A stretch of 64,000 nucleotides of DNA from Citricoccus sp. SGAir0253 (GTDB lineage Bacteria > Actinomycetota > Actinomycetes > Actinomycetales > Micrococcaceae), in contig NZ_CP039424.1 of assembly GCF_005877055.1 (NCBI RefSeq), positions 558,001 to 622,000 of the forward strand, read 5' to 3'. Positions within the stretch are counted from its first letter, which is position 1. Every line of letters starts with the position of its first letter. Positions 1 through 64,000 of the stretch are shown piece after piece. Made by a program: the position numbers and the translations under genes. The notes under the pieces were generated by a model. The model ran no database searches. It saw nothing but the letters and a program-made list of their open reading frames with translations, and was not told the DNA's origin.

Positions 1-1
1 C

Positions 2-1000
2 ATCGTGGACGGCTCGGAGGGCGGCACGGGCGCCGCCGCCCTGGAGTACCAGGACAACGTGGGCACCCCGCTGACCGAGGGGCTCATGCTCATGCACAAC
101 GCCCTCGTGGGCACGGGCCTGCGGCACATGATCAAGATCGGCGCCGCCGGCAAGGTCGTCTCCGGCTCGGACATCGTCAAGCGCCTCATCCAGGGCGCCG
201 ACTTCACGATGTCCGCCCGGGCCATGATGATGGCCACCGGCTGCATCCAGGCGCAGAAGTGCCACACCAACCACTGCCCCGTCGGCGTGGCCACCCAGGA
301 CCCGCGGCTCATGCGCGCCCTGGACGTGGACGACAAGGCCAACCGGGTGCACAACTACCACAAGCTCACGGTGCGCGAGGCGGTGCAGATCATGGCCTCG
401 ATGGGGGTGTCCAACCCCTCCCAGCTCACCACGCGGATGCTGCGGCGGCGGGTGGACCACCTCACCACGCGTTCGTACGCCTCGATCTACCACTGGCTGC
501 GCGAGGACGAGCTGCTCGAGGACCCGCCGCGCGGCTGGGCCGCGGACTGGGCCGAGGCCGATCCGGACACCTTCGGCGAGCATGCACCGCTGCCCTACGC
601 CGAGGCCGGCCCGCGCTGGCGCACCGACCTGGCCGTGGACACCTCCGCCCTGCCGGTGCGCGGATTGCGGCCCGCCGAGCCGCCCCGGCAGGCCGAGGAG
701 GTCGAGGAGGTCGAGGCGGGGGCCGATGCCGGGGCTCCGGCCCGCGAGCGGGTCCCCGTCGGCGCCGGCCCGGGTGGCCGCGGCGGCTGGGGGGACGCTG
801 GCGGCGACGCCGCCGAGGGCGGTGGCCGCGGTGCCGAGGAGGGCCGGCCCCAGCCGCGCACCGGCGGCAGGGCCCCGGTGCGCGACGCCGCGCCGGCGAC
901 GAGCGGGAAGGAGCCGAACCGGGGCACCCGCCGCGGGGAGACGGGGTCCACGCCGGTCGTGAGCGACGCCCCCCGCCCGGAGGGCCGCCCCGGCCGCTGA
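2..1000 (+). CDS. Glutamate-synthase-like FMN protein, C-terminal part (5' end outside window)
   Basis: The reading frame is open from the window edge, so the real start lies upstream. The visible part matches the C-terminal half of the FMN-binding central domain of ferredoxin/NADPH glutamate synthases: the Gly-rich EGGTGAA loop near the edge, KIGAAGKVVSG, and the motif CIQAQKCHTNHCPVG, whose three cysteines have the spacing of the 3Fe-4S cluster ligands of GltB. In the family this domain makes glutamate from 2-oxoglutarate and ammonia on FMN. The last 110 residues or so are a low-complexity Pro/Gly/Arg/Glu tail, longer than usual. No amidotransferase domain is visible, so it may be a stand-alone glutamate synthase-related protein and not full-length GltB. 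It is convergent with the Lrp-like gene that follows. Confidence 0.88.
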   Translation: MVDGSEGGTGAAALEYQDNVGTPLTEGLMLMHNALVGTGLRHMIKIGAAGKVVSGSDIVKRLIQGADFTMSARAMMMATGCIQAQKCHTNHCPVGVATQDPRLMRALDVDDKANRVHNYHKLTVREAVQIMASMGVSNPSQLTTRMLRRRVDHLTTRSYASIYHWLREDELLEDPPRGWAADWAEADPDTFGEHAPLPYAEAGPRWRTDLAVDTSALPVRGLRPAEPPRQAEEVEEVEAGADAGAPARERVPVGAGPGGRGGWGDAGGDAAEGGGRGAEEGRPQPRTGGRAPVRDAAPATSGKEPNRGTRRGETGSTPVVSDAPRPEGRPGR

Positions 1001-1028
1001 GCCAGCCGTGCCGCGATCCGGCCCGGGC

Positions 1029-2051
1029 TCAGCCCCAGGCGGAGCCCGGCGCGGTGTACTGGCCGGTGCGGGCGCCGTCGGGGTCCAGCCGCCAGCCCAC
1101 GCGCTTGGCGATGGCCGCGATGATGACGCTCTCCCGGATCTCCAGCGTGGGCAGTTGGCGGGAGGCGGCCTGCTCCACGGTCATGATGTCCGCGGCCGAG
1201 CGCAGCCACATCATGAACGTGAAGTTCGTCCGCCCCGTGGTGGAGGCGCACAGCCGCAGGGCGCCGAGCGGGGCGAGCGCGGCCGCGGCGGCGTCGTGGT
1301 CGGCGGCGGGCAGCCGCGCGAACCACTGGCAGATCACGGGATAGCCGGCCGCGCGGTGGGAGACCTCGCACCGGAAGGACAGCATGCGGCTGTCCAGCAC
1401 CCTCTGGAGCCGACGCCGCGCCGTGGCCGGGTGCAGCCCGGTCTCCTCCGCGATCCGTGTGGCCGTCATCCGGGCATCGCGGCCCAGTGCCCGCACGATC
1501 GGCCCGAACGAGGGCGGCGGTGCCACGTAGCGGGCGATCGCGTGCCGCGGGCCGGCCGCGGACCGCAGGGCGGCGCGTTGCTCGGGGGAGAGGGCGTCGA
1601 GCTGCCAGTCCCCGCCGCTGCCGTGCAGCCGGGTACAGAACGCGGACTCGTAGCGGGTGAGCCCGGGCACGCGGTCCAGCTGGGGGTACACCGACCGGGT
1701 GAGCTCGGTGGGGCCCGGCGTGATGGCGGTGAGCATCAGGTCGCGGTCCCGGTGACACTCCTCGATGGTGAACACGTCCGGGATGGCGGCGATGGCCTCG
1801 GCCACCGCCCGGCGCCGGCCGGGGGCGCACTGGACGTCGTGGAAGGACAGGGCCATCTGGTCCGGGTGGCCCACCGGATGGGCGGTGAGCCAGGCGCGCC
1901 CGCTGTCCTCGAGGCGGCGCCAGCGGTCCGCCAGGGAGGTGGGGTGCACGCCGAGGACCTCGCCGAGGACCGCCCAGGGCAGCCGGGGCCCGATCTGCAG
2001 GGCGTGCACGAGTTGCAGGTCCTCCTCGGTCAGGAGCGTGGCGCTGTCCAT
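1029..2051 (-). CDS. Lrp/AsnC-family regulator with duplicated domain architecture
   Basis: This 340-residue protein has two successive Lrp/AsnC-like halves. Each begins with a helix-turn-helix-like segment (about residues 8-50, LVHALQIGPRLPWAVLGEVL; and about 185-225, VRALGRDARMTATRIAEETG) followed by a RAM-like sensing region. Single-domain Lrp proteins have about 150 residues, so the length fits a tandem fusion, an arrangement known in actinobacteria. It is divergent from the DUF5058/M20 gene set. The 156-bp gap between them holds a 14-bp palindrome (2103-2116), the obvious candidate operator. The likely role is amino-acid- or peptide-responsive control of those genes; the effector cannot be read from sequence. 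Confidence 0.85.
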   Translation of the reverse strand: MDSATLLTEEDLQLVHALQIGPRLPWAVLGEVLGVHPTSLADRWRRLEDSGRAWLTAHPVGHPDQMALSFHDVQCAPGRRRAVAEAIAAIPDVFTIEECHRDRDLMLTAITPGPTELTRSVYPQLDRVPGLTRYESAFCTRLHGSGGDWQLDALSPEQRAALRSAAGPRHAIARYVAPPPSFGPIVRALGRDARMTATRIAEETGLHPATARRRLQRVLDSRMLSFRCEVSHRAAGYPVICQWFARLPAADHDAAAAALAPLGALRLCASTTGRTNFTFMMWLRSAADIMTVEQAASRQLPTLEIRESVIIAAIAKRVGWRLDPDGARTGQYTAPGSAWG

Positions 2052-2102
2052 CTCCCCATCATTCCTGACGCGCGATGCAGATTCCGAGGGATTCCGCGTG
2101 AA

Positions 2103-2116
2103 GTGATGTGCATCAC
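2103..2116. promoter_or_regulatory. Candidate operator between lrp-like gene and DUF5058 gene
   Basis: GTGATG and CATCAC are exact reverse complements separated by two bases, in the divergent intergenic region 52 bp from the regulator start and 92 bp from the DUF5058 start. Position and symmetry suggest the binding site of the divergent Lrp-like protein. It also resembles a CRP-type half-site arrangement, so another regulator is possible. Confidence 0.45.
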
Positions 2117-2207
2117 CTCACCATGGTACCGAGACGATTCACCGCACCGCCCCCGCCCGCGGACCGCGCCCGCCGCGCGCCGTGGCAGACCCGACGTGGA
2201 GGTCCCC

Positions 2208-2963
2208 ATGCCCATCCTGACCACGATGGCCCCCGAGCCCAGCCCGCTGCTGATGCTCGCCAACTCGCCCGTCCTGTGGGCCTGTGCCCTGGGCGTGTTC
2301 CTGGTGATCATCGTGCAGTCGGTCATCTACGTGCGCGCCGCCCGGAAGGCCGCCCCGGCCGCCGGGATGAGCCCCCAGGACCTGCGCACCTCGTTCCGCA
2401 GCGGCGCGGTCGCGGCGGTCGGCCCGTCCCTGGCCGTGGTGCTCGTGGCCATCGCCCTGCTCTCCCTGTTCGGCACGCCCGCCGTGCTCGTGCGCATCGG
2501 CCTCATCGGCTCGGTGTCCTACGAGACCGCGGCGGCGAGCATCTCCGCCGGGACCGCCGGCGCCGAGCTGGGCGGGCCCACCTACACCCCCGAGGTCTTC
2601 GCCATCGCGTTCTTCGCCATGAGCCTCGGCGGGGCCATGTGGATGCTCGCCACCCTGGTCCTCACGCCCCTGCTGCAGCGCGGCGAGAACCGGCTGGCCA
2701 AGGTCAACCCGGCCCTGATGACCGTGGTCCCGGCCGCCGCCCTGCTCGGCGCCTTCATCTCCCTGGGGCTGGCAGAGGTGCCCAAGAGCATGGTCCACGT
2801 GCTCACCCTGGTCACCTCCGCGGCCGTGATGGGCGTGTGCCTGCTCATCGCCCGGCTCCCCGGGATGCGCTGGCTGCGCGAGTGGGGCCTGGGCATCGCC
2901 ATCCTCCTCGGGCTGACCGTGGCCTTCCTGGCCCAGTCCGCCGGCCTCGGCCCCGCCGCCTGA
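2208..2963 (+). CDS. DUF5058-family multi-pass membrane protein
   Basis: This 251-residue integral membrane protein has about six hydrophobic segments (near residues 20-40, 70-90, 130-155, 175-195, 200-220 and 228-248). The sequence fits the DUF5058 family, which has no proven function and often sits beside a second small membrane protein and an M20 peptidase, as here. The start is the ATG preceded by GGAGG (2198-2202); the upstream part of the frame has no ribosome-binding site. It is probably co-transcribed with the next two genes. The context suggests one half of a transporter for an acylated amino acid or peptide that the downstream amidohydrolase cleaves; this is inferred from neighbours only. 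Confidence 0.8.
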   Translation: MPILTTMAPEPSPLLMLANSPVLWACALGVFLVIIVQSVIYVRAARKAAPAAGMSPQDLRTSFRSGAVAAVGPSLAVVLVAIALLSLFGTPAVLVRIGLIGSVSYETAAASISAGTAGAELGGPTYTPEVFAIAFFAMSLGGAMWMLATLVLTPLLQRGENRLAKVNPALMTVVPAAALLGAFISLGLAEVPKSMVHVLTLVTSAAVMGVCLLIARLPGMRWLREWGLGIAILLGLTVAFLAQSAGLGPAA

Positions 2964-3030
2964 GCCCGTCCCCCTCCACCGGCCGCCGCTGCCGCATCCC
3001 CCGCTGACGCACATCCCCCAGGAGACCCCG

Positions 3031-3765
3031 ATGTCCACCTCCGTCACCACCGCCCCGGGCACCACCGGCATGGCCGAGTTCGAGCGCACCACCTCCCGCT
3101 GGGGCCGGCTCACCATGATCGCCGGCCTGGTGTTCTCCCTCGCCGGCCCGCTCTACCTCGTGTTCTTCGCCGACCTCGGCGTGACCGCCACCCAGCTGTT
3201 CGGCGCGTTCGCCGCCGTGGCCGGCACGTTCTTCGTCATCTGGCTCGTGGAGCCCCTGACCTACTTCCCGATCCTCGGCCCGGCCTCGATGTACCAGGCG
3301 TTCATGATCGGCAACATCTCCAACAAGCTGCTGCCCTCGGCCCTGATCGCCCAGACCAACATCAACGCCAAGCCGGGTACCCCGCGCGGCAGCCTGGCCG
3401 CCGTGATGGCGATCTGCGGGGCGGCGTCCGTGCACCTGCTCTCCCTGCTCGTCTTCGTCGGCATCCTGGGCACGTGGCTCATCAGCATCGTCCCGCCCGA
3501 GGTGACCGACGTGGTCCGCGTCTACGTGCTCCCCTCCGTCATGGGCGCCGTGATCATCCAGGCGATCGTGAGCCTCAAGCAGGTCCGCGCCACCATCGTG
3601 GCCTTCGTGGTGGCCATCCTCGTGCTGTTCGTCCTCGTCCCGCTCGTGCCGGCCCTGTCCATGGTGGCCACCGCGATCGTGGTCATCACCACGCTGGTCA
3701 TCGGCTGGTTCGTGCGCAAGCGCGAGGGCAACACCGGCCAGGACGTGACGCCCGAGGCCCCGTGA
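3031..3765 (+). CDS. Membrane protein partner of DUF5058 (putative transporter subunit)
   Basis: This 244-residue protein has about six membrane segments and a conserved-looking stretch at about residues 80-120 (LTYFPILGPASMYQAFMIGN, then a loop rich in Asn, Lys and Pro). Such proteins are found next to DUF5058 genes, sometimes labelled as channel-like. I recognise the pairing, not a biochemical function. It starts 67 bp after the DUF5058 stop and ends 97 bp before the M20 gene, so a three-gene operon is likely. The short charged C-terminus (KREGNTGQDV) is probably cytoplasmic. Confidence 0.72.
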   Translation: MSTSVTTAPGTTGMAEFERTTSRWGRLTMIAGLVFSLAGPLYLVFFADLGVTATQLFGAFAAVAGTFFVIWLVEPLTYFPILGPASMYQAFMIGNISNKLLPSALIAQTNINAKPGTPRGSLAAVMAICGAASVHLLSLLVFVGILGTWLISIVPPEVTDVVRVYVLPSVMGAVIIQAIVSLKQVRATIVAFVVAILVLFVLVPLVPALSMVATAIVVITTLVIGWFVRKREGNTGQDVTPEAP

Positions 3766-3862
3766 GCCCCCTCAGTCCCCGGCGGGCGGCGTAGCATCCG
3801 AAGCGGCGCCGCCCGCCGGCCCACCCCCGAGACTCCCCGCCGCCGCCCGAGAGGAACCCGCG

Positions 3863-5104
3863 ATGTCCACCGACCAGAGCCTGCAGCCCGCCGACCGCCT
3901 CGAGCTGGGGGAGGACCTGCGCGCGCGGATGCTGGAGTTCTACCGGCACCTGCACGCGAATCCCGAGCTGTCGATGCAGGAGCACCGCACGGCGGAGTTC
4001 ATCGAGGCCCACCTGGACACGCTCGGGATCGAGCACGTCCGGGTCGGCGGCACCGGCGTCGTGGGCGTCCTGCGCAATGGGGACGGGCCCGTCGTCGGGT
4101 TCCGGGCGGACACGGACGCGCTGCCGATCGAGGAGGACTCGGCCGTCGCGTACCGGTCCACGGCACGCGGCACCCTCGAGGACGGCACCGAGGTGCCCGT
4201 GATGCACGGCTGCGGCCACGACACCCACGTCACGGCGCTGATGACCGCCGCCGAGGTGCTGGCCGCGGACCGGGACGGCTGGGCCGGCACCGTGCTGCTG
4301 ATCTTCCAGCCCGGCGAGGAGACCGCCGCCGGGGCGAAGGCCATGGTGGAGGACGGGCTGTGGGAGAAGGTGCCGCGCCCGGAGGTGGTCTACGGCCAGC
4401 ACGTGATGCCCGGGCTGGCCGGCACCGTGGAGATCGTGCCCGGCGCCGTGATGGCCTACGCCGACTCCTGGAAGGTCACCCTGTTCGGCGAGCAGTCCCA
4501 CGGCTCCCAGCCCCAGGACTCCATCGACCCCATCGTGCTCGGCGCCCACATCGTCACCCGGCTGCAGTCCATCGTCGCCCGGGAGATCCACCCGCGCCGG
4601 GCCGCCGTCGTGACCGTGGGCACCTTCCACGCGGGCCTGAAGGAGAACATCATCCCGGCCAGCGCGGAGTTCACGCTGAACATCCGCACCATGGACGACG
4701 ACGTCCGGGAGCGGGTGCTGGCCTCCGTCCGGCGCGTCATCGCCGCCGAGGCGGCGGCCTCCGGCGCCCCGGAGCCGCGGATCGAGGAGCTGTACCGGTT
4801 CCCGCGCAACTTCAACGACCCCGCCGAGACGGAGGCGCTGACCGGCGTGCTGCGCGGGGTTCTGGGCGAGGGCAACGTGCTCGAGGCCGAGCCGAAGATG
4901 GGCTCCGAGGACTTCGGCGCGCTGCCCGCGGCGCTGGGCGTGCCGAGCGTGTTCTGGTTCTTCGGCGGCTTCGACCAGGCGACCGTGGACTCGGGGACCA
5001 TGCCCGTCAACCACTCCCCGCGGTTCGTGCCCGTCCCCGAGCCCACCCTGTGGACGGCGGCGACGGCGGCCCTGGCAGCGATCCGGAGCAAGGTCGCCCG
5101 CTGA
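3863..5104 (+). CDS. M20-family amidohydrolase (hippurate/N-acyl-amino-acid hydrolase type)
   Basis: This 413-residue enzyme has the M20D layout: a zinc-binding catalytic domain split by a dimerisation domain. Visible metal and catalytic motifs are the HGCGHDTH block near residue 115, FQPGEE near 152 (general base Glu and metal ligand), GQHVMPG near 180, and a C-terminal GSEDFG. Family members hydrolyse N-acyl or N-carbamoyl amino acids, indole-acetyl-amino acids or short peptides in the cytoplasm. It is the last gene of the operon with the DUF5058 gene and its partner, so the substrate probably enters through them. The start has GAGAGGAA upstream. The exact substrate is unknown. Confidence 0.9.
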   Translation: MSTDQSLQPADRLELGEDLRARMLEFYRHLHANPELSMQEHRTAEFIEAHLDTLGIEHVRVGGTGVVGVLRNGDGPVVGFRADTDALPIEEDSAVAYRSTARGTLEDGTEVPVMHGCGHDTHVTALMTAAEVLAADRDGWAGTVLLIFQPGEETAAGAKAMVEDGLWEKVPRPEVVYGQHVMPGLAGTVEIVPGAVMAYADSWKVTLFGEQSHGSQPQDSIDPIVLGAHIVTRLQSIVAREIHPRRAAVVTVGTFHAGLKENIIPASAEFTLNIRTMDDDVRERVLASVRRVIAAEAAASGAPEPRIEELYRFPRNFNDPAETEALTGVLRGVLGEGNVLEAEPKMGSEDFGALPAALGVPSVFWFFGGFDQATVDSGTMPVNHSPRFVPVPEPTLWTAATAALAAIRSKVAR

Positions 5105-5368
5105 GGCGGGGCCGGCCGGGAGGGCCGGCGCCGCAGTGCCCTTGTCCGGGGGACGCCGCCGACCACGTCGCTACGGCCGGTCCCACGCTCCGGCCCGTGC
5201 CGTCCGCAACGATCACGGGCCCGGCCGGCCTGGGGACCATACTGGAGGCGGTCCGGGAGCGGGGTGACGCCACCTCGCGCGAGGAGGGCGCCGAGGGGAT
5301 CCGTGCCGTGGCCGTCCCGGTCCGCAGCCGGGGCCGGGCCCCACGAGACCAGGAGGACAGGCAGCGGC
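5105..5368. other. Intergenic region before MFS gene
   Basis: The 264-bp gap holds no gene I can support. A GCCGGCCGGGAGGGCCGGC-type inverted repeat just after the M20 stop (about 5108-5128) may terminate that operon. A promoter for the MFS gene should lie in the right half, but I cannot pick one confidently. Confidence 0.4.
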
Positions 5369-6607
5369 ATGGCAGAGCGATTGACGGCGAGGCCCGGCGA
5401 GGCGCCGGCGCCCGGGACGGCCCTGATGGTCGTCCTGCTGCTCACGATGGGCGTCGGCCCGCTGCTGAACTACGGCCTGTCCTCGACGAGTGCCCTGCTC
5501 ATCGACGACCTGCGGATCACCCCGTCGAGCTTCGGCCTGCTGATCACGGTCCTCTTCCTCAGCGCCGCCGCCGCGTCCATGGTCCTGGGGCGGCTCGCGG
5601 ACGTCCTCAGCATCCGGGCCCAACTGGTGTTCAACTTCGGCGGCACCGCGCTGGCCCTGCTCGTCTCCGCGATCGGGCCGCAGTACTGGATCCTGATGGT
5701 CGCGATGGTCCTCGTCGGGCCGGCCCAGGTCATCGCCAACCCCACCACCAACCGGGTCATCTACCAGGCCGTCCCGGCGGCCAAGCGGCCCGGCTGGATC
5801 GGGATCAAGCAGTCCGGCGTGCAGGTCAGCCAGCTGGCGGCGGGCGTGCTCTTCCCGCCTGCCGTGCTCCTGGTCGGCTGGTCGGGCGCGGCGGTCGGCG
5901 CCGCCGTGGCCGTGCTCCTGCTGCTGTGGTGGTCCCTCGGCCACGTCCCGCCGGAACCGCCGACGGACTGGGGCCGGCTGCGCACCGCCGCCCGGTCGGC
6001 CCTGCGCCGGCGCCGGCCCGCCGCGTCGGTGCCGCTGCCGCTCACCGTCTGGCTGTTCACCGCGGTCGCCTTCGTCTCCGGAGCCGGGACGCAGGCCACC
6101 AACGTCTACCTGCCGCTGTTCGCCGTCCGGGAGATGCAGTACAGCCTGGTCGTCGGCGGGTTCGCCGCGGGCCTGTCCGGGGTGATCGGCGTGGCCAGCC
6201 GCGTGGGCTGGGGCCGGCTGCTGGGCCGGGGACGGGCACCGGGGGCCATCCTCGTGCTCATCGCCTCCGGCGCGCTGCTGGGCATGGCCAGCATGGTCGG
6301 CGCCGCCCTCACCGGCTGGGTCCCGCTCTTCTGGGCCGGGGTGGCGCTGCACGGCATCACGGTGCTCGGGACGAACGTGGTGGTGAACGCCGGGACCATG
6401 CAGGCCGTGGGCCGCGGCCAGATCGGCGCCGCCTCGGGCGCCACGACCATGGGCATGTACGCCGGCTTCGCCGTGGGCCCCTTCGGGATGGGCCTGGTCG
6501 TGGAGTTCTCGGGCGGATTCGCCCTGGGATGGATCCTCGTGGGCGTCGCCTACCTCCTGCTGCTGGTCCTGGCCCTCCTCACCCTGCGCGCCGGACGCCG
6601 GGCCTGA
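5369..6607 (+). CDS. Major facilitator superfamily transporter
   Basis: This 412-residue protein has about 12 hydrophobic helices and a central cytoplasmic loop rich in Arg and Ala (DWGRLRTAARSALRRRRP, about residues 205-222), the usual 6+6 MFS layout. Its start is the ATG with AGGAGG at 5351-5356; longer in-frame starts lack a ribosome-binding site. The motif after helix 2 (LGRLADVLSIR, about residues 69-79) resembles MFS motif A (GxLaDrxGrR) in degenerate form. It is probably a drug, sugar or metabolite transporter; the substrate is not readable. It is followed 79 bp later by a second, different MFS gene in the same direction. Confidence 0.88.
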   Translation: MAERLTARPGEAPAPGTALMVVLLLTMGVGPLLNYGLSSTSALLIDDLRITPSSFGLLITVLFLSAAAASMVLGRLADVLSIRAQLVFNFGGTALALLVSAIGPQYWILMVAMVLVGPAQVIANPTTNRVIYQAVPAAKRPGWIGIKQSGVQVSQLAAGVLFPPAVLLVGWSGAAVGAAVAVLLLLWWSLGHVPPEPPTDWGRLRTAARSALRRRRPAASVPLPLTVWLFTAVAFVSGAGTQATNVYLPLFAVREMQYSLVVGGFAAGLSGVIGVASRVGWGRLLGRGRAPGAILVLIASGALLGMASMVGAALTGWVPLFWAGVALHGITVLGTNVVVNAGTMQAVGRGQIGAASGATTMGMYAGFAVGPFGMGLVVEFSGGFALGWILVGVAYLLLLVLALLTLRAGRRA

Positions 6608-6686
6608 GCCGCCCCGCATCTCCCGTCCCGTCCGTCCCGCCCCGTCCTGCCGGGCGGACGGAGGCGCCCGGACTAGGCTGGAGACC

Positions 6687-7988
6687 ATGGCGAAACGTGG
6701 CTCCCTGACCTGGCTGTGGGTCATGGTCGCCGCGGCCGTCCTCACCCAGACCGCCCTGAACCTGCTCCGCCCGGTCACCAGCTACAAGCTGCTCACCCTC
6801 GGGGCGGACGAGACGGCTGTCGGCCTGGCGACCGCCGCCTACGCCATCGTGCCCCTCGTCAGCGCCATGTGGCTCGGCCGGGTCACCGGCCGGCTCGGCT
6901 CCCTGCGCGGCATGATCGCCCTGGGCGCCGCCGTGATGGCCGCGGCCGGGGCGGCCCTGGCCTGGAGCGACTCCGTCCTGCTCGTCATGGTGGCCTCCGC
7001 CCTGCTGGGCATGGGGCACCTCGTGTTCACGATCGCGGGCCAGGCGGCGATCGGCCGCCGCGCGCCGGCCGAGCTGATGGACGCGGCCTTCGGCTGGTTC
7101 ACCGCCGCCTTCTCCGTGGGCCAGATGGCCGGGCCCCTGCTGTCCGGGCTGATCCTCGGCAGCGTCCCCCTCGCCGCGGCGGCGGCCGGCGGCGGCCTGG
7201 ACGCCGAGATCGGCTGGGCCCTCTGGCTGGGGGCGGGCGTGGCCCTGCTCGCGGTGCCCGTCATGTACGCCCTCCGGCCCCCGGCCCCGCACCGCACCGG
7301 CCCGACGGCGGCCGGCGCCTCCCCGGGGGCGGAGGCCGGACCCGGGCCCTCCTCCGTGGCCCGGGCCACGGTGCCGCGCATCCTGCGGGTGCCCGGGATC
7401 CCGTCCCACATGCTCGCCGCGCTGGCCCTCCTGGCCGTGATCGACATCCTCACGGCGTTCCTGCCGCTCGTGGGCGAGGCCGCCGGCGTGCCGCCGCTGT
7501 GGGTCGGCATCCTGCTGGCCGTGCGCGGCGGCGGCTCCGTGCTGTCCCGTGTCTTCCTGCCCTGGTTCTCCGCGCGCTGGTCCCGCAACGCGCTCGTGCT
7601 GGCCGCCCTGTGGATCTCGGCGGCCACGATCGCCTTGGTCCCGCTGGCGCTGGAGCCCCTGGACGCCCTGTGGCTCGCCGTGGCGCTCATGGCGGTGGGC
7701 GGCGCGTTCCTCGGCCTGGGCCAGCCGCTGACCATGACCCTCATCTCGCAGGCGGTCCCGGACAGCTGGCGCGGGGCGGCGCTGGGCCTGCGGCTGGTCG
7801 GCAACCGGCTGGGACAGGTCCTGCTGCCCGCGGCCGCCGGCCTCGTGGCCGCGCCGCTGGGCCCGGCCGGGGGCGTCTGGTTCGCGTGCGCGGTGCTGGC
7901 CGCCTCCGGCACGGAACGGCTGCTCGGCGGCCGGGCCCGGGGGACCGGCACGCCCTCGGGCGGGGCGGGCGGGAACGGCGGGGACTAG
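6687..7988 (+). CDS. Second MFS transporter
   Basis: This 433-residue protein has 12 predicted membrane helices, with a cytoplasmic Pro/Gly/Ala-rich loop of about 45 residues near the middle (about 195-235). Motif A is degenerate (WLGRVTGRLGSLRG, about residues 55-68). It is clearly MFS but not a close paralogue of the preceding gene. A TAGGCT hexamer sits 7 bp before the ATG, so the transcript may be leaderless, a common pattern in actinobacteria. The last 30 residues are a low-complexity Gly/Thr tail. Its stop overlaps the end of the convergent acidic-protein gene by 4 bp. Confidence 0.87.
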   Translation: MAKRGSLTWLWVMVAAAVLTQTALNLLRPVTSYKLLTLGADETAVGLATAAYAIVPLVSAMWLGRVTGRLGSLRGMIALGAAVMAAAGAALAWSDSVLLVMVASALLGMGHLVFTIAGQAAIGRRAPAELMDAAFGWFTAAFSVGQMAGPLLSGLILGSVPLAAAAAGGGLDAEIGWALWLGAGVALLAVPVMYALRPPAPHRTGPTAAGASPGAEAGPGPSSVARATVPRILRVPGIPSHMLAALALLAVIDILTAFLPLVGEAAGVPPLWVGILLAVRGGGSVLSRVFLPWFSARWSRNALVLAALWISAATIALVPLALEPLDALWLAVALMAVGGAFLGLGQPLTMTLISQAVPDSWRGAALGLRLVGNRLGQVLLPAAAGLVAAPLGPAGGVWFACAVLAASGTERLLGGRARGTGTPSGGAGGNGGD

Positions 7989-8287
7989 CCCCGCTCGTCC
8001 TCGTCCAGGTCCTCGTCGTCCTCGGACGCCCAGTCGCCGTCCTCGTCCGGGTCGTCCTCGCCGGTGGAGTCCTCCCGGCCCTCCTGGTAGTCCGGGATCC
8101 CGTTGTAGTCCTCGTCCCCGTCCAGCAGGAACGTGTCCCGCTTCAACGGGTCGATCGCGTCCAGCGTGTCGGGATCGTCGGACGAGCCGAAGTCGACGGT
8201 GCCGTCCCGGCCGTCCGCCGGCTCCTCCAGGTCGTTCTCGGGTTCCTCGATGAACTGCTGTTCCAGTTCGTCCTCGTAGCGGGCCAC
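7985..8287 (-). CDS. Small highly acidic protein of unknown function
   Basis: This 100-residue protein is dominated by Asp and Glu (for example GEDDPDEDGDWASEDDEDLD near the C-terminus), with few hydrophobic residues and no signal peptide or membrane segment. I chose the GTG start because GGAGGAGGT lies just upstream; longer readings in the frame are Arg/Pro-rich and unlike a real protein. The acidic bias matches no family I can name; a DNA-mimic or binding-partner role is possible but unsupported. It lies 74 bp from the convergent-side surface-protein gene and runs in the same direction. Confidence 0.72.
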   Translation of the reverse strand: MARYEDELEQQFIEEPENDLEEPADGRDGTVDFGSSDDPDTLDAIDPLKRDTFLLDGDEDYNGIPDYQEGREDSTGEDDPDEDGDWASEDDEDLDEDERG

Positions 8288-8361
8288 CGCGGACCTCCTC
8301 CATCTCGGGCGGCCCTGACTGGGGCTGTTCCCGCCGTCACCGGCCGCGTCGTGGCCCCAGT

Positions 8362-9846
8362 CTAGTGCTGGCGACGTCCTCGCGGCAGGGCCATCACGGC
8401 CAGTCCGGCCAGGGCCATGAGGAGTGCGCCCACCCCGGCGAACAGCCATCCGGAGGCGCCCAGGACCTGGGCGCCGGGCCCGCCCGCCACGGCCGCCGCC
8501 GCGGGGGAGGCGTCCTCGGCGGAGGCCGATCCGGCGCGGGCGGCCGACCCCGCGGCGGCCGAGCGCACGAGCCGGCCGGTCCGCTCGAGGGTGCGCTCGG
8601 CGCCCTGGGCCACGGCGGAGGGGATGACGTCCCGCCACGGGGACGCCGCGGTGGGGCCGGCGGCGGGCACCGGGGCGACCGGTCCGCCCGCCGTGGGCGC
8701 CCCGCCCGGGGCGTCCGGTGGCGCCGGGGCCTCCGGGCCGGCCTCCCGGCCCGCGTCGGGGGCCGCTCCCTCCGGGCCCGAGGACCTGCCGTCGGCGGCG
8801 CCGCCCGGGGTGTCACCCGCGGTTCCGCCGTCGGTCCCGTCACCGCCGCCGGGCGTGCCCGGGGCCGCTGGGCCGTCCGTGCCGTCGTCCTCGCCCGGAC
8901 CGGCCGTCGCCGGCTGTCGCGGCGTCCCCGCCGGCGGCCGGGACGGGGTGGCAGGTGCGGAGTCCGGGGCGGAGGGCGTGCCGGGCACTGCGGGGGACAT
9001 GCTCGGGGGCGCGGGGGTGGCCGGGGCCGTCCCCGTGGGCTCCGGTGCCTCGCCGCCGGGCCCCGGGGCCGACGTCGGGCTCGCGGCGGGGGCGGTGGGC
9101 TGCGGTTCCCCGGCGCCCGGCGTGGGGGAGGCGCTCGTCCCGCTGGGCGAGGGGGTGGGCGTCGGCTCGGGGGCGGGGGGCGCCTCCTGGACCAGCACGG
9201 CGATCTCGCAGTTGGCCTCCGCGCCGTGGTCGTCCACCGCCGTGACCGGGACGCCGTCCTGGCCGGTCCGCCCCGAGGGGGCCGTGTAGGTCACCACGTG
9301 GCCGGACACCGTGGCCTGCACGCCGAACATGGACGGTCCGGTGCGCAGCGTGACCGGGTCGCCGTCCGGGTCCAGGACCGAGACGCGGATGGACTCCGTG
9401 GCCCCCGCCTGTGTCACCACGCCCGGGCAGTCGGCCTGCGGCGCGCCGTTGCCGGGTGATGGGGACTCCGTGGGGGACGAGGAGGGCGAGCCGGCCGCGG
9501 ACGAGTCTGGGTCACCGTCCGGGGAGGCGGACCCGGCGGGGGCCGGTCCTGACAAGGAGGAACCGGAGGGGACGGCGGCGCCGGCCGCGGCGGGGCGGAG
9601 GGGTCCCGGGGCCAGGGCGGGGAGCAGGAGGGCGGCCGCCAGGGCCGTCCCCGTGCCGATCGCCACGATGCGGGCCGCGGTGCCGCGGGCCGCACGGCCG
9701 CGGGGGGCGGGGCGCGGCGGCCGGGCGCCGGGATCCGCCGGGACGACGGGAGCGGCCGCCGGCGACAGGCGGAGGGCGGAACGGATGGGGGAGGGGAACC
9801 GGCACCGGCCACCCCGGGACGCTGATCGTGCTGCGGTGGTGGTCAT
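8362..9846 (-). CDS. Pro/Ala/Ser-rich exported surface protein
   Basis: The 494-residue protein has a long basic N-terminus (about 58 residues), a hydrophobic segment (about 60-85), a Ser/Pro-rich stretch, and one compact beta-rich domain at about residues 135-215 containing IRVSVLDPDGDPVTLRTG and YTAPSGRTGQDGVPVTAVDD, which resembles the Ig/cadherin-like tandem domains of bacterial surface proteins. About 220 residues of Pro/Ala/Thr/Gly linker follow, then a C-terminal hydrophobic helix (about 463-484) and basic residues RGRRQH. That layout indicates an envelope-anchored protein. No LPXTG motif is visible, so the anchor is probably the helix. The linker's composition also produces long antisense open frames that are not genes. 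Confidence 0.78.
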   Translation of the reverse strand: MTTTAARSASRGGRCRFPSPIRSALRLSPAAAPVVPADPGARPPRPAPRGRAARGTAARIVAIGTGTALAAALLLPALAPGPLRPAAAGAAVPSGSSLSGPAPAGSASPDGDPDSSAAGSPSSSPTESPSPGNGAPQADCPGVVTQAGATESIRVSVLDPDGDPVTLRTGPSMFGVQATVSGHVVTYTAPSGRTGQDGVPVTAVDDHGAEANCEIAVLVQEAPPAPEPTPTPSPSGTSASPTPGAGEPQPTAPAASPTSAPGPGGEAPEPTGTAPATPAPPSMSPAVPGTPSAPDSAPATPSRPPAGTPRQPATAGPGEDDGTDGPAAPGTPGGGDGTDGGTAGDTPGGAADGRSSGPEGAAPDAGREAGPEAPAPPDAPGGAPTAGGPVAPVPAAGPTAASPWRDVIPSAVAQGAERTLERTGRLVRSAAAGSAARAGSASAEDASPAAAAVAGGPGAQVLGASGWLFAGVGALLMALAGLAVMALPRGRRQH

Positions 9847-9929
9847 TCAGGTGCCCCCCGGCGCTGAAGTGAGTTGGCCCCGTGCCGTCCGCCCCGTCGG
9901 GCGGGACGGACGGCACCGGCGTATTCGTG

Positions 9930-9935
9930 ATCATA
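9930..9935 (-). promoter_or_regulatory. Candidate -10 element for surface-protein gene
   Basis: On the minus strand this reads TATGAT, a near-consensus -10 hexamer, in the only A/T-rich patch of the 240-bp gap, 84 bp before the surface-protein start. No clear -35 accompanies it. The rest of the gap (about 9940-10080) is GC-rich with no supportable gene. Confidence 0.35.
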
Positions 9936-10086
9936 CCGTGATCTTTGCCGAGGCGCATCACGTGCCCGTCACGCCCCGGGACCGGCCCACGCCGGGGATC
10001 ACGCCCCCGGTGCCCCGGCGCGGGGGCCACCCGGGGCGGGGGAGGCGGGCCCGATGGCGGTCCGGCGCGCCGGCCGGGGCAGGGGC

Positions 10087-11091
10087 TCAGGCCACCCGGG
10101 CCTCGGGGACGGCCACCTTGGCCGGGTCGTCCGTGACCACGTGGCCGATCGCGGCGTCGACCGCGCCGAGCGTCGCCTCGTCCAGGACCAGCCCGGAGGC
10201 CGCCACGTTCTCCGCCACCTGTCCGGGCCGAGAGGCGCCCACGATCGCGCCGGCCACGTTGGGATTGGCCAGCACCCAGGCGATCGCCAGCTGGCCCATG
10301 GTGCAGCCGAGGCCCTCGGCGATGGGGCGCAGCCGCTGCACGGCCCCCAGCACGTCGTCGCGCATCCAGCCGGCCATGGCCTTCTGGCCGCCCTTCTCGT
10401 CCGCCGCCCGCGAGCCGGCGGGCGGCTGCTGGCCGGGCAGGTACTTGCCCGTCAGCATGCCCCCGGCCATGGGGGACCAGACGATCTGGGAGACGCCGAG
10501 GTCCTCGCACGCCGGGATCACCTCGGGTTCGATGACCCGCCACAGCATGGAGTACTGCGGCTGGCTGGAGATGAGCTGGATCCCGAGCGAGCGCGCCATG
10601 GCGTGGGCCTCGCGGATCCGGTCCGCCGGCCACTCGGAGACGCCGATGTACAGTGCCTTGCCGGCGCGCACCACGTCGGCGAAGGCCTGCATGGTCTCCT
10701 CCAGCGGGGTCTCCACGTCGTAGCGGTGCGCCTGGTAGAGGTCGACGTAGTCCATCCGGAGCCGGCGCAGCGAGCCGTCGATCGACTCGAGCACGTGCTT
10801 GCGGGACAGGCCGGTGTCGTTGGGTCCCTTGGGGCCGGTGGGCCAGTAGACCTTGGTGAAGACCTCGAGGGACTCCCGGCGCTCGCCTGCCAGCGCCTCG
10901 CCGAGGACCTCCTCGGCCCTGCCGTTGGCGTAGACGTCGGCGGTGTCGAAGCTGGTGATGCCGTTGTCCAGGGCCGCCCGGACGCAGGCGTGGGCCGTGT
11001 CGTTCTCCACCTGGGACCCGTGGGTCAGCCAGTTGCCGTAGATGATCTCGGAGATCTTGAGTCCGCTGTTGCCCAGGTACCTGAATCGCAT
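10087..11091 (-). CDS. Aldo/keto reductase (YghZ / Kv-beta-like)
   Basis: This 334-residue protein belongs to the NADPH-dependent aldo/keto reductases with a (beta/alpha)8 barrel. Visible family features are the N-terminal hairpin and first strand (RFRYLGNSGLKISEIIYGN), the catalytic Asp and Tyr in SFDTADVYANG (about residues 48-58), the Lys in VFTKVYW, the catalytic His in DLYQAHRYD, and the C-terminal cofactor-binding GAIVGASRPGQVAEN. Family members reduce aldehydes or ketones; the physiological substrate is unknown. It stands alone, 22 bp downstream of an Lrp gene in the same direction, so the two may be co-transcribed. Confidence 0.9.
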   Translation of the reverse strand: MRFRYLGNSGLKISEIIYGNWLTHGSQVENDTAHACVRAALDNGITSFDTADVYANGRAEEVLGEALAGERRESLEVFTKVYWPTGPKGPNDTGLSRKHVLESIDGSLRRLRMDYVDLYQAHRYDVETPLEETMQAFADVVRAGKALYIGVSEWPADRIREAHAMARSLGIQLISSQPQYSMLWRVIEPEVIPACEDLGVSQIVWSPMAGGMLTGKYLPGQQPPAGSRAADEKGGQKAMAGWMRDDVLGAVQRLRPIAEGLGCTMGQLAIAWVLANPNVAGAIVGASRPGQVAENVAASGLVLDEATLGAVDAAIGHVVTDDPAKVAVPEARVA

Positions 11092-11113
11092 GGCCCCACC
11101 CTAGACGGGGCGG

Positions 11114-11569
11114 TCACGGGATGGGCACGGTCCGGTCGGAGACGAGCCGCTTCATCACGAGCGTGGAGGTCAGTCGCTGGACCCCCGGCAGGCTGCCCAG
11201 CACCGAGTCGTAGAGCTCCTGGTAGGCCGCGAGGTCGCGCGTGAGCAGCCGGAGGATGTAGTCGGGTTCGCCGAACAGCCGCTGGGCGTCCACGATGTTC
11301 GGCACCTCGAGGGCCGCGGCCTCGAAGGCGGAGATGGTCTCCACGTCCGTGACCCCCAGGGTGACGAAGACGATCGCCTCGAAGCCCAGGCCCACGGCCT
11401 CGGGGACGACGACGGCCCGGTAGCGCTCGATCACCCCGGACTGCTCGAGGTCCTTGAGCCGGCGGTGGCAGGAGGACAGGCTCAGACCCACCCGCTGGGC
11501 GAGGTCCGTGGCGCTCATCCGGCCGTCCTCCTGCAGCAGTGAAAGCATCTCCCGGCTGATCCCGTCCAT
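11114..11569 (-). CDS. Lrp/AsnC-family transcriptional regulator
   Basis: This 151-residue protein has the full single-unit Lrp layout: an N-terminal helix-turn-helix (MLSLLQEDGRMSATDLAQRV, then LSLSSCHRRLKDLEQSGVI, residues about 8-47) and a C-terminal RAM ligand-binding and oligomerisation domain. I start at MDGISRE because upstream residues do not fit the family. It is divergent from a LysE exporter gene, the classic arrangement in which an Lrp-type activator senses an amino acid and switches on its exporter. A 13-bp palindrome (11637-11649) lies between them. Confidence 0.9.
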   Translation of the reverse strand: MDGISREMLSLLQEDGRMSATDLAQRVGLSLSSCHRRLKDLEQSGVIERYRAVVVPEAVGLGFEAIVFVTLGVTDVETISAFEAAALEVPNIVDAQRLFGEPDYILRLLTRDLAAYQELYDSVLGSLPGVQRLTSTLVMKRLVSDRTVPIP

Positions 11570-11636
11570 GCGGATAATCCTCGCACCCACCGCGGCGTTT
11601 CTCGCGAAGCGGCGCAGCACATTCCGCGCCGATCTC

Positions 11637-11649
11637 CGTAGGATCTACG
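11637..11649. promoter_or_regulatory. Palindrome between lrp and lysE-like gene
   Basis: CGTAG and CTACG flank GAT, giving a perfect palindrome in the 153-bp divergent gap; TAGGAT inside it could also serve as a -10 hexamer for the rightward gene. It is a candidate binding site for the divergent Lrp regulator. Confidence 0.4.
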
Positions 11650-11722
11650 TCCAGGCAAGGTGGGTCGCCCCTCGGGGCCGGCCCGGGACGGGGCCCGGTG
11701 CGGCCCGGAGGGAGCGTGGCGC

Positions 11723-12346
11723 GTGGATGCCTCACTGGCGGTCCAGTTCTGGATGGTGGCGCTGCTGCTGGCCCTGACCCCGGGGGCGGACTGGGCCTAC
11801 GCGATCTCCACCGGCCTGCGATCGCGCTCCGTGATGCCCGCCGTGCTGGGGATGGTCTCCGGCTACGCCGTGGTGGTGGCCGTCGTCGCCGTGGGCGTCG
11901 GCGCCCTCGTCACGCGATACCCCGCGGCCCTGACCGCGCTGTCCCTACTCGGGGCCGCCTACCTGCTCTACCTGGGCGCGGGGGCGCTGTTCCGCCGGGT
12001 CGAGCAGGTGGGGGCCAGCGAGCGGCCCACGGGTGAGCGACCCCTGTCCCAGTTCCTGCTCGGGGCCGGCGTCAGCGGCATCAACCCCAAGGGGCTGCTG
12101 CTGCTCCTGGCGCTGCTGCCGCAGTTCACCTCGCCCGCCGGCTGGCCCTCCGGGGTCCAGATGCTCGCGCTCGGCAGCCTGCACGTGCTGAACTGCGCCG
12201 TCATCTACACCCTCGTCGCCCTGCTCGCCCGCCGCATCCTGCACTCGCGGCCGCGCGCGGGGGCAGTGGTCACCCGGGTGGCCGGCGTGGCCATGACGGT
12301 GTTCGGCGTGGCGGTGCTCGTCGAGCAGGGGATGGCCCTGCTCTGA
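11723..12346 (+). CDS. LysE-family amino-acid exporter
   Basis: This 207-residue membrane protein has the six-helix LysE/RhtB pattern: an N-terminal helix followed by the conserved LTPGADWAYAISTGLRSRS block (usually TPGP, here TPGA), the mid-protein SGINPKGLLLLLALLPQF motif typical of the family, and a C-terminal helix pair. LysE-type proteins export basic or neutral amino acids by proton exchange. I start at GTG 11723 (ValAspAlaSer) with GGAGGG 11 bp upstream; the start could be slightly different. Its divergent Lrp neighbour is the likely regulator. Confidence 0.87.
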   Translation: MDASLAVQFWMVALLLALTPGADWAYAISTGLRSRSVMPAVLGMVSGYAVVVAVVAVGVGALVTRYPAALTALSLLGAAYLLYLGAGALFRRVEQVGASERPTGERPLSQFLLGAGVSGINPKGLLLLLALLPQFTSPAGWPSGVQMLALGSLHVLNCAVIYTLVALLARRILHSRPRAGAVVTRVAGVAMTVFGVAVLVEQGMALL

Positions 12347-12421
12347 GCCCCCGTGGTTCCTCCGCCGACCCGGTGGCCCCGGCGGGGCGGGCGTGGAGCG
12401 GGGCCCCGGCCCGGAACGACG

Positions 12422-12456
12422 AGACGGCCGCCCTCCCCGAGGGGAGGACGGCCGTC
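12422..12456 (-). terminator. Hairpin after cspA
   Basis: GACGGCCG and its inverse CGGCCGTC enclose a second pair, CCTCCCC and GGGGAGG, giving a strong GC stem 18 bp downstream of the cspA stop. No U tract follows, as is common in high-GC actinobacteria. It could serve both cspA and the convergent LysE gene. Confidence 0.6.
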
Positions 12457-12473
12457 CCGGTGCGTGGGTCAGG

Positions 12474-12677
12474 TCAGAGCGCGCGGACCGCGGCGGCCTG
12501 CATGCCCTTGGGGCCCTGCTGGGCCTCGAACTCGACCTTCTGGTCCTCCTGGAGCTCACGGAAGCCGTTGCCCTCGATGGCGGAGAAGTGCACGAAGATG
12601 TCGGCGGAGTTGTCGTCCGGGGAGATGAAGCCGTAGCCCTTCTCAGCGTTGAACCACTTGACGGTACCGGTGGCCAT
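12474..12677 (-). CDS. cspA: Cold-shock protein
   Basis: This 67-residue CspA-type OB-fold protein shows both RNA-binding motifs: RNP1 as KGYGFI (about residues 15-20) and RNP2 as DIFVHF (about 28-33). The family binds single-stranded RNA and DNA and melts mRNA structure; some members are cold-induced and others constitutive. The ATG has the ribosome-binding site AGAAAGAGG just upstream. About 150 nt of leader separate it from a possible -10 element (TACTAT, minus strand, 12827-12832). Long leaders are typical of csp genes and often mediate temperature control. Confidence 0.95.
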
Positions 12678-12832
12678 GGGAGCCTCTTTCTGTGGGGTGT
12701 CTACCCGCCGGGGTTCCAGCGGGGGCGAAGCGGCGTGTACATACCGCTTCCCAACGCCCCGTGCGGCCCGGAGGCCGACCGGTCCGCAGTGATGACGGAC
12801 TTACTGCTACTACTACTTCGTCACCCATAGTA
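12678..12832 (-). promoter_or_regulatory. cspA promoter and long 5' leader
   Basis: TACTAT at 12827-12832 (minus strand) is the best -10 candidate, which gives an mRNA leader of roughly 145 nt. The leader starts with an A/G-rich patch containing repeated AGTAGTAG and continues into GC-rich segments able to fold. No gene is supportable on either strand here. Confidence 0.45.
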
Positions 12833-12925
12833 CGGGACATCCGGCAGAACGAAAGACCCCCTATTCTGCCAGACGCGAAGGGCCCGGCGCTGAATGGGCC
12901 GACGATGACCGTGTCGCGGCGGCCG

Positions 12926-13318
12926 TCAGTCCGGGGCGGTGCGGCCGCGCAGGCGCTCCATCTGGCGGCGGTCGCGCTTGGTGGGCCGGCCGGTGCCGCG
13001 GTCCCGCAGCGGGACGGCGAGCAGCTCGCGCGGCACCGGCGGCGGGGAGTGGTCCGCGTAGTGGCGCGCCGCCTCGGCCGCGCCCACCCGCTTGGCCAGC
13101 AGTCCGGTGACCTCGAGGATGCGCTCGCGCCCGGGCTGGCGCAGCCGGATGGTGTCCCCGGGCTTGACCACCTGGGCCGCCTTGGCGGGCTGGCCGTTCA
13201 GCCGGACGTGGCCGGCCCGGCAGGCCGCGGTGGCCGCCGAGCGGGTCTTGAACATGCGCACGCCCCACAGCCACGCGTCCAGGCGGACCTGGCTCGGGGG
13301 CTGCGGGGCGTTCGGCAT
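12926..13318 (-). CDS. S4-domain RNA-binding protein (Hsp15-like)
   Basis: This 130-residue protein opens with an S4 RNA-binding domain (VRLDAWLWGVRMFKTRSAAT, then AGHVRLNGQPAKAAQVVKPG, about residues 11-55), followed by a basic C-terminal tail (GRPTKRDRRQMERLRGR). This is the layout of heat-shock protein Hsp15, which binds stalled 50S subunits carrying peptidyl-tRNA. I chose the start at MPNAPQPP; the longer open frame upstream is antisense shadow. It follows the flavin reductase gene by 35 bp in the same direction, so it may be expressed from the riboswitch-controlled transcript. Confidence 0.88.
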   Translation of the reverse strand: MPNAPQPPSQVRLDAWLWGVRMFKTRSAATAACRAGHVRLNGQPAKAAQVVKPGDTIRLRQPGRERILEVTGLLAKRVGAAEAARHYADHSPPPVPRELLAVPLRDRGTGRPTKRDRRQMERLRGRTAPD

Positions 13319-13353
13319 GCCGGACAGCGTACCGTCCCCGCGCGGGGGACGGC

Positions 13354-13899
13354 CTACTGGTTGCCCTCGGCGGTGCGCAGGTTGCGGAAGGCGGAGCGGT
13401 GGAACACGAGCGGCTCGTGCTCGCTGGAGTGGTCGTGCACGCCGTGGACCTCCAGCAGCACCACGTGGTGGTCGCCGGCCGGCAGCTCCGCGTAGACGGT
13501 GGTGTCCAACCACAGCGCCGCGTCCTCGAGGAACAGGGCGCCACGCTCGGAGGCGCGGACGTCCAGCCCGGCGAACCGGTCGCCGTCCTTGGAGGCCAGC
13601 TGGCGGCACACGTTCGTGTGGCCCTCGGCCAGCACGGAGATCCCGATGCGCTCGGCCTGCTTCAGCCGGGGCCACGTGCGGGAGGTGTTCTGCACGGCGA
13701 AGGACACCAGCGCCGGCTCGAGGGAGACGCCCACCGTGAAGGAGGAGGCCACGAGGCCCTCCTTCTCCCCGTTGGCGATGCCGCACAGGGCGGCCACGCC
13801 GGAGGGGAAGTGGGAGAAGGCGGTGCGCAGCGTCTGGGTGCTCAGCTCGGTGTCCAGGGCGACGGCGCGGTTCAGGTCGGTGGCGGCCAGTGCGGTCAT
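13354..13899 (-). CDS. Flavin reductase family protein
   Basis: This 181-residue protein has the flavin-reductase-like split-barrel fold: residues about 17-45 read LRTAFSHFPSGVAALCG, followed by VASSFTVGVSLEPALVSFAVQNTSRTWP, the FMN-binding region of the FlaRed family, and a C-terminal PLVFHRSAFRNL. Such enzymes supply reduced FMN to two-component monooxygenases or carry out NAD(P)H-flavin reduction. A SAM-IV riboswitch lies just upstream, so expression should fall when S-adenosylmethionine is plentiful. That argues for a role in sulfur acquisition, for example feeding a desulfonating monooxygenase. No monooxygenase is adjacent. Confidence 0.88.
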   Translation of the reverse strand: MTALAATDLNRAVALDTELSTQTLRTAFSHFPSGVAALCGIANGEKEGLVASSFTVGVSLEPALVSFAVQNTSRTWPRLKQAERIGISVLAEGHTNVCRQLASKDGDRFAGLDVRASERGALFLEDAALWLDTTVYAELPAGDHHVVLLEVHGVHDHSSEHEPLVFHRSAFRNLRTAEGNQ

Positions 13900-13960
13900 C
13901 TCAGTCCTCCGTTCGAAGGCGCATCTGCGTGGGAGGACCGGGGGCGGCACGTCCGTCCGG

Positions 13961-14093
13961 CACCCGCAGAGACGCGGTACTTGCCCGCCGGGGGTACCCG
14001 GGGGGCCGAATCCTCACCTGGAGCACCCCACTACTGCGTGGAGAGGGTTGCCGTCCCGCAAGCCAGGGCTGTAACAGCGGGAACTCGTGATTC
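13961..14093 (-). ncRNA. SAM-IV riboswitch
   Basis: On the minus strand this leader carries the SAM-IV core in the right order: GAATCACGAG, then CCCTGGCTTGC, GGACGGCAACCCTC, a variable helix, GTGGGGTGCTCCAGGTGAGG, GATTCGGCC closing the first helix, and the pseudoknot-side segment GGCGGGCAAG followed by GCG...GCGGG. These blocks match the actinobacterial consensus I know. It ends about 60 nt before the flavin reductase start. SAM binding is expected to block translation or transcription. It also separates this unit from hisD upstream, which has its own terminator-like hairpin. Confidence 0.88.
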
Positions 14094-14172
14094 TGGGATC
14101 CAGCGTAACGACGGGGGCGCGGAACGGTCAAAGGCCCCGGTGGGATGTGAACCCCCGTGACGGCCGCCACGC

Positions 14173-14199
14173 CCCCGCCGCCCCACCGGCGCGGCGGGG
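14173..14199 (-). terminator. Hairpin after hisD
   Basis: CCCCGCCGC and GCGGCGGGG form a 9-bp stem with a 9-nt loop, 15 bp beyond the hisD stop on the minus strand. No U tract follows. Confidence 0.5.
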
Positions 14200-14213
14200 T
14201 CGACGGGGGCGGC

Positions 14214-15521
14214 TCAGCGGAAGCGGCGCCGGACCGCCTCGCCGTGGGCGGGCAGGCCCTCCGCCTCGGCGAGCGAGGAGATGTTGTCCGCCAGCTCCTT
14301 CAGCCCCGTCTCGGAGTACCGGATCAGCTGCTGCAGCCGCAGGAAGCTGACCGTGTTCAGCCCGGAGGAGTACCGGGCGGACCCACCGGTGGGCAGCACG
14401 TGGTTGGAGCCGGAGGAGTAGTCGCCCAGCGGCACGGGGGAGTGGGGGCCCACGAACACGGCGCCGGCGTTGCGGATCCGCCGCGCGGTCTCCAGCGGGT
14501 CCACGGTGTGCACCTCGAGGTGCTCGGCGGCGTAGGCGTCCGCCACGGCCACCGCCTCGTCGAGGGTGTCCACCACGAGCACGCCGGACTGCGGGCCGCC
14601 GAGGGCCTGGCGGACCTGCTCCTCGTGGAAGGACCCGGGCACCTGCGCCTCGATCTCGGCGACCACGTCCCGGGCCAGCTCGGGGGCGGTGGTGATGAGC
14701 ACCGAGCCGGCCATCGGGTCGTGCTCGGCCTGGCTGATCAGGTCCGCGGCCACCCAGGCGGCGTCCGCCGTGGCGTCGGCCAGCACGGCGATCTCCGTGG
14801 GCCCGGCCTCCGCGTCGATCCCGATCGTCCCGAGCAGCGCGCGCTTGGCCGCGGCCACGAAGATGTTGCCCGGCCCCGTGACCATGTCCACGGGCGCGCA
14901 CACCCGCGTGCCGTCGTCGTCCGCCACCCCGTAGGCGAACATGGCCACCGCCTGGGCGCCGCCCGCGGCGTAGACCTCGTCCACGCCCAGCAGGGCGCAC
15001 GCGGCGAGGATCACCGGGTGCGGCAGGCCGCCGAAGTCCTTCTGCGGCGGGGAGGCCACGGCGAGCGAGGGCACCCCGGCCGCCTGGGCCGGCACCACGT
15101 TCATCACCACGGAGGAGGGGTACACGGCCCGGCCGCCGGGGACGTACAGCCCCACGCGGTTGACCGGCACCCAGCGGTTCTCGACGACGGCGCCCTCGCC
15201 GAGCTCGACCTCGGAGCCGGACGGCAGCTGGGCGGCATGCACGCGGCGGGCGCGGGCGATGGACTCCTCGAGGGCGGCGCGGACCTCCGGGTCGAGGGCC
15301 TCCAGCGCCTCGGCCAGCGCCGCGGCCGGCACGCGGAGCGAGGGCGGCCGGATGCCGTCGAAGCGCTCGCCCAGCTCCAGCACGGCCCGGGCCCCGTTGG
15401 AGCGGACCTCCTCGAGGATGGGCAGCACGCGCGGCACCGCGCCGGCCACGTCCAGCTCGGCCCGCGGCAGCACCGTGGCCGGGTCGTAGTCGCGTCCGCG
15501 CAGGTCGGTGATCGAAAGCAT
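14214..15521 (-). CDS. hisD: Histidinol dehydrogenase
   Basis: This 435-residue enzyme oxidises L-histidinol to histidine in two NAD-dependent steps, the last stage of histidine biosynthesis. Family hallmarks are visible: [20 protein letters not shown] (about residues 120-140), [11 protein letters not shown], the signature [37 protein letters not shown] with the zinc-binding His, AEHLEV and GSNHVLPT. The start MLSITDL is preceded by GAGAGGA, and the length is normal. No other his gene flanks it within the window on either side, and an MscS gene is divergent 82 bp away, so the usual hisD-hisC-hisB order is not kept on the side visible here. Confidence 0.96.
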
Positions 15522-15603
15522 GAAGGGTCCTCTCCCGGTCGTCTCAGGGTCCATTCTCCACCCGTTCAGGTGCGGTGCAGGCGCAGGTGTCAGACTGGTG
15601 CCC

Positions 15604-17481
15604 ATGCCCAGTCTGTTCCCCTCCTCCGTGCTGCCCGCCGTACCCCCCGCCGACCCGTCCGCGGCCGACGCCGCCGAGCCCGCCGCGGCGCCCGTCGCCG
15701 CGGGCAGCGAGCAGACGGCGGTGCCGCAGGACATCACTGGCACCGTGCCGGACACGGTGCAGGAGGGCGCGCAGGGCGCCGTCGACTCCCTCGGGCCCTT
15801 CTGGGGGATCCTGTCCACGGTCGCGCTCGGCGTGGGCATCGCCCTGGCCGTGGTGGTGGCCGGGGCGCTGGTGCTCAACACGCTGCTGGCCCGCCGCCCG
15901 CTGATCCGCCAGCAGGTGGCCCGCTGCCGCATCCCGGTGGCCGTGGCCCTGTCCCTCATGGCGAGCCGCGTGGCCCTGGGGCTCACCGCCTCGGGGTACG
16001 ACTGGTTCGAGGGGACGAACTTCCTGCTGCTGGCCGGCATCATCGGCGCGCTCGCCTGGCTCGCGCTGCGGATCGTGCGGATCGTCGAGGAGCGGCTGCT
16101 GGCCAAGTACGGCACCGCGGGGGAGGACGACCGGCGCGACCGCAAGATCCAGACCCAGACCGTGCTGATCCGGCGCATCCTGCAGGCGGTCATCATCGTG
16201 ATGGCCGTGGCGGCGATCCTGCTGACCATCCCGCAGGTCCGCGCGGTCGGCGCCGGCCTGCTGGCCTCCGCGGGCCTGGTGTCCGTGGTCGCCGGCCTGG
16301 CCGTGCAGTCCACCCTGACCAACGTGTTCGCGGGCGTGCAGCTCGCCTTCACGGACGCGATCCGGGTGGGCGACGTGGTCACCATGGAGGACGTCTACGG
16401 CACGATCGAGGACATCACCCTGTCCTACGTGGTGGTCAAGATCTGGGACGGGCGCCGGGTGATCTTCCCCTCCAGCCACTTCACCACGACCCCGTTCGAG
16501 AACTGGACGCGCGTGGGCTCGGAGCTCTCCGGGACCGTGGAGATGGAGGTCGACTGGCGGGTGCCGATGGACGCCACGCGCGAGCGGCTCAAGGCCCTGC
16601 TGGAGTCCACCGAGCTGTGGGACGGCAAGGAGGGCTCCGTGCAGGTCACCGACGCCCTCGGCGGGATGGCCAAGATCCGTGCCGTGGTCTCCGCGCGCAA
16701 TTCCGGCGACCTGTGGGACCTGCGCTGCCTGGTCCGGGAGGACCTCATGACCTTCCTGCGCGAGGAGCACCCGGAGGCGATCTTCCACCAGCGCCTGGCC
16801 GAGGGCGTCACCGTGGTCACCCCCGCCTACGAGGACGAGGCCGGTGCGGAGGCCGACGGCGGCGCGCCGGCCGGCGGGCCCGGCACCTCCGGGCGGCTGC
16901 CGGGCGGTCCCGACGCCGGCCCGGTCCCCGGCGCGGCCGCCGGCCCGCGCACCGGCTGGGACGCGGAGGAGGCCGCCCACGACGCCGCGGCCGCGGGCTC
17001 CGGGAACGGCGTCGGCCGGGCGGCGGGGAACGGCACGGGGAACGGGGCGGGCCACGCCCACCCGGCACGCCCCGGCCGGACCGCGGAGACGGATCCCCGG
17101 ACGGGGCCGGTGCACCCCCGCGAGCCGGGGCCCTCGACCAGCCCGCTGCGTCGCATCGGCGGCCACCACGGCCCGGCGACCGCCCAGCAGCCGGCCGTCA
17201 CCGGCGGCCAGCGCGTGGTCACGGGCTCCGGGCCGGCCGTCACCGGCTCCACGCCGCTGACCCGGGCCTCGGGGGACTCCTCGGTGTTCACGGGCTCGAT
17301 CACCGCGATCGAGCGCAACAGGGAGTTCGCCGGTCCCGGCGAGAAGGCCTACCAGGAGCGCAAGGAGAAGGCCGCGCAGGCCGAGGCAGGCTCCGGCGAC
17401 CACGGCGACCACGGCAGCCACGCGGCCGAGACGGACCCGGAGCGGCGCGCCCGTCCGGACGTCGACCTCGAGGGGGACTGA
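15604..17481 (+). CDS. Small-conductance mechanosensitive (MscS-type) channel with long C-terminal tail
   Basis: This 625-residue protein has an N-terminal hydrophobic segment after a Pro/Ala-rich leader, three further membrane helices (about residues 75-100, 118-140 and 145-162), then the pore-lining TM3 region and MscS beta-domain ([23 protein letters not shown], then [29 protein letters not shown] and [17 protein letters not shown]). MscS channels release osmolytes during hypo-osmotic shock. About 220 residues of Gly/Pro/Ala-rich, probably disordered sequence follow the core, far beyond the roughly 290-residue E. coli MscS. The start chosen is ATG 15604; a longer form from 15508 is unlikely because it overlaps the hisD 5' end. 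Confidence 0.88.
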
Positions 17482-17616
17482 GCCCCGCCTCGTTCCCGAG
17501 GCGGCCGCCGGACCGCGGGCTCGCCCGGGGGACGGGCCCAGCCGTGGCCCCCGCGCCGCCTGCGTCCCGACCCGCGCCGCCGTGTCCTCACCGGTCGGAG
17601 TCCGAGGGGCCGGGGC

Positions 17617-18225
17617 TCAGCCGCGGCCGCCGCGGCCGGGGGCGGCCCAGCGGCCCAGCCCGCGGCGCCCGTCCCGGCTGGGCTCCCGCTCCGGGACGCC
17701 GTCGCCCCGCCCGCCGGGGCCGGCGTCGGGACCGCCGTCCCGCGTGGGGGAGGGGCCGGGCAGGGCGGTGGGCTCCTGGGCGGCCGTGACGTCCCGCGAG
17801 GGATCGTGGCCGTGGACGCCGGCGGGCCGGTCCGGGGACTCCTTGACGCACAGGACCGGCTGGTCGAGCTCCTGCAGCAGCGTGTCCGCCACCGAGCCCA
17901 TGAGCACTCGGCCGAACGTCCCGCGCCGGCGCAGGCCGATGACCACGAGCGAGGGCTGCACCTCCGTGGCCAGGTCCTTGAACTCGGTCACCGTGGAGCG
18001 GCCGCGGGCGTACTGGCGGAACTCGGCGCGCAACCCGGAGGCGTCCAGGACGCGCTGGAGCTCCACCTGCTCGTCCTCGGTGACCATGGCCTCGTGCCGG
18101 TGCTCGCCCCCGGGGCCGGCGTTGACCACGAGCAGGTCCTCGAGGGTGATCCGCGCCAGGCGGATGGCCTCCGCCAGGGCCGCCCTGGACTCCGGGCTGG
18201 CCGTGTACCCCACGAGGATCGTCAT
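17617..18225 (-). CDS. Universal stress protein
   Basis: This 202-residue protein starts with one complete USP domain: the first strand MTILVGYTASPESRAALAEA and the ATP-binding signature GLRRRGTFGRVLMGSVADTL (G-2x-G-9x-G-S type, about residues 97-116), ending in LDQPVLCVKE. About 75 Gly/Pro/Arg-rich, low-complexity residues follow. USPs respond to stress, hypoxia or nutrient limitation; ATP-binding members act as sensors. It lies 34 bp upstream of, and in the same direction as, the SDR gene on its right, so both may be co-transcribed. Confidence 0.88.
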   Translation of the reverse strand: MTILVGYTASPESRAALAEAIRLARITLEDLLVVNAGPGGEHRHEAMVTEDEQVELQRVLDASGLRAEFRQYARGRSTVTEFKDLATEVQPSLVVIGLRRRGTFGRVLMGSVADTLLQELDQPVLCVKESPDRPAGVHGHDPSRDVTAAQEPTALPGPSPTRDGGPDAGPGGRGDGVPEREPSRDGRRGLGRWAAPGRGGRG

Positions 18226-18259
18226 GCCGGCTCCCTGCTCCCTTCCGGTGGGGCGGGCG

Positions 18260-19111
18260 TCAGGCCCCCGCCCTGCGTGACTTGGGCTCGGTGCGGCTGA
18301 GCCGCTCGAGCACGGCGTCCGGGCTGAACCGGGCGGCCGTCATGAGGGAACGATACCGCCGGGACGGCACGCACACGCTGCGGCCCTCGGCGGCCGCCGT
18401 GAGGCCCTCGCGCACCACGTCGTCGGCGTCCATCCACGTCCAGCGGGGCCAGCGGGAGGTGTCGATGCCGGCGCGCTGGTGGAACTCGGTGCGCACCAGC
18501 CCCGGGCACAGCGCCGTGACGGTGACGCCCTCCGGCTTGTAGCGCGCGTTGGCCCAGCGGCTGAAGCTCACGGCCCAGGACTTGGCGGCGCCGTAGCTGC
18601 CGTCCGGGATGAGCCCGGCCACGGAGGCCACGTTGAGGATGCGCCCGCCGCGGCGGGCCAGGAAGGTCTGGATCGCCGCGTGCGAGAGCAGCATGGGCGC
18701 CTCCACGAGCAGCCGCAGCATCCGCCGCTCGTCCTCGGCCCCGCTCTCGTGGAACTCGGTGGGCAGACCGGCCCCGGCGTTGTTGACGAGCATGGTGACG
18801 GGCTGGTCCGGCGAGCGCAGCCGCGCCGCCACCACGTCCACGCCCTCCGGGGTCGCCAGGTCCGCCGTGAGGGTGTCCACGCTGACCCCGTACTGCGCCT
18901 CCAGGCCCTGGGCCTTGCCCACGAGCGCGATCGGGTCGCGGCCCGTGATGACCAGGTGGTGGCCCTGGCCCGCCAGCTGGCGCGCGAACTCGGCGCCGAG
19001 CCCGGAGGTGGCGCCGGTGATGAGGATGGTCTGGCCGGTCTCCCCGGGAGCCGGCACGTGCTGCACGTCCCATTCCTGCGGGACGTCGCGTTCGCCGAGT
19101 CGTTCTGCCAT
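18260..19111 (-). CDS. Short-chain dehydrogenase/reductase
   Basis: This 283-residue classical SDR has the Rossmann nucleotide-binding motif TGATSGLG near residues 30-37, NNAGAG around 115, the catalytic Ser in NVASVAG, and the YxxxK pair in SYGAAKSW around residue 170. This subfamily acts on ketones, fatty-acyl groups or steroids with NADP; the substrate is unknown. I start at MAERLGERD, since upstream residues resemble no SDR. No signal or membrane segment is visible. The universal stress protein gene follows in the same direction. Confidence 0.9.
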   Translation of the reverse strand: MAERLGERDVPQEWDVQHVPAPGETGQTILITGATSGLGAEFARQLAGQGHHLVITGRDPIALVGKAQGLEAQYGVSVDTLTADLATPEGVDVVAARLRSPDQPVTMLVNNAGAGLPTEFHESGAEDERRMLRLLVEAPMLLSHAAIQTFLARRGGRILNVASVAGLIPDGSYGAAKSWAVSFSRWANARYKPEGVTVTALCPGLVRTEFHQRAGIDTSRWPRWTWMDADDVVREGLTAAAEGRSVCVPSRRYRSLMTAARFSPDAVLERLSRTEPKSRRAGA

Positions 19112-19306
19112 GAGTTCCGCCTCCAAGCATGGTCCGAGCACCCGGGCCCACGGCGCCCGGGCGCTGGAGGTGCCCCCACTCTCCACAGCACATGCTAGGA
19201 GCCGGCGCCGCCCCGGCGGCGGCGCGGGACCGGCGTGGCAGGTCACGGTATGGACACTCTCGCGCCCCGGGGGACGGGGACCGCGGCGACCGCGTCCCCG
19301 GGCGGC

Positions 19307-20188
19307 TCAGCTCCCCGCCGCGCCGGTCTCCGGGGCGAGGTAGGCCAGGTGCGCGGCCATGGTCATCGCCGCCACCGAGCGGACCCGGCCGGTGACCTCG
19401 GGATACACCGTGGCGGCCAGTCGCTCGGCGAGTGCGCAGAACGCCGCCGGCTGCTCCCCGGACACCGCCGTGGCGGGGTCCCGGCCGGGCCCGCGGCGCA
19501 GGACCTCGAGGTCCGCGGGGCCCAGGGTGGCCACGAGCCCGCGCACCTGCTCCAGCCGGGCGTGCCGGTGCTCGCGGTACTGCCGGCCCACCTCCGCGAT
19601 CGAGGCGAGCGCCGGGCCGTGCGCGGGCAGCACGGTGGCGTCGCCGAGCGAGATGAGCAGCTCCAGCGAGCGCAGGTAGTCCGCCAGGGTGCCGTCCGGG
19701 TGGTCGATCATGGTCGTGCCCCGCCCCAGCACGGTGTCCCCGGTGAGCACCGAGCCGGCCGCGCCGTCGTCGGGCAGGGCGAAGGAGTAGGAGTCCGAGG
19801 TGTGCCCGGGGGTGTGCCAGGCGGTGACCACGACGCCGGCCGCCGGGATCCGCTCGCCCGGGGCCAGCGGCGCGGCGCCGCGGGACCAGGCGGGGGAGCC
19901 GCCGCGGACCGGCGCGCCGGTCCGGCCGGCGAACAGCTCCACGGCGCCCGTGTGGTCCTCGTGGTGGTGGGTGACCAGGATGAGCTCCACCCGCCGGCGG
20001 CCGGCGGCCTCGAGCACGGCGGCCAGGTGCTCCTCGGCGCCCTCGGCCGGCCCCGGGTCCACCACGACGACGGAGTCCGCGGCGGGGTCGCCCACGAGGT
20101 AGGTGTTCGTCCCCTCCAACGTCATCCCCGAGGGGTTGCGGGCCAGGACGGCGGCGGTCAGGTGGGTGTCCGGGGCGGGAGAGGCCAT
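19307..20188 (-). CDS. Metallo-beta-lactamase-fold hydrolase
   Basis: This 293-residue enzyme has the dinuclear-metal motif HHHEDH (about residues 73-78), a downstream His in HTPGHTSDS, the bridging Asp in LTGDTVLG and a final His in LPAHGPA. The layout matches the RNase J/LACTB2-like subgroup, with a short helical C-terminal domain. LACTB2-like proteins are endoribonucleases or thioesterase-type hydrolases; the bacterial role is uncertain. The start MASPAPD lies only 12 bp from the divergent GST-like gene, so the two promoters must overlap. Confidence 0.88.
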   Translation of the reverse strand: MASPAPDTHLTAAVLARNPSGMTLEGTNTYLVGDPAADSVVVVDPGPAEGAEEHLAAVLEAAGRRRVELILVTHHHEDHTGAVELFAGRTGAPVRGGSPAWSRGAAPLAPGERIPAAGVVVTAWHTPGHTSDSYSFALPDDGAAGSVLTGDTVLGRGTTMIDHPDGTLADYLRSLELLISLGDATVLPAHGPALASIAEVGRQYREHRHARLEQVRGLVATLGPADLEVLRRGPGRDPATAVSGEQPAAFCALAERLAATVYPEVTGRVRSVAAMTMAAHLAYLAPETGAAGS

Positions 20189-20199
20189 AGGCTCAGTGT

Positions 20200-21372
20200 A
20201 TGGACCAGTCACAGGACCGCCAGCGCGCGACGGACGACCAGCCGGGCACGGACCGCGAACAGGGGCAGGGGCAGGAGGCCCGCCAGGGCAGCTACGTGCT
20301 CGCCGGCCAGGAGTTCACGCGGGACACGAACTACATCCAGGACCGGATCGTCGCGGACCCCGCGGCGATGACCGCCGCCGAGCGGGTGGGGACGGACAAG
20401 GTGGGCCACGTCCACGGCGGGCTCACCGAGGACGCCCAGGCGTGGCCGGTGGAGGCCGGGCGCTACCGCCTCGTGGCCGCGCGGGCGTGCCCGTGGGCCA
20501 ACCGGACGATCATCGTCCGCCGGCTGCTGGGCCTGGAGGACGCGATCTCGCTCGGCATGCCCGGGCCCACCCACGACGAGCGGTCCTGGACCTTCGACCT
20601 GGACCCGGACGGCCGGGACCCGGTGCTGGGCACCGAGCGGCTGCAGGAGAACTACTTCAGGCGCTTCCCGGACTACCCGCGCGGGATCACCGTGCCGGCC
20701 ATCGTGGACGTCCCGACGGGGGCGGTGGTGACCAACGACTACCCGCAGATCACCCTCGACTTCTCCACCCAGTGGTCGGCGTACCACCGCGACGGCGCGC
20801 CGGACCTGCTGCCGGAGGAGACGCTGGACGAGATGCACGAGGTCATCACCCGGGTCTTCACGGAGGTCAACAACGGCGTGTACCGGTGCGGCTTCGCCGG
20901 CTCCCAGGAGGCGTACGACGCCGCCTACGACCGGCTGTGGACGGCGATGGACTGGCTCGAGGAGCGGCTGGCCACGCGGCGGTACCTGATGGGGGACACC
21001 ATCACGGAGGCCGACGTCCGCCTGTTCACCACGCTGGCCCGCTTCGACCCCGTCTACCACGGGCACTTCAAGTGCAACCGGACCAAGCTCGACCAGATGC
21101 CGGCCCTGTGGGCCTACGCACGGGACTTGTTCCAGACGCCCGGCTTCGGTGACACCACGGACTTCGTCCAGATCAAGCGCCACTACTACGAGGTGCACCG
21201 GGACATCAACCCCACGGGCATCGTGCCGAAGGGCCCGGACCTGTCCGGCTGGCTCACCCCGCACCACCGCGAGGAGCTCGGCGGGTCCCCGTTCGGGGAC
21301 GGCACCGCGCCCGGGCCCGTGCGCGAGTCCGAGCGCGTCGCCGCGGGCCACAACCCGCTCTACCCGGCCTGA
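20200..21372 (+). CDS. Xi-class glutathione-transferase-like hydroquinone reductase
   Basis: This 390-residue protein fits the glutathionyl-hydroquinone reductase (YqjG/ECM4) family. The catalytic Cys is in RACPWANR (Cys97), followed by the GST N-terminal fold (GITVPAIVD, then NDYPQIT) and the helical C-terminal domain with EADVRLFTTLARFDPVYHGHFKCN. The family reduces glutathionyl- or other thiol-quinone adducts. Actinobacteria generally use mycothiol, so the natural cofactor here may be mycothiol; that is an inference. The length is about 60 residues above the common 320-330, with extra low-complexity sequence at both ends. It is divergent from the metallo-beta-lactamase-fold gene. Confidence 0.88.
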   Translation: MDQSQDRQRATDDQPGTDREQGQGQEARQGSYVLAGQEFTRDTNYIQDRIVADPAAMTAAERVGTDKVGHVHGGLTEDAQAWPVEAGRYRLVAARACPWANRTIIVRRLLGLEDAISLGMPGPTHDERSWTFDLDPDGRDPVLGTERLQENYFRRFPDYPRGITVPAIVDVPTGAVVTNDYPQITLDFSTQWSAYHRDGAPDLLPEETLDEMHEVITRVFTEVNNGVYRCGFAGSQEAYDAAYDRLWTAMDWLEERLATRRYLMGDTITEADVRLFTTLARFDPVYHGHFKCNRTKLDQMPALWAYARDLFQTPGFGDTTDFVQIKRHYYEVHRDINPTGIVPKGPDLSGWLTPHHREELGGSPFGDGTAPGPVRESERVAAGHNPLYPA

Positions 21373-21471
21373 CGCCCCGGGAGGCGGGGCGGTGCCCCCG
21401 CCCGGCGCGGCCGGGGGCCCACCGTGCCCCGGCCGGGGGGCCGACCGCGGGGCCGACCGCGGGGCCGGCGC

Positions 21472-22173
21472 TCAGGCGTCGGGGGAGCCGGGGCCGGACC
21501 ACAGGGCGGCGGAGCGCCCGAGGTGGTCCAGGACCGTGGTGCGCACGGAGTGCAGGTGCGCCCGCATGGCCCGCTCGGCCGCGGCCCCGTCGCCGGCCGC
21601 CACGGCCTCCACGATGGCCTCGTGCTCGGCCAGCTCCCCCGGGTGGGCCATCTGGACCTGCAGGCCGGGCAGGACGTGGTGGGCCCGGGCCATGTCGTCG
21701 AGCACGCGCTCGAGGGCGGCCACGAGCCGGGTGCTGCGGGAGGCCGCGGCCAGGGCCAGGTGCACGTCCCGGGCCGCGCCCATCGCGGCCAGCGGGTCCC
21801 CGCCGGTGAGCTCGCGCTGCCGGTCCACGGCGCCGCGCAGGGACGAGACCGTGGGGCTGGTGGCGTGCCGGGCCGCCTCCGCGGCGGCGTGCGGCTCGAG
21901 CAGCATCCGCAGGTCCAGGACCTCGCCGAGGTCCTGGGGGGACATGGTCCGCACGAGGTAGCCCTTCTTGGGCAGGACCGTCACGAGGCCCTCCGCGGCC
22001 AGGATGTGCAGCGCCTCGCGCACGGGGGTCTTGGACACGCCGAAGCGCTCGGCCAGCCGGGCCTCGGCGAGCACCTCGCCCGGGGCGAGGCGGCCGGTGA
22101 GGACCATCCGCCGCATCTCGGCGAGCAGGCGGGGCCCCTTGGGCGGTGCCGGGTGGTGGGCCTCGTCGGTCAT
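21472..22173 (-). CDS. GntR-family (FCD) regulator of the 2-hydroxyacid locus
   Basis: This 233-residue protein has an N-terminal winged helix (LAEMRRMVLTGRLAPGEVLAE, then LAERFGVSKTPVREALHILAAEGLV, about residues 15-62) and an all-helical FCD effector domain with metal/ligand residues (DLRMLLEPHAA, HLALAAAS, EHEAIVEAVAAGD). FCD regulators bind organic acids such as lactate and release DNA. It is divergent from an MFS gene and the lactate-oxidase-type gene. The palindrome at 22185-22201, only 12 bp from its start, is the likely operator and would allow autoregulation. Confidence 0.9.
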   Translation of the reverse strand: MTDEAHHPAPPKGPRLLAEMRRMVLTGRLAPGEVLAEARLAERFGVSKTPVREALHILAAEGLVTVLPKKGYLVRTMSPQDLGEVLDLRMLLEPHAAAEAARHATSPTVSSLRGAVDRQRELTGGDPLAAMGAARDVHLALAAASRSTRLVAALERVLDDMARAHHVLPGLQVQMAHPGELAEHEAIVEAVAAGDGAAAERAMRAHLHSVRTTVLDHLGRSAALWSGPGSPDA

Positions 22174-22184
22174 GGGCGGGAAGG

Positions 22185-22201
22185 CTAGCACAGCGTGCTA
22201 G
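22185..22201. promoter_or_regulatory. Candidate GntR operator
   Basis: CTAGCAC and GTGCTAG are exact inverse copies around AGC, a 17-bp palindrome in the 39-bp gap between the divergent GntR and MFS genes. The size and single central location fit FadR-subfamily operators. Binding here would block both promoters. Confidence 0.65.
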
Positions 22202-22212
22202 AAATATATTTC

Positions 22213-23520
22213 ATGGATTCCCTGACCCTCCGGGCGCCCTCGCCACGCATGGCGCCCGGGGCCCGCCGTGCCCTGTTCGCCGCCGTCACCGGCACGCTGA
22301 TCGAGTGGTACGACTACGCGCTCTACGGGGCCGCGGCCGGGCTGGTCATCGCCCCCCTGTTCTTCCAGGGCGCGACGGCGGGGGCCACCCTGGCGGCCTT
22401 CGCCACCTTCGCCGTGGGGTTCGTCGCCCGCCCGCTGGGCGGGGTGGCCGTCGGCCACCTGGGGGACCGCTACGGCCGCCGGCCGGCACTGCTGCTGACC
22501 ATCGTGGTCATGGGCGTGGCCACGGTGGGGATCGGCCTGCTGCCCACCGCCGCGGCCGTCGGCGTGCTCGCCCCCGTGCTGCTGGTGCTGCTGCGCCTGC
22601 TCCAGGGCATGGGCGCCGGTGCCGAGCTGGCCGGGGCCACCACGCTCGTGGCCGAGTTCGCCCCGCCCCACCGCCGGGGGCTGCTCACCTCGCTCGTGCT
22701 GGCCACGCCGCCGGCCGGGATCGCCCTGGCCACGGGCGCGTTCCTGTGGGCCTCCACGGCCGGGGACGAGGCCCTGCTGGACTGGGCCTGGCGGCTGCCC
22801 TTCCTCGCCTCCGCCGTGCTGTTCGCCCTCGCCGTGTTCATCCGCCGCCGGCTCGAGGAGACCCCGGAGTACGTCCAGGCCCAGGACCGGGCCGCCCGGG
22901 ACGGCGAGCGGGACCGGGTGCCGGTGGTCGAGCTCTTCCGCCGGCACCGCCGCGCCGTGCTGCTGGGCTTCCTCGGCGTCACCGGCCACAATGCCCTGAA
23001 CTACACGATGGCGGTGTACGCCCTGTCCCTCATGACCTCCCCGGCGGTGGGCCTGGACCGGGGCGCGGCGCTGGCCGCCGTGACCCTCGGCTCCCTCGCC
23101 GGCGTGGTCGCCACGCCGCTCGGCGGGCTGGCCGCGGACCGCTTCGGCGCGCGCACCGTGCTCGCCGCCGGCTCGGCGCTCGGCGCCCTGTACGTCTTCC
23201 CGCTGCTCGGGGCCCTGTCCAGCGGGGACGCGGTCCTCGCCACGGCGGCGATCGCCCTGGGCTACGCGGCCGTCATCTCCTGCACCTCCGGCGCCCAGGG
23301 CGCCTACCTCGCCGGGCTGTTCCCGCCCCGCGAGCGCTTCAGCGGCATCGCCGTGGCGCGCGAGGCCAACGGCGCGCTCGTGGCCGGCACCACCCCGCTC
23401 GTGGTCGCCTGGCTCGTCACCTCCGGCGGTGGGCTCTGGGCGGGCGGGCTGTTCGTGGCCGGGTGCTGCCTGCTCTCCGCCGCCGCCGTGGCGCTCGCGC
23501 CGCACGCCGAGCGGCACTGA
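22213..23520 (+). CDS. MFS (MHS-type) organic acid symporter
   Basis: This 435-residue transporter has 12 helices and the metabolite:H+ symporter signature after helix 1 (LIEWYDYALYGAAAGLVI). Motif A is present as GHLGDRYGRRPAL (about residues 80-92) and again in the second half as AADRFGARTVL. MHS transporters import compounds such as lactate, citrate, ketoglutarate or proline. Its position just ahead of an FMN-dependent 2-hydroxyacid oxidoreductase gene suggests uptake of lactate or a related 2-hydroxyacid. I prefer ATG 22213; GTG 22195 would put the start inside the operator palindrome. No ribosome-binding site is evident, so a leaderless message is possible. Confidence 0.86.
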   Translation: MDSLTLRAPSPRMAPGARRALFAAVTGTLIEWYDYALYGAAAGLVIAPLFFQGATAGATLAAFATFAVGFVARPLGGVAVGHLGDRYGRRPALLLTIVVMGVATVGIGLLPTAAAVGVLAPVLLVLLRLLQGMGAGAELAGATTLVAEFAPPHRRGLLTSLVLATPPAGIALATGAFLWASTAGDEALLDWAWRLPFLASAVLFALAVFIRRRLEETPEYVQAQDRAARDGERDRVPVVELFRRHRRAVLLGFLGVTGHNALNYTMAVYALSLMTSPAVGLDRGAALAAVTLGSLAGVVATPLGGLAADRFGARTVLAAGSALGALYVFPLLGALSSGDAVLATAAIALGYAAVISCTSGAQGAYLAGLFPPRERFSGIAVAREANGALVAGTTPLVVAWLVTSGGGLWAGGLFVAGCCLLSAAAVALAPHAERH

Positions 23521-23543
23521 CCTCCTCCCGAAAGGACCACCCC

Positions 23544-24770
23544 ATGGCCGGACTGAAGCGCCGACTGCCCCAGCCCTCCGAGCTGCTGCCGCTGATGAGG
23601 TTCACCGCACCGGGCCTGGGCCGCCGGTCCCACCGGCTGCGCCAGGCGGCGGACATCGCCGACCTGCGCTCGATCGCCCGGCGCCGGACGCCGCGGCCCG
23701 CGTTCGACTACGTGGACGGGGCGGCGGGGGCCGAGCTGACCGCCCGGCGCACGCGCGAGGCGTTCGAGTCCACGGAGCTGCTGCCCCGGATCCTGCACGG
23801 GACGGCCGAGGCGGACCTGTCCACCACGATCGCCGGCGGCCCCTCCGCCCTGCCCTTCGGCATCGCCCCCACCGGCTTCACCCGGTTCATGCACGCCGAG
23901 GGCGAGGACGCCGGCTCCGCCGCCGCGGCCGCCGCGGGCATCCCCTTCACGCTGTCCACCATGGGCACCCGCTCGGTGGAGCAGGTGGCCGCGAACGCCC
24001 CGGCCGGGCGGCGCTGGTTCCAGCTCTACCTGTGGCGGGACCGCGAGGCCTCGCGCCGGCTGCTCGAGCGCGCGTGGGCCAGCGGCTACGACACCCTGCT
24101 GGTCACGGTGGACACCCCCGTGGCCGGCCAGCGGCTGCGGGACGTGCGCAACGGGATGACGATCCCCCCGCGCCTGTCGGCGCGCACCGTGCTGGACGCC
24201 TCGTACCGTCCCGAGTGGTGGTTCAACCTCCTGAGCACCGACCCGCTGACGTTCGCCTCGCTGAGCGACACGACGCACGACCTGCCGACGCTGATCAACT
24301 CGATGTTCGATCCCACCCTCTCCGTGGCGGACCTGGAGTGGGCCCGGCGGAGCTGGCCCGGACGGCTCTTCGTCAAGGGCGTGCTGACCGCCGAGGACAC
24401 CCGCCGCGCGCTGGACGCGGGGGCCGACGGGCTGGTGGTCTCGAACCACGGCGGGCGCCAGCTGGACCGGGCGCCGGTGTCCCTGAAGGCGCTGCCGGAG
24501 GTGCGCGCGGAGGCCGGCGGGGACGTGGAGGTCATCCTGGACTCGGGCATCCTCTCCGGGGCGGACATCGTCTCCGCGCTCGCCCTGGGCGCGGACTTCA
24601 CGCTCATCGGGCGGGCCTACCTCTACGGGCTGATGGCCGGGGGCCGCGAGGGCGTGGACCGGGCGATCGAGCTGCTGGCCACCGAGGTGCGCACCGCGAT
24701 GCAGCTCATGGGCTGCGCCACGATCGCCGACCTCAAGGCCTCCGGGCAGGTCCGCGCGCCCTGGCTGTGA
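23544..24770 (+). CDS. lldD: FMN-dependent L-lactate dehydrogenase / 2-hydroxyacid oxidase
   Basis: This 408-residue enzyme belongs to the alpha-hydroxyacid oxidoreductases. It shows FDYVDGAAGAE and the FMN-binding APTGFTRFMH early, QLYLWRDRE, TVDTPVAGQRLRDVRNGM, LFVKGV with the FMN Lys, and the catalytic signature SNHGGRQLD with the proton-abstracting His near residue 302, then DSGI and GADFTLIGRAYLYG. Family members oxidise L-lactate to pyruvate with FMN, passing electrons to quinone or oxygen. It follows the MHS transporter by 23 bp with AAAGGA upstream, forming a two-gene uptake and oxidation operon under the adjacent GntR regulator. Mandelate or glycolate specificity cannot be excluded. 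Confidence 0.9.
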   Translation: MAGLKRRLPQPSELLPLMRFTAPGLGRRSHRLRQAADIADLRSIARRRTPRPAFDYVDGAAGAELTARRTREAFESTELLPRILHGTAEADLSTTIAGGPSALPFGIAPTGFTRFMHAEGEDAGSAAAAAAGIPFTLSTMGTRSVEQVAANAPAGRRWFQLYLWRDREASRRLLERAWASGYDTLLVTVDTPVAGQRLRDVRNGMTIPPRLSARTVLDASYRPEWWFNLLSTDPLTFASLSDTTHDLPTLINSMFDPTLSVADLEWARRSWPGRLFVKGVLTAEDTRRALDAGADGLVVSNHGGRQLDRAPVSLKALPEVRAEAGGDVEVILDSGILSGADIVSALALGADFTLIGRAYLYGLMAGGREGVDRAIELLATEVRTAMQLMGCATIADLKASGQVRAPWL

Positions 24771-24828
24771 CGCACCCGTCAGCGGCCCGGCACTGGAGGC
24801 CGCCGGGGGAACCGGCCAGACTGGGGCC

Positions 24829-25593
24829 ATGAGCGACGCCCCCGCCACCCCGGACCGCGCCGGGACGGGCGCACCCGGCCACCCGGGACGCCACGAGCCC
24901 CACGGGGGCGGCGAGTCCCTGGCCCAGCGCCTGAACTGGCTGCGCGCCGGGGTGCTCGGCGCCAACGACGGCATCGTCTCGGTGGCGGCCACGGTGGTGG
25001 GCGTGGCCGCGGCCACCACGGCGGACGCCCCCGTGCTCATCGCCGGCGTGGCCGCCGTGGTCGGCGGGGCCATCTCCATGGCCGTGGGCGAGTACGTCTC
25101 GGTCTCCTCGTCCTCCGACAGTCAGACGGCCCTGATCCACAAGGAGCGCCGGGAGCTCGCCGAGGACCCCGCCGGCGAGCTCGAGGAACTCGTGGAGATC
25201 TACCGCCAGCAGGGCCTGTCGGAGCCGACCGCGCGGCGCGTGGCGGAGGAGTTCACCGCGCAGGACCCCATCCGGGCACACCTGCGCGCCGAGCTGAACC
25301 TCTCCGAGGACGAGGTGCTCAGCCCGTGGCGTGCCGCCGGCGCCTCGTTCCTGGCCTTCCTGGTCGGCGCCCTGCTGCCGTTCCTGACCATCGTGCTCGC
25401 CCCGGTGGACACGCGCATCCCGCTGACCTTCGCGGTGACCGTCCTCGCCCTCGCACTGACCGGGGCGGCCGGCGCGTGGCTCGGCGGCGCGCGCCCGCTG
25501 CCGGCCACGCTGCGCGTGGTGGCCGGCGGGGCGGTGGCGCTCGCGGTCACCTTCGCCATCGGCGCCCTCCTCGGCACCACCGGGGTCGTCTGA
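24829..25593 (+). CDS. VIT/CCC1-family iron or manganese transporter
   Basis: This 254-residue protein has the VIT1/CCC1 layout: a His/Gly-rich N-terminus (GHPGRHEPHGGGES), helix 1 with NWLRAGVLGANDGIVSVAATVVGV, helix 2 with GGAISMAVGEYVSVSSSSD (both highly conserved in the family), a cytoplasmic metal-binding helical domain rich in Glu (residues about 100-165), and three C-terminal helices. The family exports Fe2+ or Mn2+ from the cytosol or into compartments. The ATG is preceded by CAGACTGGGGCC, the pattern of several leaderless starts in this window. It is a single-gene unit. Confidence 0.9.
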   Translation: MSDAPATPDRAGTGAPGHPGRHEPHGGGESLAQRLNWLRAGVLGANDGIVSVAATVVGVAAATTADAPVLIAGVAAVVGGAISMAVGEYVSVSSSSDSQTALIHKERRELAEDPAGELEELVEIYRQQGLSEPTARRVAEEFTAQDPIRAHLRAELNLSEDEVLSPWRAAGASFLAFLVGALLPFLTIVLAPVDTRIPLTFAVTVLALALTGAAGAWLGGARPLPATLRVVAGGAVALAVTFAIGALLGTTGVV

Positions 25594-25649
25594 CCCCCCT
25601 GTCCCTGACCCGTTCCCCTCCCGTTCCCCCGACCCTGAAGGAGCCCCCC

Positions 25650-26693
25650 ATGCGTGCCGTCGTCTTCGAGGACTACCAGTCGTTCCCCACGCTGAAGGAC
25701 GTCGAGCGGCCGGTCCCCGGCCCCGGCGAGGTCCTGCTCAAGGTGGCCGGCGCCGGGGCCTGCCACTCCGACGTCGCGATCTTCCGGGACTTCACCGCCG
25801 GCGCCCCCGGCGCCCAGAAGCCGCCGTTCATCCTCGGCCACGAGAACTCCGGCTGGATCGAGGAGCTCGGGCCGGGCGTGGAGGGGCTCACCGTGGGGGA
25901 CGCCTTCCTGGTGTACGGCCCGATCGGCTGCCAGCACTGCCGCGCCTGCTCGCGCGGCCAGGACACCTACTGCGAGAACGCGGCCACGCAGCCCTACGCG
26001 GGCATCGGGCTGGGGCGCGACGGCGGTATGGCCGAGTACCTGCGCGTGCCGGCCCGGAACCTGGTCCCCCTGGGCGACGCCGACCCCGTCGCCGCGGCCT
26101 CCCTCGCCGACGCGGGCCTGACCCCGTACCACGCGATCAAGCTCGCGCTGCCCCACCTGGCGGGCGGCGGCAGGTACGCCCTCGTAATCGGCCTGGGCGG
26201 CCTGGGGCTGCTCGGGGTGCAGATCCTGCGGGCGCTCACCGGCGCCACCGTCATCGCCACGGACCTGAAGGAGGAGGCGATGGCCGAGGCCGAGCGGCTC
26301 GGGGCCGTCACCGTCCCCGGCGGCGAGGGCCAGGTCGAGCGGATCCGCGAGGTCACCGGGGGCCGCGGCGTGGATGCCGCGTTCGACTTCGTGGGGGCCG
26401 GGCCGACCATCCGGACGGCCATGGCCGCCACGGCCCGCCAGGGACGCTGCACGGTCGTCGGGATCGCCGGACACCCTTACGAGTGGTCCTTCTTCACCGC
26501 CCCCTACGAGGCGGAGCTCACGAGCACCTACTGGGGCACCATCGAGGAGCTGTACGAGCTCGTGGACATGTTCCGCGCCGGACAGGTGACCCCGCAGTAC
26601 ACGACCTACCCCATGGACCGGGCGCTCGAGGCCTACCGGGCCCTCGTGGCCGGAGAGGTGTCCGGGCGCGCCGTGGTGGTGCCCCACGCCTGA
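25650..26693 (+). CDS. Zinc-dependent alcohol dehydrogenase (NAD(P)-dependent)
   Basis: This 347-residue medium-chain dehydrogenase has the catalytic zinc ligands in GACHSDV (Cys about 37) and GHENSG (His), the structural zinc site GCQHCRACSRGQDTYC with four cysteines, and the coenzyme motif GLGGLGLLGVQ. The Asp in IATDLKEE at the end of the second strand points to NAD preference. Similar proteins act on primary alcohols or aldehydes. The ATG has AAGGAG 6-11 bp upstream. It lies 57 bp after the VIT gene. The large palindrome beyond its stop probably ends its transcript as well as serving the next operon. Confidence 0.92.
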   Translation: MRAVVFEDYQSFPTLKDVERPVPGPGEVLLKVAGAGACHSDVAIFRDFTAGAPGAQKPPFILGHENSGWIEELGPGVEGLTVGDAFLVYGPIGCQHCRACSRGQDTYCENAATQPYAGIGLGRDGGMAEYLRVPARNLVPLGDADPVAAASLADAGLTPYHAIKLALPHLAGGGRYALVIGLGGLGLLGVQILRALTGATVIATDLKEEAMAEAERLGAVTVPGGEGQVERIREVTGGRGVDAAFDFVGAGPTIRTAMAATARQGRCTVVGIAGHPYEWSFFTAPYEAELTSTYWGTIEELYELVDMFRAGQVTPQYTTYPMDRALEAYRALVAGEVSGRAVVVPHA

Positions 26694-26722
26694 CCCGCGC
26701 CCCCGGGCGACCCGACCGCCGG

Positions 26723-26763
26723 CCCCTAGGCCACAGATTGTTGAACAATCCGTGGCCTAGGGG
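26723..26763. promoter_or_regulatory. 41-bp near-perfect palindrome before the 5-oxoproline operon
   Basis: The left arm (26723-26742) and right arm (26744-26763) are inverse copies around one central G, with a single mismatch (26735 against 26751). The core GATTGTTGAACAATC looks like a GntR/FadR-type operator, and a GntR gene ends the following operon. In RNA the outer arms CCCCTAGGCCAC/GTGGCCTAGGGG would form a strong hairpin, so it may also terminate the alcohol dehydrogenase transcript. It sits 40 bp before the pxpA start. Confidence 0.7.
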
Positions 26764-26802
26764 CATGCTGGTGTGACCACGAGAGGAGACGGAGGTCACA
26801 CG

Positions 26803-27600
26803 ATGGGCGAGGTGGTGGGCGATGCGGTGGATCGTGGCGCGGGAGTGCGCATGGACCTGAACAGCGACGTGGGGGAGTCCTTCGGCCCCTACACCATGGG
26901 CGACGACGCCGCGATCCTGCGGTCCGTCTCCTCCGCCAACGTCGCGTGCGGCTTCCACGGTGGGGACCCCTCGGTCATCGCCGCGACGTGCCGCCACGCG
27001 GCGGCCGCGGGGGCCACGGTGGGCGCCCACGTCTCCTACCGGGACCTCGCCGGCTTCGGGCGACGCTTCCTGGACTGCTCGCCCACCGAGCTCGCCGATG
27101 ACGTCCTGTACCAGATCGGCGCCCTCGAGGCAATGGCCCGGTCGGCCGGCACGGGCGTGCGCTACGTCAAGCCCCACGGCGCCCTCTACAACGCGATCGT
27201 GCACCACGAGGACCACGCCCGGGCCGTCGTCGACGCCGTCCGGGCCTTCGACCGGGACCTGCCCCTGCTCGTGCTGCCGGAGTCCGTGGCCGCCTCGATC
27301 GCCGAACGGGCCGGTCTGCGCGTGGTGACCGAGGCCTTCGCCGACCGCGCCTACACGCCCGCCGGCACCCTCGTCTCCCGGCGCGAGCCCGGGGCCGTCC
27401 TGCACGACGAGGCGGAGGTGGCCCGGCGGATGGTCCGGCTGGCCACCGAGGGCGTGGTCCGGGCCGTGGACGGCACCGACGTCCGGGTGGACGCCGCCAG
27501 CATCTGCGTGCACGGCGACACCCCCGGGGCCGTCTCGATGGCCGCCGCGGTCCGGGCCGCCCTCGAGGACGCCGGGGTGCGGATCGGGTCCTTCGCATGA
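26803..27600 (+). CDS. pxpA: 5-oxoprolinase subunit PxpA (LamB/YcsF family)
   Basis: This 265-residue protein carries the LamB/YcsF signature at its start: [19 protein letters not shown], then [40 protein letters not shown] and, near the end, [10 protein letters not shown]. With PxpB and PxpC it cleaves 5-oxo-L-proline to glutamate using ATP. GGAGGT lies 6 bp before the chosen ATG; about 16 residues precede the family's usual start (MDLNSD), so initiation further in is possible. It is the first gene of a four-gene operon, overlapping pxpBC by 4 bp. Confidence 0.93.
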
Positions 27601-29336
27601 GGGAGGTGCGCTGGGCGGGCCCGCGCGCGTTCCTCGTCGAGTGCGGGTCCCTGTCCGAGGTCGTGGCGCTGCACGCCCGGCTGCGGGCGGAGCCGCTGCC
27701 GGGGCAGGTCGAGGCGGTGGCCGCGGCCGCGACCCTCGCGCTGTCCTTCACCCACCGCTCCGCCGCGGTGGCCGCGGCCGGGGCCGTCCGCACGCTCGCC
27801 CCGGTGGCCGGCGAGGCGGCGGAGGCCCGCACCGTGGAGATCGACGTGGTCTACGACGGCGAGGACCTCGCCGAGGTGGGCGAGCTCACCGGGCTCGGGG
27901 CGGACGGCGTGGTCCGCGTCCACGCCGGCACCGAGTGGACGGGCGCCTTCGGCGGCTTCGCCCCCGGGTTCACCTACCTCGTGGCCGAGGGCGATCCGCT
28001 GAGCGTGCCGCGCCGGGCCACCCCGCGCACCGCCGTGCCCGCCGGCTCGGTGGCCGTCGCCGGGACCTTCTCCGCGGTCTACCCGCGCAGTTCCCCGGGC
28101 GGCTGGCAGCTGCTCGGCCACACCGACGCCCGGCTCTGGGACCTCGACCGGCCCGAGCCCGCCCTGGTGCGCCCCGGGGACCGGGTGCGCTACCGGCCCG
28201 TGCGCGCCCTCGCCACGCTCACCGATGCCCGGCCGGGGGGCGCCCCGACGCCGGCCGCCGGGGCGACGGCCCATCCCGCGCTGGAGGTGGTCTCCGCGGG
28301 GCTGCAGTCGCTCGTCCAGGACCTGGGCCGGCCCGGGCTGGGCGACCTCGGCGTCCCGGCCGCCGGGGCGGCGGACCCCTCCTCGGCCCGCCAGGCCAAC
28401 CGCCTCGTGGGCAACGGCCCGGACGCGGCCGTCGTCGAGGCCCTGCTCGGCGGGCTGGCCGTGCGCGCCCGCGGCACCCTCGTGCTGGCGCTGGCCGGCG
28501 CCGAGGTGCCCGCGGTCATCACCGCCGCCCCCGGCAGGCCCGTTGGGGATGCGCTCCGGTCCGGCGGCGCCGCCGCGGACGCGCCGGGGCCCGGCCGCCC
28601 CGCCGCCGGTCCCGGCCGTTCGGTCGACCGTCTGGCGCACCGCCCCGCCACGCGCCCGGCCCCGCTCCGGGCACCCTTCGCCCTGCTGGACGGCGAGACG
28701 CTGGAGCTCGGTGAGCCGGTCGCCGGGTTGCGCGCCTACCTCGCCGTGCGCGGCGGGATCGACGTCCCCGCCGTCCTGGGCAGCCGCTCCACGGACACCC
28801 TGTCCGGGATCGGCCCGGAGCCCCTGGCCCCCGGTGCGGTCCTGCCGGTGGGCACCCCGGCGAGCCTGGCCGCCGTCGGGCTCCCGGAGCCGGCCCCGGC
28901 CGCGCTGCCCCGGGCCGGCCGAACCACCGTGCTGCGCGTGCTCCCCGGCCCGCGCGCCGACTGGTTCGGGCCGGCCGGGCTGGAGGTGCTCACCGGCCAG
29001 GACTGGGCCGTGGGGAGCCAGTCGAGCCGGGTCGGCGTGCGGCTGGAGGCCCCCGCGGGTGGCGCGCCCCTGGCGCGGCGGCGCGAGGGCGAACTGGCCA
29101 GCGAGGCGGCCGTGGCCGGCGCCCTGCAGGTCCCGCCCTCGGGGTTGCCCGTGCTGTTCCTGGCCGACCACCCCGTCACCGGTGGCTACCCCGTCATCGG
29201 CGTGGTGGTCCCCGAGGACCTGCCCCTGGCCGCCCAGCTGCCCCCGGGCGCCGCGGTGCGCTTCGCCCTCGCCGACCCGGACGCGCCCGTCGCGGCGGAC
29301 GCCCCGACCGACCAGCACGCCTCCCGGGAGGACTGA
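27597..29336 (+). CDS. pxpBC: Fused 5-oxoprolinase subunits PxpB and PxpC (allophanate hydrolase-like)
   Basis: This 579-residue protein joins two normally separate subunits. Residues about 1-205 are PxpB/KipI-like (carboxyltransferase domain subdomain C/D type), with the [11 protein letters not shown] motif, [20 protein letters not shown] and SPGGWQLLG. Residues about 225-575 are PxpC/KipA-like (AHS2), beginning [20 protein letters not shown] and including [13 protein letters not shown] and [12 protein letters not shown]. An insertion of about 45 low-complexity residues interrupts the second half (about 315-360). The start ATG overlaps the pxpA stop (ATGA), so translation is coupled. Similar fusions occur in other bacteria. 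Confidence 0.92.
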
Positions 29337-29339
29337 CCC

Positions 29340-31106
29340 ATGACCACGCTGAGCAAGGTCCTGATCGCCAACCGCGGCGAGATCGCCGTGCGGGTGGCCC
29401 GTGCCTGCGCGGACGCCGGCCTGGCGTCCGTGGCGGTGTACTCCGACCCGGACGCCGACGCCCTCCATGTCCGCCGCGCGGACGAGGCCTACGCCCTGCA
29501 CGGGGCGAGCGCCGCCGAGACCTACCTGGACATCGGGAAGCTGCTGGCCGTGGCCCGCCGCTCCGGGGCCGACGCCGTGCACCCCGGCTACGGCTTCCTC
29601 TCCGAGAACGCGGACTTCGCCCAGGCCGTCCTCGACGCGGGGCTGACCTGGATCGGCCCGTCCCCGCAGGCCATCCGCGACCTCGGGGACAAGGTCTCCG
29701 CGCGGCGGATCGCCGTGGCCGCCGGAGCCCCGCTCGTGCCCGGCACGGACGGGCCGGCGCGGGACGCGGAACAGGTCCGCGCCTTCGCCGAGGAGCACGG
29801 CCTGCCCGTGGCCATCAAGGCCGCCTTCGGCGGCGGCGGTCGCGGACTGAAGGTGGTCCGCCGGATGGAGGACATCGGCGACGGGTTCGACTCGGCCGTG
29901 CGTGAGGCGGTCGCCGCCTTCGGCCGCGGGGAGTGCTTCGTGGAGCGCTTCCTGGACCGGCCCCGGCACGTGGAGGCCCAGGTGCTCGCGGACGCCCACG
30001 GCACCGTGGTGGTGGTCGGCACGCGCGACTGCTCCCTGCAGCGGCGCCACCAGAAGCTCGTGGAGGAGGCCCCCGCGCCGTTCCTCACCGACGCCCAGCG
30101 CGAGCTCATCCACGCCTCCGCCAAGGCGATCTGCCGGGAGGCCGGCTACACCGGCGCCGGGACCGTGGAGTACCTCGTGGCCCCCGACGGGCTGGTCTCC
30201 TTCCTCGAGGTCAACACCCGGCTGCAGGTGGAGCATCCCGTCACCGAGGAGACCACCGGCGTGGACCTGGTCCGCGAGCAGTTCCGCATCGCGGCGGGGG
30301 AGCGGCTGGACCTCACCGAGGACCCGGCGCCCCGCGGGCACGCCCTCGAGTTCCGGCTCAACGCCGAGGACCCGGCCCTGGGCTTCCTGCCCTCGCCCGG
30401 ACCCGTCGAGGCGTTCGAGGCGCCCACCGGCGCCGGGGTCCGCGTGGACACCGGCGTGCGCAGCGGCTCCGTGGTGCCGGGGGAGTACGACTCCCTGCTG
30501 GCCAAGCTCATCGTGTGGGGCGAGGACCGCCAGCAGGCACTCCGCCGGGCCCGCACCGCCCTGGACGAGATCGTGGTCCGCGGCGTGCCCACCGTGGTGC
30601 CCTTCCACCGGGAGGTGCTGCGCCAGGAGGCCTTCACCGCCCCGGACCGCCTCGGCGTGCACACCACGTGGATCGAGACGGAGTTCGCCGCGGACCTGGC
30701 CGCCTCGCCGTACCTCGCGGCCGCCGCCCCGGACGCCGAGCGCACCGAGCTGACCGTCACCGTGGACGGCCGGGCCGTCCGGCTGGGCCTGCCGGCCGAC
30801 CTCGTCCGCGCGCTGTACGGCGGGGGAGGGGCCGGCGTGGGGACCGGGACGGACGCCGGTGCCGGCGCGGACGGCGCCGGGCCCGGGGAGCGCGACGGCG
30901 TCGTGGCCGCGCCGCTGAGCGGCTCGGTGGTGACGTGGCTCGCCGAGGACGGGGCCGCCGTCACCGCGGGGCAGGGGCTCGTGGTGCTCGAGGCGATGAA
31001 GACGGAGACCACCGTGCCGGCGCCGCGGGACGGGACGTTCTCGCGCGGCGACCTGCGACCGGCCGACCCGGTGACCCGGGGCCAGGAACTCGGGCGCCTG
31101 GACTGA
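29340..31106 (+). CDS. Biotin carboxylase with C-terminal biotin carrier domain
   Basis: This 588-residue protein has the complete ATP-grasp biotin carboxylase region: [32 protein letters not shown], the Gly-rich loop [11 protein letters not shown], the [11 protein letters not shown] motif and [17 protein letters not shown] linker and a biotinyl domain follow, with EAMKTE (biotin Lys about residue 554, usually EAMKM). It charges its own biotin with CO2 from bicarbonate. No carboxyltransferase subunit of the acyl-CoA type is nearby. It lies 3 bp after pxpBC, whose AHS domains resemble parts of urea carboxylase, so a shared carboxylation-linked reaction is conceivable. Confidence 0.93.
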
Positions 31107-31182
31107 CCGGGCGGGCTCCCGGCGCGCGCGGGGCTGTGGGGCGGGAACGGTGGAGCAGGATGGGGGCAACGGAAGGGGAGCC

Positions 31183-31875
31183 ATGACCGAGGCCGAGGTG
31201 GGGCAGTGGGCCCGGCCCGAGGACGCCGCCGTGCACGCGCACACCGGGGCGTGGGTGGCCCAGGTGCTGCGCGAGCGGATCTCCGAGGGGCACCTGCTGC
31301 CCGGAGCCAAGCTGCCCGAGGCGGCCCTGGCCGAGGCGCTCGCCGTCTCCCGCAACACCCTGCGCGAGGCGTTCACCACGCTCGCCGCCGAGTCGATCGT
31401 GCGCCGCGTGCCGAACCGCGGGGTCTTCGTGGCCTCCCCGGACGCCGAGGACATCCGCGAGGTGTACCGGGTGCGGCGCATGCTCGAGCCGGCGGCGCTG
31501 CTGTGGGGCGAGCGCTGGGGCGCCCCGGACAGCCCCGTGGAGCGCGCGCTGCCCGCGCTCCTCGAGCGCATCCGCGCCGCCCAGCAGGCCGGCGACGGGG
31601 CCGGCATGGCGGACGCGAACCAGCAGCTGCACGGGGCCATCGTGGCGATGTCCGGCTCCTCGACGCTGAGCACCGCCATGGACCGCACCCTGGCCCGGAT
31701 GCGCCTCGTGTTCCACGGCATGCCGGACGCCGCCGAGTTCCACGCCCGCTACGCCGCCCGCAACCTCGAGCTGATCCGGCTGCTGCGGGAGGGCCGCCGG
31801 GAGGAGGCGGCCACGGCCCTGCGCGGCTACCTCGACCTCGCCGAGCGGGAACTGCTGGACCACCTCGGGCACTGA
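31183..31875 (+). CDS. GntR-family (FCD) regulator of the pxp operon
   Basis: This 230-residue protein has an N-terminal winged helix (VAQVLRERISEGHLLPGAKL, then LAEALAVSRNTLREAFTTLAAESIV, about residues 22-67) and a helical FCD domain (VRRMLEPAALLWG, NQQLHGAIVAMSGS, NLELIRLLREGRREEA). It follows the biotin carboxylase gene by 76 bp in the same direction, as operon-encoded repressors often do. The 41-bp palindrome ahead of pxpA contains a plausible FadR-subfamily core, so this protein probably represses its own operon and responds to 5-oxoproline or a related compound. Confidence 0.88.
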   Translation: MTEAEVGQWARPEDAAVHAHTGAWVAQVLRERISEGHLLPGAKLPEAALAEALAVSRNTLREAFTTLAAESIVRRVPNRGVFVASPDAEDIREVYRVRRMLEPAALLWGERWGAPDSPVERALPALLERIRAAQQAGDGAGMADANQQLHGAIVAMSGSSTLSTAMDRTLARMRLVFHGMPDAAEFHARYAARNLELIRLLREGRREEAATALRGYLDLAERELLDHLGH

Positions 31876-31970
31876 CCGGGGCACCGGTCCGGCCGCGGCG
31901 GCGCACGGGCCGGCGGGCGCCGGTGTGGCCGGACTCACGGGCCGGAGGGGAACACCCCGGCTTACGTGAC

Positions 31971-31982
31971 GGTTCAACTGAA
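31971..31982. promoter_or_regulatory. Small palindrome at nitroreductase start
   Basis: GTTCA and TGAAC are inverse copies with AC between them, ending one base before the chosen ATG. Such TTCAA-type palindromes are common MarR or HxlR operators controlling nitroreductases. The regulator is not identified in this window. Confidence 0.35.
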
Positions 31983-31983
31983 C

Positions 31984-32607
31984 ATGACCACGATCGCTGA
32001 TGACCTGACCCGCGACGGCCTGCTGCTCGACGAGGGCGCGCAGGACCTGCTGTTCCGGGAGGCCCGCACCGCCAACGCCTTCACCGACGAGCCCGTCACC
32101 GACGAGCAGCTCGCCGCCATCTTCGAGCTCGTGAAGTGGGCTCCCACGGCGATGAACGCCCAGCCGCTGCGCGTCGTCGTGGTGCGCTCCGCCGAGGCGC
32201 GCGAGCGGCTGCTGCCGCACCTGGCCGAGGGCAACCGGGCCAAGACCGCGGCCGCCCCGGCCACCGCGCTGCTGGCGGCCGACCTGGACTTCCACGACGA
32301 GCTGCCGCGCACCTTCCCGCACTTCCCGGGCGCGCGGGACATGTTCGCCGGGGACGAGGAGGGCCGCGTCCGCACCGCCGAACTCAGCGCGGGGCTGCAG
32401 GTGGGCTACGCGATCATCGGCATCCGCGCCGCGGGCCTGGCCGCCGGCCCGATGACCGGCTTCGACGCCGATGCGCTCTCCCGCGAGTTCTTCCCGGACG
32501 GCCGCCACCGCGTGCTCGTGGCCGTCAACATGGGCAAGCCGGCCGAGGACGCCTGGCGCGACCGCCTCCCGCGGTTGCCCTTCGACGAGGTCGTCACCGC
32601 CGTCTGA
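31984..32607 (+). CDS. Malonic semialdehyde reductase-like nitroreductase
   Basis: This 207-residue protein belongs to the nitroreductase family, RutE/HadB subgroup: FREARTANAFTDEPV, the FMN/NADPH-binding stretch KWAPTAMNAQPLRVVVV, LQVGYAIIGIRAAGLAAGPMTGFD and the C-terminal VAVNMGKP. RutE reduces malonic semialdehyde to 3-hydroxypropionate in pyrimidine breakdown; other members reduce quinones or nitro compounds. I use ATG 31984; a GTG at 31966 is also in frame. The start overlaps a small palindrome (GTTCA-AC-TGAAC, 31971-31982) that could be an operator. No other rut gene is nearby. Confidence 0.85.
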   Translation: MTTIADDLTRDGLLLDEGAQDLLFREARTANAFTDEPVTDEQLAAIFELVKWAPTAMNAQPLRVVVVRSAEARERLLPHLAEGNRAKTAAAPATALLAADLDFHDELPRTFPHFPGARDMFAGDEEGRVRTAELSAGLQVGYAIIGIRAAGLAAGPMTGFDADALSREFFPDGRHRVLVAVNMGKPAEDAWRDRLPRLPFDEVVTAV

Positions 32608-32657
32608 CCGATCGGCCCCTCCCGGGATCCGCGGGGGCACGGGCCCACGGGCGACCC

Positions 32658-32697
32658 ACGACGGGCGCGGCTCCCCTCCGGCGGCCGCGCCCGTCGT
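32658..32697 (+). terminator. Strong hairpin after nitroreductase gene
   Basis: ACGACGGGCGCGG (32658-32670) and CCGCGCCCGTCGT (32685-32697) are exact inverse copies with a 14-nt loop, 50 bp after the nitroreductase stop. Stem strength fits a factor-independent terminator without a U tract. Confidence 0.6.
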
Positions 32698-32717
32698 CGT
32701 CGAGAGCCTCCACCAGC

Positions 32718-32778
32718 GTCACGTACACGGCGGAGGTGGCGACACGCCGCGCCGGACCCCGCCGAGCGTGTACGTGAC
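32718..32778. repeat. 11-bp inverted repeat upstream of SAP-like gene
   Basis: GTCACGTACAC (32718-32728) and GTGTACGTGAC (32768-32778) are perfect inverse copies 39 bp apart, 83 bp ahead of the next gene. TACGTGAC also occurs at 31963-31970. The pair may be two binding sites for one regulator or a large stem. Confidence 0.45.
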
Positions 32779-32860
32779 CTCCGGGGGCGGTGCGGGGTGG
32801 GCCGGTGGCGGAACCCGGCCGCGGCTTGAGGCGGGGCCGCTGGGGGACCAGACTGGCCCC

Positions 32861-33133
32861 ATGGCTGAGAAGAAGGACGACAACGCCCGGATCAAGGACC
32901 CCGAGGTCTACGAGGCCCTGCGCGCGGACGGGGCCAGCAAGGAGAAGGCGGCCCGGATCGCCAACGCCGCGGACCGGGACGGCCGGTCCGACGTCGGCGA
33001 GCGCGGCGGCGAGGCCCCGTCCTACGAGGACTGGACGGTCGAGGAGCTCAGGGGCCGGGCCAAGGAGCTCGGCCTCACCGGGTACTCGGACCTGCGCAAG
33101 GACGAGCTGATCGAGCGACTGCGCGACCACTGA
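32861..33133 (+). CDS. Small protein with Rho-N/SAP-like C-terminal domain
   Basis: This 90-residue protein has a charged N-terminal half resembling the DUF7218-type segment (DNARIKDPEVYEALRADGASKEKAARIANAA) and a C-terminal helix-extended-helix of the Rho N-terminal/SAP kind (WTVEELRGRAKELGLTGYSDLRKDELIERLRDH, about residues 56-90). SAP and Rho-N domains bind nucleic acid. CAGACT lies before GGCCCC-ATG, so the message may be leaderless. The neighbouring end-joining genes make a DNA-associated role plausible but unproven. Confidence 0.82.
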   Translation: MAEKKDDNARIKDPEVYEALRADGASKEKAARIANAADRDGRSDVGERGGEAPSYEDWTVEELRGRAKELGLTGYSDLRKDELIERLRDH

Positions 33134-33224
33134 CGCGGCGGGGCCGGTGGGCCCCGGCCGGAGGAGGGGCGGGTCCCCGCCCGCGGCCCTTTCGGCACTC
33201 GGTCCCCGCACTCGGTCCCCGCCC

Positions 33225-34214
33225 TCAGTCCTCGGCGGTCATGAGGGCCAGCAGGGCGCGGTCCGGCTGGCCCCGGAGCGACATGACCCGGCCCTTCTCG
33301 AACAGGTCGACCACCCGCGGGTCCACGTAGGAGTCCCGCGCCACGGTGGGGGTGTTGTGCAGCAGCGCCGCGGCGGCCTTGATCGCGATCGTCACCGCCT
33401 GGGGTGAGGTGCTGCCGCTGCGGTGGGACCGGGCCAGCGAGCGCGCCGCCGCCAGGGTCCCCTGCCAGGTGCGGAAGTCCTTGGCGGTGAACTCCAGCCC
33501 GGCGAGGTCCTTGAGGTACTGGTTGACGTCCGCCGCGGAGATGCCCTTCCACTCGCGGCGGCGGCCCGAGCGCACGGGATAGCAGACCGCGGCGGCCTTG
33601 CGGGGCGTGGCGGGGACGGCGTCGAAGAACTCGGCGAGGGCCTCGTCCTCCAGGGTCAGGTCCCACTGGCTGCCGGACTTGCCGCGGAACGCCAGGTGGA
33701 CCTGGGGGCCGTCCACGTCCACGTGCCGGCGCTGCAGCGTCGCCGCGCCGAAGGCCTCGAGCTCGCCGGTGTGCTCGGTGCCGCCCACGCGCAGCGCCCC
33801 GCGGTCCATCAGCCGCACCGCGGCGGCCAGGGCCCGGCGCCGGCCGGCCACCTCGTCCTGCTCCCCGGCGGGCTTCAGGTCCCGCGTCACGCGCCGGCGG
33901 ACCGCGGGCAGCGTCCGGCCGAAGGACAGCGAGCGCTCGAACTTCTCCGCGTCCCGGGCCTGGCGCCACTGGGGGTGGTAGAGGTACTGGGTGCGCCCGG
34001 CGTCGTCCACGCCGGTCGCCTGGATGTGGGCGTTGTCCTCGGCGGCGATCCACACCTGGGTCCAGGCCGGCGGGATGGCCAGCCCGCGGATGCGCTCGAG
34101 GGTGTCCTCGTGGGTGATGCGCCGGCCGTTGGCGCCCCAGTAGGTGAACCCCCGGCCGGCCCGCCGCCGGGTGTAGCCGCCCGTGCCGGGGGTGACCGTG
34201 GTCAGCCTCGGCAC
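33225..34214 (-). CDS. DNA topoisomerase IB
   Basis: This 329-residue poxvirus-type bacterial topoisomerase IB has an N-terminal domain (GFTYWGANGRRITHEDTLERIR, IPPAWTQVWI), catalytic residues in RRRVTRDLK and KDFRTWQGT, and the nucleophilic Tyr in VARDSYVDPRVV (about residue 296). It relaxes supercoils by a 3'-phosphotyrosyl intermediate. The start is GTG 34214, one base after the ku stop region, so it is translationally coupled to ku. Co-location with ku and ligD is recurrent in actinobacteria and may link it to break repair. Confidence 0.88.
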   Translation of the reverse strand: MPRLTTVTPGTGGYTRRRAGRGFTYWGANGRRITHEDTLERIRGLAIPPAWTQVWIAAEDNAHIQATGVDDAGRTQYLYHPQWRQARDAEKFERSLSFGRTLPAVRRRVTRDLKPAGEQDEVAGRRRALAAAVRLMDRGALRVGGTEHTGELEAFGAATLQRRHVDVDGPQVHLAFRGKSGSQWDLTLEDEALAEFFDAVPATPRKAAAVCYPVRSGRRREWKGISAADVNQYLKDLAGLEFTAKDFRTWQGTLAAARSLARSHRSGSTSPQAVTIAIKAAAALLHNTPTVARDSYVDPRVVDLFEKGRVMSLRGQPDRALLALMTAED

Positions 34215-34215
34215 G

Positions 34216-35346
34216 TCAGGCGCTCTCGCGGCGGGAGGCGCCCGCGGCCTTGCGCCCGCCCCGGCCACCCGAGGAGGCCGTCCCCGGCGACCGCGTGCCC
34301 GAGGACTTCGTCCCGGACGTCGCTCCCGATGTCGCCCCCTTGCGCCGTCCCCCGCCGGAGCCCGTGGCCTTCCGCGAGTCGCCGGATCCCCCGGAGGCCC
34401 CGGCGCCCGCGGCGTCCGAGTCCTTCGCCCGGGAGGACCGGCCGCCGGCCGCGGTGCCGCGCGCCGACGTCGCCCTCCGGCCCGTGGCCGTGCCCCGGCC
34501 GCCGCCCCGGCCCTTCGCCGCGCCCCGGCCACCGGCTCCGCCCGCCCGGCGCCCGCCGCGCTTCTTCTCGAGCGAGGCCTTCAGCGCCTCCATGAGGTCG
34601 ATCACCTCGGCGTCGTCCTCCACGGCCGAGTCCTCGACGTCCCCGAAGGTGGCGTCGGTGTCCAGGGCCTCGCCCTGCTCGAGCTTGGCGTCGATCAGCA
34701 CCCGCAGCTCCTGCTGGTAGGTGTCCTCGAAGTCCTCGGGGGAGAAGTCCCCGGCGAACTGGTCCACGAGGGCCCGGGCCAGCTTCTTCTCCTTGGGGCT
34801 GATCCGCGCGCGGGACCGGGTGGCGGGGAAGTCGACCTCGCGGATCTCGTCCGCCCAGTGCATCCCCTGCAGCACCAGCACGTCGTCCTGGACCCGCAGC
34901 ACGCCGAGCCGGGTCTTCTGCCGCAGGGCGAACGTGACCACGGCGGTCCGGTCGGTCGCCTCGAGCGCCTCGCGCAGCAGCAGGTAGGACTTGGGGGACT
35001 TGCCCTGCGGCTCCAGGAAGTAGCTGCGCTCCAGCCACACGGGGTCGATCTGCCCGGCGGGGACGAACTGGACCACCTCGATCTCGTCGTTCGCGGCCTC
35101 CGGCAGCGCCTCGAGGTCGTCCTCCGTGAGCACCACGGTCTGCTCGCCGTCGTCATAGGCCTTGTCGATGTGCTCGTACTCGACCGTCTTGCCGCACACC
35201 TCGCACCGGCGCTGGTAGCGGATCCGGCCGCCGTCGGCATCGTGGACCTGGTGCAGGGAGACATCGTGGTCCGTGGTGGCCGAATACGCCTTGACAGGCA
35301 CGTTCACCAGACCGAAAGTGATAGATCCAGACCAGATGGCTCGCAT
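34216..35346 (-). CDS. ku: Ku-type DNA end-binding protein
   Basis: This 376-residue protein starts MRAIWSGSITFGLVNVPVKAYSAT, diagnostic of bacterial Ku, continues with the zinc-like CEVCGKTVEYEHIDKAYD, the bridge region YFLEPQGKSPKSYLLLREAL, and TYQQELRVLIDAKLEQG at the end of the core (about residue 255). The last 100 residues or so are Gly/Arg/Ser/Lys-rich and basic, the extended C-terminal tail known in mycobacterial-type Ku to bind DNA. Ku rings hold double-strand ends for LigD. It is divergent from ligD across 45 bp. An in-frame ATG four codons upstream is an alternative start. Confidence 0.95.
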   Translation of the reverse strand: MRAIWSGSITFGLVNVPVKAYSATTDHDVSLHQVHDADGGRIRYQRRCEVCGKTVEYEHIDKAYDDGEQTVVLTEDDLEALPEAANDEIEVVQFVPAGQIDPVWLERSYFLEPQGKSPKSYLLLREALEATDRTAVVTFALRQKTRLGVLRVQDDVLVLQGMHWADEIREVDFPATRSRARISPKEKKLARALVDQFAGDFSPEDFEDTYQQELRVLIDAKLEQGEALDTDATFGDVEDSAVEDDAEVIDLMEALKASLEKKRGGRRAGGAGGRGAAKGRGGGRGTATGRRATSARGTAAGGRSSRAKDSDAAGAGASGGSGDSRKATGSGGGRRKGATSGATSGTKSSGTRSPGTASSGGRGGRKAAGASRRESA

Positions 35347-35391
35347 GTCCGCCAGCATAGGCGGACCCGCGGCCGCACCGGGAGGGGTGCC

Positions 35392-38049
35392 ATGGCGCGC
35401 GGCGGGAGGCAGTCCTACACCGTGGGGGGCCGCAGCCTCTCCGTGTCCTCGCTGGACAAGGTCCTCTACCCTGCCACGGGCACCACCAAGGCCGAGGTGA
35501 TGCGCTACTACCTGGCCGTGGCGGACGTGCTCATCCCGCAGGTCGCCCAGCGGCCCGTGACCCGCAAGCGCTGGGTCGAGGGGGTGGGCACGGCGCGCGA
35601 GCCCGGCAGCATGTTCTTCCGCAAGGACCTCGAGGACTCGGCGCCCCGGTGGATCCCGACCGGCCGGATCGCCCACGCCGACCACACCAACACCTATCCG
35701 CTGGCCAACGAGCCGGCCGTGCTGGCCTGGTTCGCCCAGATGGCGGCCCTGGAGCTGCACACCCCCCAGTGGCGCTTCGGCCGCAACGGCCGCCCGCGCA
35801 ACCCGGACCGCCTCGTGCTGGACCTGGACCCGGGCGAGGGGGTGGGCCTGGCCGAGTGTGCGGAGGTGGCGCGGCTGTGCCGGGACCTGCTGACGGACAT
35901 GGGCCTGGAGTCCTTCCCGGTGACCTCCGGGTCCAAGGGCATCCACCTGTACGCGGGGCTGGACGGCAGGCACAACGCGGAGGCGATCAGCGGGGTGGCC
36001 CACGAGCTCGCGAAGGCGCTGGAGGCCGACCACCGGGACCTCGTGGTCTCGGCGATGCGGCGCTCCCTGCGGCCCGGCAAGGTCTTCGTGGACTGGAGCC
36101 AGAACAACGCGGCCAAGACCACGGTCAGCCCGTACTCGCTGCGGGGCCGCGAGCGGCCGTGGGTCGCCGCGCCCCGGACGTGGGAGGAGCTCGGGGACCC
36201 GGGCCTGCGCCACCTGGGGTTCGCGGAGGTGCTCGAGCGGGTGGCGGCCGGGCTGGACCCCATCGCCCCGCTCGGCTGGACCCCGGACTCCGGGGGCACG
36301 GGGGGTGACGGCGGCCGGCGCGGTCCCGGGGGCCCGGACGGCGGCGCGTCCGGTCGTCAGGACGGCGGACAGGACGGCGGTGCGGCCGGCGGGCCCGTCG
36401 ACCGGCTCGCCACCTACCGGTCCATGCGCGACCCGGCCAGGACCGCCGAGCCCGTGCCCGCCGAACCGCCGGCCGAGCGTGCCCTGGGCCCCGGCGAGCT
36501 GCCCTCCTTCGTCATCCAGGAGCACCACGCGCGCCGGCTGCACTGGGACTTCCGCCTCGAGCACTCCGGCGTGCTGGTGTCCTGGGCCGTGCCGAAGGGT
36601 CCGCCGCTGGACACGGGGACCAACCGGCTCGCCGTCCAGACCGAGGACCACCCGCTGGAGTACGGCACCTTCGAGGGGACGATCGCGAAGGGCGAGTACG
36701 GGGCCGGGGAGGTGACCATCTGGGACGCCGGGACGTGGCAGCCGGAGAAGTGGCGCGAGGGCCGGGAGGTCATCGGGGTCCTGCGCGGCCGGCCCGAGGG
36801 CGGCCTGGGCGGCGTGCCCCGCCGCTATGCCCTCGTCCGGGCGCCGGGCATGGGTGGGGAGGACAACTGGCTCCTGCACCTCATGAAGGACCAGCCCGAC
36901 GCCGCCCGGGGCCCGGACGCGGCGGCGACGGACCCGCCGGAGCCGGGTGCGGTGCGCCCGCCCGCCGCCGGCAGCGCGGCCCCCGCGCCGGGGGAGGGGG
37001 CCGGAGCTCCGGCCGGGCCGCCGTCGGGCCCCTCCGGTGCCACCCCCGGCGGACCCGGCAGTGCCCGCGCCGCCCGGTTCGGGCTGGAGGACCTGCCGGC
37101 GCCGATGCTCGCGACGCTCGGCGAGCCCGCGGACCTGGACCCGGGGCAGGACTGGGCCTATGAGATGAAGTGGGACGGCTGGCGGGTGATCGCCGGCGTG
37201 GGCCCGCGCCAGGTGCTGCCGGCCAGCCGCAACGGCCAGGACCTCACGCGGCGGTACCCCGCGCTCGCGGAGCTGACCGGCCTGCTCCGGGGCGAGGCGG
37301 CCGAGCGGGGCGGGGCGGTGCTCGACGGCGAGCTGGTCGCCCTGGACGAGCGGGGCCGGCCGGACTTCTCCCGCCTGCAGGACGGCACGGGGGAGCTGCG
37401 GCTGGTGGTGTTCGACGTCCTGCAGCTCGGACCGCCCGGCGCCACGGCGACCGAGCGCCGGTCCCTGCTGCGCACCCCCTACGCCGAGCGGCGCGCGGTG
37501 CTGGAGGCCGTCGTCGTCCCGGGGGAGGCCATTGCCGTGCCCCCGGCCCACCACGGCACCCTGGCCCAGGCCCGGCGTGCCGCCCGCGGACTCGGCCTGG
37601 AGGGCGTGGTGGCCAAGCGGACCGACTCCACCTACCTGCCGGGCCGCCGGGGCTCGTCCTGGGTGAAGCTCAAGGAGCAGCAGCACCAGGAGATCGTGGT
37701 GATCGGGGCCCGCGAGGGCCGGGGGGCGCGCGCCGGGGGGATCGGCTCGCTGCTCGCGGCGGTGCCGGACGACTCGGGCGAGCTGCGCTACGCCGGCCGG
37801 GTCGGCACGGGGTTCACCGCCGCGCAACTGGCCGAGGTGGAGGGGCGGCTGGAGCGCCTGCGCCGCCGGACCCCGCCCGTGGCGGACGTCCCGGCCCCGG
37901 ACCGGGCGGACGCGTGGTGGGTGCGGCCGGCCCTCGTGGGGGAGGTGGCCCTGGCCGGACGGACGCGGGAGGGGCGGCTGCGCCAGGCCTCGTGGCGCGG
38001 GTGGCGGCCGGACAAGGAGCCCGGCGACGTGCGCTGGGAGGTCCCGTGA
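35392..38049 (+). CDS. ligD: ATP-dependent DNA ligase LigD (polymerase-phosphoesterase-ligase)
   Basis: This 885-residue protein contains three catalytic modules in the mycobacterial order. The primase/polymerase domain (about residues 15-290) has VLDLDPGEG with its metal Asp residues and SGSKGIHLY. The 3'-phosphoesterase domain (about 370-500) has FVIQEHHARRLHWDFRLE. The ligase domain (about 565-885) has the nucleophile Lys in MKWDGWR (about 591), LDGELVALD, and EGVVAKRTDSTY. Low-complexity linkers join them. With Ku it fills, trims and seals double-strand breaks by non-homologous end joining. GGAGGGG lies just before the ATG. Confidence 0.95.
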   Translation: MARGGRQSYTVGGRSLSVSSLDKVLYPATGTTKAEVMRYYLAVADVLIPQVAQRPVTRKRWVEGVGTAREPGSMFFRKDLEDSAPRWIPTGRIAHADHTNTYPLANEPAVLAWFAQMAALELHTPQWRFGRNGRPRNPDRLVLDLDPGEGVGLAECAEVARLCRDLLTDMGLESFPVTSGSKGIHLYAGLDGRHNAEAISGVAHELAKALEADHRDLVVSAMRRSLRPGKVFVDWSQNNAAKTTVSPYSLRGRERPWVAAPRTWEELGDPGLRHLGFAEVLERVAAGLDPIAPLGWTPDSGGTGGDGGRRGPGGPDGGASGRQDGGQDGGAAGGPVDRLATYRSMRDPARTAEPVPAEPPAERALGPGELPSFVIQEHHARRLHWDFRLEHSGVLVSWAVPKGPPLDTGTNRLAVQTEDHPLEYGTFEGTIAKGEYGAGEVTIWDAGTWQPEKWREGREVIGVLRGRPEGGLGGVPRRYALVRAPGMGGEDNWLLHLMKDQPDAARGPDAAATDPPEPGAVRPPAAGSAAPAPGEGAGAPAGPPSGPSGATPGGPGSARAARFGLEDLPAPMLATLGEPADLDPGQDWAYEMKWDGWRVIAGVGPRQVLPASRNGQDLTRRYPALAELTGLLRGEAAERGGAVLDGELVALDERGRPDFSRLQDGTGELRLVVFDVLQLGPPGATATERRSLLRTPYAERRAVLEAVVVPGEAIAVPPAHHGTLAQARRAARGLGLEGVVAKRTDSTYLPGRRGSSWVKLKEQQHQEIVVIGAREGRGARAGGIGSLLAAVPDDSGELRYAGRVGTGFTAAQLAEVEGRLERLRRRTPPVADVPAPDRADAWWVRPALVGEVALAGRTREGRLRQASWRGWRPDKEPGDVRWEVP

Positions 38050-38597
38050 GCCGCGCCCCGGATCCCACACCGGGCCGGGGGCCGGAACCCCCGCCGGACC
38101 CGGAGGACCCGCAGGGGTCCTCCGGCGCGGGGACCTACCGGCGGGAGACCCCGGGGGAGAAGCTGGACCGGAACTGGAACGAACTGCTCCAGGAGCTGCG
38201 CGTCATGCAGACCGGCACGCAGATCGTCACGGCGTTCCTGATCGTGCTGCCCTTCCAGTCCCGGTTCGAGGAGCTGGCCGGGGACATGCTCGGGTGGTAC
38301 GTGGCCCTGCTGGTGAGCGCCGTGCTCATCACCACCCTGATGCTGCTGCCCGTGGTGATCCACCGGAGGCTGTTCGGGCTGCAGATCAAGGACCGGACGG
38401 TGGCCTGGGGCAACCTGCTGGTGAAGGTGTGCCTCGCCGGGCTCGCCTTCCTGCTGGCCGGCTGCGTGGCCTTCATCGCGCACGCGGTGCTGGACCCGGT
38501 GGCGGGATGGTGGATCACCGGGTCCACCACCGCGGTCATCGCCGTGCTCATGCTCGCGCTGGGCCCGCGCCGGCGGTCCGCCCCGCCGCGCCCCTGA
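38046..38597 (+). CDS. DUF6328-family membrane protein
   Basis: This 183-residue protein has a Pro-rich N-terminus of about 30 residues, then GEKLDRNWNELLQELRVMQTGTQIVTAFLIVLPFQSRF, the conserved start of the DUF6328 family, and four membrane helices in total. The function is unknown; some members are annotated as sodium/proton antiporter-like without proof. The GTG start overlaps the ligD stop (GTGA), so its translation is coupled to ligD; that may reflect compact packing and not shared function. Confidence 0.8.
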   Translation: MSRAPDPTPGRGPEPPPDPEDPQGSSGAGTYRRETPGEKLDRNWNELLQELRVMQTGTQIVTAFLIVLPFQSRFEELAGDMLGWYVALLVSAVLITTLMLLPVVIHRRLFGLQIKDRTVAWGNLLVKVCLAGLAFLLAGCVAFIAHAVLDPVAGWWITGSTTAVIAVLMLALGPRRRSAPPRP

Positions 38598-38606
38598 GGG
38601 CCGGCC

Positions 38607-39986
38607 TCAACCGGTCACGTGGGCGTCGGTCACCGCCAGGGCCTGGTCGAGCACGTCGAGGCCGTGGCGCACCACCTCGTCCGGGGTGTTCAGCGGCGGG
38701 GCCACGTGGATCCGGTTCATGTTCTGGAACGGCAGCATCCCCAGCCGGCGGCACTCCGCGACGAGGTCCGCCATCGCGGGGCTGGAGCCGCCGTAGGGGG
38801 CCATCGGCTCCTTGGTGGCCCGGTCCGTGACCAGCTCCACCGCCCAGAACGCGCCGAGCCCGCGCACGTCCCCCACGGAGGGATGGGCGGCCATGATCTC
38901 GCGCAGCCGCGGGCCGATGACGTCGGCGCCCAGGTGCGCGGCGTGGGCCACCATGCCCTCGTCCTCCATGGCGTTGATGGTGGCCACCGCGGCCGCGCAG
39001 GCGAGCGGGTGGCCGGAGTAGGTCAGGCCGCCGGGATAGGGCCGCTCGGCGAACGTCTCGTAGACGGCCTCGGACATCGCCACGCCGCCCAGCGGCACGT
39101 AGCCGGAGTTGACGCCCTTGGCGAAGGTCAGCAGGTCCGGCACGACGCCCCAGTGGTCCACGCCGAACCACTCGCCGGTCCGGCCGAAGCCGACCATGAC
39201 CTCGTCGGCGATGAACAGGATCCCGTGCCGGCGGGTCAGCTCCCGCACGCCCTCCATGTAGCCGGCCGGGGGGACGTAGATCCCGGCGGTGCCGGGGATC
39301 GACTCGAGGATCACGGCGGCGATCGACTGCGGGCCCTCCAGCAGGATGGTCTGCTCCAGGTGGGCCAGGGCGCGCTCCGTCTCCTCCTGCTCCGTGGTCG
39401 CGTCGAAGTAGCTCCGGTACGGGTAGGAGGGCAGGAAGTGCACGACGCCGGCGCGCGCCGTGTCCACCGCGTTGCGCCGCGGGTCGGCGGTCAGGGCGAA
39501 GGCCAGGTCCGTGCCCCCGTGGTAGGCGCGGTACGCCGAGAGGACCTTGGGCCGGCCGGTGTGCAGCCGGGCCATGCGCACCGCGTGCTCCACGGCGTCC
39601 GCGCCGGCGTTGGTGAAGAAGACGTGGTCCAGGTCCCCGGGCGCCAGGTCCGCGACGAGCCGGGCGGCCTCGGACCGCGCGGCGTTGACGTGGGCGGGGT
39701 TGATCGTGGCGATCGTGGCCGCCTGCTCCTGGATGGCCCGCACCACGGCCGGGTGGGAGTGGCCGATGTTGGTGTTGACCAGCTGGGAGGAGAAGTCGAT
39801 GAGCCGGTGGCCCTCCCCGTCCCACACGTGGGAGCCCTCCGCGCGCAGCACCGTCATGGGCGTGATGGCCCGTTGCGCGCTCCAGGAGTGGAACACGTGG
39901 GCGCGGTCGAGGTCGTAGGCCTTGCGGCCGGCGGCCAGCAGGTCCTCGCTGATGCTCGGGTCGGGGGTCACGGGCGAGAGGGTCAT
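38607..39986 (-). CDS. Class III (omega) aminotransferase
   Basis: This 459-residue PLP enzyme has the subgroup III layout: DGEGHRLIDFSSQLVNTNIGHSHPAVV near the start, FFTNAGADAVEHAVRMAR, YRAYHGGTDLAFAL, the Asp in LFIADEVMVGFGRTGEWFG, and the Schiff-base Lys in LLTFAKGVNSGYVPLGG (about residue 285). Relatives transfer amino groups from taurine, beta-alanine, GABA or other omega-amines to pyruvate or 2-oxoglutarate. The donor is unknown; the nearby malonic-semialdehyde-reductase-like gene (6 kb away) is only suggestive of beta-alanine. It is divergent from a MarR gene that probably controls it. Confidence 0.9.
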   Translation of the reverse strand: MTLSPVTPDPSISEDLLAAGRKAYDLDRAHVFHSWSAQRAITPMTVLRAEGSHVWDGEGHRLIDFSSQLVNTNIGHSHPAVVRAIQEQAATIATINPAHVNAARSEAARLVADLAPGDLDHVFFTNAGADAVEHAVRMARLHTGRPKVLSAYRAYHGGTDLAFALTADPRRNAVDTARAGVVHFLPSYPYRSYFDATTEQEETERALAHLEQTILLEGPQSIAAVILESIPGTAGIYVPPAGYMEGVRELTRRHGILFIADEVMVGFGRTGEWFGVDHWGVVPDLLTFAKGVNSGYVPLGGVAMSEAVYETFAERPYPGGLTYSGHPLACAAAVATINAMEDEGMVAHAAHLGADVIGPRLREIMAAHPSVGDVRGLGAFWAVELVTDRATKEPMAPYGGSSPAMADLVAECRRLGMLPFQNMNRIHVAPPLNTPDEVVRHGLDVLDQALAVTDAHVTG

Positions 39987-40147
39987 CGGCACTCCTGGCG
40001 GCGGGGCGGACACGGTCGGTTCTCGGTTCTCGGCTCGCGCCGCGCGGTCCGGGACCGGCCGGGACACCGGCCCCGCACGTGGCGTGGCGCACGCCCCTCC
40101 CAGCATGCCATCCCCCACCGGCAGGGGCCCGCCGCTCCGTCACGTGG

Positions 40148-40153
40148 GATAAT
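40148..40153 (+). promoter_or_regulatory. -10 element of leaderless MarR gene
   Basis: GATAAT ends 6 bp before the ATG at 40160, so transcription would begin at or next to the start codon. There is no ribosome-binding site, consistent with a leaderless mRNA. Confidence 0.55.
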
Positions 40154-40159
40154 CGCCCC

Positions 40160-40735
40160 ATGCACGCCGTGACTGACGCCGAGAACGTGGACCGGGACGC
40201 GCTGGCGGAGGCCGGCGCGCCGATCGGCGGGGACGCCGTCCGCTGGCTCACGCCCACCGAGCGCCGGGCCTGGCTGAGCATCGTCGCCACCCACATGCAG
40301 CTCATGCCCACGCTCGAGGCGGACCTGCACCGCGACGGGCCGGTCAGCTTCTTCGAGTACCAGGTGCTGGCCATGCTGTCAGAGAACGACGGCCCGCTGG
40401 CCATGAGCGAGCTGGCGGCGCGGACCAACTCCTCCCTCTCGCGGCTCTCCCACGTGGCCCGCAAGCTCGAGGCCCGCGGCTGGATCGAGCGCATGCCCTC
40501 GAGCGAGGACGCCCGCGTCACCATGGCCGCCATGACGGAGCTGGGGATGCGCGAGCTCGTGCGGATCGCCCCGCACCACGTCGCCAGCGTGCGACGGTGG
40601 CTGCTGGACGTGCTGGACGACCGCGACCTCGAGGACATCGGCCGGATCGGCGCCAAGATCCTGGGCCACCTGGACCCCGGCCACTGGATCTTCCGGGACC
40701 CCGTGCTGACGGCGGAGGACCCCTCCTCGGTTTGA
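40160..40735 (+). CDS. MarR-family transcriptional regulator
   Basis: This 191-residue protein has a MarR winged helix-turn-helix core: the dimer helix with RRAWLSIVATHMQLMPTLEADLHRDG, then FEYQVLAMLSENDGPLAMSELAARTNSSLSRLSHVARKLEARGWIERMPSSEDARVT, whose DAR turn is the family wing. MarR proteins repress nearby genes and release DNA when they bind phenolics, acids or oxidants. It is divergent from the aminotransferase gene. The last 30 residues extend beyond the usual length of about 150. A promoter for the ribosomal operon overlaps its stop codon. Confidence 0.9.
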   Translation: MHAVTDAENVDRDALAEAGAPIGGDAVRWLTPTERRAWLSIVATHMQLMPTLEADLHRDGPVSFFEYQVLAMLSENDGPLAMSELAARTNSSLSRLSHVARKLEARGWIERMPSSEDARVTMAAMTELGMRELVRIAPHHVASVRRWLLDVLDDRDLEDIGRIGAKILGHLDPGHWIFRDPVLTAEDPSSV

Positions 40736-40760
40736 TCGGCGCGGCCCGGTGCCCTAGGAT
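40732..40760 (+). promoter_or_regulatory. Promoter of the rpmB-rpmG-rpsN operon
   Basis: TTGATC (40732-40737) and TAGGAT (40755-40760) are spaced by 17 bp, close to a vegetative sigma factor consensus, and are the best-matched promoter in the window. It overlaps the marR stop and leaves an mRNA leader of about 305 nt before rpmB. Confidence 0.65.
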
Positions 40761-40766
40761 AGGACG

Positions 40767-41074
40767 GCGCCAAGCCACGCTGTGCCCTCGCGCGCCCGGT
40801 GCCCGCACCGGGGGGTGGGGGCGTCGGAAAACAGCGTGGTTCCCGCACATCGGATCCCGCGCCCGCCGCCAGGCGGTGCGTGGGGCTCACCGTCTTCCCC
40901 CGCGATCGAGGGCACTTCGGTTGGATCTCACCCAGCCTGGTTACCCCTTCGGAAAGTCGCAGTAAGAGCGCGGTGTCACAACTGGTGGCGGGACTCGTGG
41001 GGGCACCGGTCCGCCGGCGTCTCCACAGCGGGTTCCGCCCGTTCTTTTACTACTACTTGCAACGAGGAGTGATC
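40767..41074 (+). other. Long structured leader of ribosomal operon
   Basis: No gene is supportable in this 300-nt leader. It contains an inverted repeat, CCACGCTGT (40775-40783) with ACAGCGTGG (40831-40839), enclosing the small hairpin CGGTGC-CC-GCACCG. The last 35 nt before GAGGAG are pyrimidine- and A/T-rich. Such a leader suits autogenous control by a ribosomal protein or a small-molecule sensor, but I recognise no named RNA family. I see no zinc-regulator (Zur) box resembling TGATAATCATTATCA. Confidence 0.45.
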
Positions 41075-41311
41075 ATGGCAGCACACTGCCAGGTAACCGG
41101 GGCTGGGCCGGGCTTCGGCCACAGCATTTCCCACTCGCACCGTCGCACCAAGCGCCGGTTCAACCCGAACATCCAGAAGAAGACCTACTGGGTGCCGTCC
41201 CTGCGTCGCAACGTCACGCTGACGCTGTCCGCCAAGGGCATCAAGACCATCGACGTGCGCGGTATCGACGCCGTCGTCGCCGACCTGCTCGCCAAGGGAG
41301 TGAAGCTCTGA
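41075..41311 (+). CDS. rpmB: 50S ribosomal protein L28 (zinc-independent form)
   Basis: This 78-residue L28 reads [20 protein letters not shown] then [16 protein letters not shown]. It carries CQVTG where zinc-binding (C+) L28 has a CxxC pair, so it is of the C- type, like mycobacterial RpmB2. L28 binds 23S rRNA in the large subunit. GAGGAG lies 6 bp before the ATG. It is the first gene of a three-gene operon, with 1 bp before rpmG. Confidence 0.95.
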
Positions 41312-41312
41312 C

Positions 41313-41480
41313 ATGGCCAAGGACAAGGACGTACGTCCCATCATCAAGCTGAAGTCCACCGCGGGCACCGGGTACACCTACGTGACCCGGAAGAACCGTC
41401 GCAACAACCCGGACCGCATCGTGCTCAAGAAGTACGACCCGGTGGTCCGCCAGCACGTCGAATTTCGAGAGGAGCGCTGA
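41313..41480 (+). CDS. rpmG: 50S ribosomal protein L33 (zinc-independent form)
   Basis: This 55-residue protein reads [20 protein letters not shown] then [20 protein letters not shown] and ends in VEFREER, an unmistakable L33 of the C- type: all four zinc-ligand cysteines of the C+ paralogue are missing. The family sits near the tRNA exit site of the large subunit. It begins one base after the rpmB stop and is followed after 3 bp by rpsN, so translation is coupled. Confidence 0.95.
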
Positions 41481-41483
41481 GGC

Positions 41484-41789
41484 ATGGCGAAGAAGTCCAA
41501 GATTGCCAAGAACGAGCAGCGTAAGGCCATCGTCGCCCGCTATGCCGAGAAGCGCCTGGAGCTGAAGAAGACCCTGGTGGACCCGAACGCGTCGGACGAG
41601 GCCCGCGAGGCCGCCCGCGTGGGCCTGCAGAAGCTTCCCCGCAACGCCTCCCCGGTCCGCGTGCGCAACCGCGACGCGATCGACGGCCGTCCGCGCGGCA
41701 CCTTCCAGAAGTTCGGCATCTCCCGTGTCCGCTTCCGCGACATGGCCCACCGGGGCGAGCTGCCGGGCATCACCAAGTCCTCCTGGTGA
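41484..41789 (+). CDS. rpsN: 30S ribosomal protein S14 (zinc-independent form)
   Basis: This 101-residue S14 is the long, zinc-independent type: [20 protein letters not shown] at the start and [20 protein letters not shown] then [21 protein letters not shown] at the end, with no CxxC pair. The short zinc-binding S14 has about 61 residues. It helps assemble the 30S head. The gene set and order match the zinc-responsive cluster of mycobacteria, but without an adjacent S18 gene. Confidence 0.95.
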
Positions 41790-41851
41790 TCCCGCGCCGG
41801 CCCTGACGGCCGGCTCCGGTGCCCCCCCCCGGGGCGCCCGAACACCACGTC

Positions 41852-41888
41852 CGACGGGGCGGTGGGCCACTGGCCCGCCGCCCCGTCG
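41852..41888 (+). terminator. Terminator of ribosomal operon
   Basis: A 17-bp stem (41852-41868 with 41872-41888, one mismatch) closes on an ACT loop. A smaller hairpin (GCCGGCC/GGCCGGC, 41796-41814) precedes it. Together they end the rpsN transcript. Confidence 0.7.
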
Positions 41889-42135
41889 TCGTTCCCGGGC
41901 CGGTCCCCGGGTGGGGTAGCCGGCGCCTCCCGCCGTTCCCCGGCGGCGACGCCGGCCCCGCATCCGCCCCCGTTTCGCCCCAGAAGTGCCCCGAATCGCC
42001 TGCGAATCACCCGGATTCCGCGGATTCCCGCGGTTCCCGGCCGTGTTGCGGCCCCGGTGGGTGGTAGCTTTCCAAGCATGTGCCCGGTCCTGCCGGCCCG
42101 GGCCGACCGAAGTACACCGACGTCCAGGAGGACAC
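41889..42135 (+). other. Gene-free region holding the HU promoter
   Basis: The sequence between the ribosomal terminator and the HU gene shows no supportable gene. Its right half contains repeated GATTCCG-type segments (about 42010-42030) and TAGCTT at 42066-42071, a possible -10 element about 65 bp ahead of the HU start, without a convincing -35. Confidence 0.35.
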
Positions 42136-42420
42136 ATGGCTATGAACCGCAGCGAACTGGTGGCCGCCGTCGCCGAGAAGAACAACCTGTCCCAGTCCGC
42201 CGTGAACGGCGTGCTGGACGCCCTCTTCGAGGTCCTCTCCGCCCAGCTGTCCAAGGGCGAGAAGGTCAGCATCCCCGGCTGGATCGCCGTCGAGCGCACC
42301 GACCGCGCCGCCCGCACGGGCCGCAACCCGCAGACCGGCGAGTCCATCCAGATCCCGGCCGGCCACTCGGTCAAGATCTCCGCTGGCTCCAAGCTGAAGG
42401 CCGCTGCCACCGGCAAGTGA
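42136..42420 (+). CDS. hup: HU-family DNA-binding protein
   Basis: This 94-residue protein reads MAMNRSELVAAVAEKNNLSQ at the start and has the DNA-clamp arm RTGRNPQTGESIQIPAGHSV, the hallmark of HU/IHF proteins. It bends and compacts DNA without sequence specificity. It lacks the long Lys/Ala tail of mycobacterial HupB, so it is a short HU. CAGGAGGA precedes the ATG, and a perfect hairpin terminator follows. Confidence 0.95.
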   Translation: MAMNRSELVAAVAEKNNLSQSAVNGVLDALFEVLSAQLSKGEKVSIPGWIAVERTDRAARTGRNPQTGESIQIPAGHSVKISAGSKLKAAATGK

Positions 42421-42455
42421 CCACCGGCGGTCCCGGACGGCCCCGGCCGTCCGCC

Positions 42456-42489
42456 CCCAGGGCGTCCCACCGCGGTGGGACGCCCTGGG
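42456..42489 (+). terminator. Terminator after HU gene
   Basis: A perfect 16-bp inverted repeat (42456-42471 with 42474-42489) with a 2-nt spacer, 36 bp after the HU stop. GCTTAA follows, a weak substitute for a U tract. Confidence 0.75.
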
Positions 42490-42543
42490 CGCTTAAGGAC
42501 CGCCACGGACGGCCCCGGACCGCCCGAGGGACCGGGGCGGTTC

Positions 42544-42560
42544 TTCTACGATCGGTAGAA
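42544..42560. promoter_or_regulatory. Candidate operator of copper/oxidase-assembly operon
   Basis: TTCTAC and GTAGAA are exact inverse copies around GATCG, a 17-bp palindrome 67 bp before the first gene of the copper locus. CTAC...GTAG symmetry is typical of BlaI/CopY-type repressors, which in some actinobacteria control copper or oxidase genes. No such regulator is encoded in the window. Confidence 0.5.
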
Positions 42561-42627
42561 CTCGCGTAGCATGGAGGGCCAGCGGACACGGGCGTTCCGC
42601 GGATCTCGACGCGGGGAGGTGCGACCC

Positions 42628-43389
42628 ATGGTCCCTGCCGGTCCGCGCCCCGCCCCCCTCCCCGCCGCCGCCCGGGCCGCGGCGGCCTCCGCCCTCGTGC
42701 CGCGCGGCCCGGCCCGCCTGCTGCGCGGCTGGACCGCCGCCGTCGTCGCCACCGTGCTGGCCGCCGGGTCCCACACCCTGGCGGGGGGCCTGGGTTCCGC
42801 CCACGACGCCGGCCCGCACCCCGTGGCCTGGATCCTCACCCTGGCGCTGGCGGCGCCGCTGTGCACGGCCCTGGCCGGGCGCGCGCTGTCCTGGTGGCGG
42901 CTGCTCGGCGCCGTGGGCGCCAGCCAGCTGCTGTTCCACGCGGCCTACTCGCTGGCGGCGCCGTCGGCCGCCGGCCACCCCGCCGGGCCGTCACCGGACG
43001 GCGGTCACGCAGTGCACGCAGTGCACGCAGTCCCCGCGGGGCACGCGCTGGCCCTTGCCCCGGGACCCGCCGGGGCGTCCGCCCTCCCGGCCGACCCCGC
43101 CGCGCTCGGCCCCGACCCCGCCGGGGCGGGGATGGTCGCGGCCCACGTGCTCGCCGCCGTCGTCACCGTGCTGCTGCTGCGCCGGGGGGAGCGGCTGGCC
43201 CTGCGCGTGGTGGACCTCGCCGCCGGGCTGGTGCTGCGCGCCCCCGGCGCCCGGCTGGCCCGCTGGATGCCCACGGTGCCCGTGCCCCGCGTGCCGTCCC
43301 GCCCCCTGCTCCCCGTGCCCGGCCCGGGCATCGTGGTGTCCTCCGTCCTGCGGTGGCGTGGTCCGCCGGTGCTCCTGCCCGCCCGCTGA
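42628..43389 (+). CDS. Membrane protein of the copper locus, His-containing loop
   Basis: This 253-residue protein has about four membrane helices (near residues 32-55, 70-90, 95-115, 170-195). An external or internal loop contains GGHAVHAVHAVPAGHALAL (about residues 130-150), coded by a threefold CACGCAGTG repeat (43006-43029), a possible metal-binding patch. I do not recognise a named family. GGGGAGGT lies 7 bp before the ATG. It is 57 bp upstream of copC and should belong to the same operon, so a role in copper handling for cytochrome oxidase is likely. Confidence 0.72.
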   Translation: MVPAGPRPAPLPAAARAAAASALVPRGPARLLRGWTAAVVATVLAAGSHTLAGGLGSAHDAGPHPVAWILTLALAAPLCTALAGRALSWWRLLGAVGASQLLFHAAYSLAAPSAAGHPAGPSPDGGHAVHAVHAVPAGHALALAPGPAGASALPADPAALGPDPAGAGMVAAHVLAAVVTVLLLRRGERLALRVVDLAAGLVLRAPGARLARWMPTVPVPRVPSRPLLPVPGPGIVVSSVLRWRGPPVLLPAR

Positions 43390-43446
43390 CCACCGACACC
43401 ACCACCCGCCCGGCGCCCCTCGTGGCCCGGGCCGCGAAGGACACCC

Positions 43447-44274
43447 ATGACCACCACCACCCTTCCCGACCGGCCGCGACCGCGCGCCCGGCGGACCGCC
43501 CTCGTCGCGGCCGGCTCCACGGCCGCGGCCCTGGTCCTCACGGCCGCCCCCGCCCTGGCGCACGACCAGCTGGTCTCCACGACCCCGGCGTCCGGCTCCA
43601 CCGTGGAGGCCGCGCCCTCCACGGTGTCCCTGGCCTTCTCGAACGACCTCATCACGGGACAGGGCATCCAGAACCTCGTCACCGTCACCGACGAGGACGG
43701 CAACCAGTGGCAGGACGGCGACGCCCGCGTCACCGGACCCGAGCTCAGCGCCGCGCTGTGCGAGGGGCTGCCCAACGGTGAGTTCCGGGTTGCCTACCGC
43801 GTCGTCTACTCGGACGGTCACTCCGAGGCCCAGCAGTACGCCTTCACCGTCGACGACCCCGGGGCCCCGGACGCCGCCGCCCCGCAGGACTGCGGCGTGC
43901 CCGACCCGGACGCCCCCGTCAGCGACACCGGGGACGCCACCTCGACCACCCCCGCCCCGTCCGGCGGGGCCGGTGCGGCGGCACCGGGCAGCACGGGGGG
44001 CGGCGGCGAGCCGGCGACCGCGGGATCCGGCGCCTCCGGCACGGCGGGGGACCCCGCGACGGGCGAGCCGCCCGTCGTGGAGCCGCCCGCACCGGATCTC
44101 TCCGATGCCTCCGACGCGGCTGCCGCCGCCGAGTCAGGGGCACCAGGGGTCCCGGGCTGGGTCTGGGCCGTGGGCGCCGCCGGCGTGCTGGTCGTGGCCG
44201 CCGGTGTCCTGTCCGTCCTCCGCCGGGTCCGGGCCCTCGACCGCCCGGACCGCGGCCACGGAACGGAGGGCTGA
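43447..44274 (+). CDS. copC: CopC-domain copper-binding protein
   Basis: This 275-residue exported protein has a signal peptide (basic start, hydrophobic core about residues 17-36, cleavage after ALA), so the mature protein begins HDQLVSTTPASGSTVEAAPS, where the N-terminal His is a copper ligand of CopC. The CopC beta-sandwich continues to about residue 145. A Ser/Gly/Pro-rich linker and a C-terminal membrane helix (VPGWVWAVGAAGVLVVAAGV) anchor it. CopC carries copper in the periplasm or cell-wall zone, here presumably delivering it to the CopD/CtaG-type protein next door. Confidence 0.92.
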   Translation: MTTTTLPDRPRPRARRTALVAAGSTAAALVLTAAPALAHDQLVSTTPASGSTVEAAPSTVSLAFSNDLITGQGIQNLVTVTDEDGNQWQDGDARVTGPELSAALCEGLPNGEFRVAYRVVYSDGHSEAQQYAFTVDDPGAPDAAAPQDCGVPDPDAPVSDTGDATSTTPAPSGGAGAAAPGSTGGGGEPATAGSGASGTAGDPATGEPPVVEPPAPDLSDASDAAAAAESGAPGVPGWVWAVGAAGVLVVAAGVLSVLRRVRALDRPDRGHGTEG

Positions 44275-44393
44275 GCGGTGGCCGCCCCTGGAGCGCGGAG
44301 CACGCCGATCGGTCCGGGGGCGGCCGCCACCGCGCCGGACCGCGCCCAGGGCGGCGTCGTCGGCGACGCGCTGTCCACCGCGACTGCGAGAGA

Positions 44394-46547
44394 ATGGAAC
44401 CCGTGACCTCTTCCCCCACCACCCCCCGGAAGCCGTCCCCGGACGCCGTCCCGGCGCCCCGGGCGGCCGCCGCCGCGGCGACCACCCCGGCCGGCGCCCC
44501 GGCCTGGACGTGGCCCGTGGCCGGCGTCGTGGGCGCCGCCGTGCTGGTGCTGGCCGCCGCGCTCTCCGGCGTCACCGCCGCCGACGACCTCTCCGACCCC
44601 GGCGCGTTCACGCGCTGGGGCCTGCCGGTGGCCAAGCTCCTGCACAACCTGGCCATGCCGACGGCGATCGCCGCGCTCGTCTTCGCCTGCGCCGTCCTGC
44701 CCCCGCGGCGCGGGGAGGAGGAGCACCCCGCCTTCACCCGGCTGATGCAGGTGGCCGCCCTGGCCTCCGGGGCGTGGACCGTGGCGGCGCTCGCCGTGAT
44801 GCTGCTGTCCTACTCCGACCTGGCCGGCGTGCCGCTGGCCCCGGGCCCCTCGTTCACCTCGGGGCTGGTCGGCTACCTCCAGGACATCTCGGTGGGGCAG
44901 GCCTGGGTGGTCGTGACCGTCATCGCCGCGGTGGTGACCTCGCTGACCCTGGCCGTGCGCTCCGCCGCCGGCCTGGCGTGGACGGCGCTGCTGGCCCTCG
45001 TGGCGCTCGTGCCGCAGGCGCTCATCGGCCACTCCGCCTCGGGTGACGACCACATGGGCGCCGTGAACTCGATCGGGCTGCACCTGCTCGGCGTGGTCGT
45101 CTGGGTCGGCGGGCTGTTCGTGCTGCTGCTGCTCGCCCCCCGCCTGGTGGGCCCGGACGGCGCCACCGGCCGCGCCTCGGCCCACCGCCAGGGACCGGAG
45201 CCGCTCGTCTACACGGTCGTCTCGCGCTACTCCGTGCTCGCGGGCCTCGGCCTGGCCACGGTGGTGCTCTCCGGCATCGTCAACGCCGCGCTGCGGATGG
45301 ACAGCCCCGAGCAGTTGGCCAGCCCCTACGGCCTGATCGTGGTCGCCAAGCTGGCCGGGTCCCTGCTGCTCGGGCTGGTGGGGCTCATGCACCGGCGGTG
45401 GATCATCCCGCGGCTGGCCACGGGCACCTCCGCCCCGGCGCCGGGCGCCCGGCGGCTGCTGTGGCAGCTCGTCGCGGTGGAGGCGGTCGTCATGGCGGCC
45501 ATCATGGCCCTGGCCACCGTGCTGGCCCGCACCGCCCCGCCCGTGCCGGAGGAGATCGCCCCGGACGCCACGCCCGCCCGCATCCTCACCGGCTACGACC
45601 TGCCGCCGGAGCTGACGGGGGAGCGCTGGTTCACCACGTGGCGCCTGGACTGGCTGTGGGTGGCCGTCATCGCCTTCCTGGCCCTGTGGTACGTGTGGAC
45701 CACCGTGCGGCTGCACCGTCGGGGCGACTCCTGGCCCGTGCTGCGCACCGCCTCTTGGCTGACCGGGCTCACCATCCTCTTCTGGGTCACCTCCGGTGCC
45801 CCGGCGGTCTACGGGATGGTCCTGTTCAGCGCCCACATGGTGGCGCACATGACCCTGACCATGATCTCGCCGCTGTTCCTCGTGCTCGGCGCCCCCGTCA
45901 CCCTGGCGCTGCGCTCGCTGCCCACGCGCACCGACGGCACGCGGGGCCCGCGCGAGTGGATCCTGTGGATCGTGCACTCGTGGTGGGGGCGCTTCGTCAC
46001 CCACCCGGTGGTGGCGGCCGTGGGCTTCGCCGGCTCCATCCTGGTCTTCTACTACACGCCGTTCTTCGGGTTCTCGCTGGAGTACCACCTCGGCCACGAG
46101 TTCATGAACGTGCACTTCCTGCTCACCGGCTACCTCTTCGCCACGGTGATGATCGGGATCGACCCGCTGCCGCGGTCGGTGGCGTACCCCATGCGGCTCG
46201 TCCTGCTGCTGGCCACCATGGCGTTCCACGCGTTCATCGGGGTGGCCATGACGTCCTCGGAGTCGCTGCTGCAGGCCTCCTGGTTCGGCAGCACGGGACG
46301 GGACTGGGGCCCCTCGGCGATCGCCGACCAGCAGATCGGCGGCGCGATCATGTGGGGGATCGGCGAGGTGCCCACCGTGATCATGGCCGTGGTGGTGGCC
46401 GTGATGTGGTGGCGATCCGACCTGAGGGAGGCCAAGCGGCTGGACCGCAAGGCCGACCTGGACGGCGAGGCCGAGCTCAAGGCCTGGAACCGCATGTACG
46501 AGCAGTTGGCCGAGGACGACACGACCCCCGGAGGGACCGCCCGATGA
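44394..46547 (+). CDS. CopD-CtaG fusion (copper import / cytochrome c oxidase assembly)
   Basis: This 717-residue protein combines two membrane domains. Residues about 40-390 form a CopD-like copper-resistance region with eight or nine helices, including GHSASGDDHMGAVNSIGLHLLGVVVWVGGLFVLLLL. Residues about 430-690 form a caa3_CtaG domain: FSAHMVAHMTLTMISPLFLVLGAPVTL, FYYTPFFGFSLEYHLGHEFMNVHFLLTGYLF and AFHAFIGVAMTSS, rich in His and Met. In B. subtilis CtaG is needed to form the CuA/CuB centres of caa3 oxidase. This fusion is widespread in actinobacteria. It overlaps the next gene by 4 bp. Confidence 0.92.
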   Translation: MEPVTSSPTTPRKPSPDAVPAPRAAAAAATTPAGAPAWTWPVAGVVGAAVLVLAAALSGVTAADDLSDPGAFTRWGLPVAKLLHNLAMPTAIAALVFACAVLPPRRGEEEHPAFTRLMQVAALASGAWTVAALAVMLLSYSDLAGVPLAPGPSFTSGLVGYLQDISVGQAWVVVTVIAAVVTSLTLAVRSAAGLAWTALLALVALVPQALIGHSASGDDHMGAVNSIGLHLLGVVVWVGGLFVLLLLAPRLVGPDGATGRASAHRQGPEPLVYTVVSRYSVLAGLGLATVVLSGIVNAALRMDSPEQLASPYGLIVVAKLAGSLLLGLVGLMHRRWIIPRLATGTSAPAPGARRLLWQLVAVEAVVMAAIMALATVLARTAPPVPEEIAPDATPARILTGYDLPPELTGERWFTTWRLDWLWVAVIAFLALWYVWTTVRLHRRGDSWPVLRTASWLTGLTILFWVTSGAPAVYGMVLFSAHMVAHMTLTMISPLFLVLGAPVTLALRSLPTRTDGTRGPREWILWIVHSWWGRFVTHPVVAAVGFAGSILVFYYTPFFGFSLEYHLGHEFMNVHFLLTGYLFATVMIGIDPLPRSVAYPMRLVLLLATMAFHAFIGVAMTSSESLLQASWFGSTGRDWGPSAIADQQIGGAIMWGIGEVPTVIMAVVVAVMWWRSDLREAKRLDRKADLDGEAELKAWNRMYEQLAEDDTTPGGTAR

Positions 46548-47416
46548 CCACCCGACACCCCGCCCGGCTCGCCCTGGCCGGCACCGCCCTCGCCGGGGCC
46601 GTGCTCCTGGCCGCCTGCTCCGCCCCGGCCGGTCCCGCCGCCTCCTCCGCGCCCGGCTCCTCCGGCCCGGCCTCGTCCGCTGCGGCCGCCCCCACCCCGG
46701 CCACCGCGGACCCGCACGGCACCGCGGGGGCCTCGGCGCCGTCGTCGGGCCCCGGGGACGGGACCGGCCCCGCCGGCGCGTCCGGCGATGCGGCGGCCGA
46801 CGCGCGCGCCGACCAGCGAGCGGTCCGGGCCGCGTCGGAGCGCGCCGCGAGCTTCGGCTTCACGAACCAGGTCGCCGCCACGGACGAGGAGATCGCCCGC
46901 ACCCGCGAGGAGAACCGGCTGCGCCGGGCCAACACGGCCGGCACCACCGTGGACCCGGCCCGGTGCAAGGCCCCGCTCACCGCCGTGGACTGGTCTCCGA
47001 TCCTGCTGCCGGACGCGGACGCCTCCCGCGTGGACTTCGGCTCCGAGGGCTTCGCGGGCACGGGCACGGTGGAGGTCGCCGCCGTGGAGGACCCGCGGGT
47101 GGTGCGCGAGCACCTGGCGGACGTGGAACGGCTCGTGGCGGACTGCCCCGAGCTGCGCATGACGGTCACGGACCAGGACCGGCAGCGGTCCACGTTCGAC
47201 TTCACGGCCCGCGACTCGGCCGCGGACGCGGACTCGGCGCTGGTGTGGACGCGGACGCCGGCCGGCGGGGGAGCGGCGACCACGGCGCAGGTGCTCATCA
47301 GCCAGGCGGGCGGCCACGTGGTGATGGTGTCCTTCCTTGGCCGGGCCGAGGTGGCCGGCGAGGAGTTCACCACGATCGCCGAGCAGCTGCTCGCCGCCGC
47401 CGAGGGCGCGCTGTAG
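46544..47416 (+). CDS. Lipoprotein of the copper/oxidase operon
   Basis: This 290-residue protein has a lipoprotein signal (LALAGTALAGAVLLAAC, lipobox Cys about residue 25), a Ser/Ala/Pro-rich spacer, and an alpha/beta domain from about residue 110 with CKAPLTAVDWSPILLPDADA and a final VMVSFLGRAEVAGEEFTTIAEQL. The latter resembles the substrate/ion-sensing lipoproteins of actinobacteria (DUF5642/sensor-like), but I cannot name it securely. The ATG overlaps the CtaG stop, so it is co-translated and probably acts at the outer membrane face with CopC and CtaG. Confidence 0.78.
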   Translation: MTTRHPARLALAGTALAGAVLLAACSAPAGPAASSAPGSSGPASSAAAAPTPATADPHGTAGASAPSSGPGDGTGPAGASGDAAADARADQRAVRAASERAASFGFTNQVAATDEEIARTREENRLRRANTAGTTVDPARCKAPLTAVDWSPILLPDADASRVDFGSEGFAGTGTVEVAAVEDPRVVREHLADVERLVADCPELRMTVTDQDRQRSTFDFTARDSAADADSALVWTRTPAGGGAATTAQVLISQAGGHVVMVSFLGRAEVAGEEFTTIAEQLLAAAEGAL

Positions 47417-47578
47417 GTCGCCGCTGGTCGCCGTCGTCCAGGACCGGCCGGGCCGGCCCGCCGCCCGGGGGTTCCCCGGCGGTGGCCCCGGTGACAGGAT
47501 GGCCGGACGCCGGGGACACCCGGCGGCGCCGTCCCGCCGCCGCGGGGCCGCGGCACGCCGACGAGGACGGGGACCACC

Positions 47579-47866
47579 ATGGCCGGAGAGCCACAGCCCG
47601 ACGACGCCATCCGCGACACCGGTGCCACCGACCGGCGCCTGACCGAGCAGCCCGACCTCGGGGTCACGGGCGCCGGGAACCAGGCCGGCGAGGCGCCCCG
47701 GGACGACTGGGCGGACGGCGAGCCCAGCGAGGAGCAGGCCCGCTCGGCCAATCCGGACCCGGCCGAGGAGGACATCCCGGGCCTGGAGGAGGGCGGGGGC
47801 GTGCCCCCGGGGGAGACACCGCCCGCCGGCGGCTCCCAGAGCGGGGACCAGGGCCACCAGGAGTAG
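47579..47866 (+). CDS. DUF6480-like small hydrophilic protein
   Basis: This 95-residue acidic, hydrophilic protein contains [20 protein letters not shown] then GETPPAGG, which matches the core of the actinobacterial DUF6480 family ([22 protein letters not shown]). The usual C-terminal membrane helix of that family is missing here; the protein ends in [11 protein letters not shown]. The stop-containing 3' end is duplicated in tandem as a 45-bp repeat, so the normal 3' end could have been altered. The start ATG follows GACCACC with no clear ribosome-binding site. Function unknown. Confidence 0.65.
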
Positions 47867-47920
47867 CCCGGCGGCGGCTCCCAGAGCGGGGACCAGGGCC
47901 ACCAGGAGTAGCCCGGCGGC
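47831..47920 (+). repeat. Perfect 45-bp tandem duplication
   Basis: Copy 1 (47831-47875) and copy 2 (47876-47920) are identical. Each contains the last 11 codons and stop of the DUF6480-like gene plus 9 bp. Exact identity implies a recent event. It lies about 75 bp before the gene interrupted by the integrative element. Confidence 0.9.
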
Positions 47921-47982
47921 GCCGCGTTACGCCCGTAGCGTGCGCCGGCGTCATCCGCTGGAAGGCCCGGTCGGCTTCCGGC

Positions 47983-47988
47983 CACAAT
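47983..47988 (+). promoter_or_regulatory. CACAAT promoter-like element of interrupted gene
   Basis: CACAAT sits 8 bp before the ATG at 47996. The same hexamer precedes the replacement start at 57446 by a similar distance, suggesting a conserved -10 for a leaderless or near-leaderless message. Confidence 0.45.
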
Positions 47989-47995
47989 GGAGCGC

Positions 47996-48181
47996 ATGAG
48001 CAGCCCCGAAGACCAGCCGGTCAGCACGCCCTCCGCCACGGCCACCGCCGCCCCCTCGCCCCGCGCCGCCTCGCGCGTGCGCGCCTCCGAGCTGTCCGGC
48101 CGCACGTGGCTGAACACCGGCGGGACCCCGCTGGACCTGGCGGCCCTGCGCGGCAAGATCGTCATCCTGGACTTCTGCTAG
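47996..48181 (+). pseudogene. Severed 5' end of thioredoxin-fold/NHL-repeat gene
   Basis: This 61-residue remnant reads up to RASELSGRTWLNTGG, PLDLAALRGKIVILDF and then hits TAG two bases beyond the integration core. It aligns with residues 11-42 of the complete gene at 57446 (22 of 32 identical: RASEL, GR, WLNTGG, LRG, ILDF). It lacks the catalytic WSFCCINC and everything after. Joined across the element to 57577 it reads on in frame as WSFCC. It is therefore the original chromosomal N-terminus, cut off by insertion; an ATG nine bases upstream is an alternative start. Confidence 0.9.
48164..48177 (+). repeat. Left attachment core (attL)
   Basis: ATCCTGGACTTCTG is shared exactly with 57563-57576. 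To its left the sequence is chromosomal coding DNA of the severed gene; to its right it changes to CTAGTTCTGAG, which adds a stop codon. It encodes the Ile-Leu-Asp-Phe of the thioredoxin fold just ahead of the catalytic Trp. Confidence 0.88.
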
Positions 48182-48220
48182 TTCTGAGTCAAAGCATCAA
48201 CTTGGGACTAGACTCGCCGC

Positions 48221-49789
48221 ATGGCATCGTCTCAAGTCACAGCGTCGCCGGATCGGTGCGCCGCTATCTACGTCCGCCGGTCCTCTCGAAAGGATCTCGG
48301 GCTCAACCGATCACTAATGGAACAGGAGGCCGATTGTCGGGCCCTGGCCGAGCGGTTCGGCCTCGACGTCGTCCGGCTGTACTCGGAGCGCGAGGGGACC
48401 GGGGCCTCCAATCGGTCGCGGAAGGCGCGGCCCCAGTGGGAGGCGGCCCTCGCCGACCTGGACAAGGGCGGGGACTTTCATACGCTCATCGTCTGGAGCC
48501 TGGACCGGGCCGACCGCCGAGGGGCGGACACACTCGCCGGGCTCCTCACGCGGCACGCGGCCAGCGGGCGCCGCATCATTGCTTGCGACGGGACGGACAC
48601 GTCGGACGAGCGCCAGCGGCTATCAATCATCATCCGGGGCGAGATCGCCCGGGAGGAGGCCGAGAACACGGCCAAGCGCGTCGCCCGGACGAAAGCGACG
48701 AGGCGCGCGGATGGGCGTTGGCTCGGCGGGCGGCCGCCCTATGGGCTCCAAATCGTCGACGGCCACGTCGAACCGGACCCGGAGACCGCGCCTATCGCCC
48801 GGAGGATCGCCGAGGAGGCCCTCGCGGGGCGGAGCCTATGGGAGATCGTCCAGGGACTAAACGCGGACGGCATAGCGACGGCCAGGGGCGGCCAGTGGCG
48901 GACTAACACGCTCAGTCAGCTAGTCCGGTCGCCCGCTTTCGCCGGGCTCCAGTCGGTCCGCGAGAGGACCGCCTCGGGCGGCTGGCGGGCCGTCGCCGAG
49001 GTCTACCGGGATCCCGAGACGCGCGACCCGGTCACGATCGGCGAGGGGATCATCACGCCGACCGAGCGGGCGCTCATCATGCGGCGGCTCGCCGACCGAT
49101 CCGCCGAGCGCGCCCGGGGCCAGGTACGCGGCCGCAAGGGCTCCAAAGCGCTCCTCGGGCCGATCGCGCGCTGTCGGACTTGCGGGAGGCGCTCGGCGCT
49201 CTCCTCGGGCGGGACGACGGGCTCCTACCGTTGCGCCAGCCTGGCGGCCGGGAACCCATGCGAGCGGCCATTCAGCGCGCCACGGGGCGGCCTGGACGAC
49301 TACGTCACCGGGCGGTTTCTGTCCTACCTGGCGACCCTGGAGCCCGACGACGAGCGGCTCGTCGCAATTGCCGAGCGCTGGACCGCTCACGTCGACCCGG
49401 CCAGCGACGTCGAGCGGCGCGCGGCTCAGGCGGCCCTCGACGCGGTCGACGCCGACCTGGCCCGCGCCCGGCGCCTGGCCGTGGCCGGGATCTTGACCGA
49501 GGACGAGGCCGCCGTCGAGCTCAGGCGGCTACGGTCGCACCGGGCCAAGGCCGCCGAGGAGCTCGCGGCCCTGCCGACCGGGACGCTCGACGTCGCCCCG
49601 CTCTTGGACCTGGCACAGTCCCGCGAGGCATGGGACGCGCTCCCGCTCGACGAGCGCCGGGAGCTCCTCCCGCTGGCGATTGACGAGGTCCGCGTCGGCC
49701 CCGCCAAGGGGCGGGGCTACAGGTTCACCCCAGAGGAGCGCGTGACGTTCGTGTGGGCGGGCGAGGAGCTCGAACGGACTAACAACTAG
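48221..49789 (+). CDS. Large serine recombinase (integrase)
   Basis: This 522-residue recombinase has the N-terminal resolvase catalytic domain with the nucleophile in YVRRS (Ser about 21), SLDRADRRG in the active-site region, IRGEIAREEAENTAKRVARTKATRR on the long helix, and the recombinase domain beginning about residue 155 (GGRPPYGLQIVDG, ADGIATARGGQWRTNTLSQLVRSPAFAG). A zinc ribbon follows (CRTCG with CASLAAGNPC), then a coiled-coil segment about 395-450. These proteins integrate circular DNA site-specifically. It lies 44 bp from attL, typical of self-integrating elements. TAGACT ends 6 bp before the ATG, so the message may be leaderless. Confidence 0.95.
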   Translation: MASSQVTASPDRCAAIYVRRSSRKDLGLNRSLMEQEADCRALAERFGLDVVRLYSEREGTGASNRSRKARPQWEAALADLDKGGDFHTLIVWSLDRADRRGADTLAGLLTRHAASGRRIIACDGTDTSDERQRLSIIIRGEIAREEAENTAKRVARTKATRRADGRWLGGRPPYGLQIVDGHVEPDPETAPIARRIAEEALAGRSLWEIVQGLNADGIATARGGQWRTNTLSQLVRSPAFAGLQSVRERTASGGWRAVAEVYRDPETRDPVTIGEGIITPTERALIMRRLADRSAERARGQVRGRKGSKALLGPIARCRTCGRRSALSSGGTTGSYRCASLAAGNPCERPFSAPRGGLDDYVTGRFLSYLATLEPDDERLVAIAERWTAHVDPASDVERRAAQAALDAVDADLARARRLAVAGILTEDEAAVELRRLRSHRAKAAEELAALPTGTLDVAPLLDLAQSREAWDALPLDERRELLPLAIDEVRVGPAKGRGYRFTPEERVTFVWAGEELERTNN

Positions 49790-49855
49790 AGAAGCGCCAC
49801 GTAAAGCCCCCGGCGCAAGGAAGTTTGCGTGCAAGTTTGCAGTGCGCTTAGAGGC

Positions 49856-50449
49856 TCATGGAGGCGTCGACCGGCTCCTAGGCTCCCGTCCAATGTCTTC
49901 GTGCTCCCAGAGGTATCCGGCGAGATCGGTTATCCAATGCGTACCGCGCGCATCGCGGAAATAGAGCTTTAACCGAGGCCGGTCGCGGAAGTGATCCTGA
50001 TTGCGCGTGCCCCACGTAACTTCACCGTTAGGAGGGATCGTCCGCAAATCGTCTAACGGGCGGGCGTAGTAAGTGACCTCTCCGAAGAATATCTGGACAT
50101 GCGAAATCGGGCTCGGCCCATGGTTGACGATCTTCAGGTCGAGTCCAACCTCGTTTGTCGGCTCACCGAACTCGTCTCGCAGGGCAACAGCTGTAAAGGT
50201 GAAACTGACTTGGCGGGCGAGTTCCTGCCGCCGCTCGGCGGCCTCCTCCTCCTGGATGCGGCGGAACCGATTACGGTCCTCGGCGGCTTCCCGCCGCTCC
50301 CTCGCGGCGTCGGCGCGCTCGCGCGCGTTGATCCGGTTGGCGATCAGTGCCGCACCGACAGCTCCGACGGTGCCCACGGCGGCGAACCACTCGGGTACCG
50401 TTCCCCAATCCCATGCCCCGACTGCCGTCGCCAAGCTCTCCCAGGCCAT
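49856..50449 (-). CDS. Unknown protein: N-terminal membrane helix, coiled coil, beta domain
   Basis: This 197-residue protein has a hydrophobic segment at about residues 17-40 (PEWFAAVGTVGAVGAALIAN), a strongly charged helical coiled coil (about 42-82, rich in Arg and Glu), and a C-terminal beta-rich domain with LDLKIVNHGPSPISHVQIFFGEVTY and LYFRDARGTHWITD. This arrangement resembles small membrane-anchored hypothetical proteins common in actinobacterial genomes and phages. It is convergent with the integrase. I recognise no named function. Its A/T content is slightly above that of the host genes. Confidence 0.7.
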   Translation of the reverse strand: MAWESLATAVGAWDWGTVPEWFAAVGTVGAVGAALIANRINARERADAARERREAAEDRNRFRRIQEEEAAERRQELARQVSFTFTAVALRDEFGEPTNEVGLDLKIVNHGPSPISHVQIFFGEVTYYARPLDDLRTIPPNGEVTWGTRNQDHFRDRPRLKLYFRDARGTHWITDLAGYLWEHEDIGREPRSRSTPP

Positions 50450-50517
50450 GCCGCCAGCCTAGGCGGCATGAGATCGGCCCCGCTCATATTTGCGGCATGG
50501 GCGGGGCCCGATTCGCC

Positions 50518-50904
50518 TCAGGAGATCGCAGCGGCCTCAGCACGCTTGCGGGTGCGGCGCTGGCGGGCACCGGCGGCCTCGCATTCTCGACAGCGCGGCT
50601 GTGCGCCGTCGGGAGTGAGCGGGTGGGAGCCATAGGCGCTTAGAGGCTTGCGGTCTCCGCATCCTGTACATACGCGGCCGCCCGTGCGATACCGCCAGCG
50701 CCAGCGGCTCGCGGCACCCTGCAATGCCTCGGCGAGCTCCTCGCGGTCAAGGCCTTCCGCGCGGAGTGCCTCCTCGTAGTCCGCCAGGAGCGCCGCCGGA
50801 GGCTCACGCGGGGGCAGGAGCGGGGCCTGGCGCCTCTCCAGGGACGGAAAGTCCAGGGCGCCGTCCCCGAGCGCGTCGGAGGCGCGGATCACGGGGCGGG
50901 TCAC
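50518..50904 (-). CDS. Zinc-ribbon protein of the element
   Basis: This 128-residue protein has a helical N-terminal half and a C-terminal zinc-ribbon-like motif CTGCGDRKPLSAYGSHPLTP then CRECEAAGARQRRTRKRAE (two CxxC pairs, 25 residues apart), followed by a basic tail. The CxxC...KP...RCxxC pattern also occurs in another protein of this element (53586-54074) and in phage proteins near HNH or endonuclease VII genes, though no catalytic HNH residues are present here. The GTG start overlaps the stop of the upstream small gene. Confidence 0.7.
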   Translation of the reverse strand: MTRPVIRASDALGDGALDFPSLERRQAPLLPPREPPAALLADYEEALRAEGLDREELAEALQGAASRWRWRYRTGGRVCTGCGDRKPLSAYGSHPLTPDGAQPRCRECEAAGARQRRTRKRAEAAAIS

Positions 50905-51110
50905 AGGCCGATCTCCAGGGCGTCGAGGTCATCGACCGTGAAGCCGTGGACGGCCTTGGTGACAGCCTCGACGATCTCGGGCGAGGAGTCGCCCTCGGCG
51001 GCGCTGGCGGCGGTGGCCTCGACGGAGGCGCGGAAGGCGCGGGCGTCCTCGACGAAGGCGAAGCCGGGCAGGGTGAGGCCGGGGAGAGTGGCGCGGACGA
51101 TGGTGAGCAT
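50901..51110 (-). CDS. Small protein of unknown function
   Basis: This 69-residue acidic protein (MLTIVRATLPGLTLPGFAFV, then EDARAFRASVEATAASAAEG and a C-terminal DDLDALEIGL) has a good ribosome-binding site (GAAAGGA) and overlaps the next gene by 4 bp, which supports it as real. It has no recognisable motif. It belongs to the leftward cluster with the terminase-small-like gene. Confidence 0.6.
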   Translation of the reverse strand: MLTIVRATLPGLTLPGFAFVEDARAFRASVEATAASAAEGDSSPEIVEAVTKAVHGFTVDDLDALEIGL

Positions 51111-51137
51111 GGCGGGGATCCTTTCGGGGAGAGGGTG

Positions 51138-51446
51138 TCAGGCGGTATGGAGGGCGGCGGTCACGTCATGGCCGCCGAGGCGCTGAATCGTCCATTGACG
51201 ATGCAGGCCGGAGACCTCGCGACACAGGGCGCGGAACGCCACGGCCGCGAGGCGGTGATGAGACAGGTCCGGCCCGGACGCCTCGGTGTCGTCGGCGTAG
51301 TCCAGGGCGGCGGACCACGCGGACGCCGGGGTCCAGCCTCCGCGAGGCGGACACGGAGCGAATGGCGGGAGCGGGCCGGAGGGGTCGCGGACCTCGATCT
51401 CGGCGGCGGTGGCCGGGCCGGTCCCGGCGCGGGACTGGCGCGCCAT
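51138..51446 (-). CDS. Small helical protein of unknown function
   Basis: This 102-residue protein has a Pro-rich N-terminal third and a helical remainder (SAALDYADDTEASGPDLSHH, RLAAVAFRALCREVSGLHRQ). The ATG overlaps the stop of the terminase-small-like gene by one base (TGATG), so it is translationally coupled to it. No family recognised. Confidence 0.6.
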   Translation of the reverse strand: MARQSRAGTGPATAAEIEVRDPSGPLPPFAPCPPRGGWTPASAWSAALDYADDTEASGPDLSHHRLAAVAFRALCREVSGLHRQWTIQRLGGHDVTAALHTA

Positions 51447-51805
51447 CAGCGACGGCTCCAACGCTTAGAGGCCAGCGCCGCCCCAGCCCGCGAGGCGCCG
51501 GACTGGTTCAGGCCGACGCCAAACGACTTGAGCGCGGCGATCGCGGCCGCTCGCGCCTGACGGGCCTCGGCGATCAGCGGGTTAGCGACCGGCTGGCCCT
51601 TGTAGCCCGTGGTCATCAGGCCGACGCGGTCGACCTCGGCGCTCATGGCATCGGCGGAGGAGATCAGAGTACAGGCCTCCCAGAGAGCGCCCTCGGCGGC
51701 GGAGGACATGGCGGGGTTTTCCGCGTCGACGTTGACGTAAAGATCGCGGGCGGACTGTGACCAGGACTCGGGGAGATCGGCGTAGGGGTCAGTTTCGGTG
51801 GTCAC
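51446..51805 (-). CDS. P27-family terminase small subunit-like protein
   Basis: This 119-residue protein has the core of P27-type small terminase subunits: a helical region with SQSARDLYVNVDAENPAMSS and ALWEACTLISSADAMSAEVD, then the typical GLMTTGYKGQPVANPLIAEAR followed by a helix ending in LKSFGVG. In tailed phages this subunit recognises packaging sites and recruits the large subunit. No large subunit gene is present in the element, so packaging would depend on a helper phage or the gene has another role. AGGAGGCTCCC precedes the ATG. It heads the leftward cluster. Confidence 0.75.
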   Translation of the reverse strand: MTTETDPYADLPESWSQSARDLYVNVDAENPAMSSAAEGALWEACTLISSADAMSAEVDRVGLMTTGYKGQPVANPLIAEARQARAAAIAALKSFGVGLNQSGASRAGAALASKRWSRR

Positions 51806-52483
51806 GGGAGCCTCCTAGGTGGCAGTGGTGAAGGTGTGGGCCGCCCGAGGGGCGGGAGGGCTGTGTGCATCGGGCCCGCCGAGCTATGCCCTGCCGGCAT
51901 TGGGCAGAGGGGCCGGGGGGAGGGGGTACCCAGGGTCTCAGTCGGTGACGACGAGGACGTCCTCGACCCGCTGGCGCCCATCGGGGGACATGAGCGGGGC
52001 GACGTGGGCCAGGGCCTCGCGCGACTCTCCGCCGCGACGCGCCGACGACACGCCGCTGCGCGGTGAGATTCCCGTTCCGTTCCGCGCTGTGCACGATCGG
52101 TGCTGCGGCGGTCGACACCTGTGGACGGGCCGGGGGGCGGGTGCGCCGATCCGCGTGGTTCCGGCGTACTGGGCGCACGGGCCCGGACACGTCCGTACAC
52201 AGCGCCTGTGGACGGCATGGGGAAACGCGCGGGCGCGGAGGGGGAACAGGATCTTGTGGTTGGTGCATGCGCAGACCACTAGATGTAGTATTGGACTCGT
52301 GAGTAGCCAACGCACGAAAGCCCCGTTCCGATGACGGGGTCACCGAAAGTGGGGCTCTACGCTTGTAAATTTGTTCTTGGTCGGAACGAGTACAAACGTA
52401 GTGCAAAGGAGCGGGATCCACAAACCCTCTCCCCCCTCTTCGGTCGTGTGAGGTGCCACACCGACTGAAAGGCCGTGACCATC
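51806..52483 (+). other. Gene-free region with structured leader of the cargo operon
   Basis: I support no gene in this 680-bp stretch; the open frames overlap each other and have no family match or clear start. The left two thirds are GC-rich. From about 52280 the DNA turns A/T-rich: TAGTAT (52286-52291) could be a -10. Two hairpins follow: CCCCGT with ACGGGG (52321-52326, 52334-52339), and CTACGCTTGTA with TACAAACGTAG (52357-52367, 52391-52401, one mismatch, 23-nt loop). A third pairing, CGTTCCG (52324-52330) with CGGAACG (52382-52388), could compete with the first. This looks like a regulatory leader or small RNA ahead of the YjzC-like gene. Confidence 0.5.
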
Positions 52484-52678
52484 ATGGCGAAGAACACCTA
52501 CAGGCCAGGCGAGTACGCCCCTGCCTCCGCACAGTACGAAATCGTGGGTCCGCGCGGCGGACGCACCGGAGAAGAACGGACGGTCGTCCGGGGAACCACC
52601 CTGCCTCCCACGGGAAAGCCTGGTCAGTCCTACGTGATTGCAGACCGGACTCGTAATAAGTCGGGGCGAGGCAATTGA
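52484..52678 (+). CDS. YjzC-like small protein (cargo)
   Basis: This 64-residue protein reads YRPGEYAPASAQYEIVGPRG then GRTGEERTVVRGTTLPPTGK and ends YVIADRTRNKSGRGN. The PGE-AP-SxQYxxxGPRGGRTGxE-TVVxGxxxPPT pattern resembles YjzC-like small proteins, found in Gram-positives and mobile elements with no proven function. GAAAGG lies about 15 bp before the ATG. Its stop overlaps the TTG start of the next gene, so the two form a coupled pair. Codon use is less GC-rich than the flanking chromosome. Confidence 0.72.
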   Translation: MAKNTYRPGEYAPASAQYEIVGPRGGRTGEERTVVRGTTLPPTGKPGQSYVIADRTRNKSGRGN

Positions 52679-53655
52679 GCGGCGATGGGCAGCCCAAGGG
52701 GCTGCACGGGTTCCGCGCTGTTCCCGCTGCCATCCTGCGGGAGATTCATGAGCTCAAGGGATCGGACTTTCGGATCGGGCATCGTTGGACGGTCTCGGAA
52801 GAAGAGTTGCGGATGGGTCGATTGGCCCACATCGGGGTCGGCATCGGCCCTGACGGCATCACCTACGAGACTCCGCTAGTGCCCAGCCCGTCCAAGAAAT
52901 GGGCGAAGTGGAACGCGGACGGCAGGGTCATCAAGCGACCCGACCTTCCCAAGCAAGAGATCCACTGGTCCACGACCTCACCGAGATACGGAGATCCCGC
53001 GAGGGGCTATCACACGCAACCGCATTCTCGGTTGGTGATCCACAAGCAGGTTGTTCACGGCAAGAATTTCGCGCTAAACATCACCCACAAGGCCACGAAA
53101 GACGAAAAGTTCGTTGTCGCGTGCGAAGTGGATGTGGTGTTTCCTTGGGCAACTGGCGCAGACTCCTCCGACTTGCTCATGGCCGTTTCCCTGGTCGGAG
53201 AATGTGTGGGCTCTCCGCGGGTCTACCCCTCTGCCCAGTCGCTCAGCGATTGGACGGCGACACAGGCTGTTGGTTGGGAACTCTTGCCCGTGAAGCATGG
53301 CGGTTCCCTTCCTCAGTTCAGTGAGGTCGCCGCCAACTTCAAACGACGGACTGGTCGAGACCTTCCGGACACGTATGAAGAGCGCTATACGGCAATGGCA
53401 GGGTTGCAGGCAGACAAGGTTTGGACCGGTGTCTCCGGCTTCCACCGGTACATGGCCTTCGATTTCGGTACCGCAGTCGTCCTGGAGAATTTCTCCTACG
53501 GCAATGCGGCGTACGTGATGTTCGACGATTGGCGCGAACTGAGCCAGCGAAGCCGTCCGGACTTGCTGGCAGACCAGAACGCCAACTACGTCCGCATCGT
53601 CCATCGGAATGGCTGGGCGAAGCGCGTCCGGGCGGAGATCGAAGCCACCCGCTGA
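52675..53655 (+). CDS. Unknown 326-residue protein paired with YjzC-like gene
   Basis: I do not recognise this protein. It has no signal peptide or membrane helix. Notable stretches are FRIGHRWTVSEEELRMGRLA, HIGVGIGPDGITYETPLVPS, a Lys/His/Asn-rich middle (HKQVVHGKNFALNITHKATK), and a C-terminal part with FDFGTAVVLENFSYGNAAYV and NANYVRIVHRNGWAKRVRAE. The start is TTG, overlapping the previous stop (ATTGA). Composition is clearly less GC-rich than neighbours, with A- and T-ending codons throughout, indicating recent transfer. As element cargo in a two-gene unit it could be a defence or toxin-type effector, a guess from context only. Confidence 0.78.
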   Translation: MSGDGQPKGLHGFRAVPAAILREIHELKGSDFRIGHRWTVSEEELRMGRLAHIGVGIGPDGITYETPLVPSPSKKWAKWNADGRVIKRPDLPKQEIHWSTTSPRYGDPARGYHTQPHSRLVIHKQVVHGKNFALNITHKATKDEKFVVACEVDVVFPWATGADSSDLLMAVSLVGECVGSPRVYPSAQSLSDWTATQAVGWELLPVKHGGSLPQFSEVAANFKRRTGRDLPDTYEERYTAMAGLQADKVWTGVSGFHRYMAFDFGTAVVLENFSYGNAAYVMFDDWRELSQRSRPDLLADQNANYVRIVHRNGWAKRVRAEIEATR

Positions 53656-54074
53656 CACATGCGGCCCCTCGCGGTTTCTACCGTGGGGGGCCGTAGTGTC
53701 CTACGCACGGCGGCCGTAGGCCGGTCGCGGGTAGAGCAGGCCGGTCGCGGGTAGAGCGTGGACGGCAGGACGTCGGTGCAGTCGTGGCACCTCGACGCGA
53801 TCCGGGTCTCGCGGCCGGGGTCTGCCGGGAATGCTTTGGCCGGGCGGAGCGCCGTGCAGACCAGGCACCGGTGCCTGGCGCCGATCAGGCGCCGGGCGCG
53901 GGCGTCCAGTGCGCGCCCGGCGGTGGTCATGGCCTCGGCTTCGGTCGCGCCGTTAGCCAGTGCGGCGGAGTGGATCCTGGCGCCGAGGGCGTCCTCGCGG
54001 GGGTCTAGCGGCGGCCGCAGCCGGGGGTCCTCGGCGAGCTCGTCGGCGGGGATCGCGGACGCTGTTGCAGTCAT
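53586..54074 (-). CDS. Zinc-ribbon protein with frameshifted, extended C-terminus
   Basis: This 162-residue reading has a helical N-terminal half (DALGARIHSAALANGATEAE) and a zinc-ribbon motif CLVCTALRPAKAFPADPGRE then CHDCTD, two CxxC pairs like those of the 50518-50904 protein. AAGGAGG precedes the ATG. Just after the ribbon, a 20-bp tandem duplication (53718-53757) shifts the frame. With one copy the protein would end YPRPAYGRRA at a stop at 53701; as it stands, the frame runs on for about 45 unrelated residues and overlaps the convergent cargo gene. The functional core is probably intact. Role unknown. Confidence 0.68.
   Translation of the reverse strand: MTATASAIPADELAEDPRLRPPLDPREDALGARIHSAALANGATEAEAMTTAGRALDARARRLIGARHRCLVCTALRPAKAFPADPGRETRIASRCHDCTDVLPSTLYPRPACSTRDRPTAAVRRTLRPPTVETARGRMCQRVASISARTRFAQPFRWTMRT
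53662..53693. terminator. Bidirectional hairpin between convergent genes
   Basis: CGGCCCC and GGGGCCG form the outer stem, with CGGT and ACCG inside around TTCT. It lies 7 bp after the cargo stop and, before the neighbouring gene was frameshifted, would have lain just past that gene's stop too. Confidence 0.6.
53718..53757. repeat. 20-bp tandem duplication causing a frameshift
   Basis: AGGCCGGTCGCGGGTAGAGC occurs twice without a gap (53718-53737, 53738-53757). Twenty is not a multiple of three, so the extra copy shifts the leftward zinc-ribbon gene out of its original frame. Confidence 0.9.
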
Positions 54075-54192
54075 GGGGCGCCTCCTTGGCGTCAGGCAGT
54101 GGAAACGCGAGGAGGCGGCCGCCAGCGTGGGCGACCGCCTCCAGGCGGCGGAAGGGGAGCCCTGGAGAGAGGGCCAGGGGTCGCCGATGTGG

Positions 54193-54981
54193 TCAGGCGG
54201 TCTCCTCGGCCGGTCGGGCGGGCATCGTGTAAACGGCCGTGCGCGCCTTGCCGACGCGGCGGCGTGGGCCGAGGATCTCGTCGGCGACGGCGTAGAACAC
54301 TCGGCGGCGCGGGACGCGATACTCGTCGCCTTGGGGCGTCTTGTCGCCGAAATCACGGTTGTCGTTGATCTCGTCGACAGCACGTGCGAACAGGTCCGCC
54401 GCGTTGACGGCATCGCCTGGCGCCGGGGCGTCGTCGTACTCGCGCCATTCGGCCAGCCATGCTCGGATGCTGTCGGCCTCGATCCGGGCGGCCTTGTCGC
54501 GGGAGCGCTTGACGTACTCCGAGGGGGTCAGCGCCGGGCCGCGCTCGGCGGCCGGGCGGGGTGGGCGGTACGTGGGGAGCCGGACGCGGACGGCGCGGAC
54601 CACGGCCTCAACGTAGGCGCCGACGGTCCCGGCGTCGCCGTGGAGGACCAGGAGCCGGGCGTCGTGGTAGCGGTCGCCGGCCTCAGTGGGGCGGACCTCG
54701 GGCAGGGAGGCCAAGCTGGCGCGGATCTCGTCGGCCAGGCCCGCGAGCGGGACCGGCGTCGGGGCGGCGGTGGAGCCCTTGGCGCGGGCCAGGATGGCGG
54801 AGCCTTCGCGGTAGAGCTCGCGGTCGCCGGTCAGGTAAGGGAGCGCGTAGACCTCGGCGAGGCGCTTGGCCGAGGGCGTCTCCAGGTTGAGGCCGGAGTC
54901 CAGACGGACGCGGAATGGGCGGCCGTCGTCGGGGTCGCCGGTGCCGAGTCGGGCGAGAGTGGTGGCATGGGCGGGGATCAT
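54193..54981 (-). CDS. Element protein of unknown function
   Basis: This 262-residue, mostly helical protein has segments GRPFRVRLDSGLNLETPSAK, ADEIRASLASLPEVRPTEAG, SEYVKRSRDKAARIEADSIR, and a C-terminal RVPRRRVFYAVADEILGPRR RVGKARTAVY that could be a helix-turn-helix-like basic region. I cannot assign a family. Its position next to the iteron-like inverted repeat region (55075-55180) makes a replication or DNA-binding role worth testing. GAAAGGA precedes the ATG. It is followed by the zinc-ribbon gene in the same direction. Confidence 0.68.
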   Translation of the reverse strand: MIPAHATTLARLGTGDPDDGRPFRVRLDSGLNLETPSAKRLAEVYALPYLTGDRELYREGSAILARAKGSTAAPTPVPLAGLADEIRASLASLPEVRPTEAGDRYHDARLLVLHGDAGTVGAYVEAVVRAVRVRLPTYRPPRPAAERGPALTPSEYVKRSRDKAARIEADSIRAWLAEWREYDDAPAPGDAVNAADLFARAVDEINDNRDFGDKTPQGDEYRVPRRRVFYAVADEILGPRRRVGKARTAVYTMPARPAEETA

Positions 54982-55258
54982 GGGCGGGTGTCCTTTCAGG
55001 GGTCGCCGCAGACGCGGCGGTAGCGCCGGGGTAGGCCCGGTGCTGAGGGAGAACAGAAGGGGCGGGGCGACGGGAACGTGATAAGTGAGGAAGTAACGTT
55101 CCCCTGCCCTTCTCTTGTGGAGAGAGAGAACTCTCGATAAAAGAACGGAGAAGGAAGGAAGTAGGCGCCCTTATCACGTTGCAGTCACCTTGCGCCGGTC
55201 AGGGCGCCACGTCGGCGTCCCCGTCGGTGGCGTCGGCCCGCGTGGGCGGGCGGTGCGG
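54982..55258. other. A/T-richer control region with long inverted repeat
   Basis: No gene is supportable here. AACGTGATAAG (55075-55085) and CTTATCACGTT (55170-55180) are perfect inverse copies 84 bp apart. GGGAACG and CGTTCCC (55072-55078, 55096-55102) form a second pair inside. Between them is a purine-rich tract (GAGAGAGAGAACTC, then AAGAACGGAGAAGGAAGGAA). This could be an origin, a regulator binding region, or the promoter of the leftward gene at 54981. Confidence 0.5.
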
Positions 55259-55504
55259 TCACTGGCGCCGGTCGGCGCGGCCGAGGTAGATCCCGGCGCG
55301 GTCCAGGAGGCGGTGAGTCTCGCGGTCCTCGGCGTCGACGTGGTCGCGGAGCTCGGCGAGGCAGTCGCGGAGCCCGGCCAGGGCCTCGCGGTGGCGCTGG
55401 CGGTGCCGCCGGGTCCGGCACGTGACGGAGCAGAACGCCCGTCGCGGTCCGGCGTCAGCGGCGAGGGGGTCGCCGCACTGGATACAGGATCGGCGCAGCT
55501 TCAC
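55259..55504 (-). CDS. Small zinc-finger protein
   Basis: This 81-residue protein has CIQCGDPLAADAGPRRAFCS VTCRTRRHRQRHRE, a treble-clef-like zinc motif (CxxC and CxxxC) with a basic helix, followed by a helical C-terminus. Similar small proteins occur in actinobacterial phages and elements. GAGGAG precedes the GTG start. The 10-bp CTCGGTAGAT (plus strand, 55515-55524) upstream also lies upstream of the capsid-like gene (56545-56554), suggesting a shared leader sequence. Confidence 0.7.
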   Translation of the reverse strand: MKLRRSCIQCGDPLAADAGPRRAFCSVTCRTRRHRQRHREALAGLRDCLAELRDHVDAEDRETHRLLDRAGIYLGRADRRQ

Positions 55505-55553
55505 GGCAACTCCTCTCGGTAGATAGTTCGGAACAGGTCAGGACCACGAGAAC

Positions 55554-55591
55554 GGCCCTCGTCCTCGACGCCGGAGCGGAGGGCGAGGGCC
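55554..55591 (-). terminator. Hairpin after capsid-like gene
   Basis: GGCCCTCG (55554-55561) and CGAGGGCC (55584-55591), with further pairing inside, form a strong stem about 65 bp past the capsid-like stop on the minus strand and 50 bp ahead of the zinc-finger gene. Confidence 0.6.
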
Positions 55592-55655
55592 AGTCCTCGG
55601 GAGGGGACACCTTATAGAGGGCCAGGACGCCCGGAAATGCCCACACCGGGACGGA

Positions 55656-56531
55656 TCAGAGCGCCGGGGCGGTGTCCACGCGGACGGCGCCGCCGTGAGC
55701 CACGAGGGTCACTGTGCCGTCCTCGGCGTCCACGGCAAGCGGCATCGGGGCCACCTTCACCAGAGACTCGACGATCGAGACCTCGGCGCCGACGCCCGGG
55801 TCGAAGTCCCGGATCTGGGTCAGGGCCCAGCCGTCGACCTTCACGGACGCGGCAGCGGTCGCGCCAGCCGGGACGGCCGGGGCGCGGACCACCACGGCGA
55901 ACGCGGCCGGGATGAACGCGGCCGCCTCAGCCGGGGCCAGACGGGTCGACTCGATAACCTCCAGGCCGCGCACCTTGCCGGAGTCGTCGAACGCGGCGGC
56001 GTCCAGCAGGTCGGCGTAGACGTCGGCGCCGACGGCGACCTTGATCGTCGCCTCGGCCGGGACGCCGTTGGAGCGCAGGACGCGGCGCATGGCGGTGACG
56101 ACCTTGGCCGGGTCGGCCGGGTCGTAGGTGATGGAGGCGGTGGCCGGGGTCGCCTGGATCGCGGCGGCGGCCTCGCGCTCGATGTGGGTCACGATCGCGC
56201 GGCACTGGGGCGCGAGGACCTGGGTGGAGAAGTCGCGCAGGTCCAGGGTGGTGTCCTGGACGGACAGGACGGTCTTGTTGTAGGCCAGGGTCTCCAGCTT
56301 GACCGGGATGGTCTGCTCGGCGATCTCGTCGGCGACGAGCTGGGTCGTCTTGTCGCTGGCGGCCTTGGTGCGGGCCACGACGGCGCCGCCGACGCGCACG
56401 TCGACGGTGGAGCCCTTACCGGCGGCGTAGTTCGCGGCCAGATCCAGGCGCATGTGCTGAGCCAGGTTCAGGTCCTGGCCGACGATCTCCGCGGCGACCT
56501 TGGCGGAGTCGGTGATAGCGAAAGTGCTCAT
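55656..56531 (-). CDS. P22-coat-protein-like major capsid protein
   Basis: This 291-residue protein has the layout of P22-type coat proteins of the HK97 fold: an N-terminal arm with VAAEIVGQDLNLAQHMRLDL, a region with GSTVDVRVGGAVVARTKA and IPVKLETLAYNKTVLSVQDT, the helix THIEREAAAAI, then VVTAMRRVLRSNGVP, VGADVYADLLDAAAF and a C-terminal immunoglobulin-like beta stretch (VKVDGWALTQIRDFDPGVGA). Such proteins assemble phage heads. No scaffold, portal, protease or decoration gene accompanies it. GAGTGAGG lies before the start MSTFAITD. It is one of the strongest indications that the element is phage-derived. Confidence 0.85.
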   Translation of the reverse strand: MSTFAITDSAKVAAEIVGQDLNLAQHMRLDLAANYAAGKGSTVDVRVGGAVVARTKAASDKTTQLVADEIAEQTIPVKLETLAYNKTVLSVQDTTLDLRDFSTQVLAPQCRAIVTHIEREAAAAIQATPATASITYDPADPAKVVTAMRRVLRSNGVPAEATIKVAVGADVYADLLDAAAFDDSGKVRGLEVIESTRLAPAEAAAFIPAAFAVVVRAPAVPAGATAAASVKVDGWALTQIRDFDPGVGAEVSIVESLVKVAPMPLAVDAEDGTVTLVAHGGAVRVDTAPAL

Positions 56532-57445
56532 AGGGTGTACCTCACTCGGTAGATGGGGATTGGATGTGGTGGGATCCAGTCCGTCGCGCTTGCGAGGCCA
56601 CCGGGGCACGGCTCTAGCCGGGGCGGGACCTTGGGGACGTGGAAGGGCCCGCCGCCGGAAGCTTGCCGGGGCGGGCGTGGGCGGCGCGCAGAGGCCGCCG
56701 GGGGGCGCCCGGAATGAGGACGCCGGGAGCGCTGGAGAAAGGCGCTCAGCGCGCCGGAGGGGCGCGGGCCTGTCCCCTCGGCGCCTTGGCCGGGGACGGA
56801 AGATGGGGGAGGGCCACGGCGGCGCCTGGCCGTCGTGGGCAGGGATAGACCGGCGCCCGACTACGACAACGGGCGCCGGTCCTGCACCTGGACACTGTCA
56901 CCTGATCCGACTATTCGCGTGAGGCGCCTAGGGCGGTAGCACTAGGACGCCTTGTGGGCCAGTAGTGGTTAACAGTGGAGCGGACGCCTGACGGCGCCCT
57001 ACCGGCGGGCTCTGGGCCGTGCCGGATCCTGGAATGTCTGGGCGGTTGGGATGACGCTGGGGCCCGACGCCGGAGTGCGGACGTGGGCCCCAGCGGCCGC
57101 CACCTTGGGCGGCCGTTCCCTGTGAAAGGACTCCCCTGCGGGGCGTCTCGCGGCAAGGCACCACCCTTGCCGCTCGTAATAAGAGAGGGCCTTGCTTTAG
57201 GACGCGGAGACGCCGAGGGCCGGGAGGGACGGTAGGGACGGTTAGGACCCTCCCCTATTCCTTATGTAGAGGCAGCTCTCTTTCGTACAAAGAATGAGCG
57301 GGGTGGCCCGAACGCGCCCTACCGTCCCCTTACGGCCCTCGGAGGGCGTTGGAGCTCCTCCCGCGTCCCGGACCAACGGGTAAGGCAGCGTCTCGCGGAG
57401 TAGCACGGTCACAACCCGAGGTCGACGAGAAGGCACAATGTTTAC
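56532..57445. other. Hairpin-rich gene-free right arm of the element
   Basis: I support no gene in these 914 bp. Perfect stems are frequent: GACCGGCGCCC with GGGCGCCGGTC (56848-56858, 56871-56881); CTGGGGCCC with GGGCCCCAG (57057-57065, 57085-57093); CGGCCGCC with GGCGGCCG (57094-57101, 57108-57115); CGGCAAGG with CCTTGCCG (57151-57158, 57165-57172); and a 12-bp pair GGGACGGTAGGG with CCCTACCGTCCC (57226-57237, 57317-57328). Such a cluster may be a packaging site, a replication origin, small RNAs, or insulation of the repaired gene from element transcription. Confidence 0.5.
57434..57439 (+). promoter_or_regulatory. Element-borne CACAAT promoter element of reconstituted gene
   Basis: CACAAT ends 6 bp before the ATG at 57446, as expected for a leaderless transcript, and repeats the element found ahead of the severed start (47983-47988). 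No convincing -35 is visible. Confidence 0.5.
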
Positions 57446-59527
57446 ATGGCTTCTCTCCAGCGTCCTCAGTCCCGCATCCGCGCCTCGGAGCTCGTCGGCC
57501 GAGCATGGCTCAACACTGGTGGCGAGGAACTCTCCCTGGAGTCGCTCCGGGGTCGTGTTTTGATCCTGGACTTCTGGTCCTTCTGCTGCATCAACTGCCT
57601 GCACGTCCTGGACGAGCTGCGCCCGCTCGAGGCCCAGTTCCACGACGTCCTGGTGACCGTCGGCGTGCACTCGCCGAAGTTCGACCACGAGGCGGACCCG
57701 GAGGCGCTCGCCGCCGCCGTGGAGCGCTACGACATCCAGCACCCCGTCCTCGACGACCCGCAGCTGACCACGTGGCAGGCCTACACGGCCCGCGCCTGGC
57801 CCACCCTCGTGGTCGTGGACCCGGAGGGGTACATCGCCGCCCACCTGTCCGGCGAGGGACACGTGGCCGGGCTGACCTCCCTCGTGGAGGAGCTCGTGGC
57901 CGAGCACGAGGCCAAGGGCACGCTGCACCGCGGGAACGGCCCCTACGTGCCCCCGGAGCCGGTCGCGCGGGACCTGAGGTTCCCCGGCAAGGCGATCGCC
58001 CTGGGCGCCCGCGGCACCGAGCCGGGGACCTTCCTCGTGGCGGACACCGGCCACCACCGGCTCGTGGAGCTCGGCGCGGACCTGGCCACCGTGGTGCGCA
58101 CCGTGGGCGGGGTCGGCGCGGAGGCGGCCGGCTCGGACCACGACGGCGGCGCGGGCCCCGCCGCGACGCCCGGCACCCGGGGCCTGGCCGACGGCGGCCC
58201 CCGGGAGGCGCTGTTCAACGAGCCCCAGGGGCTGGCCCTGCTGCCCGAGGACGTCGCGGCCGCGGTGGGCTACGACGTGGTCGTGGCCGACTCCGTCAAC
58301 CACCGGCTGCGCGGCGTCCGCCTGGCCGACGGCACCGTGACCACGGTGGCCGGCAACGGCGTGCAGCGGTTGATCGACCCCGAGCGCGCCCGCGCCGCGG
58401 CCGACCCGGATGCCGAGGAGACCGTCTCGCTCGAGCCCTTCGGCACCGACCCGCTGCAGACCTCGCTGTCCAGCCCGTGGGACGTGCTGTGGTCCACCGC
58501 CGAGGACACCCTCGTGGTGGCGATGGCCGGCACCCACCAGCTGTTCAGCTTCGACCCGCGCACCGGCGACCTGGCCGTCTACGCCGGCACCGGGCTGGAG
58601 GGCCTGGAGGACGGCGACCCGACCGTGGCCTGGTTCGCCCAGTCCTCCGGGCTGGCCGAGTCCGCCGACGGCACGCTCTGGGTCGCCGACTCGGAGTCCT
58701 CGGCGCTGCGCCGCGTCACCCCGGCCGGCCGTGACGCAGCGGAGGGCGCGCTGTCCCGCCGCGTGGAGTCCGCCGTCGGGACGGGGCTGTTCGACTTCGG
58801 CTTCCGCGACGGCGCCGCCGGGCAGGCCCGCTTCCAGCACCCCCTGGGCGTGGCCGCCCTGCCGGACGGCTCCGTCCTGGTGGCCGACACCTACAACGGG
58901 GCGATCCGCCGGTACGCGCCGGCCGGCGTCGCCGCCGACGGCCGCGAGACCGAGGCGGGCGTGTCCACCGTGGCGCGCGGGCTGAAGGAGCCCTCGGACG
59001 TGCTGTTCATCCCCGCCGGGCCGGAGGGCGGCGCCGCCTCGATCGTGGTGGTGGAGACCAACGCGCACCAGCTCGTGCGGCTGTCCGTGCCGGAGGAGTA
59101 CCTGCAGGTGGATGAGGGTGCCCTCCAGACCCACCGGCCGCGCACCGCGGTGGCCGCCGGCGAGCTCGAGCTCACGGTCGCCTTCGAGGCCCCGACCGGC
59201 CAGAAGCTGGACGACCGCTGGGGCGATCCCACGCAGCTGAAGATCTCCTCCTCCCCGGAGGAGCTGCTGCTGGCGGGGGAGGGCACCTCCACCGGCCTGG
59301 CCCGGACGCTGCGGATCAACCCGGACGTGGCCGAGGGCGTCCTGCACATCACCGCGCGGGCCGCCTCCTGCGACGGCGAGAAGGGCCAGCCCATCCCGGA
59401 CCACGCGGCCTGCCACCTGTACCAGCAGGACTGGGGCATCCCCGTCACGGTGCACGCCGGGGCGCCCGAGGACCCGCAGGTCGTCCCGGAGACCCGCCTG
59501 GACCTGGACCTGCGCGGGATACACTGA
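57446..59527 (+). CDS. Thioredoxin-fold/NHL-repeat protein, reconstituted by the element
   Basis: This 693-residue protein has a TlpA/thioredoxin-like N-terminal domain (about residues 10-160) with the active-site region WSFCCINCLHVLDELRPLE (CxxC, about 47-52) and an NHL-repeat beta-propeller C-terminal part (about 170-560: NEPQGLALLPED, VADSVNHRLRGVRLADG, SSPWDVLWSTAED, QHPLGVAALPDGSVLVADTY), then a beta-rich tail. Homologues are NHL repeat-containing thioredoxin proteins of uncertain function. The first 39 codons or so (57446-57562) come from the element, end in A or T far more often than the host part, and differ from the severed chromosomal copy; from 57577 on the sequence is chromosomal. 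Confidence 0.92.
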   Translation: MASLQRPQSRIRASELVGRAWLNTGGEELSLESLRGRVLILDFWSFCCINCLHVLDELRPLEAQFHDVLVTVGVHSPKFDHEADPEALAAAVERYDIQHPVLDDPQLTTWQAYTARAWPTLVVVDPEGYIAAHLSGEGHVAGLTSLVEELVAEHEAKGTLHRGNGPYVPPEPVARDLRFPGKAIALGARGTEPGTFLVADTGHHRLVELGADLATVVRTVGGVGAEAAGSDHDGGAGPAATPGTRGLADGGPREALFNEPQGLALLPEDVAAAVGYDVVVADSVNHRLRGVRLADGTVTTVAGNGVQRLIDPERARAAADPDAEETVSLEPFGTDPLQTSLSSPWDVLWSTAEDTLVVAMAGTHQLFSFDPRTGDLAVYAGTGLEGLEDGDPTVAWFAQSSGLAESADGTLWVADSESSALRRVTPAGRDAAEGALSRRVESAVGTGLFDFGFRDGAAGQARFQHPLGVAALPDGSVLVADTYNGAIRRYAPAGVAADGRETEAGVSTVARGLKEPSDVLFIPAGPEGGAASIVVVETNAHQLVRLSVPEEYLQVDEGALQTHRPRTAVAAGELELTVAFEAPTGQKLDDRWGDPTQLKISSSPEELLLAGEGTSTGLARTLRINPDVAEGVLHITARAASCDGEKGQPIPDHAACHLYQQDWGIPVTVHAGAPEDPQVVPETRLDLDLRGIH
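57563..57576 (+). repeat. Right attachment core (attR)
   Basis: ATCCTGGACTTCTG is identical to attL. Here it joins element DNA on the left (a substitute 5' coding end) to chromosomal coding DNA on the right (GTCCTTCTGCTGC, encoding the catalytic cysteines) in frame. Confidence 0.88.
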
Positions 59528-59568
59528 CAGCGACCCGCACCCGAGAGACCCGAAGGCGGCCGTTCCCC

Positions 59569-60045
59569 ATGACCACCCTGGTAGTTGCCTCGTCCAAGCA
59601 CGGTTCCACCCGCGAGATCGGCGAGCGCATCGCCGACGTCCTGCGCACCAACAAGGGCGTGACCACCGTCGTCGAGGACACCGAGGACGCTCCCGGCTGG
59701 CTGGCCACGGTCGGCGCCGTGGTCGTGGCGCTGCCCGTCTACGGCGGCAGGCTGGACAAGGCCGGCAAGGCCTTCCTGGACTCGCGCCGGGCCGAGCTCG
59801 CGGACAAGTCGCTGTTCATCCTGGCCTCCGGGGCCGGCCCCGAGCTCGACCCGCGGCTGCGCGCCACCCTCGAGGCCTACGCGCCCAAGGAGCTCGGCTA
59901 CTTCCGGGGCGCCCTCGTGGAGGAGCGCCTCAGCTGGTCCGAGAAGCTCGTGATCCGGCTCGCGAAGGGCCAGTACGGGGACTTCCGCGACTGGCCGGCG
60001 ATCGAGGCCTGGGGCAAGTCCCTCGCCACGCGCGGCGCCAGCTGA
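59569..60045 (+). CDS. Flavodoxin-domain protein (protoporphyrinogen oxidase HemG-like)
   Basis: This 158-residue protein has the flavodoxin fold with FMN phosphate loop SKHGSTREIGE (residues about 8-18), GAVVVALPVYGGRLDKAGKAFLD on the second FMN loop, and LFILASGAGPE. It resembles flavodoxin-like HemG-type proteins, menaquinone-dependent protoporphyrinogen oxidases, but no hem genes flank it, so its role is not certain. It starts 41 bp after the NHL gene and may be co-transcribed with it. Confidence 0.85.
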   Translation: MTTLVVASSKHGSTREIGERIADVLRTNKGVTTVVEDTEDAPGWLATVGAVVVALPVYGGRLDKAGKAFLDSRRAELADKSLFILASGAGPELDPRLRATLEAYAPKELGYFRGALVEERLSWSEKLVIRLAKGQYGDFRDWPAIEAWGKSLATRGAS

Positions 60046-60071
60046 GCCGCCCGCACCCCCAACGACCTCGA

Positions 60072-60109
60072 CGCCCCGTCCCACCCGGCACTCCGGGAGG
60101 GACGGGGCG
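60072..60109 (+). terminator. Terminator after flavodoxin gene
   Basis: A 17-bp stem (60072-60088 with 60093-60109, one mismatch) with a CACT loop, followed by TTCGTCGTT. Confidence 0.75.
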
Positions 60110-60457
60110 TTCGTCGTTCGCGGGCCGGCAGGGCCACCCCGGTCGCGGGACGTCCGGGCGCGACGCCCCTTGTGGGAGCGGCTCGAGTACCGCAGTGTGC
60201 AACGAGGAGCGGCATCCGGGATGGCCGTCCCTGCCGAAAGGAGTGCCGCGCACCTCTGCCACGTCTCTTGACAACCTCGTGTGAGGCCCGTCACTGTTGC
60301 TTAACGCGATACATGATGAGTATTGCGGAACCCCCACCGTGACGACCAGAGAGGTCCGACATGCACCGCGTCCGTCCCCTGAAGGACCTGCCGCCGGGCG
60401 ATGCCCTCCGGCTGGACCGTTTCCCACCCCTTCCCGCCCTCCGGACCGGAGCCGCGG
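60110..60457 (+). other. Upstream region of the BCCT gene
   Basis: No gene is supportable. TTGACA (60268-60273) is a perfect -35 hexamer, but the expected -10 position holds TCACTG; TATTGC further right is another option. The 190-nt distance to the BCCT start leaves room for a regulated leader. Confidence 0.4.

Positions 60458-64000
<3,543 letters not shown>

Follow-up and report, generated by a model that had tools for sequence, protein, structure and literature searches.

An integrated element of 9,399 bp interrupts a conserved thioredoxin-like/NHL-repeat gene in the window, as we call the whole stretch of 64,000 nucleotides that was analysed, and judging from the sequence it very probably repairs this gene with an element-borne, in-frame 5' substitute that is kept as such. 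The window is part of a 3.3-Mb contig of an actinobacterial genome. The features concerned are the following, in window positions.

47983 to 47988, forward strand: CACAAT, a -10-like hexamer that precedes the native ATG by 7 nt (by eye; similar [GC]A[CG]AAT hexamers stand before congener starts).
47996 to 48181, forward strand: 5' end of the chromosomal thioredoxin/NHL gene, cut off by the insertion; 60 host codons up to F are followed by C and the stop TAG at 48179-48181 (nucleotide identity to six congeners 0.75-0.91 over 36 codons).
48164 to 48177, forward strand: attL core ATCCTGGACTTCTG, common to attR (junction comparison).
48178 to 57576, forward strand: integrated element, 9,399 bp (comparison of attL with attR, and congener genes).
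48221 to 49789, forward strand: serine integrase of 522 aa, co-directional with the host gene (PF00239, 1.3e-20; PF07508, 9.4e-13; phrog_95 integrase, 3.1e-70).
51446 to 51805, reverse strand: terminase small subunit-like protein (PF05119, 3.1e-6; phrog_1496, 1.7e-4).
55656 to 56531, reverse strand: major head (capsid) protein (phrog_283, 5.6e-22).
57434 to 57439, forward strand: CACAAT, a -10-like hexamer 6 nt 5' of the patch ATG and candidate leaderless promoter (sequence).
57446 to 57576, forward strand: coding patch, a substitute for the first 43 codons of the host gene whose end is the left arm of attP (homology, frame, drop in identity).
57446 to 59527, forward strand: rebuilt thioredoxin-like/NHL-repeat gene, 693 aa (Pfam NHL, Thioredoxin_8, AhpC-TSA).
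57563 to 57576, forward strand: attR core ATCCTGGACTTCTG (junction comparison).

The host gene is interrupted after the ILDF codons, immediately 5' of W-SFCCINC with the Cys motif. At the right end of the element an open frame starts with the ATG at 57446, reads MASLQRPQSRIRASELVGRAWLNTGGEELSLESLRGRVLILDF and passes in frame into WSFCCINCL... through 59527. The earlier note had claimed that a homologue of the severed start is fused in frame to the catalytic part at this end, and the translations bear this out; its figure of 22 identical residues among 32 (RASEL...ILDF) is correct by direct count, and over 36 codons patch and severed start agree at 24 (0.667). The fused protein recovered the severed fragment from its own genome with an E value of 6e-10. 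Because it did so, and because a second element has the same layout (see below), chance is excluded. A search of the same genome for a second full copy of the gene found none.

The N-terminal query had a match in 391 of 395 family genomes, a few of them weak; the four genomes without one are 65-82% complete. SOQ1, NHLRC2 and DipZ are solved relatives of the rebuilt protein, and the alignment begins at residue 16-20. A structure model of residues 1-204 was poor, with a mean pLDDT of 50; a strand was noted at 38-43. By eye, a sequence of some 45 bases occurs twice in tandem at the end of the preceding open reading frame (about 47828-47917), directly 5' of the severed host start.

The earlier note had taken the patch for a foreign copy, partly on account of its A/T-ending codons, of which it counted about 12 in 42 against almost none in the host copy. 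The recount gave 12 of 42 in the patch, 1 of 59 in the host remnant and 8 of 651 in the host catalytic part (Fisher p of 8e-5 for patch vs remnant and of 4e-11 for patch vs catalytic part). Among the element genes the integrase has 61 of 522 such codons, and seven genes range from 15/292 (capsid) to 55/198 (49856-50449), by which the patch sits at the A/T-rich end of element genes. Nucleotide identity to six of the seven congeners was 0.64-0.75 for the 36 patch codons, 0.75-0.91 for the severed start and 0.85-0.93 for the next 108 nt; G003 was omitted, its gene being divided over two contigs. The drop in identity at the patch alone, together with the codon endings, thus supports a foreign origin.

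When the rebuilt gene's initial 195 bases, which include some host sequence, were compared with the 395 family genomes, the best non-self match was the patched gene of Arthrobacter mobilis (183 bits). G511 was a near tie at 181 bits, and its genome is without an integrase match at E up to 1e-50. Against 54 rows the 36 patch codons were nearest to the A. mobilis patch (0.778), followed by G005 (0.750). Phage records gave no match to the patch at E up to 10 with the BLAST low-complexity filter on, and the core pattern had 0 occurrences in viral contigs. The source of the patch would be this gene's 5' end in a different actinobacterial host, with imprecise excision or recombination as the route.

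The integrase is of the large serine type, with resolvase catalytic and recombinase domains in one long protein and an adjoining att site. Searches with it gave 2 of 395 family genomes (E up to 1e-50) and 2 of 198 relatives, namely the window genome and A. mobilis, both of them patched. Of the phage and plasmid records 183 and 31 matched the integrase, all below 60% identity, and the viral contigs held two distant matches of 23-24%.

In A. mobilis E918 (G043; NZ_JAAZSQ010000010.1), which belongs to another genus, an element of 2,812 bp sits in the same gene at the same codon. Its integrase is 68% identical to that of the window and lies directly 3' of the host remnant; the integrase alone matched when proteins of the window element were tried against this element. 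The gene then resumes with a patch of its own, MTESVRSAYRVRASELVGRGWLNTGGKDLSLEDLRGKVLILDF, followed by WTFCC (patch start L029:10546). The earlier note had suggested looking for the patch in related elements at the same site, and the sole relative found, that of A. mobilis, carries one, an outcome in favour of the note's reading. Identity to seven picked congeners is 0.67-0.73 for the A. mobilis patch and 0.89-0.97 for the adjoining 108 nt. The host remnant resembles the native, Shine-Dalgarno-led starts of these seven congeners; it has lost 36 nt and carries substitutions, but the patch is not decayed. In A. mobilis the N-terminal query had a single match. When genome contigs were scanned with two peptide patterns, A. 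mobilis alone was confirmed (1 of 76 stretches).

If the patch served the host as coding sequence, it should bear the marks of selection on a protein. Compared with each other, the two patches were 0.86, 0.86 and 0.61 identical at first, second and third codon positions; dN was 0.18 and dS 0.55, compared to 0.27 and 0.91 for the integrases. Among 52 host copies 20 positions are at least 95% conserved; of these residues the window patch keeps 19, with K to R as the exception, and the A. mobilis patch all 20. The 52 copies comprise the congeners, the A. mobilis congeners and the best patch matches, a non-random set that favours similarity, and they stand for 50 distinct genomes as G109 and G550 occur twice each. 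The patch therefore looks selected, a foreign, element-borne substitute with a purifying pattern. The further claim that host function is preserved gains support at the level of sequence from the conserved residues, from the single full copy in the genome and from the decay in A. mobilis of the remnant but not of the patch.

An accidental fossil would likewise be foreign: the patch is clearly unlike the resident host gene, and the imprecise pick-up of a gene piece from a former host, the likely source anyway, could have left an in-frame fusion without function. We consider this unlikely given that the frame is open, that 19 and 20 of the 20 conserved residues are kept in two elements, that dN/dS between the patches is about 0.33 and that the displaced A. 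mobilis remnant has decayed. Alternatively, the patch might be constrained as an arm of attP alone, its coding capacity following from the resemblance between attP and attB. attP consists of the patch end and the element start, and two observations fit such a constraint. The 45 nt on the core side are more alike in the two patches (0.822) than the 63 nt on the N side (0.746), and the window attP contains an imperfect dyad that is centred on the core and takes in the shared bases (14 of 23 pairs; equalled by 0.011 of shuffles). In A. mobilis no such dyad was found when it was looked for. Serine integrase sites are short, about 50 bp, whereas homology, frame and start codon here span about 130 nt, and conserved residues distant from the core are kept (RASEL, WLNTG). 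We thus regard a constraint by attP alone as very unlikely.

That two versions of the gene were misjoined in an assembly or strain chimera has a negligible probability. Beyond the unusual look of the locus nothing speaks for it, while A. mobilis E918 shows this layout on an independent contig and the cores match at both junctions. Moreover, among the seven congeners the gene is one match in five and two pieces of one open frame in G006. The apparently split gene of G003 was rejected as a further case, its two contigs overlapping by 33 nt. We also searched the 54 family genomes with at least two N-terminal matches for split genes; the window genome aside, pairs on the same contig were never closer than about 98 kb. 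The second matches were at most 54% identical, except at contig ends (G003, 89%; G662, its own best match, 63%). Such a search would miss old, decayed remnants like that of A. mobilis.

A further question is whether the two elements inherited the patch from one ancestor. The comparison spans 36 codons and two elements. On the core side GTTTTGATC is present in both patches and in none of the 52 host copies, and in the 45 nt there the identity of 0.822 between the patches compares with 0.733 for the window patch vs any host. The remaining 63 nt on the N side show the opposite order, with 0.746 between the patches and 0.794 for the window patch vs the best host. The A. mobilis patch is closer to seven host rows from six genomes (best G682, 0.852) than to the window patch (0.778). 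At third positions the window patch shares slightly more with G005 (0.639) than with the patch of A. mobilis (0.611). On balance we lean towards a single patch inherited by both elements from an ancestor. The alternative remains that the patch was acquired or exchanged repeatedly, with convergence at the recombination site. The start of the G682 host copy (L041, G682:C181:116168), which has no adjoining element, is 0.85 identical to the A. mobilis patch; its upstream neighbour is the usual one, and the integrase had no match beside it. From its sequence, a host copy like that of G682 is a candidate for the kind of donor that gave rise to the A. mobilis patch.

The earlier note had credited the element with a substitute promoter as well as a 5' coding end. 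The coding end stands; the candidate promoter is a hexamer 6 nt before the ATG. A scan for the sigma-70 consensus found no -35/-10 pair before the patch and none at the native start either. Control of the gene by the element, which the earlier note had put forward as a possibility, is a conjecture. The observation of CACAAT before both starts was confirmed at 57434-57439 and 47983-47988. A hexamer of the form.A.AAT occurs 6-7 nt upstream of 3 of the 983 ATGs in the window (both strands), the patch and host starts being among the three. In both patches the ATG is preceded, at 6 or 7 nt, by an xAxAAT hexamer, CACAAT in the window and GAGAAT in A. mobilis. The conservation of the host CACAAT may partly reflect that of a start codon, because the hexamer overlaps an in-frame upstream ATG (47987). 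Leaderless transcripts are common in actinobacteria. The spacing of the hexamers suits such transcripts, and a promoter of the leaderless type before the patch is plausible on these sequence grounds. With its patch the A. mobilis gene would acquire a start of a different kind, the native one there being of another type.

The integrase start is preceded by TAGACT, 6 nt 5' of its ATG, and TAnnnT is found at this distance in both elements against a background of 13 in 3,574 ATG or GTG codons. No terminator-like site was found in 47800-48400. Within the patch, just before the att core (57534-57552), there is a weak terminator-like hairpin followed by a T-rich stretch; in 56800-57700 one was found vs 0.6 expected.

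We propose the following course of events. The large serine integrase would insert the small element between the ILDF and W codons of the conserved thioredoxin/NHL-repeat gene. The insertion detaches the first 60 codons together with the native start region, and the right end of the element supplies a start codon and 43 in-frame codons. As the left arm of attP is formed by the patch end, patch and target become fused on integration. Transcription would then begin at the element-borne, leaderless-type promoter just before 57446. The patch would be retained as insertions that kill this gene would be costly.

In the circular form the patch frame would stop just past the core, with ILDFC* in the window (44 residues) and ILDF* in A. 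mobilis (43 residues). The integrase start follows this stop after 39 nt in the window and 9 nt in A. mobilis, in the same direction. This arrangement led us to a tentative idea, which we hold to be possible but on the doubtful side, that integration is an exchange of promoters: in the circle the patch promoter would transcribe this short peptide frame and then the integrase, whereas on integration it would pass to the host gene and the integrase would come under the host's native promoter. The patch end would then serve for recombination and as coding sequence, and it would also act as a switch by which integrase expression is lowered or changed in timing once the element has inserted.

Two elements from two genera inserted at the same codon in the 5' part of a conserved gene, each with an in-frame substitute 5' coding end, belong with the elements that replace the 5' end of their target. 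As far as excerpts of PMC8409611 and PMC4482086 describe them, islands and prophages at dusA, e.g. IMEVchUSA3, insert into the 5' part of a conserved gene and carry a divergent in-frame 5' copy (in IMEVchUSA3 61% over 35 residues), and the new promoter that the islands bring was shown by lacZ fusion. Their integrases are tyrosine integrases, and the new 5' end restores a needed beta strand of the fold (excerpts of PMC4482086). To judge by these excerpts, both systems enter a conserved gene in its 5' part and replace what they cut off by a divergent in-frame copy; in contrast, the dusA elements have tyrosine recombinases, Proteobacteria as hosts, a tRNA-modification gene as target and a tested promoter, while the present system has a serine integrase, actinobacterial hosts and a candidate promoter. 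The window element lies outside the DAI family, its integrase being of the serine type (PF00239/PF07508). The integrase of SXT/R391 is of the tyrosine type. This ICE inserts at prfC and replaces the 5' end and promoter of its target (excerpts of PMC8409611 and PMC4344509). As described there, it differs in being conjugative, in its gammaproteobacterial hosts and in its target gene. Islands in tRNA genes restore their target by carrying the displaced part (excerpts of PMC4383910). Their target is an RNA gene, without a start codon or reading frame to replace.

The principle is therefore known from SXT/prfC and dusA, and new here are the serine recombinase, the actinobacterial hosts and the satellite-like cargo. 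Among the open-licence papers listed in searches, no title or opening of an abstract revealed a serine-recombinase case of 5' replacement. Target repair through exchange of the start region and N-terminus is extended here from tyrosine-recombinase elements of Proteobacteria to an actinobacterial, satellite-like serine-integrase element, whose site lies a few codons 5' of a catalytic Cys motif. This suggests that the strategy arose more than once and that the attP site of a serine integrase can double as coding sequence, subject to two constraints. A split gene next to a serine integrase should be inspected for a patch before it is labelled a pseudogene.

In the cargo of the window element, the capsid protein matches 105 phage records, the best at 39.5% identity (Arthrobacter phage Lego and others); in viral contigs nine stretches fit its pattern and none was confirmed. 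Portal, large terminase and tail families were absent from the nine element proteins scanned, and the whole element had no match among phages by megablast. In content the element would appear phage-satellite-like from its sequence. As a small element with capsid and small-terminase-like genes it may be likened, by gene content alone, to what is described in part of the accounts of cf-PICIs and the Streptomyces Mulch/Flayer satellites. A related element in G346, from another family of the order (L037, G346:C2:36000-55999, reverse strand), has an integrase of 37%, a capsid protein of 33% and a 54193-type protein of 34% identity, and it splits a gene which we take to be a TadA-type ATPase. No patch was visible beside its integrase in the sequence inspected. 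In this single comparison the patch would seem to go with integrase and site and not with the cargo.

The non-coding DNA of the window element contains inverted repeats that flank A/T-rich loops, at 57226-57254 / 57300-57328 and at 55059-55085 / 55170-55196; they are possible origin, packaging or regulator sites. A similar layout of inverted repeats was seen by eye 5' of the A. mobilis patch, at about 10338-10455 of L029.
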